Part shown: one piece after another, positions 1 through 62,581 of the stretch | Layout: each line of letters starts with the position of its first letter | How positions within the stretch are numbered: position 1 is the stretch's first letter | Assembly: GCA_026388655.1 (NCBI GenBank) | Contig: JAPLJI010000054.1 | Coordinates: 1-62,581 of the forward strand | Length of the DNA stretch: 62,581 bases | Reading direction: 5' to 3' | Source of the DNA: Pseudomonadota bacterium | GTDB taxonomy: Bacteria; Desulfobacterota; JAPLJL01 | The notes under the pieces: model-generated | Database searches by the model: none | Seen by the model: only the letters and a program-made list of their open reading frames with translations | Told to the model about the DNA's origin: nothing | Position numbers and translations under genes: made by a program

Positions 1-641
1 TCCCAGACACCCTTCCGGACCTTGATCCTGGCCTCCAGATCAAAGGCGTCTTTTTTCTGGAGTTCCCAGATGGGAACCACCCAGGTGGCCGTCCGGCCCT
101 GGACCTCCCGGGCGTTGGACTTGGTGATCGGGGCGGGGAAATTAACGGTGATCACCAGGTTGTACATCGACATGGCCTGGCTCAAAGCCTCGTTCATGAC
201 TTTTTCCCGCAGTTCCGTATTCGACAGGTTTTGCTGGGCGCCCCCGCCCTTGATCCAGACATGGAAGATCTTGTCGTTACCGTCGGCTTTATAAGAGAAG
301 TTATAGCTCGGGTTGTTGAACGCGGTGAGGTCGTCAAAATTCAAAATGTACCTGAGGGACACGTTCTTTTCGTCCCCCTCCAGCTTGACCCCTTCCACCC
401 GGATCCCCTTGGTGTTTTCAAACTTCTTGTAAACATCCGACTCGGTGAGGGGGAACATGCTTCCCTGGGTCTGGGGAACCAGTTGGTAAAACTCACGTTT
501 CAATAAATAGCGCACCTCCATTCTCCCCGACCCGTCCAGGTTCAGGAAGATCTTTTCTTCCACGTTGACACAGGCCGCCAGAAAGACCAGCCCGAAAACC
601 AGAATAAAAAGCCGGCCGGCACTCTTCATTTTTTTCTTCAT
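1..641 (-). CDS. Lipoprotein, 3' end outside the window
   Basis: The reverse strand from an ATG at 641 reads through the window edge without a stop, giving at least 213 residues. The N-terminus starts MKKKMKSAGRLF, followed by a hydrophobic stretch and a lipobox (LAAC), so it is very likely a lipid-anchored exported protein. The mature part begins VNVEEKIFLNLDGSG and is rich in beta-type sequence with no motif I recognise. It resembles secreted lipoproteins of unknown function that begin with a short 'VEEKIFLNLDGSG' strand, but no function is assigned. It is divergent from the sensor kinase gene at 685, with only 43 bases between the two starts, so the promoters must overlap. The C-terminus is missing. 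Confidence 0.8.
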   Translation of the reverse strand, partial: MKKKMKSAGRLFILVFGLVFLAACVNVEEKIFLNLDGSGRMEVRYLLKREFYQLVPQTQGSMFPLTESDVYKKFENTKGIRVEGVKLEGDEKNVSLRYILNFDDLTAFNNPSYNFSYKADGNDKIFHVWIKGGGAQQNLSNTELREKVMNEALSQAMSMYNLVITVNFPAPITKSNAREVQGRTATWVVPIWELQKKDAFDLEARIKVRKGVW

Positions 642-684
642 CGCTTATAATTCTCGATGATTTAAGAGAGAAGTCAACCTGGAA

Positions 685-2424
685 ATGGAAAAAATGCGGC
701 CGGTCACAACCCCCGATCCGAAAAATCTCCTCCGGAGCCTGAAAAGCCACCGGCGTTTGCTGCGGACACTTAACGAGGCCAGCCGGGTCCCGGGAATGGG
801 CCAGCTGGAGAAAAACCGCGCAATTTCCCGCCTGCTGAAGGCCCTGCAGGAAATCATCGGGGGAGACTCGAGCTGGGTCGCCATCCGCAATGAAAAAAGC
901 GGGGAAGTAATCTACCCTTGTCATTACCAGCTCCCCATTCCGATCAAGCAGCTGAAAAAAATCCCCCCCCAGCTCGGGATCACCCGGCGGGTCATCGTCA
1001 AGGGCCGGCCGATCTTCGTGGCGGACTACCCCTCCCATCGGGAGGCCATCCCGGAAATCGTCCGGGCCGGGGTCAAGCAATTCCTCGGCCTGCCCCTGAA
1101 ATACCAGGGCCGGACCTTCGGGATGGTGGGGGTCTGCCGGCTGACCCCCGGCAACCAGCCCCGCCCTGAACAAATCGCCTCCGCGGAAACCCTGGGAAAT
1201 ATCCTGGCCCTCGTCCTGGGCGGCACCCATCTGATCCAGGAAGAGCAAAAACAGAAAAACGAGCTCCGGGTCCTCCGGGAAGTGACCCTTCACATCTCCT
1301 CCGAACAGGATCTCGACCGGATCTACACCCTGGTGATCCGCCGGGGCATGGAACTCCTGAAGCTCGAAGCGGGGGCGGTTGAAATCTGGAACGCCGAGAA
1401 GAAGGGGTTCGTAACCACCCGGAACGTGAATATGCCCCCGAGGCTGGAAAACCTTTTCATCCCCGCCGGCACCGGGATGACCAACCTGATTATCAAAACC
1501 GGCAAACCAGTTGCCCTCTCCAATTACCAGAAGCTCCGGGGGGCTTTCCCCGAGATCAAACAACTCGGCCTCACCGGAATGATCGGCGCCCCGATCCGGG
1601 CGGGCGGCAGCATCTTCGGCATTCTCATCCTGGGCACCCGCCGTCCGGGCCGGAATTTCAGCCGGGCGGAAAAACACCTGATTGAGCTCCTGGCCGAGCA
1701 TGCCTCGGTGGCGGTCCAGAGCGCCCAGTTCCGGAAGGCGCAGAAGGAATACGAAACCCGGCTCCGCCAGCTCTCCGGGGGCATCATCTCCGCCCAGGAG
1801 GAGGAGCGCAAGCGGATCGCCCGCGAGCTCCACGACGAGCACGGGCAGGCCGTCTCCCTGATCAAGATCCGCCTGGACCACCTGAGCCGGAACTGGGGGA
1901 AAAAGCTTCCCCCGCCGGTCCGCCGGGAGCTCGCCGAGATCAACCGGCTGCTTTCCCAGAACATCCAGGATATCCGCCGGCTCATCGCCGCTTTAAGACC
2001 CTCGATGCTGGACGACCTGGGCCTGATTCCCACCCTGCGCTGGTGGCTTTCCCGTTTCGAGAACGAAACCGGGATCAGCACCGACCTATCCCTGCCCCGG
2101 AAATGGGACCGGATCCCGGACCAGGCCCGCACCATCGTCTACCGGATCATCCAGGAAAGTTTGACCAATACGGCCCGGCATTCGGCGGCGACCCGGGTTA
2201 AAGTCACCCTGAAGAAAAGAAACGGCCACCTCCTGGCCGAGATCGAGGATAACGGGATTGGATTCCGGGTGGAAAAGGTGATGAGCCGGCCGAGCGAGTC
2301 GATCGGCCTGATGGGGATCGAGGAGAGGGTAGCCCTGCTGGGGGGAAAGACCGAGATCAAGTCCCAGCCCGGAAAAGGAACCCGGATCCGGGTGGAACTT
2401 CCCCTTCCCGGGTTTTCCAGCTAG
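685..2424 (+). CDS. GAF-GAF sensor histidine kinase, NarL/DegS type
   Basis: 579 residues with no membrane segment, so probably cytoplasmic. Two GAF-like domains (about 50-180 and 195-345) precede a HisKA_3 dimerisation domain with the motif ARELHDEHGQ; the phospho-accepting His is residue 383. The HATPase domain shows an N-box (ESLTNTARHS), a G1 box (EDNGIGF) and a closing GKGTRIRVELP. Kinases of this family phosphorylate LuxR/NarL-type regulators, and such a regulator begins 10 bases downstream at 2435. The GAF ligand cannot be read from the sequence. It is divergent from the lipoprotein gene. Confidence 0.93.
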   Translation: MEKMRPVTTPDPKNLLRSLKSHRRLLRTLNEASRVPGMGQLEKNRAISRLLKALQEIIGGDSSWVAIRNEKSGEVIYPCHYQLPIPIKQLKKIPPQLGITRRVIVKGRPIFVADYPSHREAIPEIVRAGVKQFLGLPLKYQGRTFGMVGVCRLTPGNQPRPEQIASAETLGNILALVLGGTHLIQEEQKQKNELRVLREVTLHISSEQDLDRIYTLVIRRGMELLKLEAGAVEIWNAEKKGFVTTRNVNMPPRLENLFIPAGTGMTNLIIKTGKPVALSNYQKLRGAFPEIKQLGLTGMIGAPIRAGGSIFGILILGTRRPGRNFSRAEKHLIELLAEHASVAVQSAQFRKAQKEYETRLRQLSGGIISAQEEERKRIARELHDEHGQAVSLIKIRLDHLSRNWGKKLPPPVRRELAEINRLLSQNIQDIRRLIAALRPSMLDDLGLIPTLRWWLSRFENETGISTDLSLPRKWDRIPDQARTIVYRIIQESLTNTARHSAATRVKVTLKKRNGHLLAEIEDNGIGFRVEKVMSRPSESIGLMGIEERVALLGGKTEIKSQPGKGTRIRVELPLPGFSS

Positions 2425-2434
2425 GATATCCGGT

Positions 2435-3019
2435 ATGGAAAAGATCAGTATCGTTCTGGTGGACGACCATACCCTGGTGCGGCAGGGGATCCGGATGATC
2501 CTGGAACAGGAGCCAGACTTTCAAATCGTCGGCGAGGCCGGGGACGGGAAAGAGGCCATCCGCAAGGTGAGCGAGCTCAACCCCGACCTGGTCCTCCTGG
2601 ACTACGCCATGCCCGGCCCGCCCGGGGGGGACGTGATCGCCCAGATCAAGCGGTTCAACCGCGCGGACGGCTACATCCTGAAGGACACCGCCGCCCCGGA
2701 GCTGGTCAGCGCCATCCGCTCGATTCTCAAGGGCGGCATTTACCTTTCCCCCTCCATTTCCAAGATCCTGGTCCGGGGCTACCAGGGCAAGAAGATGCCC
2801 AAGTTCCCCAAATCCCCCTATGAAAACCTGACCCGCCGGGAGCGCGAGATTCTCAAGCTTTTGGCCGAGGGGTACAGCGTCAAGGAAATCTCGGCCAACC
2901 TGAAGCTCTCCATCAAGACCGTGGACGCCCATAAAAACAACCTGATGAAAAAGCTCGATATCCACGACCGGACCCATCTGGTCCGTTATGCGATCCGCTG
3001 CAAACTGGTCGAACCGTAA
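2435..3019 (+). CDS. NarL/LuxR-type response regulator with shortened receiver
   Basis: 194 residues: receiver domain, linker and a GerE/LuxR helix-turn-helix (LTRREREILKLLAEGYSVKE then KTVDAHKNNLMKKL). The acidic pair (DD at 10-11) and phospho-acceptor Asp56 (LLDYAMPG) are present. The sequence then jumps from AQIKRFN directly to RADGYILKD. In normal NarL-family receivers about 25-30 residues lie there, covering beta4 (with the conserved Thr/Ser) and alpha4. The frame is intact, so this is an in-frame internal deletion rather than a frameshift. It is the evident partner of the kinase at 685. The protein may be signal-blind, constitutive or inactive; the DNA-binding part looks complete. Confidence 0.9.
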   Translation: MEKISIVLVDDHTLVRQGIRMILEQEPDFQIVGEAGDGKEAIRKVSELNPDLVLLDYAMPGPPGGDVIAQIKRFNRADGYILKDTAAPELVSAIRSILKGGIYLSPSISKILVRGYQGKKMPKFPKSPYENLTRREREILKLLAEGYSVKEISANLKLSIKTVDAHKNNLMKKLDIHDRTHLVRYAIRCKLVEP

Positions 3020-3030
3020 GTAATAAGGTA

Positions 3031-3055
3031 AAAAACCTCCCTGCTTAAGGTTTTT
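3031..3055 (+). terminator. Possible weak terminator after the response regulator
   Basis: A 7-bp inverted repeat (AAAAACC / GGTTTTT) with an 11-base loop lies just after the regulator stop codon and ends in five T. The stem is AT-rich and would be weak, so this is only a candidate. Confidence 0.25.
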
Positions 3056-3141
3056 CTCCGATAAATATTTTTTTTCCATCCGGCAATAATATAATTGCAA
3101 ATGAATTTTGCGGGGTAGTTTCCGTATCCCGACAGGTAGAA

Positions 3142-3519
3142 GTGAAAAAGATACTCTTGATTGACGAAGATCGGTATTTGCTGGCGCTAACCCGGGTTTC
3201 GCTGGAGCTGGATGGTTTCCAGGTCTTTACCGCCAGCGATCAAGAAAAAGCCTTAAAACTCTGGGAAATCGAAAAACCGGACATGATTATCCTCGATTCC
3301 CGCATCAACGGCTCCGGGGGCACCACCCTGACCCACCAGATCCGGGATTTCCGCAGCGCTTCCCAGCCGGTGATCGTCCTTTCCTCCAACCGCCTGGACG
3401 AGGAGGATATCCAGCGGTGCCGGCAGGCCGGGATTGACTGGCACCTCTGCAAGCCTTTCAACACCATTACCCTGGGAAAAGAACTGGAGAAGTTCTTCCA
3501 GCGGAAGCGCGATTCCTGA
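3142..3519 (+). CDS. Single-domain response regulator (receiver)
   Basis: 125 residues, GTG start. It is a stand-alone receiver: acidic pocket (IDED, residues 8-10), phospho-acceptor Asp52 (IILDSRI), conserved Ser in beta4 (IVLSSN) and Lys in CKPF. There is no output domain, so it would act by protein contact or phosphotransfer, possibly with the two-component pair upstream. It is separated from that pair by 122 AT-rich bases with a weak candidate terminator, so it may be its own transcript. The 190 bases after it hold only a short GC hairpin (CCGCCTTTGGCGG) and no gene. Confidence 0.88.
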   Translation: MKKILLIDEDRYLLALTRVSLELDGFQVFTASDQEKALKLWEIEKPDMIILDSRINGSGGTTLTHQIRDFRSASQPVIVLSSNRLDEEDIQRCRQAGIDWHLCKPFNTITLGKELEKFFQRKRDS

Positions 3520-3711
3520 TATTCTCCCCTAATCTTTTAAACGGATTACGTCGCTCGGTTGGGCTGCTTCCGCCTTTGGCGGAATCCCGCCAGGGGCGGT
3601 GATCGGATCGTCCATCGGCTGCGTCCTTCGGGTTTTAACCCGCGACCGTAAAACGCAACCGAAACGAGCCGCGTAACCGCGACCGATTAACCTAACCCGG
3701 CAGTTATATTC

Positions 3712-4296
3712 TTATTTCCCCCCCGCCGGGTTAAAGGAGATCTTCACATCCTCCCGCTCGGGGGGATTGATCCGCCAGAGCTCGGCCGACTCGAAATTGA
3801 AGAGTTGGGCGACCAGGATGTCCGGGATTTGCTGGATCCGGATATTGTAAAGGTTGACCGAGTCGTTGAAGAATTCCCGGCGGTCGGCGATGCTGTTCTC
3901 CAGGGTGGAAACCCGTCCCTGGAGCCCGAGGAAGTTGTTGTCCGCCTTGAGGTCCGGATAATTCTCCGCTAGGGCGAAAAGGCTCTTGAGCGCCTGGGTC
4001 ACGGCCTGGTCGGCTTCCGCCGTCTGCGCCACACCCCGGGCCCGGTCGAAGAGGGAACGGGCCTCAATCACCTTCTTCAGGGTTTCCTGTTCATACTTCA
4101 TGTAGCCCTCGCAGATGGCCACCAGCTTGGGAATCTCGTCATGCCGCTGTTTGAGGAGCACGTCGATATTGCTCCAGGATTTGTCCATGTTGTTCTTGAG
4201 CCGGATCAAGCCGTTATAGATAGTGACAAAGTATAAAATCACGCCGAGAACCACCAGGATGAGCAAAACCAGCATGATCATGCCGACCTGAAGCAT
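3712..4296 (-). CDS. lemA: LemA family protein
   Basis: 194 residues with one N-terminal membrane helix (about 5-25), then the LemA signature YNGLIRLKNNMDKSWSNIDV and DEIPKLVAICEGYMKYEQET. LemA proteins are single-pass inner-membrane proteins with a helical soluble domain and no settled biochemical role. The gene lies 15 bases downstream of the GIDE-like membrane gene on the same strand. LemA next to a GIDE-type protein is a recurrent pairing, which suggests a shared membrane function. Confidence 0.92.
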   Translation of the reverse strand: MLQVGMIMLVLLILVVLGVILYFVTIYNGLIRLKNNMDKSWSNIDVLLKQRHDEIPKLVAICEGYMKYEQETLKKVIEARSLFDRARGVAQTAEADQAVTQALKSLFALAENYPDLKADNNFLGLQGRVSTLENSIADRREFFNDSVNLYNIRIQQIPDILVAQLFNFESAELWRINPPEREDVKISFNPAGGK

Positions 4297-4311
4297 TTTC
4301 TCCTCCTTTTT

Positions 4312-6159
4312 CTAATTTTTTATCAAGAGTCTTAATCCCCAGTATACCACCGCCAGGATCAGCGCTCCCCCCCCCATGATTCCGAGGAGAGCCCGGGCCC
4401 GGAGGCTCCGCAAGAGTTCCCGCTCGCTCCGATCGGAGATGAGGAACAGCTCGTCGGCGTCCCCCCGCCCGATAAAAACCTGCTCCTCCGCGGGCGGTGA
4501 CTGGAGCTTCTCGGCCAGGATCTCCCGTTCCACCGCCGCGCGGGCTCGTTCCCACTCTTCGGTATCGACCTGACCGTCCCGGTTCAGATCGAAGGCCGCC
4601 AGCTTCTCCGGCGACTTTTTCAGCTCCCGGAGCCGGGAAAGGATCTCGATCCGGCCCGATCCCGGATCGGTTTTCACGTGCTGGGCCGCCCCGGTCACGT
4701 AAACCGGGTACTGCCAGGGGATGTAGATCTCGGTGATCCGCAGAGAACCCCGGCCGGTCCCGATCAGGCCCAATTTTAATTCCTCCCGGGACGGGTAGGT
4801 TACCCGCCGGCATTTGACCTCCACCAGCGCGCCCCGGGGATCGACCAGCACCTTGCCCGTCTCGTCTTCCACGTAAAAGGGAATGTCCTCACTGTGGCCC
4901 CGGGCCACGACCACGTAGCGGGACCGCCGGCCCGACCTCCGGTATTCCTCGACCAGGAAACGGTACCAGACACAATCGATGAGCGTAAACGGGGTTTTCA
5001 GGGCTACCGGCGAAAGGGCCTGCCCCGACACCTCGACCGTACCCATGGGCAGCGAGCGGATCCGGGAGGTCGGAATGTTTTCGATCCTCCGTGCCCGCTT
5101 CAGGCAGACAAAACCGTGGGAAAAAAGAAGCAATCCCAAAATCGCGCCCAGGGGCGGAAGCAGGCGGACATCCTCGGTGAAGTGATACCCCGCCCCCAGC
5201 AAGAGCCCCGCCGCGACCAGGGGGAAAAACACCGCCGGGGGACCCCAGACGCTGACCCGCTCGAGCCAGGCCGCGAAGGAAGAAAGGGAGGAGGCCCCGG
5301 TGCGGGGGATGACGGGCAGGGCCGGACGGGCGGGCGGCGCGGGGGCGGGTCCGGTCAAAACCGGCGGCGGGGCCGGGACCAGGGCGTCTTCATAAGCCAG
5401 GTCGAGCGCGCGGGAATGATTCTCAAACCGCCGGAGTTTTTCCATCAGGGGAGGGGCGAGGGAAGGCAACTCCGCCGGGCTCAGGGAAACCCCGCCGATC
5501 GGGGGGGGAACGGAAAAACCGAAGGAAAGATCCAGCCGGTTCCCGGCCGAGAGGGACTGGACGATCTGGACGATCTTCAGCAGGTTCTGGGCCGCGCTCA
5601 GGCCGGCCTGCTCCCCCAGGCTGCCGTAGTTGAAATGCTTGCCGAAAATTCGGACCCGGGGCGTCCGCTTCCGGGGAATTATGTCCAGAACCGGCTCGCC
5701 CATGGCGACGGATTCCAGGAGCACCTCGGGGGGGGCCGAGGCCCGCTCCTGCAGCTGCCGGGCGGACAAGTCCTGGACGGCGAGATCTCCGGCCGCGAGC
5801 AGGCATTCCTCTCCCCGGGAAAGGAAGTTAACCGTCTCGCCCCGGGCGTTGAGAAAATCCACCCGGTCGCTTCCGAGCCTTACCGTCACCGCCCTCCGGG
5901 CCGGAGACCGGGAGCGGAACTGGGAATCGGAAAACAGGAGGTGGAAATAACCGGCTTCTTTCAGTTTCCGGGAGAGCCGGTCCATCTCTTCCCGGTCGGC
6001 CGACCGCCTGAGCAACGCGGCGCCCCGGCCTAAAAATTTTTCGCGCAGGGTGTAGAGATCGATTCTGACATCCCGGGAGAGGGCGGAAAGCCGGGACTCG
6101 ACCTCCCCGGACGGGGCCGAGAGGGGAAAAACCAGCAGATTGAAATAATCCTTTTCCAT
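4312..6159 (-). CDS. GIDE-domain-like membrane protein with an EF-hand-like loop
   Basis: 615 residues. The N-terminal ~270 residues match no family I can name. A proline-rich linker leads to two membrane helices (about 305-350), then a region resembling the bacterial GIDE/MUL1-type domain (IRSLPMGTVEVSGQA, FYVEDETGKVLVDP). A loop DLNRDGQVDTEEW fits the EF-hand calcium-binding pattern. A final membrane helix sits at the C-terminus (GIMGGGALILAVVYWGLRLL). No RING domain follows, so ubiquitin-ligase naming would not be justified. It is the first gene of a two-gene unit with lemA. Confidence 0.78.
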   Translation of the reverse strand: MEKDYFNLLVFPLSAPSGEVESRLSALSRDVRIDLYTLREKFLGRGAALLRRSADREEMDRLSRKLKEAGYFHLLFSDSQFRSRSPARRAVTVRLGSDRVDFLNARGETVNFLSRGEECLLAAGDLAVQDLSARQLQERASAPPEVLLESVAMGEPVLDIIPRKRTPRVRIFGKHFNYGSLGEQAGLSAAQNLLKIVQIVQSLSAGNRLDLSFGFSVPPPIGGVSLSPAELPSLAPPLMEKLRRFENHSRALDLAYEDALVPAPPPVLTGPAPAPPARPALPVIPRTGASSLSSFAAWLERVSVWGPPAVFFPLVAAGLLLGAGYHFTEDVRLLPPLGAILGLLLFSHGFVCLKRARRIENIPTSRIRSLPMGTVEVSGQALSPVALKTPFTLIDCVWYRFLVEEYRRSGRRSRYVVVARGHSEDIPFYVEDETGKVLVDPRGALVEVKCRRVTYPSREELKLGLIGTGRGSLRITEIYIPWQYPVYVTGAAQHVKTDPGSGRIEILSRLRELKKSPEKLAAFDLNRDGQVDTEEWERARAAVEREILAEKLQSPPAEEQVFIGRGDADELFLISDRSERELLRSLRARALLGIMGGGALILAVVYWGLRLLIKN

Positions 6160-6230
6160 CTTCCCGCGGTAATCTTAAAATATTTCCTGGGGTGATGCGA
6201 GGCGAGACAAAATATAATAAAATTCTCCCG

Positions 6231-6497
6231 ATGGACCTGGAAAAGAAAGCCGAGATCCTGAAAGCCCTGGGCCAGCCCACCCGCCTGCGGATTATGGAAT
6301 ACCTGCGTAACGGGGAACGTTGCGTCTGTGAGATCTTCCCGGCCATCGGCGGACAGCAATCCAACGTCTCCCGCCACCTGGCGGTCCTGAAGCGGGCCGG
6401 CTTGGTTTTGGACCGCCGGGAAGGGGTTAGTATCTTCTACCGCGTTAAAGACCAGGCCATTTTCAAGATTCTCAACGAACTTGACCGGAAAAAGTGA
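6231..6497 (+). CDS. arsR: ArsR/SmtB family metalloregulator
   Basis: 88 residues from the ATG at 6231 (MDLEKKAEILKALGQPTRLR). The frame also stays open to a GTG at 6192, but the family normally starts near this point. The winged helix shows the alpha3 motif ERCVCEIF, with a Cys-X-Cys pair like the ELCVCDL motif of As(III)/metal sensors. The third Cys found in E. coli ArsR is replaced here. The recognition helix is QQSNVSRHLAVLKRAGLV. A TATAAT hexamer at 6213-6218 lies only 13 bases upstream of the ATG, so the transcript could be nearly leaderless. The context is the metalloid-resistance genes that follow; it is the likely repressor acting at the palindrome at 6825. Confidence 0.9.
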   Translation: MDLEKKAEILKALGQPTRLRIMEYLRNGERCVCEIFPAIGGQQSNVSRHLAVLKRAGLVLDRREGVSIFYRVKDQAIFKILNELDRKK

Positions 6498-6604
6498 ATA
6501 TCCTCTCCTGGTGGATGGGGTTTCTATTCAACCGTCCTCATAGTTTCTTATAAAACTTTCGGGATCAATGTAAAATTATTCATTCTCGATTTTAGTCTCG
6601 GTTC

Positions 6605-6678
6605 GTCATCCCCGCGAAAGCGGGGATCCAGAAAAAATAATTTCAAATAATCTGGATTCCTGCTTCCGCAGGAATGAC
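6605..6678. repeat. Paired dRS3-like palindromic repeat, copy 1
   Basis: Two hairpins face each other: a left unit beginning GTCATCCCCGC and ending GGGGATCCAG, a 20-base AT-rich spacer, and a right unit beginning CTGGATTCCTGC and ending GGAATGAC. The whole 74 bp is an imperfect inverted repeat bounded by GTCAT and ATGAC. A third partial unit follows to 6738. The rest of the 6498-6865 spacer holds the operator at 6825 and no gene. Related copies are at 29056 and 36881, with half copies near 23150 and 61478. Confidence 0.8.
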
Positions 6679-6824
6679 GTGAGGGCCTGGATTCCTGCTG
6701 AAGTTTATCCCGCACTCTGATGCGGGACAAGAATGACAATCCCTTCTACCCCTGACACCTAACCAATTACTGGCCGAGGTAATTTCCCACCCGGACCTTG
6801 ACCCGCCTTTTCCGGACAGGTTAC

Positions 6825-6846
6825 TATATGAGTAAATACTCATATA
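6825..6846. promoter_or_regulatory. ArsR-type operator palindrome
   Basis: A perfect 10-2-10 inverted repeat, TATATGAGTA-AA-TACTCATATA, lies 19 bases before the GTG start of the permease gene. Operators of the ArsR/SmtB family are typically AT-rich imperfect 12-2-12 palindromes of this shape. An ArsR-type gene lies 330 bases upstream, so this is most simply its binding site controlling the resistance operon. Binding itself is inferred. Confidence 0.72.
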
Positions 6847-6865
6847 TTCATTATTAACTGAGAAT

Positions 6866-8038
6866 GTGAGCAACGCGAAAAAACTGTCCCTGATCATCCT
6901 GGCCTTCCTCGGGGCCTACTTCATCCCCTTCCGGAACGCGGCCGTGGCGGGGGCGATCACCGAAGCCCTGCTCATGCTTCAGGAATACGCCCGGCAGCAC
7001 GTCCTGACCTGCCTGGTTCCGGCCTTCTTCATCGCCGGGGCGATCGCGGTCTTCATCTCCCAGGCGGCGGTGATCAAATATTTCGGGGCCGAGGCCAAAA
7101 AAGTCCTAGCTTACGGGGTTGCTTCGGTATCCGGGACGATTCTGGCGGTATGTAGCTGTACCGTCCTTCCCATGTTCGCCGGGATCTACAACCGGGGGGC
7201 CGGGATCGGGCCGGCGGTCACTTTCCTTTATTCCGGGCCGGCGATAAATGTCCTGGCCATCATTCTGACCGCCCGGATCCTGGGCTTCGAGCTCGGCCTG
7301 GCCCGGGCCGTCGGGGCGATCGGCGCGTCCATCGTGATCGGCCTAGCCATGGCGGGGATATACCGGAAAGAAGACCTCCAGCGTACCCGGGGGGCTGCTT
7401 CATTAATGCCGGCTCAGACGGAGGAAAATGTTCGTCCTTTATGGAAGACCTCCCTGTACTTCCTGGTAATGATCCTTATCCTGATCACTGCCACCTGGGG
7501 CCGGCCGGCCGAGCCGATCGGTTTCTACGAAGCGGTCTGGCGGATCCACTGGTGGCTGGCCGCCGGGTTTCTCGTGCTCCTCGGGATAATCATCCTGCGC
7601 TGGTTTAAGAAGCCCGAGCTCAAAACTTGGGTGGATGAAACCTGGACCCTCTCCCTGCAGATCTTTCCCCTGCTCTTCCTGGGAGTGATCTTCGCCGGCC
7701 TGCTTCTGGGGCGTCCGGGCACCAACGCCGGTATTGTTCCCTCTTCCTGGATTACCTATCTAGTGGGAGGAAATTCCCTTTTCGCTAATCTCTTCGCGTC
7801 CATCTTCGGAGCCCTGATGTATTTCGCTACCCTGACCGAGATCCCGATTCTGCAAGGGTTGATCGGGTCAGGAATGGGCAAGGGCCCGGCCCTGGCCCTT
7901 CTCCTCTCCGGTCCGGCGGTAAGCCTCCCCAGCATGCTGGTAATCCGGAGCGTAATCGGAACCAGGAAAATGCTGGTTTATGTAAGCCTGGTGGTAGTCG
8001 TCGCCACACTCAGCGGGTTTGTTTACGGATTAACGTGA
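6866..8038 (+). CDS. SO_0444/ArsP-like permease (UPF0718 type)
   Basis: 390 residues, GTG start, about ten predicted membrane helices. It contains the diagnostic cysteine motif CSCTVLPMFAGIYNRGAGIG followed by SGPAINVLAI, and a second-half repeat around GSGMGKGPALALLLSGPAVS. This is the pattern of the permease family that includes ArsP and the SO_0444-type putative Cu/Zn or organoarsenical exporters. The substrate is not settled by sequence; the arsenic gene context favours a trivalent or organic arsenical. It is the first gene after the operator palindrome and probably the start of the operon running to 11340. Confidence 0.85.
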   Translation: MSNAKKLSLIILAFLGAYFIPFRNAAVAGAITEALLMLQEYARQHVLTCLVPAFFIAGAIAVFISQAAVIKYFGAEAKKVLAYGVASVSGTILAVCSCTVLPMFAGIYNRGAGIGPAVTFLYSGPAINVLAIILTARILGFELGLARAVGAIGASIVIGLAMAGIYRKEDLQRTRGAASLMPAQTEENVRPLWKTSLYFLVMILILITATWGRPAEPIGFYEAVWRIHWWLAAGFLVLLGIIILRWFKKPELKTWVDETWTLSLQIFPLLFLGVIFAGLLLGRPGTNAGIVPSSWITYLVGGNSLFANLFASIFGALMYFATLTEIPILQGLIGSGMGKGPALALLLSGPAVSLPSMLVIRSVIGTRKMLVYVSLVVVVATLSGFVYGLT

Positions 8039-8084
8039 ACGGGGTCCGTGTCGGTGACGGTTAACCCAAGATAAGGAGGAAGAA

Positions 8085-8321
8085 ATGAAAATCAAAATTC
8101 TGGGCCCAGGTTGTATGAACTGCGAAAAGCTTTATCAGACCACCTACGAGGCCGTCGCCGAGCTTAAACTCGACGCCGACATAGAAAAAGTCAGTGACCT
8201 CCGCGAGATCCAGAAATACATCATGATGACCCCGGGCCTGGTGGTTGATGAAAAGGTAATTCACCAGGGAAAACCGTTGCCGGACAAAGAAAAGGTCAAA
8301 AAACTGCTCCAGACCAAATAA
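8085..8321 (+). CDS. Small thioredoxin-like protein (redox-active disulfide, ArsE-like position)
   Basis: 78 residues with the motif GPGCMNCEKL, a CxxC redox site in the short glutaredoxin-like fold of the redox-active disulfide protein 2 (MTH895/TM0996) type. A good ribosome site (AAGGAGGAAG) precedes the ATG. It sits between the permease and the ArsF-like gene. Known arsEFG operons begin with a protein of this kind, so it could be the ArsE counterpart and supply reducing equivalents; that assignment is inferred from order. Confidence 0.85.
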   Translation: MKIKILGPGCMNCEKLYQTTYEAVAELKLDADIEKVSDLREIQKYIMMTPGLVVDEKVIHQGKPLPDKEKVKKLLQTK

Positions 8322-8361
8322 TTCTTTTCGTACATATTTTTAGACAAGGAGCAAATTAAAC

Positions 8362-8910
8362 ATGAAGATAAAAACAGTTGTGATGGTGGTTCTGCTTGCC
8401 TTCGTGGCCGGAAGCTTGGGTTGGCTCATTCTCAAACCAGGCCCGGACAAAACAACGGAAGCGGCGACCAATCCTTCCTCAACCGAGGCAACCACCCCAA
8501 CCGAGGCGACCGCCCCTTCCGTCCCGAAGGCAAAACCGACCGGCAGCGGCAACCCCAGCGTTTCCCCCCGGACTGACCGGGTCATCGTTTATTATTTCCA
8601 TAACACCTTTCGATGCCCCACCTGCCACAAAATCGAACAATACACCAAGGAAGCTATGGAATCAGGTTTTTCTCAGGAGTTACGCGACGGTCGCGTTGAT
8701 TTTCAGGTGCTCAATATTGATGAGCCGACGAATTCTCATTTCATCCAGGATTACAAACTTTACACCAAGTCCGTGGTGGTCGTGGACATCAAAGATGGAA
8801 AACAAGTGCGGTGGAACAATCTGGCTAAAGTCTGGGAGCTGGTCGGAAACCAAAAACTCTTCATTAAATACATTCAGGATGAAGTAAACCTTTATCTTAA
8901 GGGAAAATAA
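8362..8910 (+). CDS. arsF: ArsF-family protein, exported thioredoxin-like domain
   Basis: 182 residues. An N-terminal membrane anchor (MKIKTVVMVVLLAFVAGSLG) is followed by a Thr/Pro/Ala-rich spacer (about 30-70), then a thioredoxin-like domain with CPTC (VYYFHNTFRCPTCHKIEQ). This matches the family annotated as nitrophenyl compound nitroreductase subunit ArsF, described from an arsEFG operon that handles aromatic arsenicals. It is probably anchored and facing the periplasm. It lies 2 bases upstream of the ArsG-like gene, a tight pairing that is expected for the family. Confidence 0.85.
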   Translation: MKIKTVVMVVLLAFVAGSLGWLILKPGPDKTTEAATNPSSTEATTPTEATAPSVPKAKPTGSGNPSVSPRTDRVIVYYFHNTFRCPTCHKIEQYTKEAMESGFSQELRDGRVDFQVLNIDEPTNSHFIQDYKLYTKSVVVVDIKDGKQVRWNNLAKVWELVGNQKLFIKYIQDEVNLYLKGK

Positions 8911-8912
8911 TC

Positions 8913-9596
8913 GTGTTCTGGTTGGGCGCGTTATCCGCTTTCTGGCTGGGATTGTTGACCGCGATCAGTCCCTGCCCGCTGGCCACCAATATCGCGGCGA
9001 TCTCGTTCATCGGCCGGAAAATCAGCAGTCCGCGTCGGGCTTTCTTTTCCGGCGCGGCCTACACCATCGGCCGGTCATTAACCTATATCGTCATCGCGGC
9101 CGTCCTGGTCTTCGGCCTTACCGCTGTTCCCCAAGCATCCTGGTTTTTGCAGAAATACATGAATCAATTCCTGGGCCCCCTGCTGATAATCGTGGGTATG
9201 TTCCTATTGGAATTGATCCAGTTCGACCTCCCGGCCCTGGTGAGCAATAAACGAATGGAGAAACAGGCGGAAAAATCCGGGCTGATGAGTTCGGGGCTCC
9301 TGGGTATCATGTTCGCTCTTTCTTTCTGCCCCGTTTCCGCCGCCCTTTTTTTCGGGAGCCTGGTTCCTCTTTCCGTGAAGCATGATTCCTTCCTCATCAT
9401 GCCCCTGCTCTACGGGATCGGGACGGGACTGCCGGTCCTGGCCTTCGCCCTGGCAATTGCTCTGGGGGCAAAATCCTTGACCCAGATATTCAATCGTCTC
9501 AGTCGCGTGGAATTATGGGCCCGTCGGGGGACCGGCGTGATTTTCATCCTTATCGGGATATATTTTTGCTTGCGATTCATTTTCGTTCTTTTTTAG
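8913..9596 (+). CDS. arsG: ArsG-family transporter, CcdA/DsbD-like membrane protein
   Basis: 227 residues, GTG start, six or seven membrane helices. CcdA/DsbD-type cysteines sit in ISPCPLATNIAAISF and LSFCPVSAALFFGS, with inverted repeat-like halves. The family is annotated as aromatic aminobenzylarsenical efflux ArsG; by fold it would carry electrons or reduced arsenicals across the membrane together with the adjacent CPTC protein. It is followed 41 bases later by the DGC-type protein with a strong ribosome site. Confidence 0.85.
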   Translation: MFWLGALSAFWLGLLTAISPCPLATNIAAISFIGRKISSPRRAFFSGAAYTIGRSLTYIVIAAVLVFGLTAVPQASWFLQKYMNQFLGPLLIIVGMFLLELIQFDLPALVSNKRMEKQAEKSGLMSSGLLGIMFALSFCPVSAALFFGSLVPLSVKHDSFLIMPLLYGIGTGLPVLAFALAIALGAKSLTQIFNRLSRVELWARRGTGVIFILIGIYFCLRFIFVLF

Positions 9597-9637
9597 CGGG
9601 GATAAGTGGAGACCCTGACCGAAAGGAGGAAATAACC

Positions 9638-10042
9638 ATGAACGATTGTTGCCAAGGATCGAACATCCTGATTTATTCATGCTCCGGAGGTTCGGATGTG
9701 GGCGAGATCGCGGACCGGACCGCGCGGAAACTGGGGAAGGAAGGTTTCGGCAAGATGACCTGCCTGGCTGCCATCGGCGCCCATCTGCCCAAATTCCTGG
9801 AATCCGCCCAAGCGGCCGATCTTAATCTCACCATTGACGGCTGCCCGGTCGCCTGTGCCAGGAAAAATCTCGAGCACATCGGCGTGAAACCAAGGTCCTA
9901 CATCCTCACCGAGATGGGCCTGGTCAAGGGCCAGACCCCGGTTTCGGAAAAAATCGTGGAGGAAACGGCGGAAAAGATAAAATCCGGGGTGACCGCGCCC
10001 GGCGGGCAGGGAACGGGCGCCTGCAGTTGTTCCTGTTGTTAA
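9638..10042 (+). CDS. Putative zinc-binding DGC-domain protein
   Basis: 134 residues. The ATG at 9638 is chosen because AAGGAGGA lies 8 bases upstream; the frame extends further up, but without a ribosome site. It has many cysteines: CC at 4-5, YSCSGGSDVGEIADRTAR, KMTCLAAIGAH, the defining IDGCPVACARK, and a tail ending GACSCSCC. This is the DGC family (putative metal-binding protein). Members are often found beside arsenic and heavy-metal genes; the exact role is unknown. The Cys-rich tail would suit binding of a soft metal or metalloid. Confidence 0.85.
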   Translation: MNDCCQGSNILIYSCSGGSDVGEIADRTARKLGKEGFGKMTCLAAIGAHLPKFLESAQAADLNLTIDGCPVACARKNLEHIGVKPRSYILTEMGLVKGQTPVSEKIVEETAEKIKSGVTAPGGQGTGACSCSCC

Positions 10043-10078
10043 ATTTAAAGGCAACTATCACTTACCAAGGAGCCTAAA

Positions 10079-11128
10079 ATGCCGCCAGTAAAAAAACTCT
10101 CCTTTCTTGACCGCTTCCTGACCCTCTGGATCTTCCTGGCCATGGGGATCGGGATCGGGGCCGGTTACTTCCTGCCCGCCGTGACCCGCTTCATCACCAG
10201 CCTCCAGGTCGGGACCACCTCCATCCCGATCGCCATTGGGCTAATCCTGATGATGTATCCGCCCCTGGCCAAGGTGAAGTATGAGGAGATGGGCAAGGTT
10301 TTTAAGAACAAGCGGCTTCTGATTATCTCTCTCCTTCAGAACTGGGTAATCGGCCCCTTGCTGATGTTTGTCCTCGCGATCATCTTCCTCCGGGACTATC
10401 CCGAATACATGATCGGGGTGATCCTGGTCGGGCTCGCCCGCTGTATCGCCATGGTTATCGTCTGGAACGAGCTTGCCGACGGCGACCGTGAGCTGGCGGT
10501 GGGGCTGGTGGCCTTCAACGCCATTTTTCAGGTCCTGTTTTATGCGGTGTATATCTATCTTTTCATCACCCTGGCCCTGAATTGGCTCGGCCTGGTCGAA
10601 GGACTGAACATCAGGGTTTCCATGTGGGAGGCAGCTAAGACCGTTTTCATTTTCCTCGGCATCCCCTTCCTGGCCGGGGTCATCACCAGGTTTTCCCTGC
10701 TCAAAGCCAAGGGCAAGGAGTGGTTTGAAAATGTCTTTGCCCCGAAAATCAGCCCCCTCACACTGGTGGCCCTCCTCTTCACCATCATCGTGATGTTCTC
10801 CCTCAAGGGGGAATATATCATCAAGGAACCCCTGGACGTCCTCCGGGTGGCGGTCCCGATGGGCTTTTACTTTTTCCTGATGTGGTTCGCCACCTTCTTT
10901 CTGGTGAAAAAAATCGGGGGGAATTACGGGCAGACGGTTGCCACCTCTTTCACCGCCTCGAGCAATGACTTTGAGCTGGCCATTGCCGTGGCCATCGCCA
11001 TCTTCGGGATCGAATCGAAGCAGGCCTTCGCCACCGTGATCGGACCCCTCCTCGAGGTGCCGATTCTTATCAGCCTGGTTAATGTAGCCTTGAGATTCAG
11101 GAAAAAATATTTTGGAGGGCAAGGGTGA
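10079..11128 (+). CDS. acr3: Arsenite efflux transporter Acr3
   Basis: 349 residues, about ten membrane helices, of the bile acid/arsenite/riboflavin transporter superfamily. Both family marks are present: the conserved Cys in [14 protein letters not shown] and the conserved Glu in [14 protein letters not shown]. Acr3 exports As(III) across the inner membrane by proton exchange. A ribosome site (AAGGAG) precedes the ATG. The stop codon overlaps the ATG of the small downstream ORF by one base. A decayed second copy of its 3' half is at 13850-14343. Confidence 0.95.
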
Positions 11129-11340
11129 TGCTCGAAATAAAAAAATCGGCGGTGGCTTTAGAGCCGGAGGAGGTCATGGAACTCGAACGGATAATAACCG
11201 ACCAGGATCGGGAGGCTGCTTTTGCCTTCCTGAAGAAATCCATCTACCAGAAGATTTCCCGCTCCCAGGGTGACCGGCTCCAATCCCACCTTGATTCCGG
11301 GGGAAATCCAGTGGAGAGATACCGGTCCCCCCGGAGTTGA
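11128..11340 (+). CDS. Small conserved protein coupled to acr3
   Basis: 70 residues from the ATG at 11128, which overlaps the acr3 stop by one base (TGATG), implying translational coupling. It starts [20 protein letters not shown] and is hydrophilic and helical, with no cysteines and no membrane segment. I do not recognise a family. A near-identical ORF at 14343 follows the decayed acr3 copy, so the two genes were duplicated together. It ends with a divergent tail, RYRSPRS. The 180 bases after it hold nothing I can identify. Confidence 0.7.
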   Translation: MLEIKKSAVALEPEEVMELERIITDQDREAAFAFLKKSIYQKISRSQGDRLQSHLDSGGNPVERYRSPRS

Positions 11341-11521
11341 CCAAAGTATCGAGGCGGTGAAAAATTTAGAGATGAAAGGAGGAAGAGTTTATAGAGTGTA
11401 ATCTAAGCATATTTACGATTAATTTGAATAGCTATGAATATTAATGACTTTTCAAACCAATTTTCTTCCATGAAGAATTACCTTTTGAGGCCGAATTATG
11501 ATCTATGCCCAACAAGGTGAG

Positions 11522-12208
11522 TCATGTGCAATGGCCGATTTGATATTTATCATAGATAGCCTGGATCTGGTCTGATTCGAATATATTTACTCCCGCCGGG
11601 CCTTCCCTGGCCATTTGTACCATCGCGAAAGCGACAACCTCCGCCTCGATAGGGCGGTATTTTTTCAGCGGTCCGGCCAGGAAGGAAGAAAATTTTCTGC
11701 TGAGGCCCTGGGCAAACTTCTCTCCGAGCCTGGGCTCCCTTCGCTCTCCCAAAAGCAGGGAGGGGCGGAAGATGTAGAACCGGGGAAATCCCAGCCGGCT
11801 GACGGTGTTTTCCACGTTTCCTTTCACCCGGTTATAGAAAAACGGCGAATTGGGATTCGCCCCGATAGCGGTGATGATGGAAAGGCTCTCCGCGCCGTTT
11901 CTCCGGGCCGCTTTGGCGGTTTCATAAGGGTAAGTAAAGTCAACTTGGGAGAAGGCCTTCTGGGAACCTGCTTGCTTAATAGTCGTTCCCAGGCAGCAGA
12001 AAATGTCATTGGCGGCGATTAACTCTGGATATTGTTCTAATCGATCAAAAACAATCTCGTGCTGCTCCAATTTTTGATGTTCCGTTATCAGGAGTTTTCT
12101 AATTAGGGTGATGACCTTTTCGTAACGGTCGCTTTCCAGGAGAAACTTAAGGCAATGTCCTCCCACCAGACCGCTGGCTCCAACCAATAAAGCGGATCTC
12201 TCGCTCAT
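11522..12208 (-). CDS. NAD(P)-binding oxidoreductase, HTATIP2/atypical SDR-like
   Basis: 228 residues from the ATG at 12208, preceded by GAGGAGG at good spacing; an upstream in-frame ATG lacks such a site. A Rossmann motif GASGLVGGHCL opens the protein, followed by DIFCCLGTTIKQAGS, an ITAIGANPNSPFFYNRVKG stretch carrying the Tyr/Lys region of atypical SDRs, and FRPSLLLGER. This is the pattern of HTATIP2/YwnB-type NAD(P)H-binding proteins. The substrate is unknown. It is convergent with the arsenic operon and divergent from the 12408 gene. Confidence 0.85.
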   Translation of the reverse strand: MSERSALLVGASGLVGGHCLKFLLESDRYEKVITLIRKLLITEHQKLEQHEIVFDRLEQYPELIAANDIFCCLGTTIKQAGSQKAFSQVDFTYPYETAKAARRNGAESLSIITAIGANPNSPFFYNRVKGNVENTVSRLGFPRFYIFRPSLLLGERREPRLGEKFAQGLSRKFSSFLAGPLKKYRPIEAEVVAFAMVQMAREGPAGVNIFESDQIQAIYDKYQIGHCT

Positions 12209-12407
12209 AACTTCCTCCTCTCGATACAGATTTTCCATAATAAATATTATCCAGCGCTTTTCCCAAGTAAACAAGGACCGGGTTCGGCCTTTTTGTGTCT
12301 AGATCCAGTGCTTTCCGGATTGCTTTTTTTTCTAAATATCTTATGATTTTTAAGCTGGGGTTTTATTAGCTCTGGCCTTTTTTGCTTGATCAGGAAAGGA
12401 GAAAAAG

Positions 12408-12824
12408 ATGGATGAGAAGAAACTGCAAGTGCTTTTTGACCGCATGGAAATAATTGACATGTTCAACCGTTACGCCACCGGCGTTGACCGGCGCGACCCG
12501 GCGATTTACCGGTCTTGTTTTACGGATGAATTGGAGGTGGATATGGGCGGGGGAGGGGCGGCCCAGATGAAGGCCGATGAGTGGGTGGAACGGGCTTTCA
12601 TGCTGGTAGCCAGTTTCCAATCCACCCAGCACATCATTACCAATCATGTGATTAACATAAATGGCGATAAAGCCACCGGGGTGGCTTACCTCCAGGCCCA
12701 GCATTTCAATCCGGAAAGCATGTTTGCCGTGGGCGGCTACTATGAAAACCAGCTGGTTCGGACTCCAAAGGGCTGGAGGATCTCAAATTTAAAGCTGAAC
12801 GTTACCTGGACGAAGAATTATTAA
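12408..12824 (+). CDS. SnoaL/NTF2-like domain protein
   Basis: 138 residues with a strong ribosome site (AAAGGAGA). The pattern is that of SnoaL_4 proteins of the NTF2-like fold: an N-terminal helix IIDMFNRYATGVDRRD, FTDELEVDM, TQHIITNHVININGDKAT, and a C-terminal GWRISNLKLNVTW. Members are hydratases, isomerases or cofactor-free enzymes of small-molecule catabolism, often encoded beside SDR and MaoC genes as here. It lies 35 bases before an SDR gene. Confidence 0.87.
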   Translation: MDEKKLQVLFDRMEIIDMFNRYATGVDRRDPAIYRSCFTDELEVDMGGGGAAQMKADEWVERAFMLVASFQSTQHIITNHVININGDKATGVAYLQAQHFNPESMFAVGGYYENQLVRTPKGWRISNLKLNVTWTKNY

Positions 12825-12859
12825 AAATTTTATCAATCAGAGTAAAGGAGAGCGCGGCG

Positions 12860-13654
12860 ATGAAGCTTAAGGATAAAGTAGCGATAGTAACCGGAGCGGG
12901 CTCGGGAATCGGCCGGGCGATTGCCCTGGAATTTGTCAAAGAAGGGGCTTGGGTCTTGGTTTCCGATGTTGATCATTCGGGGGGCGAAGAGACGGTGAAA
13001 ATGATCCGGGGCCAGGGAAAGGAGACGAGCTTTTTCCCGGCCGATGTTTCCCAGGCGGAAGAGGTGCAGAAGATGGTCTCCGCGGCGGTGGAGAGGTATA
13101 AAAAACTGGATATCCTGGTTAACAACGCCGCGATTAATACCATGGGAGACAGCCAGATGATCACCGAAGAGGTCTGGGATAAGACCATCGCGGTCAATCT
13201 CACCGGAACCTTTCTCTGCTCCAAATACGCGATTGCCGAGATGAAAAATTCCGGGGGAGGGGTAATTGTCAATATTGCTTCGGTGGAGGGATTAAGCGGA
13301 TTCAGCAATCAGTTGGCCTACAGCGCTTCCAAAGGGGGAGTGATCAACGTGACCAAGTGCTTGGCGATTGACCACGCCCGGGATAACATCCGGGTCAATT
13401 CCATCTGCCCGGCGGATATCGAGACCCCGATGTTTACCGGCTACGTTGATCTCGAGGGGCTGGAACCGATCAAGAAGCATATGCTTATGCAGCATGCCAT
13501 GCGCCGGTTCGGGAAGCCGGAAGAGGTGGCCAGGGTGGCGGTTTTTCTGGCCTCCGAGGATTCTTCCTATATTACCGGGACGAATTTAATCGTGGACGGT
13601 GGCTGGATGTGCGGGAAGAATTTGGACCCGGCCGAGATCCTGGGGTGGAAATAG
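12860..13654 (+). CDS. SDR family oxidoreductase
   Basis: 264 residues of a classical short-chain dehydrogenase: TGAGSGIGRA cofactor motif near residue 12, NNAA motif, Ser in NIASVEG, catalytic YSASKGG and a closing GTNLIVDGGW. An Asp after beta2 (SDVDHSG) points to NAD(H). Substrate is unknown; 3-hydroxyacyl-CoA or steroid-type alcohols are plausible given the SnoaL gene before it and the MaoC fragment after it. Confidence 0.92.
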   Translation: MKLKDKVAIVTGAGSGIGRAIALEFVKEGAWVLVSDVDHSGGEETVKMIRGQGKETSFFPADVSQAEEVQKMVSAAVERYKKLDILVNNAAINTMGDSQMITEEVWDKTIAVNLTGTFLCSKYAIAEMKNSGGGVIVNIASVEGLSGFSNQLAYSASKGGVINVTKCLAIDHARDNIRVNSICPADIETPMFTGYVDLEGLEPIKKHMLMQHAMRRFGKPEEVARVAVFLASEDSSYITGTNLIVDGGWMCGKNLDPAEILGWK

Positions 13655-13747
13655 TTGGGAAAGCGGAAGGCATATAATTTTTAAGGCAATCGGGGAAAAT
13701 ATCAAAGATGAAAATCAGGCCAGGGAACAGAAATTAGAGGAAGCATT

Positions 13748-13852
13748 ATGGGACAACCAGTCAGCATTGAAGAGTTGAAGGGTTATGCCGGCAAGGTGAT
13801 CGGGGGTTCGGAGTGGTTTGAAGTCGCCCAGGAGCGAATCAACGCCTTTGCC
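13748..13852 (+). pseudogene. 5' fragment of a MaoC-type dehydratase gene
   Basis: After a ribosome site (AGAGGAAG), an ATG opens MGQPVSIEELKGYAGKVIGG then SEWFEVAQERINAFA. This is the start of a MaoC-like (R)-enoyl-CoA hydratase, whose family continues with an ADATGDxQWIH-type segment. Here it switches after 35 residues to PRISPIT, which belongs to Acr3. The switch point TTTGCCCC is also present in acr3 near 10736, so the join looks like microhomology-mediated recombination. The gene would have completed an SDR/SnoaL/MaoC set. Confidence 0.75.
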
Positions 13853-13879
13853 CCCCGGATCAGCCCGATCACCCCAGTG

Positions 13880-14102
13880 TAGTGTTTCAATAATGGCTTT
13901 ACAGTGATCAAGATCCTTGGTTGTGATGATGTAGGGGCGGCTTTCTACTTGTCCTGAGCGAAGTCGAAGGGCAGCCGCCCGAGGAGGGAGCCAGCCCCTC
14001 GATGTTACTCGGGATAAATGGAATGGTTTATCCTGAAGGGACTCATCCTGAAGGACTCCCCTACGAAAGAGATGTTTATTGTAAAGGCTTTTCTGAAACA
14101 TA
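13880..14102. mobile_element. MITE-like insertion with terminal inverted repeats
   Basis: 223 bp inserted in the acr3 fragment. The ends 13883-13905 and 14078-14100 are inverted repeats matching at 18 of 23 positions (outer part TGTTTCA / TGAAACA). Flanking 9-mers ACCCCAGTG and ACCCTAGTG look like a target duplication (8 of 9), and removing the insert plus one 9-mer restores the acr3 reading (ITLVALL). It has no coding capacity, so it is non-autonomous. A 134-bp repeat is nested inside. Confidence 0.7.
13931..14064. repeat. 134-bp GTAGGGG-ended repeat, copy 1 (nested)
   Basis: It begins GTAGGGGCGGC and ends CTCCCCTAC, so the outer 7 bp are inverted. Internal landmarks are CTGAGCGAAGTCGAAGGGC, CTCGGGATAAATG and TTTATCCTGAAGGGACTCAT. 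A copy of the same length lies at 27455-27588 with different flanks, showing it is an independent repeat. End fragments are at 36819 and 56422. Confidence 0.8.
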
Positions 14103-14342
14103 ACCCTAGTGGCCCTGCTCTTCACGATTATCGTGATGTTCTCCCTGAAGGGTGACTACCTCCTTCACCGCCTCCAGCAATGATTTCGAGCTGGCTATCG
14201 CCGTGGCCATCGCCATCTTCGGGATCGAATCCAAGCAGGCCTTCGCCACCGTGATCGAACCCCTCCTCGAGGTGCCGATTCTCATCAGCCTGGTTAACGT
14301 GGCTTTAAGATTCAGGAAAAAATATTGGGGAGGCCAGAGCTG

Positions 14343-14549
14343 ATGCTTGAGATAAAAAAATCCGCGGTGGCTTTAGAGCCGGAGGAGGTTATGGAACTCG
14401 AACGGATAATAACCGACCATGATTTGGAGGGTGCCTTTGCCTTCTTGAAGAAATCCATCTACCAGAAGATCTCCCGCTCCCAGGGTGACCGGCTCCAATC
14501 CCACCTTGATTCCGGGGGTGATCCGGTGGAAAAATTCAAATCCCGGTAG
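14343..14549 (+). CDS. Second copy of the small acr3-linked protein
   Basis: 68 residues, nearly identical to the ORF at 11128 through QGDRLQSHLDSGG. It differs at a few positions (DHDLEG for DQDREA) and has a different last few residues (FKSR). The frame is fully open although the acr3 copy in front is wrecked. It starts by the same TGATG overlap. Whether it is expressed is unknown, since its natural upstream gene is broken. The 180 bases after it show no gene. Confidence 0.6.
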   Translation: MLEIKKSAVALEPEEVMELERIITDHDLEGAFAFLKKSIYQKISRSQGDRLQSHLDSGGDPVEKFKSR

Positions 14550-14728
14550 CTGGCTTCGCTATCCTGGAGACCTTTTCCGGGAACAAGATCGGCAGTGGTA
14601 TCTCGAACCCTGGTGGAGGGCAATTTAGCGTGGGGTTTCAGAAGTACCCTGTTTAGTAGGGTTTAATTGCTTTTATCTTTCTTTTATTATTTCCTTACCA
14701 TAAGATACAACCCGTTTCTTAATAAAAA

Positions 14729-15493
14729 ATGCCAGGATACCTGAGATACACCTACGCCCTGGATGACCGGGAACTCGAGCGGCTTCGCCGGGATCTATCC
14801 GCCCGGAACCAAACTTTATTCGAAGTGGAAAAGACCCCCTGCAAGGTTCTCGATCCCAAGCTTCCCGTCGCATACGCCCTCCCCGAAGCCTGGAACCAGG
14901 GTTCCTGCCGGCGGCGGGGTTCCTGGTACCGCCAGTCCGAAAAGGCGGGGAAGTATATCGTCGGCAGCGCCTTCCGGCTCGAGGGATTTCCCGGGGGCAC
15001 GGTAATTAATGAAGCAAATTTCTCCCCGCCTCGCCTCCCCGGCCGGGAAGAACAGCTTGAGCTGATCAGGTCGGAGGTTTACCAGTCGGAAAAACCGGAC
15101 GACTGGGAAAAGGTCGAGAGTCTCGAAGTCATGGAACTCTACAAGGATTTTAAATCCATGGGCACCCGCGAGATCCCCGCGCTCATCAAGCGCTTGAAGC
15201 CCCTGGGGCTCCGGGGGCTGGCCAAGGCTACCATCCTCTTCCGGGAGATCTTCGTCACCAACTGCGCCAACCACGCCAACTTCCTGGATCCCCGTTACTT
15301 AGTGGAAGAAAACGGGGAGAAAATCCCCTACTCCATTTCCAATAACACGCTTTTCCTCTGCTCGGCCTGCGCCGAGATCTTCGACATCGTCGGCAGTAAG
15401 TTTCCAACCAAGCTGGTGGTTCCCTGCCTGGGCGCGGCCATCTACGGCACGATGGAAGTCAATCGTTACTACCGGGTCGAGAAGTTAAAATAA
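14729..15493 (+). CDS. Hypothetical protein with C-terminal Cys/His cluster
   Basis: 254 residues that I do not recognise. There is no signal peptide or membrane segment. The middle is charged and helical (MELYKDFKSMGTREIPALIK). The C-terminal third has NCANHANFLDP and FLCSACAEIFDIVG, a Cys-X2-His and Cys-X2-Cys pair about 37 residues apart that could bind a metal. The coding GC is like its neighbours. No ribosome site is obvious before the ATG. It stands alone, with AT-rich spacers on both sides. Confidence 0.7.
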   Translation: MPGYLRYTYALDDRELERLRRDLSARNQTLFEVEKTPCKVLDPKLPVAYALPEAWNQGSCRRRGSWYRQSEKAGKYIVGSAFRLEGFPGGTVINEANFSPPRLPGREEQLELIRSEVYQSEKPDDWEKVESLEVMELYKDFKSMGTREIPALIKRLKPLGLRGLAKATILFREIFVTNCANHANFLDPRYLVEENGEKIPYSISNNTLFLCSACAEIFDIVGSKFPTKLVVPCLGAAIYGTMEVNRYYRVEKLK

Positions 15494-15665
15494 CTATAAA
15501 TTTCTAATGTCTAATGACGAATTCCTAATCAATGCCCAAAAACAAAATGTCCGATAGTCTGTTTTCATTTTTTTATTAGTCATTAAAATTTGTTTGCAAT
15601 TAGTGCTTGGTTATTAGTCATTGGGGTTTAATTAGAAATTAGACATTAGGAATTAGACATTCACG
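15494..15665. repeat. AT-rich inverted repeat spacer (TCTAAT / ATTAGA motifs)
   Basis: The left part carries TTTCTAATGTCTAATGACG and the right part AATTAGACATTAGGAATTAG, an imperfect inverted pair of reiterated TCTAAT-type words, with ATTAGTCATT in between. It contains no ORF. It ends immediately before the GGDEF gene start. Confidence 0.6.
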
Positions 15666-16583
15666 ATGAACATCGAAGCTGGACTTTCCCCGGAAATCCT
15701 GGACTCCCTTTATGACGGTGTTTACATCCTCGGCCGGGACCGCAAGATCGAATACTGGAACCAAGCCGCCGGGCGGATTTCCGGGTATCCCTCCGCCGAG
15801 GCCCTGGGCAAAAGCTGCCACGACCACATCCTCACCCACCTGAACGAGGAAGGCCAGAATATCTGCCATACGCCCCTCTGCCCGATCGACCAGGCCTTTT
15901 CCGACGGCAAAACCCATGACGCCCAGGCCTACCTCCAGCACAAGGAGGGCCATCGAGTCCCGGTGGAGATCCGCACCATCCCGATCTTAGACGCCCGGGG
16001 AGAGACTGCCCGGGTGGTGGAGGTCTTCCGGGAGCACCTGCTTCCCGAAGCCACCCGCCAGCGGATCGCGGAGCTGGAAAAACTGGCGCTGATCGATTCC
16101 CTCACCGGGCTGGCCAACCGCCGCTTCGCCGAGATCACCATCGGATCGCGCCTGGCGGAAACCCAGCGGAATATCTGGCCCTTCGGCCTGCTCTTCCTCG
16201 ATATCGATAACTTCAAGGGGATCAACGACAACTTCGGACACGACGCGGGCGACCGGGCCCTGATGATGATCGCCAAAACCCTGATCAACACCCTCCGGGC
16301 CTACGATTTTGTCAGCCGCTGGGGCGGGGAGGAATTCGTGGTGCTGATCGTCAACGCAAACCGGGAAAAACTGCTCCAGGTGGCGGAGAAGCTCCGCCTT
16401 TTCATGGAAAAATCCACCTTCCCGCTGGGGGGAACCCGCCGTCGGGTCACGGTCTCGATCGGGGCCGCCCTGGCCAGACCCGAGGACTCCGTCGAGATCC
16501 TGGTCCGGCGGGCCGACGGGCTCATGTACCAGGGCAAGAAGGCCGGGGGCAACTGCGTTCAAGCCGAGTCCGGCCTCCCCTGA
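15666..16583 (+). CDS. PAS-GGDEF diguanylate cyclase
   Basis: 305 residues, soluble. An N-terminal PAS domain (about 8-125) includes a Cys-containing stretch GKSCHDHILTHLNEEG then ICHTPLCPI, which could hold a cofactor or metal. The GGDEF domain (about 140-300) has DSLTGLANRR, LFLDIDNFKGIND and the active site RWGGEEF. An RxxD inhibitory site (RAYD) lies five residues before GGEEF, so product inhibition by c-di-GMP is expected. It makes c-di-GMP from two GTP. A PilZ receptor is encoded 5 kb downstream. Confidence 0.92.
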   Translation: MNIEAGLSPEILDSLYDGVYILGRDRKIEYWNQAAGRISGYPSAEALGKSCHDHILTHLNEEGQNICHTPLCPIDQAFSDGKTHDAQAYLQHKEGHRVPVEIRTIPILDARGETARVVEVFREHLLPEATRQRIAELEKLALIDSLTGLANRRFAEITIGSRLAETQRNIWPFGLLFLDIDNFKGINDNFGHDAGDRALMMIAKTLINTLRAYDFVSRWGGEEFVVLIVNANREKLLQVAEKLRLFMEKSTFPLGGTRRRVTVSIGAALARPEDSVEILVRRADGLMYQGKKAGGNCVQAESGLP

Positions 16584-16617
16584 AACCCGGGGCCTTTCCG
16601 TCCCCCCGCCGGCCGGT

Positions 16618-18591
16618 TCACCCTTCCTTTTCCGACACCGCGGAAATTTCGGACATGACCTTTTCGAATTCCTGGTGGGCTTCCTCCCACCTCCAGTAGC
16701 GGGCGGGGAGTTCCTCCTTCACCCGGGCGTACTCATTTTTGAGGAAAATCACGATTTCGCTGTCCCGGTAAGTTTCCGCGCGCGCGAGCTTCTCCTCGAT
16801 CTCCTTCTGCCTGGTCTCGAGCTCGCCGATTTCTTTCTCGAGTATCTCGATCTCCCGCTTGAGCTCGTTCCGTCTCCGGCTCCCGGCCTGCCGGGCTTCC
16901 GCTTCCAGGCGTTTCTGGTCCCGGGTCTTTCTCCCCCCCGGGGCGGGGGATTTTTCCATGGCCAGGAGACCGGTTTCCGGCTCCGCTGGTTCCGGGACGA
17001 CGGGTTTTCTCGCGAGGAAATCCGAGTAATTCCCGGTATACTCGTAAAGTTTCCCGGCCCGGAGCTCCACCACCCGGTGGACAAGTTTGTCGAGAAAGTA
17101 ACGGTCATGGGAGATGACCAGCAGGGTGCCGTCATACTCGGAGAGGGCCTCTTCCAGGGCCGCGCGGGCGGCCCGGTCCAGGTGGTTGGTGGGCTCGTCC
17201 ATGATCAGAAAATTGACCGGAGCCAGGAGGATCTTGGCCAGCGAGACCCGGGCTTTCTCGCCCCCGGAGAGCGCCGCGATCCTTTTCTCCGCGTCGTCCC
17301 CGCGGAACTTGAAAACCCCGAGCGCGTTCCGGACCTCCTGCCGGAGGCGGCTGGCCGCGGAGCCGGCCACCTCCTGGTAAACGGTTTTTTCCGGGTCGAG
17401 GGTATCCACTTGGTGTTGCTCGTAATAACCGATCGCGGTCCGGGGGCCGAGTTCGAGCCGGCCCGCGGCCGGGGCGAGCTTCCCGGCGATCAGGCGGGCC
17501 AGGGTGGTCTTGCCCGCCCCGTTTCCGCCGATCAGGGCGACCCGCTCCCCCCGGTAGATGGCGAAATCCAGCCCGGAGAAAATCCCGCGGTCGCCGTAGC
17601 GAAACCCGAGCTTCTCGGCCCGGACCACGTCGTGGTAGCTCTTCTCCTCCACCGTGAGCCGGAAGCCGAAGCGCGGGGGGGGCGGGGGCGGCGGCTCGGG
17701 CTCCTCCATTTTCTCGAGGATCCGGATCCGGCTCTGCACCTGCACCGCCCGATCGTTCCAGGCCCGGTAGCGGTTGATGTACCTCTGCTGGCGCTCGCGC
17801 TCCTCCCGCCATTCCTGGTGGCGCTTCCGGGCCGCCTCGGCCCGCTTTTCCTTCTCCGTTTCGTAGAAGCGGTAATCCCCGGCGTAGAGCTCGAGCCGGC
17901 CCCGGTCGAGTTCGCCGATCTCCTGCGCCAGGCGGTCGAGGAAATAACGGTCGTGGGAAACCAGGACGATGCTCCCCGGGAAAGCCCGGAGATATTCCTC
18001 CAGCCACTCGAGCGCGGGCAGATCGAAGTGGTTGGTCGGTTCGTCGAGCAGGAGCAGGTCGGGTTTCTGAAGCAGGAGGCGGCCCAGGTAGACCCGCATC
18101 CGGTACCCCCCGGAGAGTTCCCGGAGCGGGCGCTCGAAATCCTCCTCCCGGAACCCGAGGCCGGAGAGAATGGTCTTGGCGTCGGTTTCCAGCCGGTAGC
18201 CATCCAGGCTCTCGAAGCGCTCTTCCAGCCCCGCGATCTCGCGCAAGAGGGCATCGCGGGTTTCCGGGTGACGGGAGAGCCCGCGGTGGAGCGCGGCGAT
18301 TTTCTGCTCGATCGCCACGACTTCTTCCCGCCCCTCCCTCACGGTCTCCAGCACCGTCCCGTGCCGGGCGGCGATTTCCTCCTGGGGCAGGAGGCCGATC
18401 CGGAAGCCCCGGGGCTTGATGATCGTCCCCCGGAACTCGAGCTCGCCCCGGATGATCCGGAGGAGGGTGGTCTTGCCCGCCCCGTTCGGGCCGACCAGTC
18501 CCACCCGGCGACCGGGGTGGATATTCCACTCAATCCCGGCGAGCAGATCCCGCTCGCCGATCGCATAATGAAGTTCCTTGATCTGAAGCAT
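16618..18591 (-). CDS. ABC-F family ATPase (Uup/YheS-like)
   Basis: 657 residues with two ABC domains and no membrane helices. The first domain has GPNGAGKTTLL and LSGGYRMRV with LLLDEPTNHFD; the second has GGNGAGKTTLARL and LSGGEKARV with LIMDEPTNHLD. Between them is the basic linker (EWREERERQQRYINRYRAWN) typical of the ABC-F P-site tRNA interaction motif. A charged coiled-coil C-terminus (about 560-657) resembles Uup. ABC-F proteins act on the ribosome rather than as transporters. It is convergent with the GGDEF gene, with a 34-base gap. Confidence 0.93.
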   Translation of the reverse strand: MLQIKELHYAIGERDLLAGIEWNIHPGRRVGLVGPNGAGKTTLLRIIRGELEFRGTIIKPRGFRIGLLPQEEIAARHGTVLETVREGREEVVAIEQKIAALHRGLSRHPETRDALLREIAGLEERFESLDGYRLETDAKTILSGLGFREEDFERPLRELSGGYRMRVYLGRLLLQKPDLLLLDEPTNHFDLPALEWLEEYLRAFPGSIVLVSHDRYFLDRLAQEIGELDRGRLELYAGDYRFYETEKEKRAEAARKRHQEWREERERQQRYINRYRAWNDRAVQVQSRIRILEKMEEPEPPPPPPPRFGFRLTVEEKSYHDVVRAEKLGFRYGDRGIFSGLDFAIYRGERVALIGGNGAGKTTLARLIAGKLAPAAGRLELGPRTAIGYYEQHQVDTLDPEKTVYQEVAGSAASRLRQEVRNALGVFKFRGDDAEKRIAALSGGEKARVSLAKILLAPVNFLIMDEPTNHLDRAARAALEEALSEYDGTLLVISHDRYFLDKLVHRVVELRAGKLYEYTGNYSDFLARKPVVPEPAEPETGLLAMEKSPAPGGRKTRDQKRLEAEARQAGSRRRNELKREIEILEKEIGELETRQKEIEEKLARAETYRDSEIVIFLKNEYARVKEELPARYWRWEEAHQEFEKVMSEISAVSEKEG

Positions 18592-18636
18592 GACTTTCTT
18601 CTGCCCGCGGTAATTTTAACATCTCCCCGGGTTTTC

Positions 18637-18690
18637 ATTGACGATTGTCCCTCGCAAGACCTCGGGATAAATAGATTGACGAATTATAAA
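18637..18690. repeat. 54-bp dispersed repeat, copy 1
   Basis: It contains ATTGACGATTGTCCCTCG, CAAGACCTCGGGATAAATAG and ATTGACGAATTATAAA. The same unit recurs at 26286-26339 and inverted at 23316-23361. The rest of the 18592-18896 spacer holds degenerate CGTCAATCGTCATT words and an AACCTTGAACCTTGAAC tandem near 18850, with no gene. Confidence 0.75.
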
Positions 18691-18896
18691 TCCATTAAAA
18701 ACCAAGCGGCGTTAAAACCGCTCAAATCGTTATTTTAGGTTAGCTCGAGTTTTTGTCTCCTTGATCTTTTCCTTCTGGCCCGGGATTATAAAATTTCGTC
18801 AATCGTCATTCGTCATTTCTTTTGTAAAAGGATCTCGGTCTTCGGTCTTGAACCTTGAACCTTGAACTTTGAACCCTCGAACCTTATTTTTACGCT

Positions 18897-20006
18897 ATGA
18901 CCGTCGCCATCATTAAAACCACCGACCCGCGGGATGTCCGCGAGGCGGTCCGCCTGCTCGGGGGAATGGAGCGCTTCATTTCCCCCGGTGACCGAACCGT
19001 CTTGAAACCCAACATCTGCATCGGCAAGCCGAGCTCCTCGGGGGCGGTTACCGACCCCGAGCTCATAGCCGAGACGGCCCGGCTGGTCCAGGAAGCGGGA
19101 GGGAAGCCGGTAATCGGGGAAAGCCCGATTTACCCCTTCGGCTCGAACTGGGCCTTCAAAAGGGCCGGCTACGGGGATTTCCAGAAACGCTACGGGTTCG
19201 AGATGGTCGCCTTCGACCACGAAGAAGGGGTCCACGTGCAGATCCCAAAGGGGAAGGCGCTCGATCACCTGGTCATCGCCCGGCGGGTGCTCCAGAGCGA
19301 GCGGCTGATCAACATGCCGGTGGCGAAAACCCATCTCCAGACAATCGTCACCCTGGGACTCAAGAACCTGAAAGGGGTGGTGGTGGGAAAGCACAAGCAG
19401 ATCATCCACATGGCCGGCCTGGACGAGGGGATCGTCGACCTAAACACCGCGGTGAAAACCGACCTCACCATCATCGACGGGATCATCGGCCTGGAGGGCG
19501 AGATCGGGGCCACCATCGGGACCCCGGTGCCCCTGGGGGTGATCCTGGCGGCGGACAACGTGGTCGAGGCCGACGCCACCATGAGCCGGATCATGGGGCT
19601 GGACCCCGAAAAGATCATCCACATCAAAATGGCCGCCGCGCGGGGGCTCGGGCGGCTGGACGGGTTCGAGATCCGGGGCGAGCCGGTAGAAAAGGTAGCC
19701 CGGAAGTTCCGTTCCACCCCCCGCTACGGTTTATACCGCACCCTGATCAGCGATTACTTCTACCACTTCTTCGGGGCCCTGCATAACCTCTCGGCCCGGA
19801 TCCGGGGCACGGACGCGGTCCGCGCCCGCCAGGCCGTGGGCGAGGTCCGGATCGCCGCCGACCGCTGCAATAACTGCAAGCTCTGCCTCAAGGCCTGCCC
19901 GGTCGAGGCGGTTTCCCTTGCGGGCGGGGTAAAAATCAACCGGGAAACCTGCATCCGCTGTTTCATCTGCGCCGAGGTCTGCCCGGTGGAGGTTTTTTCA
20001 AAATAA
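18897..20006 (+). CDS. DUF362 protein with two 4Fe-4S clusters
   Basis: 369 residues. A DUF362 domain (about 30-260; LKPNICIGKPSSSGAVTDPE, MPVAKTHLQTIVTLGLKN) is fused to a C-terminal ferredoxin with CNNCKLCLKACP and CIRCFICAEVCP. DUF362 has no established enzymatic activity; the fusion suggests a redox role. No signal peptide is visible, so it is probably cytoplasmic. A second DUF362 protein without the ferredoxin but with a Tat signal is encoded at 26416, and each has a cysteine-rich iron-sulfur gene nearby. Confidence 0.9.
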   Translation: MTVAIIKTTDPRDVREAVRLLGGMERFISPGDRTVLKPNICIGKPSSSGAVTDPELIAETARLVQEAGGKPVIGESPIYPFGSNWAFKRAGYGDFQKRYGFEMVAFDHEEGVHVQIPKGKALDHLVIARRVLQSERLINMPVAKTHLQTIVTLGLKNLKGVVVGKHKQIIHMAGLDEGIVDLNTAVKTDLTIIDGIIGLEGEIGATIGTPVPLGVILAADNVVEADATMSRIMGLDPEKIIHIKMAAARGLGRLDGFEIRGEPVEKVARKFRSTPRYGLYRTLISDYFYHFFGALHNLSARIRGTDAVRARQAVGEVRIAADRCNNCKLCLKACPVEAVSLAGGVKINRETCIRCFICAEVCPVEVFSK

Positions 20007-20121
20007 ATCGACCGGCAGCAGGTAGCAGGTGATGGGTCATAGGTAAAAGGTCAAGGATGAAAGGAAAAAGATAAAGGATTCAACAAAATTAATAATACTA
20101 ACGAACCCAACGAACTAAACA

Positions 20122-20175
20122 AACCAGATAGACTAGATAGACCAAATAGACCAGATAGACCAGATAGACCAAATT
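20122..20175. repeat. Tandem ~10-bp repeat (AGATAGACCA type)
   Basis: About five decamers of the form CCAGATAGAC / CCAAATAGAC lie in the spacer before the iron-sulfur gene. The same tract occurs in reverse complement at 23234-23300 (GGTCTATTTGGTCTATTTGG). No coding meaning is likely. Confidence 0.8.
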
Positions 20176-20194
20176 AACCTGAACGGAGTGAAAT

Positions 20195-21010
20195 ATGCCT
20201 AAAAAAGCCCTGATCGATCAACAGCTGCCCTTTCCCGCGTTAATGAAGCTGGGAATGAAATTTTTTGAATTGGCATTCATGACCGGCCGCCTGCCGGTCC
20301 TCCGCGACCTCCATCCCTGGACCAACAAGAACAAAACCAATGTCAGCTGGCTTCCGATCAACAAGAATCTCGAGCGCACCGCGAGCACCCCGGCCCCCGC
20401 GGAGGTGGTGGCTGACTACATCAATCGCGCCCGCTACCTCTCCATCGTGGATTTCTGCGGCTGCCGCCGCTCCTTCCAGTGTAAGGACTATCCCGAGGAA
20501 ATCGGCTGTCTCTTCATGGGGGAATCCACCCTCGAGATTCCCTCCGAGCACAACCGCCAGGTCAGCCGGGACAAGGCCCTCGCCCACCTGGAAAAAGCGG
20601 TCAAGGCTGACCTGGTCCCGGTGATGGGCAAGGCCCGGGTGGACAACTTCATCTTCTCGGTGCCGGACAAGGGCAAGCTCCTGACCGTCTGTTTCTGCTG
20701 TGAATGCTGCTGCATCACCCGTTACATGCGCCACCTGTCCGCGGAGCGCCTGAACGAAATCTTCATTCCCCTGGAAGGTCTCTCCATCGAAGTGGATCAC
20801 ACCTGCGTCGGCTGCGGGACCTGCGAAAAGAAATGCTTTATCGGGGCCATTACCATTGAGGATGGGCGCTCGGTGATCGGGGAAAAGTGCCGGCTCTGCG
20901 GCCGCTGCGCCCGCTTCTGCCCCCAGGGTGCGATCAAGTTGAGGCTCAATAATCCCCGGCTCAAGGAGGATTACCGCCGCCGCGTCGACCCGCACGTGCA
21001 AATCGGCTAA
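20195..21010 (+). CDS. Cysteine-rich protein with C-terminal 2[4Fe-4S] ferredoxin
   Basis: 271 residues. A central part has CGCRRSFQC and a run of cysteines CFCCECCC (about 168-175). The C-terminus has a two-cluster ferredoxin: CVGCGTCEKKC and CRLCGRCARFCP. No signal peptide. The protein at 27718 shares the same order: Cys-X-Cys-Arg, then a Cys-rich CxCCxxCC run, then 2[4Fe-4S]. The N-terminal domains appear to bind an additional cluster. Function is unknown; an electron-transfer or redox partner role is inferred. Confidence 0.85.
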   Translation: MPKKALIDQQLPFPALMKLGMKFFELAFMTGRLPVLRDLHPWTNKNKTNVSWLPINKNLERTASTPAPAEVVADYINRARYLSIVDFCGCRRSFQCKDYPEEIGCLFMGESTLEIPSEHNRQVSRDKALAHLEKAVKADLVPVMGKARVDNFIFSVPDKGKLLTVCFCCECCCITRYMRHLSAERLNEIFIPLEGLSIEVDHTCVGCGTCEKKCFIGAITIEDGRSVIGEKCRLCGRCARFCPQGAIKLRLNNPRLKEDYRRRVDPHVQIG

Positions 21011-21138
21011 AAACAGAGTGTAGATAGTTGCCGCCAGCCAGTAGCAATTCGCAAGTGAGAAGTAGCTTGGACCCGCTTTTACGAGGGGGATTCGATCCTC
21101 CCATTAATTAAAACCCAAAAAAGAGTTAATATATTAAA

Positions 21139-21903
21139 ATGCAATATTTTGGATTCGCTTATATTGTTGTCCAGGCCGCTCCCACTTTCCCTCGGATCAA
21201 GGAGTTCCTGAACGCGGCCCGGGCCAAGTTTTCCCCGGAAGAACTTTCCGAAATCCAGCTTTATTCCTGGATCGAGATTAAAAGCCTCGGGATTGTGTTC
21301 AGGTTCAATTTCCAGGATTACCGCGCCAGCTATCTCCAGTGGTTTGCCGTCTGGGAAAAGGAACTCCAGCTCAGGTTTATCGAGCTGGAAAAAGTCGGGG
21401 AGAAGGAAAGAACCGACATTCTCGACAAATTTTCCCGGACCTCGGACATGAAATTCACCGGCGCTTACGATTTCGACCTGGCCGTCAGCATAATCGAGGC
21501 GAAGCTTAAAACCGCGGAGAATCTGCGCAAGGAACCCCGGCTCGGGACCAAGCTGAAGGTGGTTTTTAACACGGAGGATTCTTTTTACAAGGAATATTCC
21601 ACCAATCTAAGTTTTGGCGGGATGTTTATCAGGTCGAAAAAGAAGCCTCCCCTCCGGACGAGATTGGAAATATCCTTCGGCTTGCCCAACAAGGAGGAAA
21701 TCAACTTGGTGGCCGAGGTCATTCATATCGTGGACGCGGAAAAATCCGAGAATCTCAATTGCGAGGAGGGGTTCGGGGTCCGCTTCGTCGAATTCCTGGA
21801 TGACGGGAAGAAAAAGCTGAAGGATTATTACGACAAGCTGACGAAAATAAAGGAGAAGGACGACAAACAATTCCTGGACCTGTTTAAAAGCATCAAGGAA
21901 TAA
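21139..21903 (+). CDS. PilZ domain protein
   Basis: 254 residues. An N-terminal uncharacterised domain (1-130) precedes a PilZ domain (about 133-240), recognised by RKEPRLGTKLKVVF (the RxxxR c-di-GMP loop), NLSFGGMFIRS (NxSxxG) and FGVRFVEF. PilZ proteins of this TIGR02266-like form are common in deltaproteobacteria. It likely responds to c-di-GMP, which the GGDEF protein at 15666 could make. There is no good ribosome site before the ATG at 21139. Confidence 0.88.
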   Translation: MQYFGFAYIVVQAAPTFPRIKEFLNAARAKFSPEELSEIQLYSWIEIKSLGIVFRFNFQDYRASYLQWFAVWEKELQLRFIELEKVGEKERTDILDKFSRTSDMKFTGAYDFDLAVSIIEAKLKTAENLRKEPRLGTKLKVVFNTEDSFYKEYSTNLSFGGMFIRSKKKPPLRTRLEISFGLPNKEEINLVAEVIHIVDAEKSENLNCEEGFGVRFVEFLDDGKKKLKDYYDKLTKIKEKDDKQFLDLFKSIKE

Positions 21904-21948
21904 AGTAATTATTAGTTTATCCCCTGTCGGACATAGAAAATCGATCAT

Positions 21949-23079
21949 TTGCCTTTGAGAAAATCCATCCCGGCCGCCGTTCTTTCCCTGGCCCTGGTCC
22001 CGATGATGATCGGGTGCGGGACCGGTGGCGGAAGCCGGACCAGCCTCCCCGCGTCCCTGGACAACGCCCGGACCCTGACCCGGGAATGGATCGAGCGCGA
22101 CCCGGTGATGTTCTGGAGCTGGGGGGAGTTCGTCCTCCTCTATGGCTTCTGGAAGCTTCACGAAATCACCGGCGACGCGGCGGTCCCGGCCTACGTGAGT
22201 AACTTCCTGGATGAGAACCTGTATTTTTACACCCCGATCGCCAGCGATTTTTTCTCCCCCGCCACCCTGGTTCTCCTCTCCTGCGCGGAAACCGGCGCGG
22301 GGGATTACTGCGGATTGCCGGATGAATTTGACGATTACTTCGCCGCGGTCAAGCGCGAGGAAGGGGCGATCGTCCACCTGACCGGCGTGCCCGGGCAGGA
22401 CCGCCAGGTCTGGGTGGACAGCCTGTTCATGGATGGAGCTTATCTGATCGAGCGCGGGCGGGAGACGGGGGACCCCGGCTGGTACGCCGAGGCTGCCTCC
22501 CAGTTTGTGCGGTTCGACCGGATCCTTTCCGACCCGGCCACGGGGCTTTTAAACCACGGCTTTGACTTCGCGACCGGCCGGATGATGAACGATCCGGGCG
22601 TCTTCTGGGCCCGGGGCAACGCCTGGTACCTGGCCTCGCTCGGGAACCTCCTCACGGTTCTGCCGCCGGACCACCCCGACCGCGCCGGGCTCGAAGCCCT
22701 GTGGCGGAAAAGGGTCGAATCGATCCTGCCCCGGCAAAACGAAGACGGCTCCTGGAACACTCTCCTTTTGGAGATTGCCGGCAACTATGCCGAGACCTCG
22801 GCCACCGCCCTCTTCGCCTTCGGCCTGGCGACCGGCCTGGAGGCGGGCCTGACGGACGCCGGGGCCCGTGAAGCGGTCTTCCAGGCGCTGGATTATCTCA
22901 ACGGGATTATTTACGAGTCCGGCGGCCGTCATTTCCTGCCCGATACCTCAGGCGGGACAAGTCCCGGGACGGCGGAATATTACCTTTCCATCCCCCGGGT
23001 CATAAACCAGAATTACGGGATCGGCGCCTACATCCTTGCCGCGATCGAGACCGCCCGCCTCCGGGGCGAAATCGAATAG
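21949..23079 (+). CDS. GH88/GH105-like lipoprotein
   Basis: 376 residues. TTG starts are available at 21949 and 21955, and no in-frame ATG lies nearby. The signal peptide ends in a lipobox (MMIGCG). The mature protein is an alpha-helical barrel type with VWVDSLFMDGAYLIERGRET and FWARGNAWYLASLGN, the motifs seen in unsaturated glucuronyl or rhamnogalacturonyl hydrolases (GH88/GH105), including an Asp in the DSLFM segment. Substrate is likely an unsaturated uronyl oligosaccharide, though some members have other roles. It stands alone between repeat-filled spacers. Confidence 0.82.
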   Translation: MPLRKSIPAAVLSLALVPMMIGCGTGGGSRTSLPASLDNARTLTREWIERDPVMFWSWGEFVLLYGFWKLHEITGDAAVPAYVSNFLDENLYFYTPIASDFFSPATLVLLSCAETGAGDYCGLPDEFDDYFAAVKREEGAIVHLTGVPGQDRQVWVDSLFMDGAYLIERGRETGDPGWYAEAASQFVRFDRILSDPATGLLNHGFDFATGRMMNDPGVFWARGNAWYLASLGNLLTVLPPDHPDRAGLEALWRKRVESILPRQNEDGSWNTLLLEIAGNYAETSATALFAFGLATGLEAGLTDAGAREAVFQALDYLNGIIYESGGRHFLPDTSGGTSPGTAEYYLSIPRVINQNYGIGAYILAAIETARLRGEIE

Positions 23080-23394
23080 CCACCGCGCCCATTTTCTCGT
23101 TTATAGATTTAAAGAAGAAAAGCCGAAATAAAGCTTGCTATTGCTAAAACTGGATTCCCCCGTATCAAGTACGGGGCAGGCTTAATCAAGCCCGGAATGA
23201 TGACCTATGGCAAAGGGGTTAACTCAAAACTGTTCTGGTCTATTTGGTCTATTTGGTCTATTTGGTCTATCTAGTCTATCTGGTTTCTCTGGTTTCTTTG
23301 TTTTTCATTCCGTAATCGTCAATCTATTTATCCCGAGGTCTTGCGAGGGACAATCGTCAATCGTCAATTTATTAAACCCGAAACTCGGAACCGG
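23080..23394. repeat. Repeat-filled spacer (three families)
   Basis: No gene is seen. Near 23150-23205 is a degenerate dRS3-like half unit (CTGGATTCCCCCG then CCGGAATGATGAC). At 23234-23300 is a tandem TTTGGTCTA / CTGGTTTCT tract, the reverse complement of the tract at 20122. At 23316-23361 is an inverted copy of the 54-bp repeat at 18637. An apparent ORF across the tandem tract (LFGLFGLFGL) is an artefact of the repeats. Confidence 0.75.
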
Positions 23395-24711
23395 TTATTT
23401 CGAGGTACTCACGCTTAACCCCTGCACCACCGCCGAGGGGAGGCGTAGCATCGGGTCGCGGTCGGAGCTTAAGGCCACGTCCTTTTTGAAAAGATCGTAG
23501 ATGTTGCCCGCGATCATCGTGTTTTTCACCCGCCCGATGATCTTCCCTTTCTTGATCCGGAACCCGAGCGCCACGTTCCCGGAAAAGTCGCCGTTGATCA
23601 TGTTGCTCTGCCCGTAGCCGATCAGCTCGCGGATGAAAATCCCGTCATCGATGGAAGCCAGCAGGTCCCCGCTTTTCTCCGCCCCCGGGAGGACCTCCGG
23701 CGAATAAGGCATGCAGCCCCGGTTGCCGGTCGGCTCCGCCCCGGCCATCCCGGCGGAATCGAGATCATAAAGGAAATTCTTCAACACCCCTTTTTCAACC
23801 ATCATCATCACCCGGGTGGGGATGCCGTCGCCGTCGATCTCGGCGGCCCCGGGGGAGAAATCCCAGTGCGGATCGTCCCGGATGGTCAACCCCGGATCGA
23901 AAATCTGTTCCCCCAGGCGGCCGCGGAGGGGGGAATCGCCCTTGGCCACGTTCCGGCCGTTCACGCCGAGAACGAGGGGCCAGAGAAACATCCCCAGGAC
24001 CTCCGGGGGCAAAAAGGCCGGGAGCCGTCCTTCCGGCGACTCGACGATTTTCTCTCCGTGTTTCAGGTCGAAAAGAAGCCGTTCCGTAATCAGGTCGGGA
24101 TTGTAGAAATCGTTAACCTCCCGGAAGGAATGCCCGTGGCCGACGAAAAGCATGTCCGTTCCTTCGGTTTTCTGGGCCAGGGAACCCAGGGACCAGGCGG
24201 TGTCTTCGAAACGGTGGGATACCCCTCCGCTGGTAACCAGCAAGCCTTCCGAGACGGAGCGCGAGCCCTGGGCCTCGATAAAAAGATCGGGATTGTAGCG
24301 TTTCAGGGCGTCCACCATTTTCCCGCAGTTCTCGATCAGGCCCGCGCGCGTAATTTTCACCGTTTTCCCGGAATATTTCTTCACCTTCTTGGTCTCGGCC
24401 GGAGCGGGATAGGCGGAAAAGTGCGCCGGGCTCCCCACCCGGGCCAGGGAAATCGCCCGGTTAATCATTTCCGGGAGGTCGGCCGGGTCATTTCCCGCGG
24501 TGGTCCCCCTCTTTCGCTCCACCAGGACCTCGATGACATAGGCCGAGCTCCGGCGGACCTCGGTATCCTTGAGTCTCCCGGCCGAGAACGAACAGCTGAT
24601 TGCCTCACCCCGGCCGAAGGAGAGCTTGGCCCCCTGGGCGCCCTGCTTTTTGGCCACGTCGAGGCCGTGGAGAAGCTCGGCCCGCATTTTATCGAGATTG
24701 GAATCCGGCAC
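23395..24711 (-). CDS. pmbA: PmbA/TldE metalloprotease subunit
   Basis: 438 residues. It has the PmbA/TldE architecture: an N-terminal domain with FGRGEAISCSFSAG and a C-terminal domain with RGCMPYSPEVLPG and NMINGDFSGNVALGFRIKKG. It lacks the HExxxH motif, as expected for the inactive partner. With TldD it forms a heterodimeric protease that processes ribosomally made peptides such as microcins and degrades CcdA. It lies 175 bases downstream of tldD on the same strand; the gap contains repeat-like CGTCAATCGTC words and a C-rich hairpin. Confidence 0.92.
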   Translation of the reverse strand: MPDSNLDKMRAELLHGLDVAKKQGAQGAKLSFGRGEAISCSFSAGRLKDTEVRRSSAYVIEVLVERKRGTTAGNDPADLPEMINRAISLARVGSPAHFSAYPAPAETKKVKKYSGKTVKITRAGLIENCGKMVDALKRYNPDLFIEAQGSRSVSEGLLVTSGGVSHRFEDTAWSLGSLAQKTEGTDMLFVGHGHSFREVNDFYNPDLITERLLFDLKHGEKIVESPEGRLPAFLPPEVLGMFLWPLVLGVNGRNVAKGDSPLRGRLGEQIFDPGLTIRDDPHWDFSPGAAEIDGDGIPTRVMMMVEKGVLKNFLYDLDSAGMAGAEPTGNRGCMPYSPEVLPGAEKSGDLLASIDDGIFIRELIGYGQSNMINGDFSGNVALGFRIKKGKIIGRVKNTMIAGNIYDLFKKDVALSSDRDPMLRLPSAVVQGLSVSTSK

Positions 24712-24886
24712 TTTGCCTCCCTATAGTATAACTTTGCGTTCTACGGTTGCGGTTGCGCTGCTCGTATCGTCAACAGTAATTCGTCAATCGTCTGAAACTC
24801 TCCCCCTGCCCCTCCCTCCCAGGGAGGGGAGACAAACCGTAACCGAAAACCGCATGCCCAAACAAGCCGCCCAACCGATCAACGAT

Positions 24887-26254
24887 TTACTTCCCGCCTA
24901 TAACAACATCTCTAATCCTGAGGTGCGGCGCTCCGTCGGTTACCGGGAGCGGGCTTTGGCCGCCCTTGCCGCAGCCGCCGCCTTTCTGCAGGATCTTCAG
25001 GTCATTCCCGAATCCATCGATGTTGTGAAGCGTCTGAAAGACGTTGCCGGTCAGGACCACGTCCCGGACCAGCTCCCCAACCTGGCCGTTCTCGATCCGG
25101 TATCCGTAGGCGGCGGAAAAGGTGAACACCTCCATCATCGTCTGCCCGCCCATCATCCCGCGGGCGTATATCCCCCGGTCCACGCCGGCCAGAAGTTCTT
25201 TAAAACTCATTTTCCCCGCCTCGATGTAGGTGTTGGTCATCCTGACAATCGGCGGCACTCCTCTCCCGATGGCCCGGGCGTTGCCGGTGGGCTTTTCCCC
25301 CATCTTGGCCGCAGTCTCCAGGGAATGCAGGTGCCCCACTAGTTTCCCTTCCCTGATCAGGTAGGTTTTGCCGGTCGGGGTCCCCTCGTCGTCGAAAGCC
25401 TGCGTGCCCAGGAGGCCGGGGTGGGAGCCGTCATCCACGATGTTCAATTCCTTTACACCCATCTCCCGCCCGATCACCATCAGGTCCCGCACCTGGGGAT
25501 TCTCGTAGAGAAAATCCGATTCGGAGAGGTGCCCGAAGGCCTCGTGGGCGAAGACCCCGCCCATCTCCTGATCGAGGACCACCGGGTAAACCCCGCCGGG
25601 GCAGGGAGGCGCCTTCAGGAGCTTGACCGCCCGCCGCGCGGTTTCCTCTGCCAGGGCCTCGAGACCCTGGACGACATTGAAAGTGGTTTTGGAAGAAACC
25701 GCGTCGTAGGCCCGCTGGACGAGCGCCCCGTCCCGGGCGACCGCGGAAAGGGCCAGGATCACCCGGGGCCTTTCCTCCCGGAAATAATTCCCGCGCGAAG
25801 AGGCGAAGTGCACGGTCCGGAACGAATCGCTGTAGTTGGCCTGGGTGGTGGCGATCGACTTGTCGGTTTTTAAAAGGATCGTGTTGTAACCGGAAAGGAT
25901 CTTGATCTTGTCGTCCAGGCTCACCCCCCGGAAATCCCGCTCCAGCCGGGCGGGGACCTCCGCGGTCGCGGGCCCGGCGGTTTCCGCGAGCTCGGTTTTT
26001 TCCCGTCCGACCAGGACCGCGCCCTCGCCGGCCTCCCTGATCCCGTTTCCCAGGTCCTCCAGGGAATCGAAGACGGCCATCCCCCACCCGCCCCGGGTGC
26101 AGGCCCGGACGATCCCACCGGAGAGCTTGCTGGAGGAAACGCTGTCGATCTCCTGGCCCCGGAAGGTGATGGAGTTCGAGTCATTGATCTCGAACCGGAC
26201 CTCGGTGTAATCGGCGGCGCTTTTTTTCAGGGCGGAGACAAGCCGGTCTTTCAC
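24887..26254 (-). CDS. tldD: TldD metalloprotease
   Basis: 455 residues. The zinc site HEAFGH (HExxxH, His237, Glu238, His242) follows GGVYPVVLDQEMGGVFA; the third ligand would be a downstream Cys (a CGKGG segment lies near the C-terminus). Other marks are DDEGTPTGKTYLI and NTYIEAGKMSFKELLAG. It is the catalytic subunit, pairing with PmbA. No obvious peptide substrate gene lies nearby. Confidence 0.93.
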   Translation of the reverse strand: MKDRLVSALKKSAADYTEVRFEINDSNSITFRGQEIDSVSSSKLSGGIVRACTRGGWGMAVFDSLEDLGNGIREAGEGAVLVGREKTELAETAGPATAEVPARLERDFRGVSLDDKIKILSGYNTILLKTDKSIATTQANYSDSFRTVHFASSRGNYFREERPRVILALSAVARDGALVQRAYDAVSSKTTFNVVQGLEALAEETARRAVKLLKAPPCPGGVYPVVLDQEMGGVFAHEAFGHLSESDFLYENPQVRDLMVIGREMGVKELNIVDDGSHPGLLGTQAFDDEGTPTGKTYLIREGKLVGHLHSLETAAKMGEKPTGNARAIGRGVPPIVRMTNTYIEAGKMSFKELLAGVDRGIYARGMMGGQTMMEVFTFSAAYGYRIENGQVGELVRDVVLTGNVFQTLHNIDGFGNDLKILQKGGGCGKGGQSPLPVTDGAPHLRIRDVVIGGK

Positions 26255-26285
26255 GAAACCTCCCTCTGGATTATCAAAATTGACG

Positions 26286-26339
26286 ATTGACGATTGTCCC
26301 TCGCAAGACCTCGGGATAAATAGATTGACGAATTATAAA
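26286..26339. repeat. 54-bp dispersed repeat, copy 2
   Basis: The same unit as at 18637-18690, in the 161-base spacer upstream of tldD. Degenerate CGTCAATCGTC words surround it. Confidence 0.8.
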
Positions 26340-26415
26340 CCCACGTCAATCGTCATTTCCCTTGGTTTCTTTGGTTTTCACTCTACAATCGTCATTCGTC
26401 AATCGTCAATTTTTC

Positions 26416-27441
26416 TTAGGTTTTCAGGATTACCCTGATCGCATCCAGCTCCGGGATGCCGTCGGCGAGAAGCTCGATCCCCTCCGGTCCGCTCGCTCCC
26501 AGGCCGAGCTCGATCGCCCGCCTGATCATGACCTGGTTCCAGACACTCACGTCCTGGATCCGGGCCTCGGTCCCCAGGTATTTCAGGAGCGAAAGCCCGA
26601 AGACGTCGCAGGCGACCGGGTCACGCGAAGCGATGATCAGGCCGGGATCCCGCACGTCCCCCTCGTGCGGACCCTCGGTGACAAAAACCTTGGTGGCGTC
26701 CATAACGTAAAGGTCGGCCCGGACCGCGAGATGGATCTCGGCGATCATGCTCCCGAATTTGGGTTCCAGCGCCAGTAAATGCAGTTTGAACTGCCGGTCG
26801 GCGGGGGAGGTGATCCCCACCCAGTTTTTCAGGGCCATGGTGAAATAGGCAATCCGGTGGGTCTTGGCCACCGGCATGCTGATGACATGATCCACCTGCT
26901 GGATCAGGGCGGGGATCGAAAACCCCTGCGTCCAGTTCTCAGCCCCGGCGGGATTGACCTGCACCCACTCGCCGTCGTCAAAGGGAATGACCTCGGCCCC
27001 GGCATCCCGGGCAACATCGCCGATCCCCGTCACATTCAGGATCTTGGTGGTCGGGTCGATATACCAGCTCCGGTCGGAAAGAATGACCCGGCCCGGGTCT
27101 TTCTCCTTGACCAGGCCGATCATGGCGGAGACCACCTCCGGGTTGGTGGTGGCGGGAAAAGGATCGGGGGAGTTGAGATTGGGCTTGAGCAGAACCGTCT
27201 GGCCCGGCTGGATGAAATCCAGACCCCCGGAAAGCTCCACCGCCCGCCGGACCGAGTCGGCCACGGTAGTCTTCCGGACGGCGGCGACGATCGACTTGGC
27301 CTGGACGGCTTCCTGGCCCCCGCCCCCGCAGCCGGAAAGCAGGGTGGGAAGGTGCGAGGAGAGCCAGAGCCCGCCCGCGGCCGTCCCGGCCTTCTTGATG
27401 AACTGCCGCCGGGTGAACTTATGTGGGAATCCTTTACCCAT
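26416..27441 (-). CDS. Tat-exported DUF362 protein
   Basis: 341 residues from the ATG at 27441; TTG and GTG codons just upstream are alternatives. The N-terminus has a twin-arginine signal (TRRQFIKKAG) and a Cys at the end of a hydrophobic stretch (LLSGCGGGG) that could be a lipobox. The DUF362 domain (about 50-320) has LLKPNLNSPDPFPATTNPEV and SMPVAKTHRIAYFTMALKNW. Tat export suggests it folds with a cofactor before export. Its start lies 14 bases from a 134-bp repeat. Function of the family is unknown. Confidence 0.9.
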   Translation of the reverse strand: MGKGFPHKFTRRQFIKKAGTAAGGLWLSSHLPTLLSGCGGGGQEAVQAKSIVAAVRKTTVADSVRRAVELSGGLDFIQPGQTVLLKPNLNSPDPFPATTNPEVVSAMIGLVKEKDPGRVILSDRSWYIDPTTKILNVTGIGDVARDAGAEVIPFDDGEWVQVNPAGAENWTQGFSIPALIQQVDHVISMPVAKTHRIAYFTMALKNWVGITSPADRQFKLHLLALEPKFGSMIAEIHLAVRADLYVMDATKVFVTEGPHEGDVRDPGLIIASRDPVACDVFGLSLLKYLGTEARIQDVSVWNQVMIRRAIELGLGASGPEGIELLADGIPELDAIRVILKT

Positions 27442-27454
27442 CACCAATATTAAT

Positions 27455-27588
27455 GTAGGGGCGGCCCGGAGTTTATCCTGAGCAAATTCGAAGGGTTGCC
27501 GCCCGAGAAGGGAGCCAGTCCCTCGATTTCACTCGGGATAAATGAAATGGTTTATCCTGAAGGGACTCATCCTGAAGGGCTCCCCTAC
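27455..27588. repeat. 134-bp GTAGGGG-ended repeat, copy 2
   Basis: It runs from GTAGGGGCGGC to GCTCCCCTAC, the same length and layout as 13931-14064. Here it is flanked by AAT on both sides, a possible 3-bp target duplication. The adjacent spacer to 27717 carries a TTCACTTCGTTCAGAATGAC word, related to sequence near 61565, and a CTGTTGGTCTGTTGGTCT tandem. Confidence 0.8.
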
Positions 27589-27717
27589 AATTTAGATTCT
27601 TCACTTCGTTCAGAATGACAGAAATTTCTCCGCGCTCACTGTTCCCTGCTCGCTTCTGATTTACCGGGCGGGACGCCCAGCCTCTTGTCGTTTTGCTGGT
27701 CTGTTGGTCTGTTGGTC

Positions 27718-28923
27718 TTATATCCTGGGTTTGTATCCCGGACCGGAGATCTTGGGAAAAACCTGGTTTAAAAGCCGGCCGGCGCCCAGGGAAAGCCTCG
27801 GGATCCAGGTGCCCTCGTAGCCCTTGAGCTCGAAGTAGCGGTCCACGGCAAAATCCACCGGGCCCCCCGCCGGGGGTTTGTAGTTGGGCCTCTCCTTCAT
27901 CGATACCCCCCGGTTCTTGTCGCACTTGTAGACACACACCCCGCAGCCGATACAGCGCATCAGGTTGACCTCGGCCTTCTTGTTTTCAACCTTGATCGCG
28001 TTCATCGGGCAGAATTTGACGCAGGTGCCGCAACCCTTGCATTTCGCCTGATCCACCTCCGCCTCGAAATGGCTCTGGACCACGATGGTGGGGATGTTGA
28101 ACTCGGTCAGGATCCGGAGGGCCCCGCAGCAGTCGCCGCAGCAGGAGCACATCTGCATCGGGTCGGCCAGGTTGTCCACCATGTTGACCAGTCCCGCGTC
28201 GGCCGCCCGGGCCTTGGTTTCCAGGAATTCCTTCTTGTCCACCCGCCGGGCCCAGCCCTTCTCCACCGCGATGTCCGCGAGCAGGCCCATGCCCCCGCAG
28301 ACATCCTTGGGCTTGCCGCACCATTTCCCCATCAGGTCGGCTTGGTGGCGGCAGGCGCAAACGTTAACCCGGCAAAAACTTTTGTTCCGGTCGATGATCT
28401 CGGAGTAAATATCGGTGTCGAGCGCCAGGACGTTGAGCCCGGGGGTCCGGTCGATCGCCTTTTCAATCGATATGACCCGGCCGAACCGCAATTCCTTGCC
28501 CTCGACGCGGGGCTTGAGCCAGGTGAAGAACTCCGCGTAAAATTCCTCGAAGAGGCGGGCGAATTCCCGGGAATACTCCCCCTTCTCCCCCCGGCTGACC
28601 ACCATCTGGGCCTCGAAGATCCCGGGGGCGAGCCCCATGAACCCGTAAACCTGCAGTCCCTTGACCTTAAGCCCGAGGATCAGGGCCCGGTCCGAGAGGG
28701 ACTTGAGAATCGGCTCGACCTCGGCCACCGGGCGATTCACCTTCCGGGCGACCGCCCGGGCGGTGGTGCCGAGGAAGCTCAGCTTCTCCACGATCTCCGC
28801 CTCCTCCTCCGTGAAAAGAAAGGTGACGATCTTGAGGAGGGAATCGGGGACGATGACGTCTTCCCAGGATTTTTTGAAAACAAACTTTTCCGCGAGCCTT
28901 TGATACGCCGGGCTTACCTGCAT
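27718..28923 (-). CDS. Cysteine-rich 4Fe-4S protein with N-terminal helical domain
   Basis: 401 residues from the ATG at 28923, which has GAGGTG 3 bases upstream; a GTG at 28929 is an alternative. The N-terminus resembles a winged-helix-like segment (FTEEEAEIVEKLSFLGTTAR). Then come CRVNVCACRHQ, GKWCGKPKDVCGG, the run CSCCGDCC, and a ferredoxin with CKGCGTCVKFCP and CIGCGVCVYKC. This shares its core order with the 20195 protein. It is probably a cytoplasmic redox protein with extra clusters. Function unknown. Confidence 0.87.
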   Translation of the reverse strand: MQVSPAYQRLAEKFVFKKSWEDVIVPDSLLKIVTFLFTEEEAEIVEKLSFLGTTARAVARKVNRPVAEVEPILKSLSDRALILGLKVKGLQVYGFMGLAPGIFEAQMVVSRGEKGEYSREFARLFEEFYAEFFTWLKPRVEGKELRFGRVISIEKAIDRTPGLNVLALDTDIYSEIIDRNKSFCRVNVCACRHQADLMGKWCGKPKDVCGGMGLLADIAVEKGWARRVDKKEFLETKARAADAGLVNMVDNLADPMQMCSCCGDCCGALRILTEFNIPTIVVQSHFEAEVDQAKCKGCGTCVKFCPMNAIKVENKKAEVNLMRCIGCGVCVYKCDKNRGVSMKERPNYKPPAGGPVDFAVDRYFELKGYEGTWIPRLSLGAGRLLNQVFPKISGPGYKPRI

Positions 28924-29055
28924 GCTCACCTCTTTTTTTGAGACCCTTTAATATTATTCCATACGGGTCCCGCTTTTGAAAGGAATCCGCCCCCGTTCCT
29001 CGCCGGTGCAAGACCGCGGGGGAACTTTCTCAAAAGTATCCTTAAGCTTTGGGTT

Positions 29056-29123
29056 GTCATTCCTGCGAAAACAGGAATCTAGACAAATAAAAAAACTGGA
29101 TTCCGCATCAAGTGCGGAATGAC
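29056..29123. repeat. Paired dRS3-like palindromic repeat, copy 2
   Basis: 68 bp: GTCATTCCTGCGAAAACAGG... joined through an AT spacer to CTGGATTCCGCATC...GGAATGAC. The layout is the same as at 6605. It is followed by a short GCAAAACCACGG / CCGTGGTTTTGC-type hairpin region. No gene lies in 28930-29166. Confidence 0.8.
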
Positions 29124-29166
29124 GGAAATAAGGTAACCCCGTGGCAAAACCACGGGGAATTGCAAG

Positions 29167-29583
29167 TTAAAATTTGATGAAGCTTTTCGGCTCGAGGTTG
29201 GTCTCGAAGGTCCAAAAGTAGGCCTGGCCGTGGGGGATCCGGAGGATGATGAAGTTGGGGTTATCCGGGCTCTGGATCATCTTCTTTAAAAACGGCCGGT
29301 CGTTGAAGATGCGTTCCCGGATTTTCGGGTCGTTCACGAACTCGATCTTCCCCGCCACCCGGAGCATCCGGTCACCTTTCGGGGTGAGGAAGCAAACCTC
29401 GACCTGGGGGTTCTTCTGGAGCTGGCCGTACATCTCCTTCATCCTCCCGATCTGAAGGTAGAACCCGGTTTCATCGGCGTGGCAGAAGAGGAGCGCCCGC
29501 ACCCGGGGCTGGTCGCCTTCCGCGGTGGCTAGGTGGCAGATCTTGTTCTCGTTGGCGAAATTCCGGCAATCACTGAGGTCCAT
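29167..29583 (-). CDS. Pyridoxamine 5'-phosphate oxidase-like flavoprotein
   Basis: 138 residues from the ATG at 29583, chosen for GGGGAGG just upstream. It has the split-barrel flavin-binding pattern: HLATAEGDQPRVRALLF, MYGQLQKNPQVEVCFLTP and LRVAGKIEFV. These bind FMN or F420 and reduce or oxidise small molecules. The start overlaps the RND gene end by 14 bases, so it is co-transcribed with the efflux operon and may modify a toxic substrate before export; that link is inferred. Confidence 0.85.
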   Translation of the reverse strand: MDLSDCRNFANENKICHLATAEGDQPRVRALLFCHADETGFYLQIGRMKEMYGQLQKNPQVEVCFLTPKGDRMLRVAGKIEFVNDPKIRERIFNDRPFLKKMIQSPDNPNFIILRIPHGQAYFWTFETNLEPKSFIKF

Positions 29584-32500
29584 TTTCCTCCCCCTTTCCA
29601 AACCGTTTTTTAATCCTCTGGGTGAGCGATTCCACGATCAGGAAGAGCGCCGGGATCGTGTACATCGTGAAGAAGGCGGAGATCCCGATCCCCCCGATGG
29701 AGGTCACCGCGATCGGGCGCATGAACTCCGAGCCCGAGCCCTTGGGGAGCTGGGGCAGGATCCCCACGATCACCGCCAGCGTGGTCATCAGCACCGCCCG
29801 GAACTTGACGATGGAGGCGTCCTGCACGCAGAAGACGAGGTCGCCGGCCTTGTTCCGCATGTTCTCCATCGCGTAGTCGATGATCAGAATGGCGTTATTG
29901 ACCACGATCCCCACCAGCATGACGATGGCCATCATCGACATCAGATTGAAGCTGGTTCCGGAGAAGAAGAGGGCCACGATCACCCCCACCAGCCCGAGGG
30001 GGACGGTGGCCATGATCGTGATGGGATGGATCATCGAATCCAGGATCGCCGCGAGGAGCATGTAGGTGAGGATGACCGCCAGGATAAAGGCGAACACAAT
30101 GTTGGAGCTGGTCTCTTCCTGCATCTGCACGTTGCGCCCGAACTTGTAGTAATACCCCGGCGGGAACTTAAAATCCTTCAGTTTCTGCTGGATCAGGGGC
30201 ACGTTCTCCGTCTGGGACTTGTTGGAGAGGTAACCCTGGAGCGTGATCACCCGCGCCTTTTCCTTCCGTTCCAGGCTCGCGATCCCACGGGCGCGCTTGA
30301 AGGTTCCCAGCGTGGAAAGCGGCACCTGGCCCTTCGTGGTCGGTACCCGGTAGGTCTTCAAATCCTGCACCGAGTTCCGGTCGGGCTCCGCCAGGCGGAC
30401 CTTGACCTCGTATTCCTCCCCGCCCATCCGGAGAACCCCGGCCTTCTCCCCCTCGATCGAATCGCGGAGGGTGAGCCCGAGGGCCACGTTGGGAACCCCG
30501 TACTTCGAGCGCCGGTAGGCGTCGGGAATGAAATGCACCTCGTCCTTGGGCTCGCGGTAGGTGTTGAAAACCGCCCGGAAATTCCCGGTGGCCATGATCG
30601 CCTCCCGGACCTCCCGGGAGATCCCGGCCAGCACCTGGTAGTCGGGCCCGTAGACCTCCACGTCGATATCGGCCTGCGAGCCGGCGTGCTTCTCCCCCAT
30701 CACCACGATCTCCGCCCCCGGGATTTTAGCCAGGGAGGGCTGGAGGGTGTACATGATTTCCTTGTCCGAGCGGGTCCGCTTCATCTTGTCGATCAGCCTG
30801 ACCCTGACATCGATCTCGTCGAAGCCGACATCGCGCCCCCCCGCCCGGGCGGTGTAATCGAGCATCTCGTTAGGGATCTCGGCCCGGATCACCCTTTCGA
30901 TCTCGGAAAGCATCTGGGCGGCCGCGGTTTCCGTGGCCCCCTTGGGGAGCTGGGCCGTGACCGTAAACAGGTTCTGGTCACCCTGGGGGAAGAATTCTCC
31001 GCCTACGAACTTCATCAGGAAAAAAGAGGAGAAGAAAATCAGCAGGGTGATTGCGCTGGTCCAGTAGGGATGGCGGAGGGCCGGCGCGAGGGAGCGGGCA
31101 TAGCGGCCCTGGACGAACTGCAGGCCTCGGTCGAACCAGAGGAGGGGAATGTGGAGGAAACGGAAAAAGCCGGTTTCGCCCCCCTTCTTCTTCTCCTTGA
31201 TCAGATGGGCCGCGAGCATGGGGGTGAGGGAGAAGGAGGCGAAGATCGAGAAAGCCGTGGCGTAGACCACGGTCAGCCCGAACTGGTAGAAGAACATCCC
31301 CACGATCCCGCCCATGAAGGCGATCGGGGCGAAGACCACCACGTTGGTGCCGGCCGAGGCGATCACCGCCACCAGCACCCCCTGGGTGCCGATCACCGCG
31401 GCCTCCCGGGGACCCTTCCCTTTCTCAATGAAGCGCGTGATGTTCTCCAACACCACGATCGCGTTGGCCACCAGGGCCCCGATGGAAACACCCAGGGCGG
31501 AGAGGGTCATGACGTTGATCGTGAATTTGGAGAAGCCCATGAGCATGAAGGCCGAGATGATCGAGGTGGGGATGACCACCGCGGCCACGAAGGTGACCCG
31601 GATGTCGCGGAGGAAGATCCAGAGCAGGAGGGCGCAGAGGAGGATGCCCTGGATGATGTTATTGAGCGCGTCCCGGACCGCGTTGCGGATGTAGGTGGAG
31701 GCGTCGTCGGCGACCACAATGTCCGTTCCCTCGGGCAGGAGCTTCCGGATCTCCTTGATCTTCCGGTAGGTGCCGTCGGCTACCGCGATGGTGTTTCCGT
31801 CGGAGCGCTTGTAGACGTCGAGGAGCACGGCGTTCTCGCCCGTGTAATGGACGAGCGAGTTGACCTCCTCGCTCCCGTCCTCCACCCGGGCCACGTCCGA
31901 GAGGCGGATCACGCTCCCCCGGTAGGGCACCGGGAAGGTCAGGTTGGCGATTTCTTTGGGGGTGCGGGACTCGCCTTTAAAACGGACCCCGATCTCGCGG
32001 GTCTTCTGCTTCAGGTTCCCCGCAGGGATATCGAGGTTCTGCTGGCCGACCACCTGGAGGAGGTCGAGGACCGAGATCCCATACTGGGCCAACCGGTCCA
32101 GCCGGGCCCAGACGTTGATCTGGCGCTTGGCTCCGCCGATGACGTCCACCTTGGCCACCCCCGAGACCTGCCCGAAGAGGTTCTTGAGCTTCTTGTCGGC
32201 GAGTTCGTAGAGCTCGGTGCTGGAGAGATTCCGCGACCGGAGAGCGAGTTTGACCACCGGGATGCTCAGGGGATCGAACTTGGCGATCACCGGGTCCTCG
32301 GCGGCCTCGGGAAAATCGCGCTTGATCTGCTCGACCTTGTCCTTCACCTCCAGGGCCTTGATGTTGATGTCCACCCCCAGGTTGAACTCCACGATCGTCC
32401 AGGCGTAGCCTTCGTAGACCCGCGAGGTGATTTGCTTGATGTCGGAGATGTTGGAGACCTCGTCCTCGATTTTCCGGACCATCTGGCTCTCGAGTTCCTC

Positions 32501-32668
32501 CGGCCCGGCCCCGGGGTAAACCGAGATGATCTGGGCGAGGGGGAAGTTGAGCTCGGGGAAGAGGTCCACCACCATCCGCCGGTAGCCCACGAACCCGAGG
32601 ACCACAAAGACGGAAACCGCCATGATGGTGGTGACCGGACGACGGACGAATGAGTCAATCCAACCCAA
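29570..32668 (-). CDS. RND efflux pump inner-membrane subunit
   Basis: 1032 residues, AcrB-like, twelve membrane helices and two large periplasmic loops. It opens with DSFVRRPVTTIMAVSVF. At TM4 the motif reads GALVANAIVVLEN, where AcrB has GLLVDDAIVVVEN: both proton-relay Asp are replaced (Ala and Asn). At TM10 the motif is GIVVNNAILIIDY, with Asn where AcrB has Lys. The rest of the fold looks intact. Substrate is unknown. Order: TolC, MFP, RND, flavoprotein, under a TetR regulator. Confidence 0.92.
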   Translation of the reverse strand: MGWIDSFVRRPVTTIMAVSVFVVLGFVGYRRMVVDLFPELNFPLAQIISVYPGAGPEELESQMVRKIEDEVSNISDIKQITSRVYEGYAWTIVEFNLGVDINIKALEVKDKVEQIKRDFPEAAEDPVIAKFDPLSIPVVKLALRSRNLSSTELYELADKKLKNLFGQVSGVAKVDVIGGAKRQINVWARLDRLAQYGISVLDLLQVVGQQNLDIPAGNLKQKTREIGVRFKGESRTPKEIANLTFPVPYRGSVIRLSDVARVEDGSEEVNSLVHYTGENAVLLDVYKRSDGNTIAVADGTYRKIKEIRKLLPEGTDIVVADDASTYIRNAVRDALNNIIQGILLCALLLWIFLRDIRVTFVAAVVIPTSIISAFMLMGFSKFTINVMTLSALGVSIGALVANAIVVLENITRFIEKGKGPREAAVIGTQGVLVAVIASAGTNVVVFAPIAFMGGIVGMFFYQFGLTVVYATAFSIFASFSLTPMLAAHLIKEKKKGGETGFFRFLHIPLLWFDRGLQFVQGRYARSLAPALRHPYWTSAITLLIFFSSFFLMKFVGGEFFPQGDQNLFTVTAQLPKGATETAAAQMLSEIERVIRAEIPNEMLDYTARAGGRDVGFDEIDVRVRLIDKMKRTRSDKEIMYTLQPSLAKIPGAEIVVMGEKHAGSQADIDVEVYGPDYQVLAGISREVREAIMATGNFRAVFNTYREPKDEVHFIPDAYRRSKYGVPNVALGLTLRDSIEGEKAGVLRMGGEEYEVKVRLAEPDRNSVQDLKTYRVPTTKGQVPLSTLGTFKRARGIASLERKEKARVITLQGYLSNKSQTENVPLIQQKLKDFKFPPGYYYKFGRNVQMQEETSSNIVFAFILAVILTYMLLAAILDSMIHPITIMATVPLGLVGVIVALFFSGTSFNLMSMMAIVMLVGIVVNNAILIIDYAMENMRNKAGDLVFCVQDASIVKFRAVLMTTLAVIVGILPQLPKGSGSEFMRPIAVTSIGGIGISAFFTMYTIPALFLIVESLTQRIKKRFGKGEENGPQ

Positions 32669-33017
32669 TGGCTATCTCCCGATTAGCAATAACCAATAAC
32701 CAAGTTCCAATTACCAAACAAATTCCAATGACCAAAATCAAAAAATATTTTCACCCTCTCCTCTCCGAGCCGTAGGCTCCTACGAGCCGGAGGCCCCACC
32801 CTCCCCCATCCAGGGGGAGGGAAATTCTTGCCGCGAATCTTCTAAGTCTCCCCTCCCTTGGCGTGCCCCGCCAAAGGCGGGGAGGGGAGGGGATGAAGGG
32901 GAGGGTGACCAAATTTCCTCTGCCAAACATACGCTTTGCTCTCTGCCCTTTTACCTTTGACCTTTGAGCCTTGAGCTTTCACCTGCTCTTTACTCTATGC
33001 TCTCTGCCCTATGCTTA
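32669..33017. repeat. Repeat-bearing spacer between RND and MFP genes
   Basis: 349 bases with no gene. It has an AACCAATAACCAAGTTCCAA tract near 32690, a CCTCTCC...hairpin region, a GAGCCGTAGGCTCCTACGAG hairpin near 32780, and a CCCGCCAAAGGCGGGGAGGG segment near 32865, then reiterated CTTTGACC / CTTTACC words. Such a spacer inside a TolC-MFP-RND operon is unusual; it may carry processing or attenuation sites. Confidence 0.6.
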
Positions 33018-34103
33018 TTAGTTTTTCCCCTGCTCCTGAATCCTGAGCTTGGCCCCGTCCTTCAATTGACCCTGCCCGGAGAGCACCACCGGCCAGGCCG
33101 GGTTCAGGCCCTCCAGGGAGGAATAGTCGTCGTTTTCCGCCGCCACCCGCACGCTCACCTTGCGGGCGAGGTCGCCCTCAGCCTGGAAGACGCACTCGTT
33201 GCCCTCGGAATCGCGGAAGCGGGCGCGGGAATCCACCGCGGTGGCGTTATCCGCGGAGAAGATCCGGACCCCGACTGTTACGTAGGTGCCGATCTGAAGA
33301 TCGCGCCCCTCGTTATCGAGCGCCATCTCCAAGTCGAAAAGCCCGGTGTCGGGATTGGCCCCCAGGGAGACCCGCTCGATCTTTCCCCGGTGTTCCTTCC
33401 CGGGGGCGGTGACGAGCCGGACCGGCTGGCCGGCCCGGAGCTCGGCCACGTCGTGGTCGGAGACCGCGGCCACCACCCGCAGCTGGTCGAGGGCGGAAAC
33501 CATGGCCAGGGTCTTGTCCCGCTCACCCCGCTCGGCCCGCTCGACCCGCTCCCCTACCCGCGCGTAAAGCGCCATCAGCGTCCCGCCGATGGGGCTCGAG
33601 ATCTGGACCGAAGCGTCGGCCTGCTCCAGGTTGATCCGGGCCGATTCCATCGCGAGCCGGATCTTCTCCAGGATATCCGCGGAGATTCCGCCCGAATCGT
33701 AAAGGGCTTTATACCTTTCGTATTCCTTCCGGGCCTCCTCGTAAACCGAGCGCAGGAGCTTGCTCTGCGAGAAGTTCTTGGGATCGCTCTCATCCAAGAT
33801 GATGATGGGGGCATCCTTTTTCACCTCGTCGCCCACCTGGTAGCGGATGGACGCCACCCGGGCCGAAACCGGGGTGGAGATTAAAGCCTGGCGGTAGCCC
33901 TCGACCTTGCCCGGGATCTCCCGCCAGACCTCGAAGGGCCCGACCCGGACCGGGACCACCTCCACCGGGAAACCCTCCCGCATCTGAATGTCTTCGATCC
34001 CCTCGGGCTTTTTCTGTTCCTGGCCCTTGACCGCGGCGATCCGGGCGGCAATTCCCACCAGCACCGCCAATCCCAAAAGCACCGGGAAGATCCATTTCTT
34101 CAT
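33018..34103 (-). CDS. RND periplasmic adaptor (membrane fusion protein)
   Basis: 361 residues with an N-terminal signal/anchor helix (WIFPVLLGLAVLVGIAARIAA). Lipoyl/biotinyl halves (REIPGKVEGYRQALISTPVS and ASVQISSPIGGTLMALYARV) flank a hairpin, then a beta-barrel (LRVVAAVSDHDVAELRAGQP). It bridges the RND pump and TolC. Its ATG overlaps the TolC stop by 4 bases. The C-terminal membrane-proximal domain is present. Confidence 0.92.
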   Translation of the reverse strand: MKKWIFPVLLGLAVLVGIAARIAAVKGQEQKKPEGIEDIQMREGFPVEVVPVRVGPFEVWREIPGKVEGYRQALISTPVSARVASIRYQVGDEVKKDAPIIILDESDPKNFSQSKLLRSVYEEARKEYERYKALYDSGGISADILEKIRLAMESARINLEQADASVQISSPIGGTLMALYARVGERVERAERGERDKTLAMVSALDQLRVVAAVSDHDVAELRAGQPVRLVTAPGKEHRGKIERVSLGANPDTGLFDLEMALDNEGRDLQIGTYVTVGVRIFSADNATAVDSRARFRDSEGNECVFQAEGDLARKVSVRVAAENDDYSSLEGLNPAWPVVLSGQGQLKDGAKLRIQEQGKN

Positions 34104-35455
34104 GGCTGACTCCTTGGCATCTCGGTCGTGTAGCTTTGAATTTTATAAAGGTTAAGGTTCACGTCTTTCATGGTTTTCGAAAGCAGGAGCCGGGCCCGGG
34201 TCAGGGAAAGCTCGGCGTCCCGGAGCTCGGTCAGACTCCCGAGGCCCGACTGGTAGCGAAGCTGGGAGAGCCCGTAGGCCTTCTCGGCGAGCTGGACCAT
34301 TTCCCTCACCGCCTCGAGCTCCTTGAGGGAGGAAACATAAGCCAGGTAAGTATTCTCGAGATCGAGCTCGATCATCTTCCGTACCCGGGAAAGCTCGAGC
34401 CGGCTCTTGGTCACCTCCCGGAAGGCCTCGTTTTTCTTGGCGTTCTTCACCCCTCCCTCGTAGATGGGGACGGTCACCTGCACCCCGGCGACGATGGTCT
34501 GGTCAAAATCCTTCTTGTCGGTGAAAAACTTGTCCGAGTTGCCCGAATATTGATAGCTTCCGAAGGCCGCCACCAGGGGGAAGTAATCGGCCCGCTGGGC
34601 CCGGTAGAGGTTTTCGTTGACCTGGACCAGGTTTTCGAGCGCCCGGAGAGAAGGTTCCTGGCCGAGCATCTGGCCATGGATTTTTTCGTAATCGAGATCG
34701 GGAAAGGCTTCATTATAGGAATCGGTCAGGCTGATTTCCTCCGCGGGATCGATCCCGATGATTACCTTGAGATAGTTATGGGCGAGTTTCTGGCCGTTAC
34801 CCGCGTTGATCGCCTCGATCCGGCGGTTGTTCAGCTCCACCGCGTGCCCCATTACCTCGAATTCCGATCCCAGGCCGGATTTCTGCCTCTGGGTGATGAT
34901 CTCGTGGTCCTTGAGGGTATTTTCCAGGGAGACCCGGGTGATCTGCAGGGCCTCCCGGGCCAGGAGCGCGTTTAGGTAGGCCTCTTCCACCTGCAAGGTC
35001 ACGGCGCGCTCCTGCCGGGCGTAGTTATGTTCGGAAGCCGACCGGCCGGCCCGGGCCGCACGGTAATAGCTGGTCACCCTTCCGGAGCTGAAAAGCACCT
35101 GGGAGGCGGTGAGGCCGAAGGTGTGCTCGTTTTTGTACTTGGCCGGGTAATTATGGGGAACCAGTGAATAACCACCAGAACCGTCTGGAACGACGGTGTC
35201 GAAAACCGGGACGCCCATGATGTCGAAGTAGTGGCTGTAGTTGTAGGAGCCGCTCAGGGTCGGGAGGAAAGCCCCCCGGGCCTCCCGCACCCGGTCCCGG
35301 CCGGTCTCCCGGTCCTCGCGGGCCTTATTCAGCTCCTCGTTGTTGGCTTTGGCCATTTCGATGGCTTTCTCCAGGGAAAGCTCGATGGCGCCGTAGGCGG
35401 GGCGGACGACCGCCGCCAGAATAACAATGGATAAAAAAAGAAGAAGTTTTCTCAT
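34100..35455 (-). CDS. TolC-family outer membrane efflux protein
   Basis: 451 residues. A signal peptide (MRKLLLFLSIVILAAVVRPA then YGAIELSLEKAIEMA) is followed by the two-repeat OEP helical pattern (REARGAFLPTLSGSYNYS; YQSGLGSLTELRDAELSLTR). It would form the trimeric outer-membrane channel for the adjacent RND pump. It is the first structural gene of the operon, 71 bases after the TetR gene. Confidence 0.92.
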   Translation of the reverse strand: MRKLLLFLSIVILAAVVRPAYGAIELSLEKAIEMAKANNEELNKAREDRETGRDRVREARGAFLPTLSGSYNYSHYFDIMGVPVFDTVVPDGSGGYSLVPHNYPAKYKNEHTFGLTASQVLFSSGRVTSYYRAARAGRSASEHNYARQERAVTLQVEEAYLNALLAREALQITRVSLENTLKDHEIITQRQKSGLGSEFEVMGHAVELNNRRIEAINAGNGQKLAHNYLKVIIGIDPAEEISLTDSYNEAFPDLDYEKIHGQMLGQEPSLRALENLVQVNENLYRAQRADYFPLVAAFGSYQYSGNSDKFFTDKKDFDQTIVAGVQVTVPIYEGGVKNAKKNEAFREVTKSRLELSRVRKMIELDLENTYLAYVSSLKELEAVREMVQLAEKAYGLSQLRYQSGLGSLTELRDAELSLTRARLLLSKTMKDVNLNLYKIQSYTTEMPRSQP

Positions 35456-35526
35456 CTCCCTTTAACCTTTAATTCCAGGATTCCCCTCCAAAAAAGCGTT
35501 TCCGAGTCCCCGTAAGTATAAGGAGG

Positions 35527-36126
35527 TCAGGCATCCTCTTCAATCGGTTCCATGCCTTCCCAAAGCAGATCCACCAGTTCTTCCACCTGCTGATCCATCT
35601 CGGCCGGGGTGGCCCGCTTGCCTCCCATGATTTTCATGAAGACCAGGTGGTGCAGGGATCCGATCAGGGCCCGGGCGGCGATCTCCGGGTTGCCGGACCG
35701 GATCCGGCCCGCCTTCATTTCCCTTTCAAAATAAGCGACGAGCGCTTTAAGATCCCTCTGCATCGGGGATTTCTTGATCATCCACTTCAAGGGGGGCTTG
35801 TCCCGGGCCGCCCAGGACATGATCACCCGGGGCAGAATCTCGCTCATGAATTCCATCATCATCTTGGCTATTTTCTTGATATTTTCTCGGGCCTCCCCCC
35901 TGCTCTCGAGGCCTTCGAGCGCCTTCACCCAGAGGGGCGGATCTTCTATGCCCATGGCCTTCGCAAACATCTCGTTCTTGGTGCCGAACCGCTTGAAAAG
36001 CAGGGTCTCGGAAACCCCCGCCCGCTTGGCGATGACCATGGTGGAGGCGCCGAACCCGTGCTTCAGAAACTCTGCGCGCGCCGCCGTGATTATTTTCTCA
36101 TCGCTGATCGTTCTGGTGCGGGCCAT
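35527..36126 (-). CDS. TetR family repressor
   Basis: 199 residues. The N-terminal helix-turn-helix is KIITAARAEFLKHGFGAST then MVIAKRAGVSETLLFKRFGT; the rest is a helical ligand domain. It is encoded immediately upstream of the efflux genes on the same strand, as is usual for local repressors. A perfect palindrome lies 9 bases before its start. Confidence 0.92.
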   Translation of the reverse strand: MARTRTISDEKIITAARAEFLKHGFGASTMVIAKRAGVSETLLFKRFGTKNEMFAKAMGIEDPPLWVKALEGLESRGEARENIKKIAKMMMEFMSEILPRVIMSWAARDKPPLKWMIKKSPMQRDLKALVAYFEREMKAGRIRSGNPEIAARALIGSLHHLVFMKIMGGKRATPAEMDQQVEELVDLLWEGMEPIEEDA

Positions 36127-36134
36127 AAGTTGTA

Positions 36135-36152
36135 AGTAAGTACATACTTACT
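36135..36152. promoter_or_regulatory. Candidate TetR operator palindrome
   Basis: AGTAAGTA-CA-TACTTACT, a perfect 8-2-8 inverted repeat, sits directly upstream of the TetR gene. By position it would autoregulate the repressor and thereby the whole efflux operon. Size and symmetry fit a TetR site; binding is inferred. Confidence 0.65.
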
Positions 36153-36294
36153 ATTAAATTGTCAAGGGGGACAGGAAAAATCCTCCGCCTCCACCTTATT
36201 ATTGCGTTCCCCGATCTAATCGGTATTATCTTAATTAGATTTTTTGTACTAGTGTCGAAATTCATATTCTTACGGGATAACTTGATGGTTTAAT

Positions 36295-36822
36295 ATGCTG
36301 GCCAGAATTTACGAGAAATTAGCTTCGCCTAAGATCGCCGTTATCTTCGGCGTCTTATATCTGATCAACCAGGCCATCATTTATTCTATTCTTTCCCGGC
36401 TCGGCCCCGACGCCCTGAAGCTCCAGCTCACCCTCTCCAGCCAGGTTTTCGCCGAGATCCTGGCGAAATGGGGTGATGCCGGGCTAAAAATCTACCTGAG
36501 CCATTTTTATTTCGATTTTCATCATGTCATCCTCTATTCCGTCTGCCTGGCAAGCAGTATCGCCGTCCTGACGCATCGGAAAGGCCAGGCCCCTTCCTCT
36601 TTCGCCCTCTTTGCCTTCGTTCTTCCCTTCGCGGCCGCCAAACTGGATGTTCTCGAAAACACCTTGCACCTGATCATGATCTTCCACCGGGCTTACTTGA
36701 CCCCCGCCCTGGTGGCGGTCAGCGGGATCGCTACCAATGTCAAATGGCTTCTGGCTTTTGTCTCGGTTCTGATTGTTTTGTATTATTCCGTGAAAAATGT
36801 TTGGATGCGGTTTGAAAAGTAG
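36295..36822 (+). CDS. Hypothetical four-helix membrane protein
   Basis: 175 residues with about four membrane helices (about 15-32, 75-95, 103-120, 140-165). Between helices 1 and 2 is a soluble segment with LSRLGPDALKLQLTLSSQVF. I do not recognise a family. The last codons run into a dispersed repeat, and the TAG stop lies in the repeat itself (GTAGGGGCGGC), so the C-terminus may have been set by the repeat. Confidence 0.72.
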   Translation: MLARIYEKLASPKIAVIFGVLYLINQAIIYSILSRLGPDALKLQLTLSSQVFAEILAKWGDAGLKIYLSHFYFDFHHVILYSVCLASSIAVLTHRKGQAPSSFALFAFVLPFAAAKLDVLENTLHLIMIFHRAYLTPALVAVSGIATNVKWLLAFVSVLIVLYYSVKNVWMRFEK

Positions 36823-36844
36823 GGGCGGCCTTCAACGGCCGCCC
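36819..36844. repeat. Left-end remnant of the 134-bp GTAGGGG repeat
   Basis: GTAGGGGCGGCC followed by TTCAACGGCCGCCC forms a short hairpin. The first 12 bases equal the left end of the copy at 27455. It overlaps the stop codon of the membrane protein gene. Confidence 0.6.
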
Positions 36845-36880
36845 GATAAGGAAGTTAATGGAATGACTCCCCTTATATTT

Positions 36881-36953
36881 GTCATTCCCACGAAAGTGGG
36901 AATCCAGGCCTTCTTATTTGAAACAACTGGATCCCCGCTTCCGCGGGGATGAC
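36881..36953. repeat. Paired dRS3-like palindromic repeat, copy 3
   Basis: 73 bp: GTCATTCCCACGAAAGTGGG... then an AT spacer, then CTGGATCCCCGCTTCCGCGG...GATGAC. Its right end is 22 bases from the ATG of the FAH-family gene, and it supplies a spurious in-frame ATG to that gene. Confidence 0.82.
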
Positions 36954-36975
36954 AACAAATTGGGAATGGCAAAAA

Positions 36976-38013
36976 ATGAAACTCCTGAACTTTAAATCCG
37001 CTGAAAACACCATCACCCAATTCGGCGTCGTCATCAATGATATTGTTGTATCTTTTGATACCCTACAATTCAAATTCGGCAGTAAATATCCTCAACTTTC
37101 CGATCTCAACTCCTATCTTCAGAATTTCCCTGCCAGCGAAGACCTGGCCCGGGAGCTTCAGAAAAAGGGGGAAAAGGAATTCGCTTCCCTGAAACCGGAA
37201 GAGAAATTTCTTCTGGATAAAATCAAAATCCTGCCCGCCATTCCCAATCCTCCCGCCCTTTTTGATTTCGGCCTCACCCCCAAACACCTTCGGAATTCCG
37301 CCCTCACCATGATGAAATACGAAATGAAGTGGCCTCTTTGTTGGCTGGCGAAGCTGTTTATCAAAGCCCAATACCGGAGAATGAAGAAACGAAAGAATTT
37401 CATTTACTACAAGGGCAATCACAACTCGATCATCGGCGACATGGACAGCCCCATTTGGCCCTTATACTCATCTTACCTTGATGTCGAGCCGGAGCTGGGG
37501 ATCATTGTGGGAAAAGCCCCGTTTCATATGTCACAAGACGATCTCAAGCGATCCATCGCGGGGTATGTAATTTTCAACGATTTTTCCGCCCGTGACATTC
37601 AGTTTCCGGAGATGCGGCAATTTTTAGGCCCGGCCCGGAGCAAGGATTTTGAGAAAGGCAACGGGCTCGGCCCATTTCTGGTTACAACCGACGAGATAGG
37701 CGATCCCTTAAACCTGGATGTTACAATTAAAATCGGGGAAAGATACACCTGGAAAGGCACCACTCAAGACATCATCGCCCAGCCGACTGAAGTAATCCGG
37801 CATCTGACCACTTTCCGGTCTCTTCCGCCCGGGACGGTGATCGGGATGGGAACCATCCCCGGTTGTTGCGGCCTGGACCGTGACGAATGGCTGGAGCCTG
37901 GTGATTTAATCCAAATCACCTTCGACAAACTGGGAACCTTGAGGCATCCAATCCCAAAGGATATAGGACCTCTTGAACCAACGCGGTGGAAGGCTAGAAA
38001 AAACCTGAAATAA
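36976..38013 (+). CDS. Fumarylacetoacetate hydrolase (FAH) family protein
   Basis: 345 residues from the ATG at 36976; the ATG at 36949 lies in a dispersed repeat and is rejected. The FAH fold is shown by YYKGNHNSIIG, the metal-binding EPELGIIVGKA (Glu pair), GYVIFNDFSARDIQ, and TIPGCCGLDRDEWLEPGDLI. Members hydrolyse or decarboxylate beta-diketo or hydroxymuconate compounds with Mg2+. A diverged second copy of its last 34 codons is at 38828, on the far side of a PIN-domain pair. Confidence 0.87.
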   Translation: MKLLNFKSAENTITQFGVVINDIVVSFDTLQFKFGSKYPQLSDLNSYLQNFPASEDLARELQKKGEKEFASLKPEEKFLLDKIKILPAIPNPPALFDFGLTPKHLRNSALTMMKYEMKWPLCWLAKLFIKAQYRRMKKRKNFIYYKGNHNSIIGDMDSPIWPLYSSYLDVEPELGIIVGKAPFHMSQDDLKRSIAGYVIFNDFSARDIQFPEMRQFLGPARSKDFEKGNGLGPFLVTTDEIGDPLNLDVTIKIGERYTWKGTTQDIIAQPTEVIRHLTTFRSLPPGTVIGMGTIPGCCGLDRDEWLEPGDLIQITFDKLGTLRHPIPKDIGPLEPTRWKARKNLK

Positions 38014-38135
38014 ACCCAAATCAGATACAATTTAATTAAATGCCCCCTCTCTGGATTAAGAATTTAAATTTTAACCAGTACCGTAAAAACATTTCTTTTC
38101 TAACATCAGAAAAAGTCTTATAATAACTCTTAATT

Positions 38136-38576
38136 ATGATAATTTACTTGGATATTTGCTGCTTGAAACGGCCTTTTGATGATCAGTCCAAGCCAAGGAT
38201 CCGGGCTGAGTCCAGGGCAATTGCCTCCATCCTAGAAGCTGTTGAGGAAGGTGATTACCAATTAATACGATCCCCCGCCTTGGATTTCGAAAATTCCCGC
38301 AACCCGGTTGAAAATCGTCGTTTGATTGTTGAAACCTGGCTTGAAAAATTCAGCAAAAAAATACCTCTATCTCCAGAAGTCGAAAAAAGGGCTTTTGAAT
38401 TGAATAATAAAGGGATAAGACCGCTGGATGCTTATCACATCGCCTTTGCGGAGAAATCCCAAGCCGTTTTCTATATAACCTGCGATTATAGGCTATTAAA
38501 AATCCGCCATGAGCTTAAAGATGACCTTAAAACCAAGGTGATTAACCCGACTGAATTAATAATCCGGAGGATATAA
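38136..38576 (+). CDS. PIN-domain ribonuclease, VapC-like toxin candidate
   Basis: 146 residues. It opens with IIYLDICCLKRPFDD (first acidic residue) and later has PLDAYHIAFAEKSQ and ITCDYRLLK, the acidic positions of the PIN nuclease fold. The base composition is more AT-rich than most neighbours. The stop is 2 bases before the next ATG. PIN plus a small partner gene suggests a toxin-antitoxin pair with the toxin first, the reverse of the usual order. Confidence 0.82.
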   Translation: MIIYLDICCLKRPFDDQSKPRIRAESRAIASILEAVEEGDYQLIRSPALDFENSRNPVENRRLIVETWLEKFSKKIPLSPEVEKRAFELNNKGIRPLDAYHIAFAEKSQAVFYITCDYRLLKIRHELKDDLKTKVINPTELIIRRI

Positions 38577-38578
38577 CC

Positions 38579-38794
38579 ATGCGAAAGTCCCTGGAACTTA
38601 GTGACCCCGAGATTCGACAAGAAGGTTGGAAGGTATTAACTCAAAGGCTTGGTCTTTCCGGCGCTATGCGGTTTCTGCTTCAGTATGAACAAGGATATAA
38701 CGACTATTCAAAAGAACGCGAAGAACTTTTTCAAGATCTAAAAATTAACGATTTGACAAAAGAATTAAGAAAACGGAAAAATCCCAAGCCGTAA
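38579..38794 (+). CDS. Small partner of the PIN protein, candidate antitoxin
   Basis: 71 residues, good ribosome site (GGAGG). It is charged and helical: MRKSLELSDPEIRQEGWKVL then LGLSGAMRFLLQYEQGYNDY and a lysine-rich tail. I do not recognise a named antitoxin family. Tight coupling to the PIN gene is the only evidence for an antitoxin role. Confidence 0.65.
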   Translation: MRKSLELSDPEIRQEGWKVLTQRLGLSGAMRFLLQYEQGYNDYSKEREELFQDLKINDLTKELRKRKNPKP

Positions 38795-38827
38795 AAACCA
38801 CGTTAACATAATTGACTTTTAAACCCC

Positions 38828-38932
38828 ACTGACCACAATCATCTTCGATAAACCCGTTACTCTCCGCCGCCCGATCCCAAAGAATATCGGCCCTCTTGAA
38901 CCCACCCGCTGGAAACCCCGCAATTTATTGTA
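38828..38932 (+). pseudogene. Orphan 3' fragment of an FAH-family gene
   Basis: 34 codons and a TAG read LTTIIFDKPVTLRRPIPKNI then GPLEPTRWKPRNLL, closely matching the end of the intact gene (ITFDKLGTLRHPIPKDIGPL, EPTRWKARKNLK). No upstream part exists. Together with the intact gene it brackets the PIN pair as a direct repeat of about 100 bp. Confidence 0.82.
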
Positions 38933-39063
38933 GTCTGCCGATTCATCGGCGGTTTTCAAAAGCGCCCGATCCCTACGTTGTTGGGATAAACCCCTCTGAA
39001 GTCGAGACAAGTAAATCGGGAAACTAAAAAGATTTCAAAGATTTATTTATTAAAATTATTCTG

Positions 39064-39114
39064 TGGAGTGCATCGGCTTGCCGATGCATTGCATTAGCAA
39101 GCTAATGCGCTCCA
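39064..39114. repeat. Twin-palindrome REP-like element, copy 1
   Basis: Two adjacent near-perfect hairpins, GCATCGGCTTGCCGATGC and GCATTAGCAAGCTAATGC, are bounded by TGGAG and CTCCA. A related, rearranged copy is at 53591-53666. The surrounding 38933-39275 spacer also has a GCCGATTCATCGGC hairpin and no gene. Confidence 0.8.
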
Positions 39115-39275
39115 TAAAAACATCCGGCGGGATTATATTAAGCTTGAAGTCTGGCGGCTAGTTTTTCTGAAGAAATCTTTTCGCGTCTTATTTTAGAATG
39201 AAAAAGATCACCAAACACCAAAGTAAAGACCTGACCCCGGAATTTCGAGCCTGTTCCTACGGTCTTTTTTGGCCT

Positions 39276-40580
39276 TCAGCTTTTTCTTATTGCCACATTT
39301 CGTCCGGGTTCATGTGTGTTGTGTTTTCTCCGATACCCGATGTTCCCACTCAGGTAAAGGAACGGATGGCTCCGGTTCTCCCAAAACCTCCGGAGAATCT
39401 CAGCGGGCTTGAAAAACTCCCTTCCCACCCAGTCGGAGCCCGCCTGCAGTTCCTCCGGCGACATCTTCAGCGGGTGGAAGACCACGCTTCCGCAGTCGTA
39501 CTTGGACCAATCCTTTTCGAAGATCCTCCCCTCCTTTTCCATTTGTTCATAAAGGATCGTCCCCGGAAAAGGGGTCAGGATGCTGAAGTTGGCGTAAGCG
39601 ATCTTGTTTTTTTTGTAGAAATCCAGCATCTGTTCGAAGATATTCTTGTCATCCGTGTCAAAACCGAAAACCGTCCCGGCGATAATGTGGATCCCCGCCC
39701 GATGAATTTGCTTGATGAGCGCGGCGTAATCCTCCACTTTGTTGCATTTTTTATTGGCCTGTTTGATTGATTTTCGATTCACGCTTTCAATCCCGATAAA
39801 AAGCCCCAGGCAGCCGCTTTGGCCCGCCAGTTCCACCAGTTCCCGGTCCTGGGCAAAGCCCAGAATCGCCTGCCCCCCCCATTTGATTTTCAGCGGGATC
39901 AATTTAGTGAAGAGTTCCTTGGCGAATTTCGGGTTGCCGACGATATTATCGTCCACGAAAAAGAAATATTTATCTCCGGAAAGTTTTATCTCCGTGATGA
40001 TTTCGTCCACGGGCCGGGAACGAAACTTGGGACCGTAAAATTTCGTGACGCTGCAGAAGGTACATCGATAGGGGCACCCGCGCGAGGCCTGGACGGGTGT
40101 GTAGAACATCTTATTCTTAACCAGATCGTATTTGGGGGATGGCATGTTTCTCAGGTGAAAGAATTCTTCGCTCCGGTAGATTTTTTTAAGCTCCCCGCGT
40201 TTAAGATCGGTGATAACACTATCCCAGACACATTCCGCCTCGCCCACAACCACGGAATCAAAATGCGCCGCGGCTTCGTCGGGCAGGCTGGAAGGATGGA
40301 TCCCCCCCGCGATGGTGATCACCCCTTTCTTCCGAAATTCCCGGGCGATTTCATATCCTCTCTTAGCCTGGGCGGTCATCATGCTTACTCCCGCCACCGA
40401 ACCTCGGCCGAGGTTGAAATCGATTTCCTCCACTTCTTCGTCGGTTATTTGAACCTCGATCTCGGGCGGGCAAAGCGCGGCTACGAGGGGAAGGGTGAGC
40501 TGCGGGATCCTTCGGCCCTTTTCCATCCGCATTTCTTTGTAGAGCGGATAAATAAGTTCTATCTTTCCCGTGAATCCCAT
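39276..40580 (-). CDS. B12-binding-type radical SAM protein
   Basis: 434 residues. The N-terminal ~130 residues resemble a cobalamin-binding fold (GVSMMTAQAKRGYEIAREF, IAGGIHPSSLPDEAA) but no DxHxxG is seen. The radical SAM core has CPYRCTFC (CxxxCxxC) after QASRGC, then FFFVDDNIVGNP. The C-terminus (HPLKMSPEELQAG) matches the usual tail. Class B-type methylases and rearrangement enzymes share this layout; the substrate is unknown. Nothing nearby identifies it. Confidence 0.87.
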   Translation of the reverse strand: MGFTGKIELIYPLYKEMRMEKGRRIPQLTLPLVAALCPPEIEVQITDEEVEEIDFNLGRGSVAGVSMMTAQAKRGYEIAREFRKKGVITIAGGIHPSSLPDEAAAHFDSVVVGEAECVWDSVITDLKRGELKKIYRSEEFFHLRNMPSPKYDLVKNKMFYTPVQASRGCPYRCTFCSVTKFYGPKFRSRPVDEIITEIKLSGDKYFFFVDDNIVGNPKFAKELFTKLIPLKIKWGGQAILGFAQDRELVELAGQSGCLGLFIGIESVNRKSIKQANKKCNKVEDYAALIKQIHRAGIHIIAGTVFGFDTDDKNIFEQMLDFYKKNKIAYANFSILTPFPGTILYEQMEKEGRIFEKDWSKYDCGSVVFHPLKMSPEELQAGSDWVGREFFKPAEILRRFWENRSHPFLYLSGNIGYRRKHNTHEPGRNVAIRKS

Positions 40581-40646
40581 GCGATTAAAGCGTCCTCCTT
40601 AGGCGGTAAGAATAACAAATCTTCCGGAATCTTTTCGCCTGATTAA

Positions 40647-41702
40647 TCAGCCGCGCAGGTATTTTTCCTCCCCCATTCCGAAAAACTTGTCTGCGGATAT
40701 TTTACTGCCAGTAGAATCCTTGATGTAGCCACGGAATTTGCCGAACGGGCCCTGATACTTGGTTTTTAACACCAATAAATTCATGTCGATGTTGCCCGGG
40801 ACCGTCGGGGTGAACACAATGTCAATCATCCCGTAAGCATCCTTGATGATCCAGTCTTTTGCAATACCCTCCGGGCGGGAGAATTTGACCGGAGGCAGCA
40901 AATGTAACTTGCCGCCGATCCAGAGACAGTTTTCGTTGTATCTTTCCTGATCCTTAACTTGATTACAGGTAAGATTAAAACCGGTCAGCTTGCCCAATTC
41001 GTGGCCTACCCCCGTAACCCAGTCGTATTTCAACACATACGGATAAAAAGCCTTGTGGTCATCAATGATGGCGAAGCTGGTCGCCTGAGAGAAAACGACC
41101 GAATTCTCCCCCAGGGTCAGGGTTCCCTGCATCGGCATCAGGCACTTGTGGGAATACAACGCCCGGTTTTCCCCCAGGGGCAGGGAGACCACGATGGGGG
41201 TGACCCGCTTCAAGTCGTGGATCGCCTCAAAACGGGCTTTCACGTCCGGCATCTTTTTAAATTCGTTTATTTCCAGCTCGATAACGAATTTTTCCTGGTC
41301 CAGGTGGTCGTGAATCCGGAGATTGAAATCCCGGGAAAGGTAAACCCCCTCGGAATTCCAGAGCGAGCCGGGGATTTTCAAAGACCAGGCCGGGACGATC
41401 TTTTCGTAAAGGAATTTCTTGTCTTTTTTCCTGTCGTAGCAGATGAACTGGACCAGGCCCGCCAGCTTGGCGCTGTAAAGCACCGCCAGCATGAAAAAAT
41501 CCTCATTCCCCAGCTGGAAGGCCTGCCATTCCTTCAGGCGCTGGTTGTTGATGAAGCGAGGGTAGGCCCGGCCCAGGGGATTTTTCGCCTCCAGGGGATT
41601 AACCGTCTGGAAGGGCCGATCGAAAGTCCCGAAATTAAATCTTCCCCGGGTAACCAGGCTTCCCGGGTTGGGAAGGATCTCCCGTTTGTACTCAGCAGTC
41701 AT
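40647..41702 (-). CDS. DUF2804 family protein
   Basis: 351 residues, no signal peptide. It shows the DUF2804 pattern: an N-terminal LEAKNPLGRAYPRFINNQRL then KEWQAFQL, a central YVLKYDWVTGVGHELG-type segment, and NCLWIGGKLHLLPPVKF near the end. The family has no known enzymatic function. It is upstream of, and on the same strand as, the radical SAM gene, with a 66-base gap. Confidence 0.82.
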   Translation of the reverse strand: MTAEYKREILPNPGSLVTRGRFNFGTFDRPFQTVNPLEAKNPLGRAYPRFINNQRLKEWQAFQLGNEDFFMLAVLYSAKLAGLVQFICYDRKKDKKFLYEKIVPAWSLKIPGSLWNSEGVYLSRDFNLRIHDHLDQEKFVIELEINEFKKMPDVKARFEAIHDLKRVTPIVVSLPLGENRALYSHKCLMPMQGTLTLGENSVVFSQATSFAIIDDHKAFYPYVLKYDWVTGVGHELGKLTGFNLTCNQVKDQERYNENCLWIGGKLHLLPPVKFSRPEGIAKDWIIKDAYGMIDIVFTPTVPGNIDMNLLVLKTKYQGPFGKFRGYIKDSTGSKISADKFFGMGEEKYLRG

Positions 41703-41866
41703 GGCGTGCAGATTTTATCGCTAACCGGCTTGAAAGGGCAAATGGACGCCGGGCAATATTTCGAATCAGAGCCGGAAGGTTATCAGGTCATCGGGAAACC
41801 GGGGTGTTCAGAAGTTCAAATTCCCAAGCCCAAATGCCAAATGAATTTCAAAATCCAAATTTTAAA

Positions 41867-41939
41867 TTGTAGTTGCCTCATTTATGAGGCTTTAATCGGT
41901 GGAAATATTTTTTCAGCCCGATAAATCGGGCAACTACAA
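41867..41939. repeat. Small inverted-repeat element (TTGTAGTTGCC ends)
   Basis: 73 bp with perfect 11-bp ends, TTGTAGTTGCC and GGCAACTACAA, and internal stems CTCATTTATGAG and CCCGATAAATCGGG. No ORF. The surrounding 41703-42214 spacer is otherwise AT-rich with no gene; it would contain the promoter of the chemosensory operon. Confidence 0.7.
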
Positions 41940-42214
41940 TAATCTTGGAGCACTCTTTAGACACTTAGGGTTCAGCCTTTTCTCGCCTGCCTGTCCAACG
42001 AAGCCTTGGCGAAGTTGGATCTAGCCTTTCCCGCCTTTCTCGCTTTATTAATATTTAAACCAGGTAAATAAGCTCGATCGGGTAAGTCAGATAATACAAA
42101 CCCGCAGCCCGAAAAAGGATGATTTGCCCTAACTCCTCTTAATATATAATAATATTCTTTGCATTGCCTCGGGGGCTATGATAAATTTTTGGTTTAGATC
42201 GAAAGGCCCATAAC

Positions 42215-43447
42215 ATGAGTCTGGTAGGACGTCTGGAAGACCTAAGCCTGGGTGATATCCTGCAGATTATCGCCCTTTCCGGAAAGTCCGGGGTGCTCAC
42301 CCTGAGCAACCGGGGCAATGAATCCCGGATTATTTTCAAGAACGGCCAGATCATCAGCACCTTAAACCCCGGGGAAAAAGAAAATATCGCCAGCCTCCTG
42401 ATTCGGGAAGGGGTAATCAACCTTCCCATTCTGAAGGACGCCGTTTCCCACCTGCGCACCATCAAATTCCGCCGGAACCTGGCCTGGATCCTGTCGGAAC
42501 GGTTTGGCCAGGACCAGGATAAGATCGAAAGCGCGGTCCGCCGCTTCGTGGAAAAAAATGTCCGCCGCCTGTTTGAATGGAAGGACGGCCTTTTCAACTT
42601 CGATCTCAAGGAAACCGAGGAAGAAATCGAGAAGCTCACCATCGATCCCCTCCAGCCCCTCCTCCGCAAGGGGATCAGCCCCCCGGCCCTGATCATGCCG
42701 GCTCCCGCGCCGGGCCAGGCCGGCTCCCCCTCGGATAACCTCGCCGAACTCTTCAAGGGCTTCGCCGCGGACGAGGCGCTCTCCCCCGAGGGGGATGAAT
42801 TTCTAGCCAGCGTGCGCAAGGAAATCTCCCGGACCACGGGGGAAAACCTGGATTTGCCCCGCCCGGGAGGGGAAGCGGGGGACGAACCGGTCATGGCCAG
42901 CCCCGGCCTGCGCCTACTCCGGTCGATGGTGGAGGAATTGAGCGACCCCAACCGCTACGCCGACATTTCCCTCCTGGTGCTCCGTTTTGCGAGCGAGATC
43001 ATGAACCGGGCCGTGCTCCTGATGGTCCGCAAGCGGGTCATCGCCGGCCTGGGCCAGTTCGGCATCCGCTTGAGCGACGGGATCAACCCCGAAAACCGGG
43101 TCCGGGAGGTCCGGATCCCCATTGATGAGATTTCCATCTTCCGCGAGGTGGTGGAAAACAAGGTCCCGATCCGGCGCAAGCTTCGGCGCGCCAATCCCTG
43201 GGAGGAATACTTCCTGCAGATGCTCGGGAGCGAGCAGCCGGAAGAATCCTTTTTCGGCCCGATGATCAGCCGCGGCCAGGTGGTAATCATCCTTTACGGG
43301 GATAACCTGCCCGAAAGGCGGCGCATCGGGGATTCCACCGGATTGGAAATCTTCCTCTCCCAGGCCGGCCTGGCCATGGAAAAAGCCTTTTTGGAGCGGA
43401 AACTAAAGGAGGTTCCCACCCTTGGCAAAGAACATTCTCATAGTTGA
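42215..43447 (+). CDS. DUF4388 (PatA-like N-terminal) protein
   Basis: 410 residues. DUF4388 at about 3-100 (MSLVGRLEDLSLGDILQIIA, GVLTLSN, IIFKNGQII); a middle Pro-rich linker; then a C-terminal domain of unknown type (about 235-400; GRRLRR-like basic region near VPIRRKLRRANPWEEY). DUF4388 proteins are frequent in deltaproteobacterial chemosensory and gliding clusters. First gene of the long che operon; it overlaps the CheY gene by 26 bases. Confidence 0.82.
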   Translation: MSLVGRLEDLSLGDILQIIALSGKSGVLTLSNRGNESRIIFKNGQIISTLNPGEKENIASLLIREGVINLPILKDAVSHLRTIKFRRNLAWILSERFGQDQDKIESAVRRFVEKNVRRLFEWKDGLFNFDLKETEEEIEKLTIDPLQPLLRKGISPPALIMPAPAPGQAGSPSDNLAELFKGFAADEALSPEGDEFLASVRKEISRTTGENLDLPRPGGEAGDEPVMASPGLRLLRSMVEELSDPNRYADISLLVLRFASEIMNRAVLLMVRKRVIAGLGQFGIRLSDGINPENRVREVRIPIDEISIFREVVENKVPIRRKLRRANPWEEYFLQMLGSEQPEESFFGPMISRGQVVIILYGDNLPERRRIGDSTGLEIFLSQAGLAMEKAFLERKLKEVPTLGKEHSHS

Positions 43448-43814
43448 AGACTCCGCGGCCATGCGGAGCATGATCGACTCCATCCTCGGGGAGACGGTGG
43501 GAGAGGAATTCCTGATCACCGAGGCCCAGAACGGCTTTGAAGCCCTGAAGCTCCTGCCCCGGATCCAGTTTGACCTGATCCTGACCGACATCAACATGCC
43601 CGACATCAACGGCCTGGAACTCCTGACTTTTTTGAAATCCAACCCCCGCTACCGGGACATCCCGACCTTGGTCATCACCACCGAGGGCAAGGAAGAGGAT
43701 CGCCGGCGGGGACTGGCCCTGGGGGCCGATGAATACCTGATCAAGCCTTTCACCCCGGAGAGCCTGATCGCCTCGATCAAACGCCTGCTGGGAAAAACCG
43801 GACCGAAGGGATGA
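43422..43814 (+). CDS. cheY: CheY-like response regulator
   Basis: 130 residues, TTG start at 43422 after a clear GGAGG at 43408. It is a stand-alone receiver: EDSA (acidic pocket), Asp56 in LTDINMPD, conserved Thr in LVITTEG and Lys in LIKPF. It has no output domain, and the cheA gene begins 4 bases before its stop. It is the likely phosphorylation target of the CheA here. Confidence 0.9.
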   Translation: MAKNILIVEDSAAMRSMIDSILGETVGEEFLITEAQNGFEALKLLPRIQFDLILTDINMPDINGLELLTFLKSNPRYRDIPTLVITTEGKEEDRRRGLALGADEYLIKPFTPESLIASIKRLLGKTGPKG

Positions 43815-45898
43815 GCAAGGAAAAAGAAAAGAAACCGCAGGCCCGGGGCACCCGGGCCCGGCAGGAATTCGTCTCCGAGGCCGAAGAGGTCATCGAGAAG
43901 ATTTTCCAGAACCTGATCGTACTCGAGGACGGCGCCAAGAGCAGGGAGATCAACCCGGATACCCTGAACGAAATCTTCCGGGGCGCCCACTCCCTGAAAG
44001 GCATCGCCGGGATGTTTGGCCTGGAGGGGGTTTCCCAGCTGTCCCACAGCCTGGAAGATCTTCTCGACCGGCTCCGGATGGGCAAGGTGGAACTCTCCCC
44101 GGAGCTGCTCGAGCATCTTTACCAGGGCATGAATACCCTGAAAACCCTGGTCGATGGGATCGGCAAAGGCCAGGAGGAAGACAAGCTCGCGGCCGAAAAA
44201 ATGGTGGCCCGGATCAACCAGCTCCTGCGCTCCCAGAGCCAGGCTTCCGCGGCTTCCCCCTTCTCGAGCGTGGGCCTCGACCCCAACCTCTTCAAGAGCC
44301 TGACCGAATACGAGGAACATCGCCTGGCGGAGAACGTCCGGAAGGGCGTCCCCCTCTTCCGGATCCACACCGTTTTCCCCATCACCACCTTCGACCAGGA
44401 TCTCACCGCCGTCAACCAGGATCTCAAGAAGGTCGGGGAAATCATCACCACTCTCCCGAGCAGCCAGCCCGGGCGGGAGGACGAAATCGTCTTCGACTTG
44501 ATTGTCGGCTGTCAGAAGGGCGTCGAGAGTATCCTGGCGGCGGCGGGTGATCGTGCGGGCGTGACCGTCGAGCCGATCCCGGCGGGGGGAAAAACCGAGG
44601 CCCCGGCCCCCGGCCCGGCCCCCGGCCCGGCCCCGGAGGAACCCAAGCCCCGGGAAGGGGAAGGGGCGGAGGAAAGTTTAAAAAGCGTCAGCCAGACGGT
44701 CCGGGTGGATATCAGCAAACTGGACCGGATCATCGCCATCGTCGGCGAGCTGGTGCTTTCCCAGGCCGAGATCCAGCGTCTGGCCGAACACCTCCGGGGC
44801 CAGAAAGGCCTGGAGGAACTCGCCCGGGAGCTTTTCCGGGCCAACCGCCTCCTGGAACGGAAAGTCTCCGAGCTCCAGCAGGGCATTATGGAGGCCCGGA
44901 TGGTTCCGCTCCGGCAGCTCTTTGACCGCCTGGCCCGGGTGGTGCGGCAGATCTGCCGGCAGGCCCACAAGGAGGTCGACCTGGAGATCTTCGGGGCGGA
45001 CACCGAACTCGACAAGCTGATCGTCGAGGAACTCGGTGACCCCCTGATGCACATCATCCGGAATTCCCTGGACCATGGGATCGAATCCCCGGAGGAGCGG
45101 GAAAAGGCCGGGAAAAACCCCCGGGGCCGGATCACCCTGAATGCCTTCTCCGTCGGGAGTCACGTGGTGGTGGAGGTGGAGGACGACGGCCGCGGAATCA
45201 ACTGGAAGCGGGTGAAGGAAAAGGCCCACGAGTTAAAGCTCCTGGAACCCGGGATCGAGCTTTCCCCCGAAGACGCCACCAGCCTCCTTTTCCTGCCGGG
45301 GTTCAGCACCAGCACCAAGGTCACCTCCCTTTCCGGCCGGGGGGTCGGGCTGGACGTGGTCAAGCGCAATATCACCCGGATCTCCGGGATGATCGAGCTC
45401 GAGAGCGAAGCCGGGATGGGAACCCTGTTCCAAATCACCCTGCCCATCACCCTGGCTATCATCCGGGTGCTCCTGGTCGAAATCTCCGGCCGGATCTACG
45501 CCATTCCCCTGACCTCGATCCAGGAAAACCTGGCTATTCTGCAGAACGAGATCCGCACCGTGGAAGGGAAAGAAGTGATCCCGCTCCGGGACAAGACCCT
45601 GCCCCTGATCCGCCTGGAACGGCTTTTCCGGCTCCCGGCCCCGGCCGCCCCGAGTGAAAACGGGAACCGGCTCTACGTGGTGGTGGTGGGATTGGCCGAG
45701 CGCCGGATCGGAATTCTCGCCGGAAACCTCGTCGGCCAGCAGGACGTGGTCATCAAGCCCCTGGGCAAACTGGCCGAAATCGTCCCCGGGATTGCCGGGG
45801 CGGCGGACCTGGGCAGTCATAAAACCATTTTGATCCTGGATGTAGGCGCCTTGATCGAGGAATCCACCCGGGCCAGCGGCACGGTGGGGATCAAATAA
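43811..45898 (+). CDS. cheA: CheA histidine kinase
   Basis: 695 residues. An N-terminal Hpt domain has IFRGAHSLKGIAGM (phospho-His60). A Pro/Ala/Gly linker (about 260-280) leads to the dimerisation domain, the ATPase (HIIRNSLDHGIE; VEDDGRGINW; LSGRGVGLDVV), and a C-terminal CheW-like domain (PITLAIIRVLLVEISGRIYA). No separate P2 domain is obvious; the region from 150 to 255 has a CheA-like P2 or FimL-type helical domain. It would phosphorylate CheY at 43422 and CheB. Confidence 0.95.
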   Translation: MSKEKEKKPQARGTRARQEFVSEAEEVIEKIFQNLIVLEDGAKSREINPDTLNEIFRGAHSLKGIAGMFGLEGVSQLSHSLEDLLDRLRMGKVELSPELLEHLYQGMNTLKTLVDGIGKGQEEDKLAAEKMVARINQLLRSQSQASAASPFSSVGLDPNLFKSLTEYEEHRLAENVRKGVPLFRIHTVFPITTFDQDLTAVNQDLKKVGEIITTLPSSQPGREDEIVFDLIVGCQKGVESILAAAGDRAGVTVEPIPAGGKTEAPAPGPAPGPAPEEPKPREGEGAEESLKSVSQTVRVDISKLDRIIAIVGELVLSQAEIQRLAEHLRGQKGLEELARELFRANRLLERKVSELQQGIMEARMVPLRQLFDRLARVVRQICRQAHKEVDLEIFGADTELDKLIVEELGDPLMHIIRNSLDHGIESPEEREKAGKNPRGRITLNAFSVGSHVVVEVEDDGRGINWKRVKEKAHELKLLEPGIELSPEDATSLLFLPGFSTSTKVTSLSGRGVGLDVVKRNITRISGMIELESEAGMGTLFQITLPITLAIIRVLLVEISGRIYAIPLTSIQENLAILQNEIRTVEGKEVIPLRDKTLPLIRLERLFRLPAPAAPSENGNRLYVVVVGLAERRIGILAGNLVGQQDVVIKPLGKLAEIVPGIAGAADLGSHKTILILDVGALIEESTRASGTVGIK

Positions 45899-45900
45899 AC

Positions 45901-46707
45901 ATGTACCGCGAATTCTACCAGCTCCGGGAGAAACCCTTCGGCAAAACGCCCGACCCCCGTTTCCTTTACCTTTCCCAACAGCACGAGGAAGCCCTGGCCC
46001 GACTCCGGTTCGCGGTCGAGGAGCGGGAGTTCATGGTTCTGACCGGCGAAATCGGGAGCGGTAAAACCACCCTCTCCCGGGCGCTGATCGACTCGGTGGG
46101 ACCGGAAGTCAAGCTCGTGCTCCTCTACAACCCGCGCCTTTCCCCCACCCAGCTCCTCCGCTCCCTCATCCAGAGCCTGGGCGGCCAACCCCGTTCGAAC
46201 CGGAACGACCTCTGGGAGGAACTCTCCGATCTGCTCTTCGAGCTTTTCGAAGCCGGGAAGCAGGCGGTCCTGATCGTGGACGAGGCCCAGTTGATCCCCG
46301 AGAAAGCCACCCTGGATGAACTGCGCCTGATCACCAATTTTCAGCTGGATGACTTGAACCTCCTGACCCTGATCCTGCTCGGACAGCCGGAGCTCCGGGA
46401 GCGCCTGCGCCGTCCCGGCTATCGGGCCCTCTTCCAGCGGGTGGGTCTCCGCTACCACCTCGGGCCCCTGAATCAGGAGGAAACCGGAAAATATCTGCGC
46501 CATCGCCTTCGGGTGGCCGGTCGGGAGCAGGAACTCTTTAACCCCGGGGCGGTAGAAAGGATTTATGCCTACTCCCAGGGCCTGCCTCGCCTGATCAATA
46601 ACCTGGCGGCCAGCGCCCTCCTCGAGGGCTTCGGCCGGGAGCAGGACCAGATCGGGCCGGAGATCGTGACCGACATCGCCCGGGAGCTGGAACTTAAGGA
46701 GGAATAA
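45901..46707 (+). CDS. ExeA-type AAA ATPase within the che operon
   Basis: 268 residues. Walker A is GEIGSGKTT, Walker B is LIVDEAQLI, and the N-terminal YREFYQLREKPFGKTPDP is the classic ExeA opening. ExeA-like ATPases act in type II secretion or type IV pilus assembly. It lacks a peptidoglycan-binding C-terminal part, so it is short. Its position between CheA and CheW, 2 bases from each neighbour, is odd for a chemosensory operon and suggests the system acts on a secretion or pilus machine. Confidence 0.9.
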   Translation: MYREFYQLREKPFGKTPDPRFLYLSQQHEEALARLRFAVEEREFMVLTGEIGSGKTTLSRALIDSVGPEVKLVLLYNPRLSPTQLLRSLIQSLGGQPRSNRNDLWEELSDLLFELFEAGKQAVLIVDEAQLIPEKATLDELRLITNFQLDDLNLLTLILLGQPELRERLRRPGYRALFQRVGLRYHLGPLNQEETGKYLRHRLRVAGREQELFNPGAVERIYAYSQGLPRLINNLAASALLEGFGREQDQIGPEIVTDIARELELKEE

Positions 46708-46709
46708 CC

Positions 46710-47450
46710 GTGGATCTTGTCCGAGCCCGGGAAAAGGCCAAAGCCGCGCGAAAAAAAATCTCCGAGACCCCGGCGCCGGCACCGGAGACCTTGACCCCGC
46801 CGGCGCCCGCGGCCCCCGCCGCTCCCCCGGAGGAAACCCCCGCCCAAGGCGGGGCGGCCCCGGCCGGCGCCCCCGCCGCCGAGGCGGAAAAACCACCCCG
46901 GGAAATCCAGGTGACGGTGGAAACGCCGGCCCTGACCGCCCCCCCGACCCCCACGGAGGAGAAACCGGCCGAGCCCGAAGAAATCTACGAGCTCCTCGGC
47001 TTCACCCTCGGCCGCGAGGAATACGGGATTGAGATCCAGTGGGTAGAGGAAATCATCAAACCGCGCCCCCTGACCGAGGTGCCCCGGGCCCCGGATTATG
47101 TCCCCGGGATCATTTCCCTCCGGGGCAAAATCATCCCCATCCTCGAGCTGGGGCGCCGCCTCCGCCTGCCCGCGGCGGGCGAACCCCGCCCGGGGAAGTC
47201 GGCCGCCCCGGACCCCGCCCGGGTCATCGTGGTCTCCGACCCCGAATCCAAACAGCCTTTCGGCCTCGCGGTCGGGGAGGTCACCGAGGTGATCCGCTTG
47301 CCCCTCAAGGAGCTCGAGCCCCCGCCGCCGACGGTGGGAGGGGAAGCCAGCTTCATCACCGGGGTCGGCTGGGTGGGGGGAAAAATGATCATCATGCTCA
47401 ACCTGGCTGAGCTTTTGAAACTGGAATCCGCCGGGAGGGTTTCGGAATGA
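46710..47450 (+). CDS. cheW: CheW-domain protein with Pro/Ala-rich N-terminus
   Basis: 246 residues, GTG start. The first 95 residues are low-complexity Pro/Ala/Glu-rich; the CheW fold begins at about 95 (ELLGFTLGREEYGIEIQWVE; VPGIISLRGKIIPILELGRR). The long disordered N-terminus is unusual for an adaptor and could tether or space it in an array. It overlaps the second cheW by 4 bases. Confidence 0.88.
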   Translation: MDLVRAREKAKAARKKISETPAPAPETLTPPAPAAPAAPPEETPAQGGAAPAGAPAAEAEKPPREIQVTVETPALTAPPTPTEEKPAEPEEIYELLGFTLGREEYGIEIQWVEEIIKPRPLTEVPRAPDYVPGIISLRGKIIPILELGRRLRLPAAGEPRPGKSAAPDPARVIVVSDPESKQPFGLAVGEVTEVIRLPLKELEPPPPTVGGEASFITGVGWVGGKMIIMLNLAELLKLESAGRVSE

Positions 47451-47998
47451 AACGCAAGGAAAAATCCGGGGCGCTGCGCCAGAAGTTCCGGCCCGCCGGG
47501 GAAGATCTCGCCCAGCTCGCCCACCTGAAGGTGGAGGGGGAAAACTTCGCCCTGAATATCATGATGATCAAGGAAATCTCCCGCCTGCCCGAGATCACCC
47601 GGATCCCGAAGGCCCCCGATTTTTTCGAGGGGTTCATCAGCCTCCGGGGCGCGGTCATCCCGCTGATCAATTTAAGCCGGCGGCTCGGCCTGGGCGAAGG
47701 CGCCCTTCGGCCGAAATCCCGGGTGGTGATCGTGAAGCTCGAGGGAGAGAATTTCGGCTTGATGGTGGACGAGATCCTGGGGGTGATCCGGATCCCCGCC
47801 GCGGAGATCCTGCCCCCGCCCCGGATGATTCGGGGGAAAATCCCGGATTTTCTGGGCGGGGTGATTCGCCAGGCAGGGGAACTGATCCTGCTCCTCGACC
47901 TGGAAAAGGTCCTGAGCCTGGAAGAAATCAAGGAAATGAAAAAAATGGGAATACCTTTAGGGGGAAAAGATGAAAAAGCCAAGCATCCGGTCCTTTAA
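47447..47998 (+). CDS. cheW: CheW-like adaptor
   Basis: 183 residues with the CheW pattern: LKVEGENFALNIMMIKEISR, FISLRGAVIPLINLSRRLGL, and FGLMVDEILGVIRIP. It is the second of two adaptors in the operon. Its 3' end overlaps the MCP gene by 29 bases in another frame. Confidence 0.9.
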   Translation: MKRKEKSGALRQKFRPAGEDLAQLAHLKVEGENFALNIMMIKEISRLPEITRIPKAPDFFEGFISLRGAVIPLINLSRRLGLGEGALRPKSRVVIVKLEGENFGLMVDEILGVIRIPAAEILPPPRMIRGKIPDFLGGVIRQAGELILLLDLEKVLSLEEIKEMKKMGIPLGGKDEKAKHPVL

Positions 47999-50177
47999 TC
48001 TTAACCTGAAATTAATGCTTTACTTTACCCTTTTGATTATTATCGCGGGAGGGCTTCTCTCCTGGTATTTCCAGGTCCGCTCCCGGGCTATCATGATCAA
48101 TGACATGAAAAAACGCGGCTTCAGCCTGGCGGGAAACCTGGCCTACAACGCCCGTTTCGGGGTGGTGGCCGAGGACCGGATCGTGCTTAAACAGCTGATC
48201 GAGGGGGTACTCGAGGATGAGGATATCCTCCTCGTCGAGATCGCCAACCGGGAAGGCCTGCTGTTGGCCTCCATCTCGAAAATCGAAGGGATGAAAGATT
48301 CCCTGCCCCCCCCGAGCGAGGAATCTTTCCTGGAAGAGGGGGAGAGGCCCCTCACGCTGGCGCACCGGAAAGTCTTTGAAATTTTCGCCCCGGTGGTGAT
48401 CGTCCGGGCCCACGCCGCGGCGTCGGCCTTCACCGATGAACTATCCGGGATGGGGCTGATGGAAAAAACCGGCCCGGGCGCCGGCTCCGCCTCTTCCGCC
48501 CCGGCCGAGGAAAAACCCCAAGCCCAGGCCCCCCAGCACGAGACGGTCTCCCAGGGGCTGGTCCGGATCATCATGACCCCGGAGGGGGTGGAAAAGAAGC
48601 TCCACAAAATTTTCGCCTCCGGAGCGCTTTTTACCATCGGACTGATCCTGGTGCAGCTACTCGTTACCTACCTCTTCATTAATTTCCTCTTTCAACCCTT
48701 GAAATCCCTGGTCGAACTGGCCGAGGAGGTGGCCCAGGGGAACCTGACCCGGAGGGTCGAGGTCCGCTCCAGCGACGAGATCGGGGTGCTGGCCCGGAGT
48801 TTCAACCAGATGATCGAGAGCCTGAACCAGATGGTGCAGAAAATCCGCGCCGCCACCACCCGGGCCACCGAGGTCAGCCGGGAGGTGGGCCGGCTGACCG
48901 CGAGCATCGCCGAGGGCTCCAACACCCAGTCGCAGGGAGTGGAAGAAACCAGCGCCTCCACCAGCGAGATGGAAACCGCCATTCGGGAGATTTCCCAGAA
49001 CACCACCATCCTGGCCTCCACCGCGGAGGAAGGGGCGAGTTCGATCCTGGAGATGAGCACCACCATCGAGGAAGTGGCCCAGTCCATCGAACATCTCTTC
49101 CGGGTGGTGGAGGAAACCTCGGGGTCGATCACCCAGATGGACCTCTCGATCAAGCAGGTAGCCGAGAGCTCTCGCTCGCTTTCCCGGCTGGCCGAGGAAA
49201 CCGCCACCGCGATCGAAGAGATGGACAGCTCGATCCGGCAGGTGAAGGAGAGCGTGGGGGAAACCCACCAGGTTTCCGAGCAGATGAGCCACCACGCCGA
49301 GAAGGGCATGAAGGCGGTCCAATCCACCATTGAGGGCATGATGATCATCCGGGAGAGTTCGCAGGGGGCCGCCACCGTCATTTATCAGCTGGGCGAGCGG
49401 GTGCAGGAGATCGGGAAGATCCTGAACGTGATCGAGGAAGTGGCGGACCAGACCAACCTTCTAGCCTTGAACGCCGCGATCATCGCGGCCCAGGCCGGGG
49501 AATACGGTAAGGGATTTGCCGTGGTGGCGGACCAGATCAAATCGCTGGCCGATCGCACCCGGGGTTCCACCAAGGAGATCGCCACCTTGATCAAAGCGGT
49601 CCAGCACGAGGGGAATCGGGCGGTGAAAGCGATCGAGGCCGGAGAAAGCAACGTTGAACGCGGGGTGACGCTCTCCCACGAGGCCGGCGAAGTGCTGAAG
49701 ATGATCCTCTCCAGCAGCCAGGCCACGGTGGACATGGCCCGCCGGATCGCCGAGGCCACCGCCGAACAGGCCCGGGGGTCGCGGCAGGTCGCCGAGGCGG
49801 CCGAGCGGATCACCTCGATGTCGGAGGCGATCACCAAGGCCACCCAGGAGCAGAGCCAAGGCAGCGCCCAGGTGATCCGGGCCGCCGAGAGCTCCCGGGA
49901 GGTGGCCCAGATGGTAAAGAAAACCACCCAGGAACAGGCCAAAGGCAGCCGGACCATTACCGAGGCGGTGGAAAGGATCACCGAGATGGTCCGCTATATT
50001 GACCGGGCCACCCAGGAGCAAAACCAGGGCACCGAGCGGGTGGCCCAGGTGATCCAGCGCATCCGTGAGGTGGTCAGCCAGAACCTGACCCGCATCGCCG
50101 AGATGCAGAACGCGGTCAAGGGCCTGGATCGAGAAATGGAAAGTCTCCACCAGGAAGTGGAAAGATTCCAGCTTTAA
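47970..50177 (+). CDS. Methyl-accepting chemotaxis protein
   Basis: 735 residues. TM1 at about 15-33 and TM2 at about 210-232 flank a ~175-residue periplasmic domain. HAMP follows (about 230-285). The signalling tip reads DQTNLLALNAAIIAAQAGEY then GKGFAVVADQ. In E. coli receptors the corresponding tip is NAAIEAARAGEQGRGF: the Glu and Arg at the CheA/CheW contact are Ile and Gln here. Repeated EQSQGS-type segments may be methylation sites. No C-terminal CheR-binding pentapeptide; it ends VERFQL. Confidence 0.93.
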   Translation: MKKPSIRSFNLNLKLMLYFTLLIIIAGGLLSWYFQVRSRAIMINDMKKRGFSLAGNLAYNARFGVVAEDRIVLKQLIEGVLEDEDILLVEIANREGLLLASISKIEGMKDSLPPPSEESFLEEGERPLTLAHRKVFEIFAPVVIVRAHAAASAFTDELSGMGLMEKTGPGAGSASSAPAEEKPQAQAPQHETVSQGLVRIIMTPEGVEKKLHKIFASGALFTIGLILVQLLVTYLFINFLFQPLKSLVELAEEVAQGNLTRRVEVRSSDEIGVLARSFNQMIESLNQMVQKIRAATTRATEVSREVGRLTASIAEGSNTQSQGVEETSASTSEMETAIREISQNTTILASTAEEGASSILEMSTTIEEVAQSIEHLFRVVEETSGSITQMDLSIKQVAESSRSLSRLAEETATAIEEMDSSIRQVKESVGETHQVSEQMSHHAEKGMKAVQSTIEGMMIIRESSQGAATVIYQLGERVQEIGKILNVIEEVADQTNLLALNAAIIAAQAGEYGKGFAVVADQIKSLADRTRGSTKEIATLIKAVQHEGNRAVKAIEAGESNVERGVTLSHEAGEVLKMILSSSQATVDMARRIAEATAEQARGSRQVAEAAERITSMSEAITKATQEQSQGSAQVIRAAESSREVAQMVKKTTQEQAKGSRTITEAVERITEMVRYIDRATQEQNQGTERVAQVIQRIREVVSQNLTRIAEMQNAVKGLDREMESLHQEVERFQL

Positions 50178-50190
50178 AAAGGAGGGAATG

Positions 50191-51303
50191 ATGATTGTTG
50201 AATGCAGCCAATGTAAAAAACGTTATCGCATAGAGGAGGACAAGATCCCGGCCTCCGGGGCGAAAATCAAATGTAAAAGCTGTGGCACATTGATCATCGT
50301 TCCTCCCCCGGGCCGGCCGGCTCCGCCTCCGCCCCGGGCCGATGCGGCCGCCCCGCCCCCGGGCGCCCCCGCGTTGCCGATTCCCCCGGGGCTCAAGGTT
50401 CTCCTCGCCCTTGCCGATGAGCCCCTCCGGGCCGAACTCCAGCCCCAGCTGGCCGCCCGCAAACTCGAGATCCGGGAAGTACGGGACGGCATTGAGGCCC
50501 TGTTGGAACTCGACCGCAACCCGACCGACCTCGCCCTGATCGGGATCGAACTGCCCCGGATGTTCGGCTTCGAGATTTCCCAGGTCATTCGCCGCGACCC
50601 GCGCCAGGAAGCCCTGAAAATCATCCTGATCGGGGCGGAGCGCGGACCGAAGAAATACCAGCGCCCGGCCGAATCCCTCTCGGGGGCCGATGTCTTCCTG
50701 GAAAGGGATGAGGCCTCCAAGGAATTGATCCCCGCGATTATCAAGCTCTGGGAGAAAAAATCGGGCGTGACCCCGCGTCCGGCTGAAGTCCCCCGCCCTC
50801 CCGCCACTCCGCCTCCACCGAAAGCCGCGCCGGCCCCGGCTCTACCGCCCCCGCCGCCCCTGGTCGAAACCCCCGCGCCCCCGCCTCCGCCTCCCATCGC
50901 CGCCCCCGCTCCCCCCAAGGTCCCGACTCCACCGCCCCCGCCGCCACCCCCTCCACCCCTGGCTGCGCCCCCGGTGGCCGCCCCGGCTCCACCCAAGCCG
51001 GCCCCGGCCCCGCCGGCCGCCAAGCCCCCGGAAGCGCCCGCCGCGGCGGGTTCCCCGGAAGAGGAGAAAGCCAAGCGCCTGGCCCGGATCATCGTTTCCG
51101 ACATTGCCCTTTACAACGCGGACTCGATTAAGGAAGGACTCGAAAAGGGTAATTTCTACGAGCTCCTGAAACGGGACATCGAGGAAAGTTACAAGCTCTT
51201 CAAGGAGAGGGTCCCGGCTCCGGTGCGGGAAGCGCATGATTACCTGAAAGACGCCCTGGAGCAATTGGTCGCAAACAAGAAAAAAGAACTGGGAATACCG
51301 TGA
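50191..51303 (+). CDS. MJ0042 zinc-ribbon / pseudo-receiver protein
   Basis: 370 residues from the ATG at 50191, at better spacing to GGAGGG than the ATG at 50188. An N-terminal MJ0042-type zinc ribbon (CSQCKKRYRIEEDKIP then IKCKSCGT, four Cys). A receiver-like domain follows (about 68-190) but the phospho-Asp position reads LALIGIELP (Gly for Asp) and the Lys motif reads FLERD. Then a long proline-rich linker and a C-terminal helical tail (DIALYNADSIKEGLEKGNFY). This looks like a phosphorylation-independent signalling or scaffold protein. Confidence 0.82.
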   Translation: MIVECSQCKKRYRIEEDKIPASGAKIKCKSCGTLIIVPPPGRPAPPPPRADAAAPPPGAPALPIPPGLKVLLALADEPLRAELQPQLAARKLEIREVRDGIEALLELDRNPTDLALIGIELPRMFGFEISQVIRRDPRQEALKIILIGAERGPKKYQRPAESLSGADVFLERDEASKELIPAIIKLWEKKSGVTPRPAEVPRPPATPPPPKAAPAPALPPPPPLVETPAPPPPPPIAAPAPPKVPTPPPPPPPPPPLAAPPVAAPAPPKPAPAPPAAKPPEAPAAAGSPEEEKAKRLARIIVSDIALYNADSIKEGLEKGNFYELLKRDIEESYKLFKERVPAPVREAHDYLKDALEQLVANKKKELGIP

Positions 51304-53408
51304 TGAGTTCCGCCCTGGAAACCAACGGCAAAAGCCGTCCCGGGTTCGCCGATCTTCCGGAAGAAGAGCGCCGGAAGAAAATTGAAAGCCTGACCGGGAC
51401 TTTCGCTAACCTCGACGCCTTCCGGTTCCCGGAAATCCTGTCCCTGCTTTCCGAGGGGATCGGGGATTCCTCCTGGCGGGTCCGCAAGGCCGCGGTCGAG
51501 GTCTTTTTAAGCTTCCCGGAACCGTCTTCCCGGGACCGGGCCCTCGGGCAGGCGCTCCGCTCGGAAGATAACGCCGGGAAACGCAACTCGGCCATCGAGA
51601 TCTTCGTCCGCCTGGGCCGGAAGGCCCTGCCCGAAATCGAGAAGCTCTCCCGGGATCAGGACCCGGAGGTGCGGAAATTCGCGATGGAGATCCTGGGAGA
51701 GATCGGGGGCAAAGATGTTTTCCCCCTGCTCGTCTCCTCCCTCTCCGATCCGGACGAAAACAGCCGGATGGCGGCGGTGGAAGCCCTGGGCAAGATCGGA
51801 ACGGAAACGGCGGTCGCGCCCCTGATCAAAAGCCTGGGGTCCTCGCCCGGGGTGAACTTCCTGATCTTCCAGTCCCTGAAGGAACTGGGGGTCCGCGGGG
51901 CCTGCCTGCCGGTCGAACCGCTTTCCCCCCGCTTGGAAGACCCCACCCTGCGCGAGGTGGCGCTGGCCACCCTGGGCGCGAGCCGCAACCCGGAGGCCCT
52001 GCCGGTCCTGATCCGGAAAATCCGGGAGGGGAGCTCCCGGCACAAAGAAAAGGCCCTCCTGGCCATTTCGGAACTCCTGAATTCCCAGTCCGAGCTCGAG
52101 CTTTCCCCCTCCGACCTGAGCGCGGGGGAAATCATCCCGCTCCTCCAAAGTCCCAAGGACCAGACCCGCCTGGCCGCCATCCGGATTATCTCCCGGGTCC
52201 GCGCCCCCGAGGTTCTGGAAACCCTTTTTCCCCTGTTCGTCTCCGGCTCCGAGGAGGAGCAGCGCCTGGCCCGCGCCGGAATCTCCCGGCTCGGGGCGGA
52301 GTCCCTGGCCAGCCTGATCCGCCGCTATCCGAAGCTGAAAGAGGAAGAACGGTCCCGGGTCCTGGAGCTCCTGGGCCATTTTGACAGCGGGGGCAACTCC
52401 GCCTTCGATGCCCAGCGGGAGAAACTGATCCGGAACACCCTCACCGCTCCCGGCCTGGGCGGGAAGGAAAAAATCGAGGCCGCCCTGGCCGCCGGACGCC
52501 TGGGACTCGCCGGGATGATCCCGGAGCTCACCCATCTGCTCGACGAGATCGAAAGCGAGCTTTCCGCTGCGGCCCTTTCCGCCCTGAGGCTGCTTTCGGA
52601 AAGGAATAAAGCCAAAGTGGTCCAGGAGGTTTTATGCCGGCTCAAGGACGGCTCGGAATGCGTCCAGCGCAACTCGATTATCCTGATGGGCGAGATCCAG
52701 GCCGGGGAAGCCCTGGGAGAGGTGATCCTGGCCCTCAAGGCCGAATCGCCGGCGGTGCGGGAAGCCGCCGCCATCACCCTGGCGGAGCTGCAGGCCCCCG
52801 CAGCCGCGGAAAACCTGATTCTCTCCCTGGCCGATGAGGATTCCCGGGTCCGGGTCGCCGCGGCCCGGGCTCTGGGCCAGCTCGGCCAGGAAAATTCCCT
52901 CGAGCCGCTTCTCCACGCCCTCCGGGACGAGGATCTCTGGGCGCGGACCAGCGTGGTCGAGGCCCTGGGTCGGATCGGCCGGGGCGATGCGCGGGTCATC
53001 GCGGCCCTCTCCCAGGAACTGGAAAAGGGCGAAGGCCCGGTCGCGGAAGCCGCCGTCCGGGCCCTGGCCGGGAGCGGGGATAAAAATGTTCGGCCCGCGC
53101 TGTTGCAGGCTCTCCGCGCCGCTGACCCCGAGGTGATCGTGGCGGCGGTGGAATCCCTCACCCCGTTCCGGGAGGGGGAGGTCTCCCGGGAGTTGCTGCT
53201 CCACCTGCTCTCCCATCCAGCGTTCAACGTCCGGCTGCGCCTGGTCCAGGCCTTGAAAGAGCTGGCCATCCGCAAGGATCCTTCCATCTCCCGGGCCCTG
53301 CAGGAAAGACTCGAGGTCGAGGAAGATCCCCTGGTGCGGGAGACCGTCCTGGCCCTCCTCCGGGGATCCAAGGGGGAGGCCCGGTTTCCGGACCAGCTCC
53401 AGCTCTAG
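51303..53408 (+). CDS. HEAT-repeat protein in the che operon
   Basis: 701 residues. The ATG at 51303 overlaps the previous stop (TGATG). Almost the whole protein is about 15-18 HEAT/PBS-lyase-type repeats of about 31-38 residues (for example DPDENSRMAAVEALGKIGTE; DEDSRVRVAAARALGQLGQE). No signal peptide. HEAT proteins are binding scaffolds. No role in chemosensory arrays is established for a protein like this; the context suggests it organises or reads out the system. Confidence 0.9.
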   Translation: MSSALETNGKSRPGFADLPEEERRKKIESLTGTFANLDAFRFPEILSLLSEGIGDSSWRVRKAAVEVFLSFPEPSSRDRALGQALRSEDNAGKRNSAIEIFVRLGRKALPEIEKLSRDQDPEVRKFAMEILGEIGGKDVFPLLVSSLSDPDENSRMAAVEALGKIGTETAVAPLIKSLGSSPGVNFLIFQSLKELGVRGACLPVEPLSPRLEDPTLREVALATLGASRNPEALPVLIRKIREGSSRHKEKALLAISELLNSQSELELSPSDLSAGEIIPLLQSPKDQTRLAAIRIISRVRAPEVLETLFPLFVSGSEEEQRLARAGISRLGAESLASLIRRYPKLKEEERSRVLELLGHFDSGGNSAFDAQREKLIRNTLTAPGLGGKEKIEAALAAGRLGLAGMIPELTHLLDEIESELSAAALSALRLLSERNKAKVVQEVLCRLKDGSECVQRNSIILMGEIQAGEALGEVILALKAESPAVREAAAITLAELQAPAAAENLILSLADEDSRVRVAAARALGQLGQENSLEPLLHALRDEDLWARTSVVEALGRIGRGDARVIAALSQELEKGEGPVAEAAVRALAGSGDKNVRPALLQALRAADPEVIVAAVESLTPFREGEVSRELLLHLLSHPAFNVRLRLVQALKELAIRKDPSISRALQERLEVEEDPLVRETVLALLRGSKGEARFPDQLQL

Positions 53409-53499
53409 TCAGAGAACCCATGACCCGGATTACCCGGATTTTCAGGGATTTTGCTCGGATCTGTCCGTGGAAATCCTGGCAGAAAAAGGAATTTCTAAA

Positions 53500-53710
53500 A
53501 ATTATTAGAGGGTGTTACAAGTAACGACTTAACGATTTAAAACACAAGGAATAAATGGAAATATCTGACCGGGTCTAATCTCGTTCTTTTATGGAGTGCA
53601 TTAGCCCTGTCCTCGAGCGAAGCGAAGGATTGCTAATGCAATGCATCGGCAAGCCGATGCAGTCCATATAAAAAACTTGATGAAAATTTTCGTAACGCCC
53701 TCTAATAATT
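53500..53710. mobile_element. MITE-like element with 19-bp inverted ends
   Basis: Ends AATTATTAGAGGGTGTTAC (53500-53518) and GTAACGCCCTCTAATAATT (53692-53710) are inverted repeats matching at 18 of 19 positions. Core ends GAGGGTGTTAC / GTAACGCCCTC are flanked by TA on both sides. 211 bp, no ORF. A twin-palindrome repeat is nested inside. It occupies most of the 53409-53731 gap between the HEAT and cheR genes; the remaining bases hold nothing I can identify. Confidence 0.75.
53591..53666. repeat. Twin-palindrome REP-like element, copy 2 (nested)
   Basis: It runs from ATGGAGTGCATTAGC to CAGTCCAT. It carries GCATCGGCAAGCCGATGC (the same hairpin as at 39064) and a GCATTAGC / GCTAATGC pair separated by an inserted CTGTCCTCGAGCGAAGCGA segment. 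Orientation is opposite to copy 1. Confidence 0.75.
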
Positions 53711-53731
53711 GATGGAAATCGGCTAAGTAAC

Positions 53732-54658
53732 TTGGAAAACCTGCCGGAGAACATCAAACCGGGAAGGGAGTCGATTCTGGAACCCCCGCTCCAGATGAGC
53801 GACGAGGACTTCCGGAGCCTCCGGGATTTCATCAACCGCTACTGCGGGATTTACTTCGACGTGCAGGCCAAGTTCCTGCTCGAACGCCGGTTGACCCAGC
53901 AGCTCCGGCATCACCGGATCCGGAATTTCCGGGATTATTACTTCTTCCTCAAGTACGATCCCCGCCGGGAGGAAGAGCTCAACACCCTGGCCGAAATCCT
54001 GACCACCAATGAGACCTACTTCTTCCGGGAAGATTACCAGCTCAAGGCCCTGACCGAGGAAATCCTCCCGGAGATTGCCGAAACCAAAAAACCCGAGATT
54101 CTCCTCCCCTCCGAAAAATGCCTGAGGATCTGGAGCGCCGGCTGCAGCTCGGGGGAGGAAGCCTATACCCTGGCGATCCTGACCCACGATCACCCCCTGC
54201 TGAAAAAATGGACGGTGGAAATCTTCGCCAGCGATATCTCCAACCAGGTCCTGACCCTGGCCCGGAAAGGGGTTTACCGGGAATCGGCCTTCCGGGTGAC
54301 CCAGGACGTCTACCGGCGGCGCTATTTTGAGCCCGCGGAGGACGGGTTCCGGGTCCGGAACGAGATCCGGCGGCTCGTGACTTTCGGGCACCTGAATCTT
54401 CTCGACGAGGAACGCATCAAGATGCTCAAGCCCCAGGATATCATCATGTGCCGGAACGTGATCATTTACTTCGACCGGGAGTCCCGCCGCCGGGTGATCA
54501 AAAGCTTCTTCGAGCGCCTCCGGCCGGGCGGGTTCCTCCTGCTCGGGCATTCCGAATCCCTGATGAACCTCTCTACCGACTTCATCCTCCGGCACTTTAA
54601 GAACGACATGGTCTACCAGAAACCGGGCCCCGGGGCCCCGCCGGGGGGCGCCAAATGA
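53732..54658 (+). CDS. cheR: CheR methyltransferase
   Basis: 308 residues, TTG start at 53732 (no good ribosome site; an ATG at 53795 would remove part of the N-terminal domain). CheR N-terminal helical domain (about 20-75), then the SAM domain with SAGCSSGEEAYTLAI, SDISNQVLTLARKG, and IIMCRNVIIYFDRE. It would methylate glutamates of the MCP at 47970. It is separated from the rest of the operon by the MITE-like element and overlaps cheB by 4 bases. Confidence 0.93.
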   Translation: MENLPENIKPGRESILEPPLQMSDEDFRSLRDFINRYCGIYFDVQAKFLLERRLTQQLRHHRIRNFRDYYFFLKYDPRREEELNTLAEILTTNETYFFREDYQLKALTEEILPEIAETKKPEILLPSEKCLRIWSAGCSSGEEAYTLAILTHDHPLLKKWTVEIFASDISNQVLTLARKGVYRESAFRVTQDVYRRRYFEPAEDGFRVRNEIRRLVTFGHLNLLDEERIKMLKPQDIIMCRNVIIYFDRESRRRVIKSFFERLRPGGFLLLGHSESLMNLSTDFILRHFKNDMVYQKPGPGAPPGGAK

Positions 54659-55725
54659 AGAAAATCCGCGTCCTGGTGATCGACGACTCCGCCTTCAACC
54701 GGAAGGCCATCCGGGAGATGCTCAGCCAGGCCCCCGACATCGAGGTGGCCGGGATGGCCGGGAACGGGGAGGAAGGCCTGCGGCAGCTCCGCAAGCTTAA
54801 GCCCGATCTGGTCACGCTCGACCTGGAAATGCCCGGGATGGACGGCTTCACCTTCCTCCGGATCGTGATGAACCAATCCCCCCTCCCGATCCTGGTGGTC
54901 AGTTCCCGGCGGGAGGCGGAAAGCGTTTTCCAGGCCCTGGAGCTCGGGGCGGTGGACTTCCTGCCCAAGCCCACCCGGACCATTTCCCCGGAGCTCTACA
55001 ACGTCAAGAACGAGCTGATTCGCAAGATCCGGGCCGCCCGGGATTTCCGCCTCGAGGGGATCCGGGAACGCCCCCTCCCGGTTCCCCGGCCCGCGGCACC
55101 CCGGCCCGTCGCCCCCCCGCACCGGCCCGAGCCCGAAGTCGGCGGGCTTCGCCTGGTGGTGATCGGGGCCTCCACCGGAGGCCCGGCCGCCATTTCCCAG
55201 ATTCTCGCCACCCTCCGGCCCGGCCTGCCCATCGGGATTGCCATCACCCAGCACATGCCCCCGGGGTTTACCAAGGCTTTCGCGGAAAGGCTCGACCGTT
55301 TCTCCGCCTACCCGATCAAGGAAGCCGGGGACGGGGACCCGCTGCTGCCCCAGCAGGGGTACATCTCCCCGGGCGGAAAAAATCTTTATCTGGACCGCCG
55401 GGGCAAAAACCTGGTCCTCAAGCTCTCCAGCCGGGGCCGGGAGAAATACCTCCCCTCGGTGGATATGCTGTTCGAGAGCGCGTCCGAGGCCGCCGGCCGG
55501 AACTGCCTGGGCGTGGTCTTGACCGGGATGGGCAATGACGGCAAGGACGGGGTGATCCGGATCAAGCAAAAAGGAGGCACGGTCATCGCCCAGTCCGAGG
55601 AAAGCTCGGTGGTTTTCGGGATGCCCCGGGAGGCCATCGCCACCGGGAAGGTGGACCGGGTTTTGTCCACCGAGATGATCCCGCGCTATATCAGCACCTG
55701 GGCCAAGACGGGGGAATTAGAGTAA
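54655..55725 (+). CDS. cheB: CheB methylesterase
   Basis: 356 residues. Receiver with Asp56 (TLDLEMPGMDG) and the Lys motif FLPKP, a Pro-rich linker (about 140-160), then the esterase domain with GASTGGPAAI (catalytic Ser), TQHMPPGFTKAFAERLD (His) and LTGMGNDGKDG (Asp). It demethylates or deamidates MCP glutamates after phosphorylation by CheA. Closing gene of the chemosensory set. The 55726-55870 gap has inverted GGTTTCGGGTTTC / GAAACTCGAAAC words. Confidence 0.95.
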   Translation: MKKIRVLVIDDSAFNRKAIREMLSQAPDIEVAGMAGNGEEGLRQLRKLKPDLVTLDLEMPGMDGFTFLRIVMNQSPLPILVVSSRREAESVFQALELGAVDFLPKPTRTISPELYNVKNELIRKIRAARDFRLEGIRERPLPVPRPAAPRPVAPPHRPEPEVGGLRLVVIGASTGGPAAISQILATLRPGLPIGIAITQHMPPGFTKAFAERLDRFSAYPIKEAGDGDPLLPQQGYISPGGKNLYLDRRGKNLVLKLSSRGREKYLPSVDMLFESASEAAGRNCLGVVLTGMGNDGKDGVIRIKQKGGTVIAQSEESSVVFGMPREAIATGKVDRVLSTEMIPRYISTWAKTGELE

Positions 55726-55870
55726 AAACCAGTTTCTGGTTTCGGGTTTCGGGTTTAAAGTAAGAAAAAAAACATAATAAACAATGAATTGTTTTCCCTT
55801 TTTATTGTTATCTTTTTAACTCGAAACTAGAAACTCGAAACTATAGAATTAAAAGAGGGGAGGAAATAAA

Positions 55871-56155
55871 ATGGGAACGATCAAAGCGGGGTTTTGGGTC
55901 CTGGTGATCTGTATCGCCTTTATCTTCTTTTTCCAGAATTACAATGAGCTCCAGCACCCGGTGGTGGTGAGCCTGGACTTTTATTTAAAAACCTGGACCT
56001 CGAGCCCGATCCACCTCTGGATGCTCCTCATCCTCTTTTTCCTGCTCGGCTTCATCATCTCCTCGCTTCACAGCGCCTACGAGCGGCTTGCCCTGAAGCG
56101 CGAGCTCAAGGTCCTCCGCGCCGCCAAGCCCGCCGCTTCCGAAGCCAAGCAGTAG
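55871..56155 (+). CDS. LapA-like membrane protein
   Basis: 94 residues with two membrane helices (about 5-22 and 42-65), a QNYNELQHPVVVSLDF segment between them, and a basic C-terminal helix (YERLALKRELKVLRAAK). This matches the LapA (lipopolysaccharide assembly protein A) domain. A good ribosome site (GGGGAGGAA) precedes the ATG. It lies downstream of cheB but 145 bases away, so it may have its own promoter. Confidence 0.87.
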   Translation: MGTIKAGFWVLVICIAFIFFFQNYNELQHPVVVSLDFYLKTWTSSPIHLWMLLILFFLLGFIISSLHSAYERLALKRELKVLRAAKPAASEAKQ

Positions 56156-56340
56156 CCGGAAACAGGTCATGGGTTAGAGGTCATGGGTAGAGACCCCGGG
56201 TCTTCGCTCGGGGTGGGCCTGTAACAATAAACCAGCTCGGTAGCCGCAGCCTTTAGGCTGCGACATGGTTATGTTAGCCCCTAATTTCATTCCCATCTTT
56301 GTTGAAAAAATGGCAAGGCCCTGAATGTTGGCTCTAAGCC

Positions 56341-56381
56341 ATCCTTGAAAATCACCCGTTAGCCTGGTGATTTTCAAGGAT
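56341..56381. repeat. Perfect 16-bp-stem hairpin
   Basis: ATCCTTGAAAATCACC, a 9-base loop, then GGTGATTTTCAAGGAT. No T-run follows, so it is not a typical intrinsic terminator. It lies in the 529-base spacer 56156-56684, which also holds a GCAGCCTTTAGGCTGC hairpin, an ACCCCGGGTC...GGGGT hairpin and no gene. Confidence 0.8.
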
Positions 56382-56421
56382 ACATAGCAATCATATCCGG
56401 GGGGAAAATAATTATTTTTTA

Positions 56422-56446
56422 GTAGGGGAGCCCTTCTATGGGCTCC
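56422..56446. repeat. End fragment of the 134-bp GTAGGGG repeat
   Basis: GTAGGGGAGCCCTTC is identical to the reverse complement of the right end of the copy at 27455-27588, then TATGGGCTCC closes a hairpin. It is a remnant in the spacer before the exported unknown gene. Confidence 0.6.
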
Positions 56447-56684
56447 TTCCCCGGCGCCAGAAGGTTTCCCCTCGCGCCCGGGATCGAAGCCCTGCCACTT
56501 AATAATTTTAAGGATGATTTGAAAATCTTCGATCGCCGGTAAAATCTTGAAATTCTTGCCAGAAAGTAAAAAGAATATTCAAGACTCACAAGGCAACAAG
56601 TAACCTACGTTCCTTATAACGTCCCTTATAATCCCTTATAATTTAAACAAGATTCGAAAACTAGATTTAGTCAACTGAGGCTGA

Positions 56685-58016
56685 TTAATCTACACACAGC
56701 TTGATCGGCTGGTCCAAAATTTTCAGATAATTCGCTTCGATCCCTTCTTGGTAGTTCTTGATGAAGTACATAACCGCATAGACATAAAACGTTCCCTTAG
56801 CTAAGTCCTGCACGCCGTCCATCCAATACCCGATTTGGGGGGATTCGCCCGGAACCGACTCCGGGGGATCAAGCCTGGTGTCGTCATCCATGTAGTATAG
56901 GCTGGCTTTAAGGGGCGATTCCTGAAAGGATCCATCCGGCCTCCGGTCGAGAACCGCCCTGATTATAAAAGCGCCCTCGGGCCCCTTAGCCAGAAACCAG
57001 TTAAATCCCTCTCCCTTGACCCCCATTTCAGTTTCGTCCATTTTGCCGTCAACCTGGAGCCAGCGGGGGTCAACATTGGTCAAGACCTGCCAGCCGTGCA
57101 TATTCTGGAAGTCCGCCCCCACCCGCGTCTTTACCCGGAGAATCTTCTTGAACCACTTCATGGACACCAACACTTTGATCCGAACGGGGACGATAGAAAC
57201 ATTATTGTAAAGGATACTTTCAATCGCCGCCGAAGGTGTCCGGAATGTCTTGGTCAGCTGGATGGCACTGCGAATCCGCCGGATAACTCGAATTGGCCCG
57301 TCTTTATAAAGGGATAATTCACCCGAAAAATTGTTTTCGTCCAAGGAGAAGGGAATCCCCAAGATCTTTATTTGCAGACGGAACTTCATCCGATCGAGGA
57401 TATTTTTGCTCCCCCGAATGCTCATAGAGCTCGGGCTGTTGGACAACCCGGGGGAGTAGATGATTTTGAAATTGCTGCTGGTAATCTGCTCCGTCTTGTC
57501 CAAAAGAGTCTGGTAAATCACGTAGTCCACATCGGAGAGCGGAGGTTTTCCGGAAAAGGAGCATAAATAAACCCAGGCTAAAGCCCCATCAATGGGATCC
57601 TCAAGCCTGATTTCATCCACCGCTACCGCCCCCGGGGGGTAATGGTCCGGCGCCAGCCGGTCCCCCGAGTCCCGAACCATAAAAACCAGCTCATCATTTT
57701 CATCGAGGTGCCCGTCGTCGTCATCTCGATCCGGCTCAATGGGGCGGTCTTTGAAGCTGGGGGAAATCATGGGCAATACCCACTCACCCTCTGGATTAAC
57801 CTCGTCAACCTGAAAGGGGATGGGATTTATCTCTCCCGCAATCGAGGAAAAAAGGGAGAGATTGCTTATTTTTTCATTGCGGGTCTTCCGCAGTTCCCGG
57901 CCCCGAACAATGATATAATCTTCCTGCCGGGTTAGGGTTTTCTTTTTTTGAGCTGAGGGGCAGGCGGCTCTTGCTTGATCTTCTTTCGCTCCGGAATCTA
58001 CGGAGGGAAGGAGCAT
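56685..58016 (-). CDS. Hypothetical exported protein, true start unclear
   Basis: 443 residues from the first ATG (58016). That ATG falls inside a signal peptide: the frame stays open upstream to 58109 and encodes SRRIGRKRKSRPGGWAISIV then IAFALMLLPSVDSGA, a good export signal, but has no ATG, GTG or TTG. AGAGGAT lies 7 bases before an ATC at 58094 and could be its ribosome site. The mature protein has a DRDDDDGHLDENDELVF acidic loop, possibly Ca2+-binding, and no family I can name. It ends KILDQPIKLCVD. Confidence 0.72.
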   Translation of the reverse strand: MLLPSVDSGAKEDQARAACPSAQKKKTLTRQEDYIIVRGRELRKTRNEKISNLSLFSSIAGEINPIPFQVDEVNPEGEWVLPMISPSFKDRPIEPDRDDDDGHLDENDELVFMVRDSGDRLAPDHYPPGAVAVDEIRLEDPIDGALAWVYLCSFSGKPPLSDVDYVIYQTLLDKTEQITSSNFKIIYSPGLSNSPSSMSIRGSKNILDRMKFRLQIKILGIPFSLDENNFSGELSLYKDGPIRVIRRIRSAIQLTKTFRTPSAAIESILYNNVSIVPVRIKVLVSMKWFKKILRVKTRVGADFQNMHGWQVLTNVDPRWLQVDGKMDETEMGVKGEGFNWFLAKGPEGAFIIRAVLDRRPDGSFQESPLKASLYYMDDDTRLDPPESVPGESPQIGYWMDGVQDLAKGTFYVYAVMYFIKNYQEGIEANYLKILDQPIKLCVD

Positions 58017-58198
58017 AAGGGCAAAGGCAATAACTATTGAAATTGCCCAGCCACCCGGCCGACTCTTCCGCTTTCTGCCTATTCTTCTGGAGATGAGCCG
58101 ATCCTCTGTTTAGGAAAAATATTTTCCTTATCAGCGCGGGGTTTCTTCCTTAGAGAATCTCAGAAAAGAGGAGCGAACAATTGACGGATTTATCAATA

Positions 58199-59569
58199 TC
58201 AATCTCCATAAAATGAGAGTGTCAAGCCCAGGTTCCAAACGTTCCCGCTGGCGGTTACCGAGGAAGCTCCCCCCTCTTTTACCGTGGTTCGCTCAATCAG
58301 CATCCGGTACTGACCGTGAATGCCTGCCGAGATCGAATCGGAAATCTTGAGGCCCGCCCCCACCGATAAGGCATGGGTATCGAGGTCGATAACCGTGGTG
58401 GCGTGCACCTGGTCGGGCACCGCGCTGGGCCGGAAGAAATACCCGCCCCGGAGCTTGAGGAAGGAGAGCAAATCGTACTCCACCCCCACCCGGGGGACCC
58501 AGATATCCTTGAACTTTTCAACTTCAATGGGGACGCCGCCCAATAAATCCGATCCCATATAGGGTGGGGTGTAATCAGACCAGGCGTATCGGGTGGCGGC
58601 CAAACCCACGTTTAATTTTTTCATCGGATTTAAACCGAGCCCCAATCCCCACTGCCCGACATGAAAGAGATCATAGCCGTTGCTATCACCGGATATGGCT
58701 TCGGTCAGATTCAAACCCAAAGCAAATTGCATCGACATGGTTTGGCTGTAGGAAACTCCGAGCTTGATACTCTTTAAGATGTCGTTATCGAAGTCCTCGA
58801 AAGGTTTAATCAGAGCCCCGGCCACCGGCGCCTGGTCTAAGGGCATTTCCATGTTAAATCTCGCGCTCTGGGACGGCTCAATATTCATGCCTCCCTGTCC
58901 GTCAAAGAATCCATCGAGCCCGACTCCCACTGAAATCCCGGGGATATCCAAATCGAAAAACCGGTCCGCCATCCCGGAAAGATTGAAACCGCCGGCGAAG
59001 ATCATGTTGAGTTTATTCGGATAGTTGGTATATTCCAGAAACAACGGATCGGCCGGGTCGACGAACATAAAGCGAACGCAATATTGCACTCCAAAGCTGG
59101 CCATCAACCCAAAGCTGAATAAATTTTCTCCCGCGGGGGTTTGCACAATCGGCATGACGGCACTAAACCCCACGTGCTCGATTTCATCCACGTTCGCATA
59201 CCATTTCCCCAACTGATCGGCACTTAATTTCCGCAAGCCTTCCAGGGCGCTCCAGTCTCCCAATAGATCTAAATCCAAATTAATGAAATTTGTTATTGCG
59301 AAGAATTCGATATTCATCCTTTTACTTTCGGTGAGAGCGCCGACGTTATAATAGACCGCGCTCGAGTCGTTGGCGGCCGCGGTGCAAGCTCCTCCCATCC
59401 CGACACACCGGGATCCGACGCCGTAGATGTCGAAGTAGCCTTGCGGCCAGGCATTCCGGGGGACCCCTCCAGTCAGAAGCAACAGGCTGAGGAAGAGCAG
59501 CGCCGCTCCCCCGAACCTTCTTCTCCCTCGCTTTTGGGGGGGTTGATGTTCTCTGAGCAAGCTTCTCAT
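58199..59569 (-). CDS. FadL/OmpP1-like outer membrane protein, paralogue A
   Basis: 456 residues from the ATG at 59569; AAGGAG directly abuts it, so a TTG 9 bases further on is an alternative. A longer upstream frame is rejected. A signal peptide (FGGAALLFLSLLLLTGGVP) precedes FDIYGVGSRCVGMGGACTAA, the usual start of FadL/OmpP1-type beta-barrels. It ends in a Phe-rich strand, LGLTLSFYGD. It shares long stretches with the next gene (FLEYTNYPNK, IKPFEDFD, GGYFFRPSAVP). Probable hydrophobic-compound transporter; substrate unknown. Confidence 0.87.
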   Translation of the reverse strand: MRSLLREHQPPQKRGRRRFGGAALLFLSLLLLTGGVPRNAWPQGYFDIYGVGSRCVGMGGACTAAANDSSAVYYNVGALTESKRMNIEFFAITNFINLDLDLLGDWSALEGLRKLSADQLGKWYANVDEIEHVGFSAVMPIVQTPAGENLFSFGLMASFGVQYCVRFMFVDPADPLFLEYTNYPNKLNMIFAGGFNLSGMADRFFDLDIPGISVGVGLDGFFDGQGGMNIEPSQSARFNMEMPLDQAPVAGALIKPFEDFDNDILKSIKLGVSYSQTMSMQFALGLNLTEAISGDSNGYDLFHVGQWGLGLGLNPMKKLNVGLAATRYAWSDYTPPYMGSDLLGGVPIEVEKFKDIWVPRVGVEYDLLSFLKLRGGYFFRPSAVPDQVHATTVIDLDTHALSVGAGLKISDSISAGIHGQYRMLIERTTVKEGGASSVTASGNVWNLGLTLSFYGD

Positions 59570-59586
59570 CTCCTTAAAAAAATTTA

Positions 59587-60942
59587 TCAAGGCTCCCGAA
59601 CCTCCACAATCAATTCCAGGCCGGTGTACCACCCACTGCCGCTTCCGGCTATCGTTCCGGTGAGGGCAGGATCGCTGCCAATCTTCTCCATCGTCCGCTT
59701 CGGCATGATTCGGTTTTGCGCGAAGGTTGCGACCGTAAGTTTCTCGAGAACCCGATAGCTCACTCCCAAGGAAACCACGTGAGTATTGCAATCAATAAAA
59801 TTCGTGTCGCCCGACTGACTCGGCACCGCGCTGGGCCGGAAGAAATACCCGCCCCGGAGATTGAGGGAAGAATTGAATAGCCGGTACTCCACCCCGATCC
59901 GATTCACCCAGATGTCATTGAAAGGGGTAAATTCGAAATCCTGAGCCAACAAACCCTTTACAGAGCCCTCCGCCGTCCAGAAAGGCGGCCGATACTCGGA
60001 CCACAAGACTCTATCCAGCTCGTAACCCACGGTTAAGTTCTCCACGGGGTCAAAACCCACGCCCAACCTCCAGAGCCCGATCGAATAGCTGTCCGGAGCG
60101 GTCATCCTCCCTGTCATTCCCATCAGGCTCATCTGCTTAAAATTAAATACCAGGTTCATCCCGCCATTATAGGAAACGCCCAGCTTGAGGCTTTTCAGGC
60201 GGTTATCATCGAAATCTTCGAAGGGTTTGATCAGGATCCCGGCGATCGGGGCAAAATCCCAGGGCAACTTAATCGCCGTATAGGATGGCATCATCTCCAG
60301 GGTGCCGACCCCGAGGAAGAAAGTGTTGGCTCCTACCCCCAGGGAAATCCCGGGGATTTCGACATCAAAGACCTTTTTGAGAATACCGGAAACATTAAAA
60401 CCGGTCCCAAAGAGGATACTGAACTTATTGGGATAGTTCGTATACTCGAGAAAGATCGGGTCGTTGGGATCCTGGAAAAAGAACCGATTGAACCAAGGCT
60501 TCAAGGGCGCGTTTAAGAGAAACCCCATACTGAACAGGGGCTTCTTCGCCGCATCCTTCCACAGGGCCATCGCCGTGCCTATGTTCATATAAAGGACTTC
60601 CTTAAGGTCATCCTGAAACAGCGCCTCGATATCCTTGGTACTGTTGAAACCTAATTCCGAAAGTTTCTTGGTCCAATAATCCCCCGCGACCGATACTTTC
60701 AGGTTATAGAAGTTTCGCGACACCCCCATCTCGGTGCGGTACGGGCCGGCTTCCACAAGGGCGGCGGGGTTATAGTAGACCGCCACCGCGTCATTGGCCA
60801 GGGCCGCATAGGCCCCTCCCATGGCCACCGCGCGGGAACCCAGGCCGTACACGTTATAATAACTGGCGGAGGCGGAGACCGGCAGTCCGGCCGCCACGAC
60901 GAAGAAAGCCAGGCAATAAAATGCTCTCCTTTTTAAAGACAC
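59587..60942 (-). CDS. FadL/OmpP1-like outer membrane protein, paralogue B
   Basis: 451 residues, GTG start, uncertain. Signal peptide (YCLAFFVVAAGLPVSASA) then YYNVYGLGSRAVAMGGAYAA, NDAVAVYYNPAALVEA. The body matches paralogue A in FLEYTNYPNK, DIEIPGISLGVG-type strands, IKPFEDFDDNRLKSLKLGVS and GGYFFRPSAVPSQ. It ends GLELIVEVREP. The two are a tandem duplication, 17 bases apart, and B lies upstream, so they are probably co-transcribed. Confidence 0.87.
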   Translation of the reverse strand: MSLKRRAFYCLAFFVVAAGLPVSASASYYNVYGLGSRAVAMGGAYAALANDAVAVYYNPAALVEAGPYRTEMGVSRNFYNLKVSVAGDYWTKKLSELGFNSTKDIEALFQDDLKEVLYMNIGTAMALWKDAAKKPLFSMGFLLNAPLKPWFNRFFFQDPNDPIFLEYTNYPNKFSILFGTGFNVSGILKKVFDVEIPGISLGVGANTFFLGVGTLEMMPSYTAIKLPWDFAPIAGILIKPFEDFDDNRLKSLKLGVSYNGGMNLVFNFKQMSLMGMTGRMTAPDSYSIGLWRLGVGFDPVENLTVGYELDRVLWSEYRPPFWTAEGSVKGLLAQDFEFTPFNDIWVNRIGVEYRLFNSSLNLRGGYFFRPSAVPSQSGDTNFIDCNTHVVSLGVSYRVLEKLTVATFAQNRIMPKRTMEKIGSDPALTGTIAGSGSGWYTGLELIVEVREP

Positions 60943-61224
60943 TTAAACCCTACCCCCAAAAAGATCAACCCCGAGATCTATTTGCCCCAAGAATAAGGGG
61001 TCAGCCATTGATATTGGATATAATTGCTTCATTTTCTTCCCCAGCTTCCGATCCTCCGCCCACGAATTCCAGAGCTTGGTCTTTATCTTGGCGTTTGAAG
61101 TCCATTACATCTTCCGCGTTCTGTTAAAACACCGTCGGGTAGAATATTTACCTGCCTTCTCCCCCTCACTCTCCCCTCTCCCCTGAGGGGAGAGGAAGAA
61201 GTAGTAAGGATAGTGAAAAAAATG

Positions 61225-61249
61225 AGGATATCACAATTTGTGATATCCT
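61225..61249. promoter_or_regulatory. Long perfect palindrome, operator candidate
   Basis: AGGATATCACAA-T-TTGTGATATCCT, a perfect 12-1-12 inverted repeat. With a one-base centre it is an operator-like dyad rather than a stable hairpin. It lies about 280 bases upstream of the FadL-like pair and 540 before the Na/Pi gene. No regulator is adjacent. The upstream part of this spacer (60943-61224) holds a C-rich hairpin near 61160 and no gene I trust. Confidence 0.5.
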
Positions 61250-61323
61250 TCCGATCTCCTCGAAACCAGCTTTAATTCTCATGGCTATTACGCTTATTTA
61301 TAAACATTTATATTACAAATTAT

Positions 61324-61700
61324 TTGAATGTCAAGGAAAATTTAATAAACGCTAGGGCGCGAGGACGCTGCCCAGACTTCGCTCATCCTACTACGCTGAA
61401 GCTCCGAAGGACGGGAGCTACGTCGGGCTCGCAGAGCTCGGAAGCTGGAAATACCAATGGAAATCAAGATGAAACGACTGGATTCCCGGTCAAGCCGGGA
61501 ATGACGGCAATGAGAAATGCGGAATGCCGATTTCGGAATTCGGAATGGGAGGAAAAAAACAGAGATTCTTCGCGGAGTTTACACTGAACGAAGTGAATGT
61601 GCTCAGAATGACAGCACAGATTGAAAATCCCCCTCAAACTTCTTTTCACCCTCCCCCCCCACCCCCTCTCCTCAAGGGAGGGGGAAAATAGATATAGGGG
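61324..61700. repeat. Spacer built from repeat fragments
   Basis: It contains a GCGCGAGGACGCTGCCCAGA / CTACGCTGAAGCTCCGAAGG block, a dRS3-like half unit (GACTGGATTCCCGGTCAAGC then CGGGAATGACGG) at 61478-61505, a CTTCGCGGAG / GAACGAAGTGAATG word pair related to 27590-27620, and a CCCTCTCCTCAAGGGAGGGG hairpin near 61665. Open frames across it (87 and 61 codons) look accidental. Confidence 0.65.
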
Positions 61701-61790
61701 AGTGGGATTATAGATTTAAGGGGGAAGATAAATCCTTCCCTCGCAAAAAGGGGAGGAAATTGGCCTCGAAAAACCGTATACTAAAATCCA

Positions 61791-62581
61791 GTGGTTAGTC
61801 TGATCCAAATCCTCGGGGGCCTGGCGGTTTTCCTTTACGGGCTCAACCTGTCCCGCGAGGGCCTCTCCCTCTTCGGGGGCGAAAAGCTCCGGAAGGCCAT
61901 CTACTCCCTGACCGACAAGCCCGTCCGCGGGCTCGTGGTCGGGGTCATCATCACCATTTTCCTCCAGACTTCGAGCGCCACCACCGTCATGCTCGTGGGC
62001 TTCGCCTCGAGCGGGATGATCAGCCTTTTCCAGAGCGTCGGGGTAATCCTGGGGGCGGACGTGGGCAGCACCCTGACCGTCCAGCTGATCTCCTTCCGGG
62101 TCATGGACTACGCCCTCCTCCCCGTGGCCGTGGGCTTCTTCATGGGCTTCTTCATCCGCCGCCGGAACCTCCGCTACCTGGGCCGGATCATCATGGGCTT
62201 CGGCCTGCTTTTCTACGGGATCAAGCTCATGTCCGACGGCGCGGCTCCCCTGGCCCACTCCCGGATCTTTCTCGACCTGCTCAAAACCCTGGGCGAAAAC
62301 CCCCTGGGCGGCCTGTTCATCTCCGCCCTCCTGACCGCCCTGGTCCAGGCCTCGGCCGCGACCATCGGCCTGGTTATCTCCTTCGGCCTCTCCGGGGCCA
62401 TCACCCTGCAGGCGGCCCTCCCCATGATCCTGGGGGCCAACATCGGCACCTGCGTGACCGCCTTCCTAGCCGCGATGGGATCGACCAGCGACGGGAAGCA
62501 GGTGGCCTGGGCCCATTTCTCGATCAAGATCCTGGGGGTGATCCTGGTCTGGCCCTTCCTCCCGGAGCTGGAGCGGCTCAC
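61791..62581 (+). CDS. Na/Pi cotransporter family protein, 3' end outside the window
   Basis: At least 263 residues from the GTG at 61791; the gene runs off the window. It has the two-fold PF02690 pattern: LGGLAVFLYGLNLSREGLSL, IFLQTSSATTVMLVGF (QSSAT-type), GADVGST, then the second half SALLTALVQASAATIGLV, LPMILGANIGTCVTAFLAAM. It would carry inorganic phosphate with sodium across the inner membrane. Family members often carry a C-terminal PhoU domain, which would lie outside the window. Confidence 0.9.
   Translation, partial: MVSLIQILGGLAVFLYGLNLSREGLSLFGGEKLRKAIYSLTDKPVRGLVVGVIITIFLQTSSATTVMLVGFASSGMISLFQSVGVILGADVGSTLTVQLISFRVMDYALLPVAVGFFMGFFIRRRNLRYLGRIIMGFGLLFYGIKLMSDGAAPLAHSRIFLDLLKTLGENPLGGLFISALLTALVQASAATIGLVISFGLSGAITLQAALPMILGANIGTCVTAFLAAMGSTSDGKQVAWAHFSIKILGVILVWPFLPELERL

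What the first reader, a model, noticed from the sequence alone, without database searches (positions are those of the whole stretch)
37910..38932. PIN toxin pair flanked by a duplicated FAH gene end
The intact FAH gene ends at 38013; the PIN pair follows; a diverged copy of the last 34 FAH codons ends at 38932. Elements that integrate into the 3' end of a gene often bring a replacement 3' end, leaving the old end beyond the insert. The pair is also more AT-rich than its surroundings. Here the insert would be only about 0.9 kb.
Basis: partly seen in the sequence, partly recalled or inferred. Interest (0 to 1): 0.56.

Follow-up and report, generated by a model that had tools for sequence, protein, structure and literature searches.

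The report
Toxin pair between two gene ends
A small bacterial toxin-partner gene pair sits between the intact end of a neighbouring gene and a second, differently evolved copy of that end; the same layout recurs around toxin pairs in other genomes, which suggests that such pairs slip in at gene ends and then resist removal.

Summary
The intact FAH gene (36976-38013), an AT-rich PIN-partner pair (38136-38794) and a second FAH 3' end (38838-38921, stop at 38933) lie as described; the two ends are 923 bp apart and 74% identical. The two ends differ mostly at third codon positions (16 of 25), so each was part of a working gene for most of their separation: an in-place duplication that then decayed does not fit. 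The only close relative has one uninterrupted FAH; the downstream copy resembles it more at silent sites than the intact end does. The layout recurs. Direct repeats flank this PIN pair in 6 of 36 other loci (0.7 expected locally) and MazF in 5 of 37 (1.0 expected), but a non-toxin small gene in 1 of 38 (1.8 expected). Five of those 11 are clear copies of a neighbouring gene's end, one in this same genome. Best reading: toxin-antitoxin DNA entered by recombination anchored in a gene end, and the repeat survives because its loss would delete the antitoxin. Inferred, not shown.

The parts
36976..38013 (+). intact FAH-family hydrolase gene (an upstream ATG at 36949 is also possible)
   Evidence: PF01557 E 1.6e-42; 75% identical to G002 orthologue
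37915..37998 (+). end of the intact FAH gene that is repeated downstream (codons 314-341)
38014..38836 (.). stretch between the two FAH ends; 38.9% GC
38136..38576 (+). PIN-domain protein, putative toxin, 146 aa
   Evidence: PF01850 E 1.7e-5; acidic residues D6, E52, D98, D117 invariant in 15 relatives
38579..38794 (+). 71-aa partner, putative antitoxin, no Pfam, NCBIfam or PADLOC match
   Evidence: similar small ORF behind PIN in 28 of 29 loci
38838..38921 (+). second FAH 3' end, in frame, stop at 38931-38933
38923..39127 (.). two dispersed intergenic repeats directly behind the copy, tens of matches in each genome of the genus
39276..40580 (-). radical SAM gene, first gene beyond the copy; 91% identical in G001

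Best explanation
A toxin-antitoxin-like PIN pair entered by recombination anchored in the 3' end of FAH. Incoming DNA from a relative carried its own version of the FAH end joined to the pair; it crossed over in the FAH end (single crossover of a circle, or homologous on one side and non-homologous on the other), leaving two lineage-different FAH ends around the pair. The direct repeat would normally be lost by RecA-type deletion, but that deletion also removes the pair, so loss of antitoxin would select against it and the repeat has persisted and diverged. Shown: the layout, the constraint history of the two ends, the foreign composition, and the excess of flanking direct repeats around two toxin families. 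Inferred: the donor, the crossover, that the pair is an active toxin-antitoxin module, and that it protects the repeat.
For: Intact end versus copy differ 5/4/16 at codon positions 1/2/3 (p 0.0016), so the two ends diverged as functional sequence. Copy versus G002 4/4/10 (p 0.043). Same pattern at L125, where a methyltransferase end flanks a PIN pair: 1/0/7 (p 0.0026). At the helicase-MazF locus in this genome (L178) the two ends are identical over 66 nt, then differ at 18 of the last 42. Flanking direct repeats: PIN 6/36 versus 0.72 expected, printed p 0.0 from 50,000 simulations; MazF 5/37 versus 1.04, p 0.0013; control 1/38 versus 1.77; stable over 18 settings. The pair occurs in only 3 loci of the viral collection, so it is not common phage cargo there.
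Against: Only one close relative with FAH, whose downstream genes also differ, so the native end cannot be proved. FAH as a whole is patchily diverged from G002 (fourfold 61/112 against 0.22-0.41 in plausible neighbouring genes), so the end is not uniquely odd. At L178 the intact gene keeps the native-like end, which a plain single crossover does not predict. At L113 (2/3/3) and the first L097 piece (2/2/4) there is no third-position excess. Not all 11 repeats are gene ends: some are MITE-like, dispersed, low-complexity, paralogous or uncertain. Pooled toxin loci against the one control family gives only p 0.055 (11/73 versus 1/38). No toxicity data.
Confidence: 0.42

Rival explanations
1. The copy is the last remnant of a separate, tandem FAH paralogue, most of which was deleted; the PIN pair lies between two paralogues by chance or replaced most of the second.
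For: The two ends diverged under protein constraint, which a long-functional paralogue also predicts. L117 shows N- and C-terminal pieces of a second copy of the upstream gene beyond a PIN pair. Tandem paralogues occur elsewhere in this genome.
Against: G002 has one FAH of this kind and the own genome has no other. In the clear gene-end cases the remnant is the end that adjoins the pair, which random decay would not favour.
Confidence: 0.25
2. A small integrase-dependent element (integrase in trans or lost) integrated at an attB in the FAH 3' end and brought a replacement end.
For: The layout matches; the copy is closer to G002 at silent sites; the insert is the most AT-rich stretch of its length.
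Against: No integrase in the insert; no exact core; different target genes and repeat lengths of about 80-290 bp in related loci; at L178 the intact gene has the native-like end.
Confidence: 0.12
3. Insertion with long target duplication, as described for restriction-modification genes: about 100 bp of target is duplicated in place and one copy then decays.
For: Repeat length and the selfish-gene context fit (PMC1643837 and PMC3874152, passages read). L113 shows no third-position excess.
Against: In the window and L125 the copies differ mainly at third positions, so both were under constraint while diverging.
Confidence: 0.08
4. Toxin pairs simply lie in recombination-prone, repeat-rich regions, and the flanking repeats have nothing to do with their entry or upkeep.
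For: Some flanking repeats are MITE-like or dispersed; the FAH-DUF2804 interval differs in all three genomes of the genus.
Against: The background was drawn from the same contig pieces, and a small accessory gene in the same phylum shows no excess.
Confidence: 0.13

Closest known systems
Insertion of restriction-modification genes with long target duplication (Helicobacter pylori; Nobusato et al. 2000, seen only through passages in PMC1643837 and PMC3874152)
   Same: selfish gene unit without its own transposase, flanked by direct repeats of the order of 100 bp
   Different: here toxin-antitoxin-like pairs, and in the window and L125 the two copies are lineage-different gene ends, not an in-place duplicate
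Integrative elements at gene 3' ends (SGI1 at trmE; named in the abstract start of PMC8409611)
   Same: foreign DNA at a gene 3' end with two gene ends around it
   Different: no integrase, about 0.9 kb, no exact core, native end not always displaced
Toxin-antitoxin loci that lessen large deletions (Szekeres et al. 2007; seen only as a reference-list entry)
   Same: proposed role of addiction in preventing loss of flanked DNA
   Different: not shown experimentally here; the flanked unit is the pair itself
Homology-facilitated illegitimate recombination (abstract start of PMC3240628)
   Same: one homologous and one non-homologous junction gives a hybrid gene end next to new DNA
   Different: junctions here are inferred from one old event

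Membership tests
PIN-domain toxin-antitoxin pair | PIN domain with conserved acidic residues | tested here: met
   PF01850 25.9 bits over cut-off 23.6; D6, E52, D98, D117 invariant in 15 (that these are the catalytic acids is recalled)
PIN-domain toxin-antitoxin pair | conserved small partner gene in operon | tested here: met
   similar ORF directly downstream in 28 of 29 loci, 27 of them with alignment score 57 or more (best of several candidate ORFs, no null run); a small hypothetical gene also follows PIN in two cyanobacterial plasmids and one Butyrivibrio plasmid by annotation
PIN-domain toxin-antitoxin pair | toxin inhibits growth and partner neutralises it | not testable with these tools
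   needs expression
Known VapB-type antitoxin families | partner matches a described antitoxin family | tested here: not met
   no Pfam, NCBIfam or PADLOC hit for the window partner and none in Pfam for 12 of 12 members
Integrase-type element at a gene 3' end | integrase or excisionase in the insert | tested here: not met
   the PIN and partner ORFs are the only ORFs of 60 aa or more on the + strand within 38014-38836; the - strand list holds only a 44-aa ORF there and two that reach in from outside
Integrase-type element at a gene 3' end | intact gene carries the element's end and the far copy is native | tested here: inconclusive
   window leans that way; L178 leans the other way
R-M-like insertion with long target duplication | direct repeats of the order of 100 bp around the unit | tested here: met
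   78-84 bp here
R-M-like insertion with long target duplication | the two copies arose by in-place duplication | tested here: not met
   third-position excess 16 of 25, p 0.0016
Remnant of a FAH paralogue | a relative keeps the full second gene | tested here: inconclusive
   one informative relative, which has a single FAH; G001 has no FAH match (82% complete)

The most novel reading that the evidence does not exclude
Toxin-antitoxin pairs act as one-way ratchets in chromosomes: any pair that enters by recombination in a gene end leaves a direct repeat that cannot be deleted without losing the antitoxin, so unrelated toxin families carry, around them, fossil pairs of lineage-different gene ends that record how and from what kind of donor they came.
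Probability: 0.3. Interest if true: 0.72.

Novelty: new variant of a known kind. Interest (0 to 1): 0.52.

Why it matters
How solitary chromosomal toxin-antitoxin genes move without a transposase, and why they persist, is an open question. If their flanks hold lineage-different ends of the neighbouring gene, the entry route can be read from sequence in any genome collection, and the idea that addiction protects flanking repeats becomes a countable prediction and a simple deletion assay.

Tried and rejected
A single-protein scan of genome contigs found no relative; the second scan found only the contig already known as G002:C44. The pair in viral contigs gave 3 loci, not used further. PDB sequence searches gave nothing for the PIN profile at E 0.01 and only weak, unrelated-looking matches for the partner. 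I first thought that the intact FAH end was uniquely recoded against G002; a two-state scan showed similar patches along the whole gene, so that argument was dropped and only the three-way comparison of the ends was kept. The first flank comparison used short loci and a FAH control (26 loci, 4 with hits, mostly short); it was replaced by pieces of up to 20 kb with local background. Dropped rows: 6 of 46 non-own PIN matches were not fetched as pieces (among them G295:C71 = L069, which has a 173-bp 95% flanking repeat but lies on a 3.4-kb contig); 4 of 40 PIN, 3 of 40 MazF and 2 of 40 control pieces were too close to a contig end. MazF and control pieces were picked by hand from the top of the listed matches, most of them with room on both sides. 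Background positions are sliding windows, not genes, and overlap each other, so only the local rate is used. Whether a repeat is a gene end was judged by eye, for toxin loci only.

Full report
What is there. The FAH-family gene (36976-38013), a PIN ORF (38136-38576), a 71-aa partner ORF (38579-38794) and a second FAH end (38838-38921, in frame to a stop at 38933) lie in one line. FAH matches PF01557 and the PIN ORF PF01850. In the 3.56-Mb assembly the FAH protein matches only its own gene and the copy; the PIN and the partner match only themselves. The stretch between the ends has 38.9% GC against 57.4% for the window, at the very bottom of 1236 windows of its length.

Relatives. Of 99 genomes searched, one other (G002, same genus; it is contig JAQTNV010000044.1, isolate STA_72) has a close FAH, 75% identical over 344 residues. 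The next best are 36%. G002 has one uninterrupted FAH; upstream synteny runs up to it at about 80% DNA identity, downstream other genes follow, and synteny resumes at DUF2804. G001 has no FAH match but keeps the radical SAM and DUF2804 genes, with other small genes next to them, among them one that looks like a HEPN protein by recall. So the FAH-DUF2804 interval is variable in all three.

Which end is native. Over codons 314-341 the intact end (A), the G002 end (B) and the copy (C) differ as follows: amino acids A-B 2, A-C 6, B-C 6 of 28; fourfold sites A-B 10/11, A-C 6/9, B-C 5/12; third-position singletons A 10, B 4, C 2. C has 57% GC, as has the G002 end, against 45.5% for the A end (counted to its stop). 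C therefore looks more like the native end at silent sites, A at the protein level. The sample is 28 codons, and FAH as a whole is patchily diverged from G002, so this stays a lean.

How the two ends came to differ. If the copy had been made in place and then decayed, differences should fall evenly on codon positions. They do not: A-C 5/4/16, B-C 4/4/10. Both ends were part of working genes for most of their separation. That speaks for two lineages of FAH (or two paralogues) brought together, and against an in-place target duplication.

Is it a one-off? The PIN pair occurs in 40 of 395 genomes of the phylum including the own one, with a similar small ORF behind the PIN gene in 28 of 29 loci looked at (12 partners aligned, 15 PIN proteins). 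I fetched pieces of up to 20 kb around 40 of the 46 non-own matches and asked how often a same-strand repeat of 60 bp or more flanks the pair within 1.5 kb: 6 of 36 usable, against 28 of 1704 sliding positions on the same pieces. The same test gives 5 of 37 for MazF (expected 1.04) and 1 of 38 for a small accessory gene family, PF05635 (expected 1.77). The excess holds over 18 combinations of flank, length and exclusion of multi-copy repeats: PIN p at most 0.0003, MazF at most 0.042, control never below 0.47. A translated version gives 6 of 36 against 1.8, p 0.0016, partly other loci. The discovery locus is not in these counts.

What the repeats are. PIN: L125, 81-bp copy of the end of an intact 876-aa gene that reads as a DNA methyltransferase, beyond the pair, with a 2-base frameshift; L097, two pieces of the 3' region of an intact right-hand gene that reads as radical SAM, on the left; L113, a 140-bp 3' tail on both sides; L100, the 5' end of the intact right-hand gene on the left, plus MITE-like 135-bp repeats hugging the pair; L104, a tail-like 100-bp repeat of uncertain kind; L108, a dispersed repeat. 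MazF: L178 lies in this same genome and has a DinG-like helicase end, a small ORF, an antitoxin-like ORF, MazF, a HicB-like ORF and then a second helicase end (family names other than MazF recalled); the other four (L185, L191, L193, L206) are paralogous, low-complexity, small-gene or non-coding repeats. So 5 of the 11 are clear gene ends (L097, L100, L113, L125, L178).

Two of these repeat the window's signature. L125: 1/0/7 by codon position, p 0.0026. L178: identical over 66 nt, then 18 of 42 different, both in frame with their own stops. There the intact gene matches G001 more closely (7 against 15 of 42 differences) and its alignment to G001 runs 25 nt beyond the stop, so here the copy is the stranger. 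L113 and the first L097 piece show no third-position excess; the second L097 piece does (6/8/15, p 0.031).

Own-genome survey. In 457 kb of this genome (20 pieces, the window and L178), 27 raw direct-repeat pairs turned up. Among the low-copy ones many are tandem paralogues; the two that I could see enclose a toxin pair are the window's and L178's. Non-toxin cases exist as well (window 10943-11315/14158-14530; L251 642-952/3663-3973, 96%).

Reading. The layout fits recombination anchored in a gene end, with the repeat kept because its deletion would remove the antitoxin. The first half rests on the codon-position test and the recurrence; the second on the toxin-only excess and on general knowledge of addiction. 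Neither is proved. The paralogue reading remains open for this locus, and the variable direction of 'native' and 'foreign' argues against a strict integrase scheme.

Literature. Closest is insertion of restriction-modification genes with long target duplications (passages of PMC1643837 and PMC3874152 read; the original of 2000 not seen). Searches for toxin-antitoxin with direct repeats, target duplication, flanked by direct repeats, partial duplication and flanking genes listed nothing whose title or abstract start describes lineage-different gene ends around toxin pairs; beyond passages of PMC2654758 and PMC3031569 I read no further papers on this, and the library lacks most subscription journals.

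Noticed in passing
window 10943-11315 and 14158-14530: 373-bp direct repeat at 91% that includes a gene's 3' end and the start of the next ORF, around about 2.8 kb with other genes; no toxin pair seen.
   Followed up: partly
window 38923-39044 and 39036-39127: Two dispersed intergenic repeat families directly behind the FAH copy, tens of matches in each genome of the genus.
   Followed up: partly
L100 7724-7857 and 8525-8659: PIN pair bracketed closely by MITE-like 135-bp repeats with terminal inverted repeats, 93% alike: a composite-transposon-like unit.
   Followed up: no
window 36976-38010 against L032: FAH is patchily diverged between the two species: codons 61-90 have 0 of 11 fourfold differences, others 9 of 11; possible repeated gene conversion.
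   Followed up: no
window 38579-38794 and L061-L089: The roughly 70-aa partner (LG..A.RF......G..DY pattern) is a widespread family without a Pfam match; it lies downstream of the PIN gene.
   Followed up: partly
L251 642-952 and 3663-3973: 311-bp repeat at 96% around an ORF that looks like a REP-associated transposase (name recalled) and small ORFs.
   Followed up: no
window 36870-36950: Inverted GGGAATCCAG / CTGGATCCCC type repeat just upstream of FAH; the G002 FAH has a different short repeat there.
   Followed up: no
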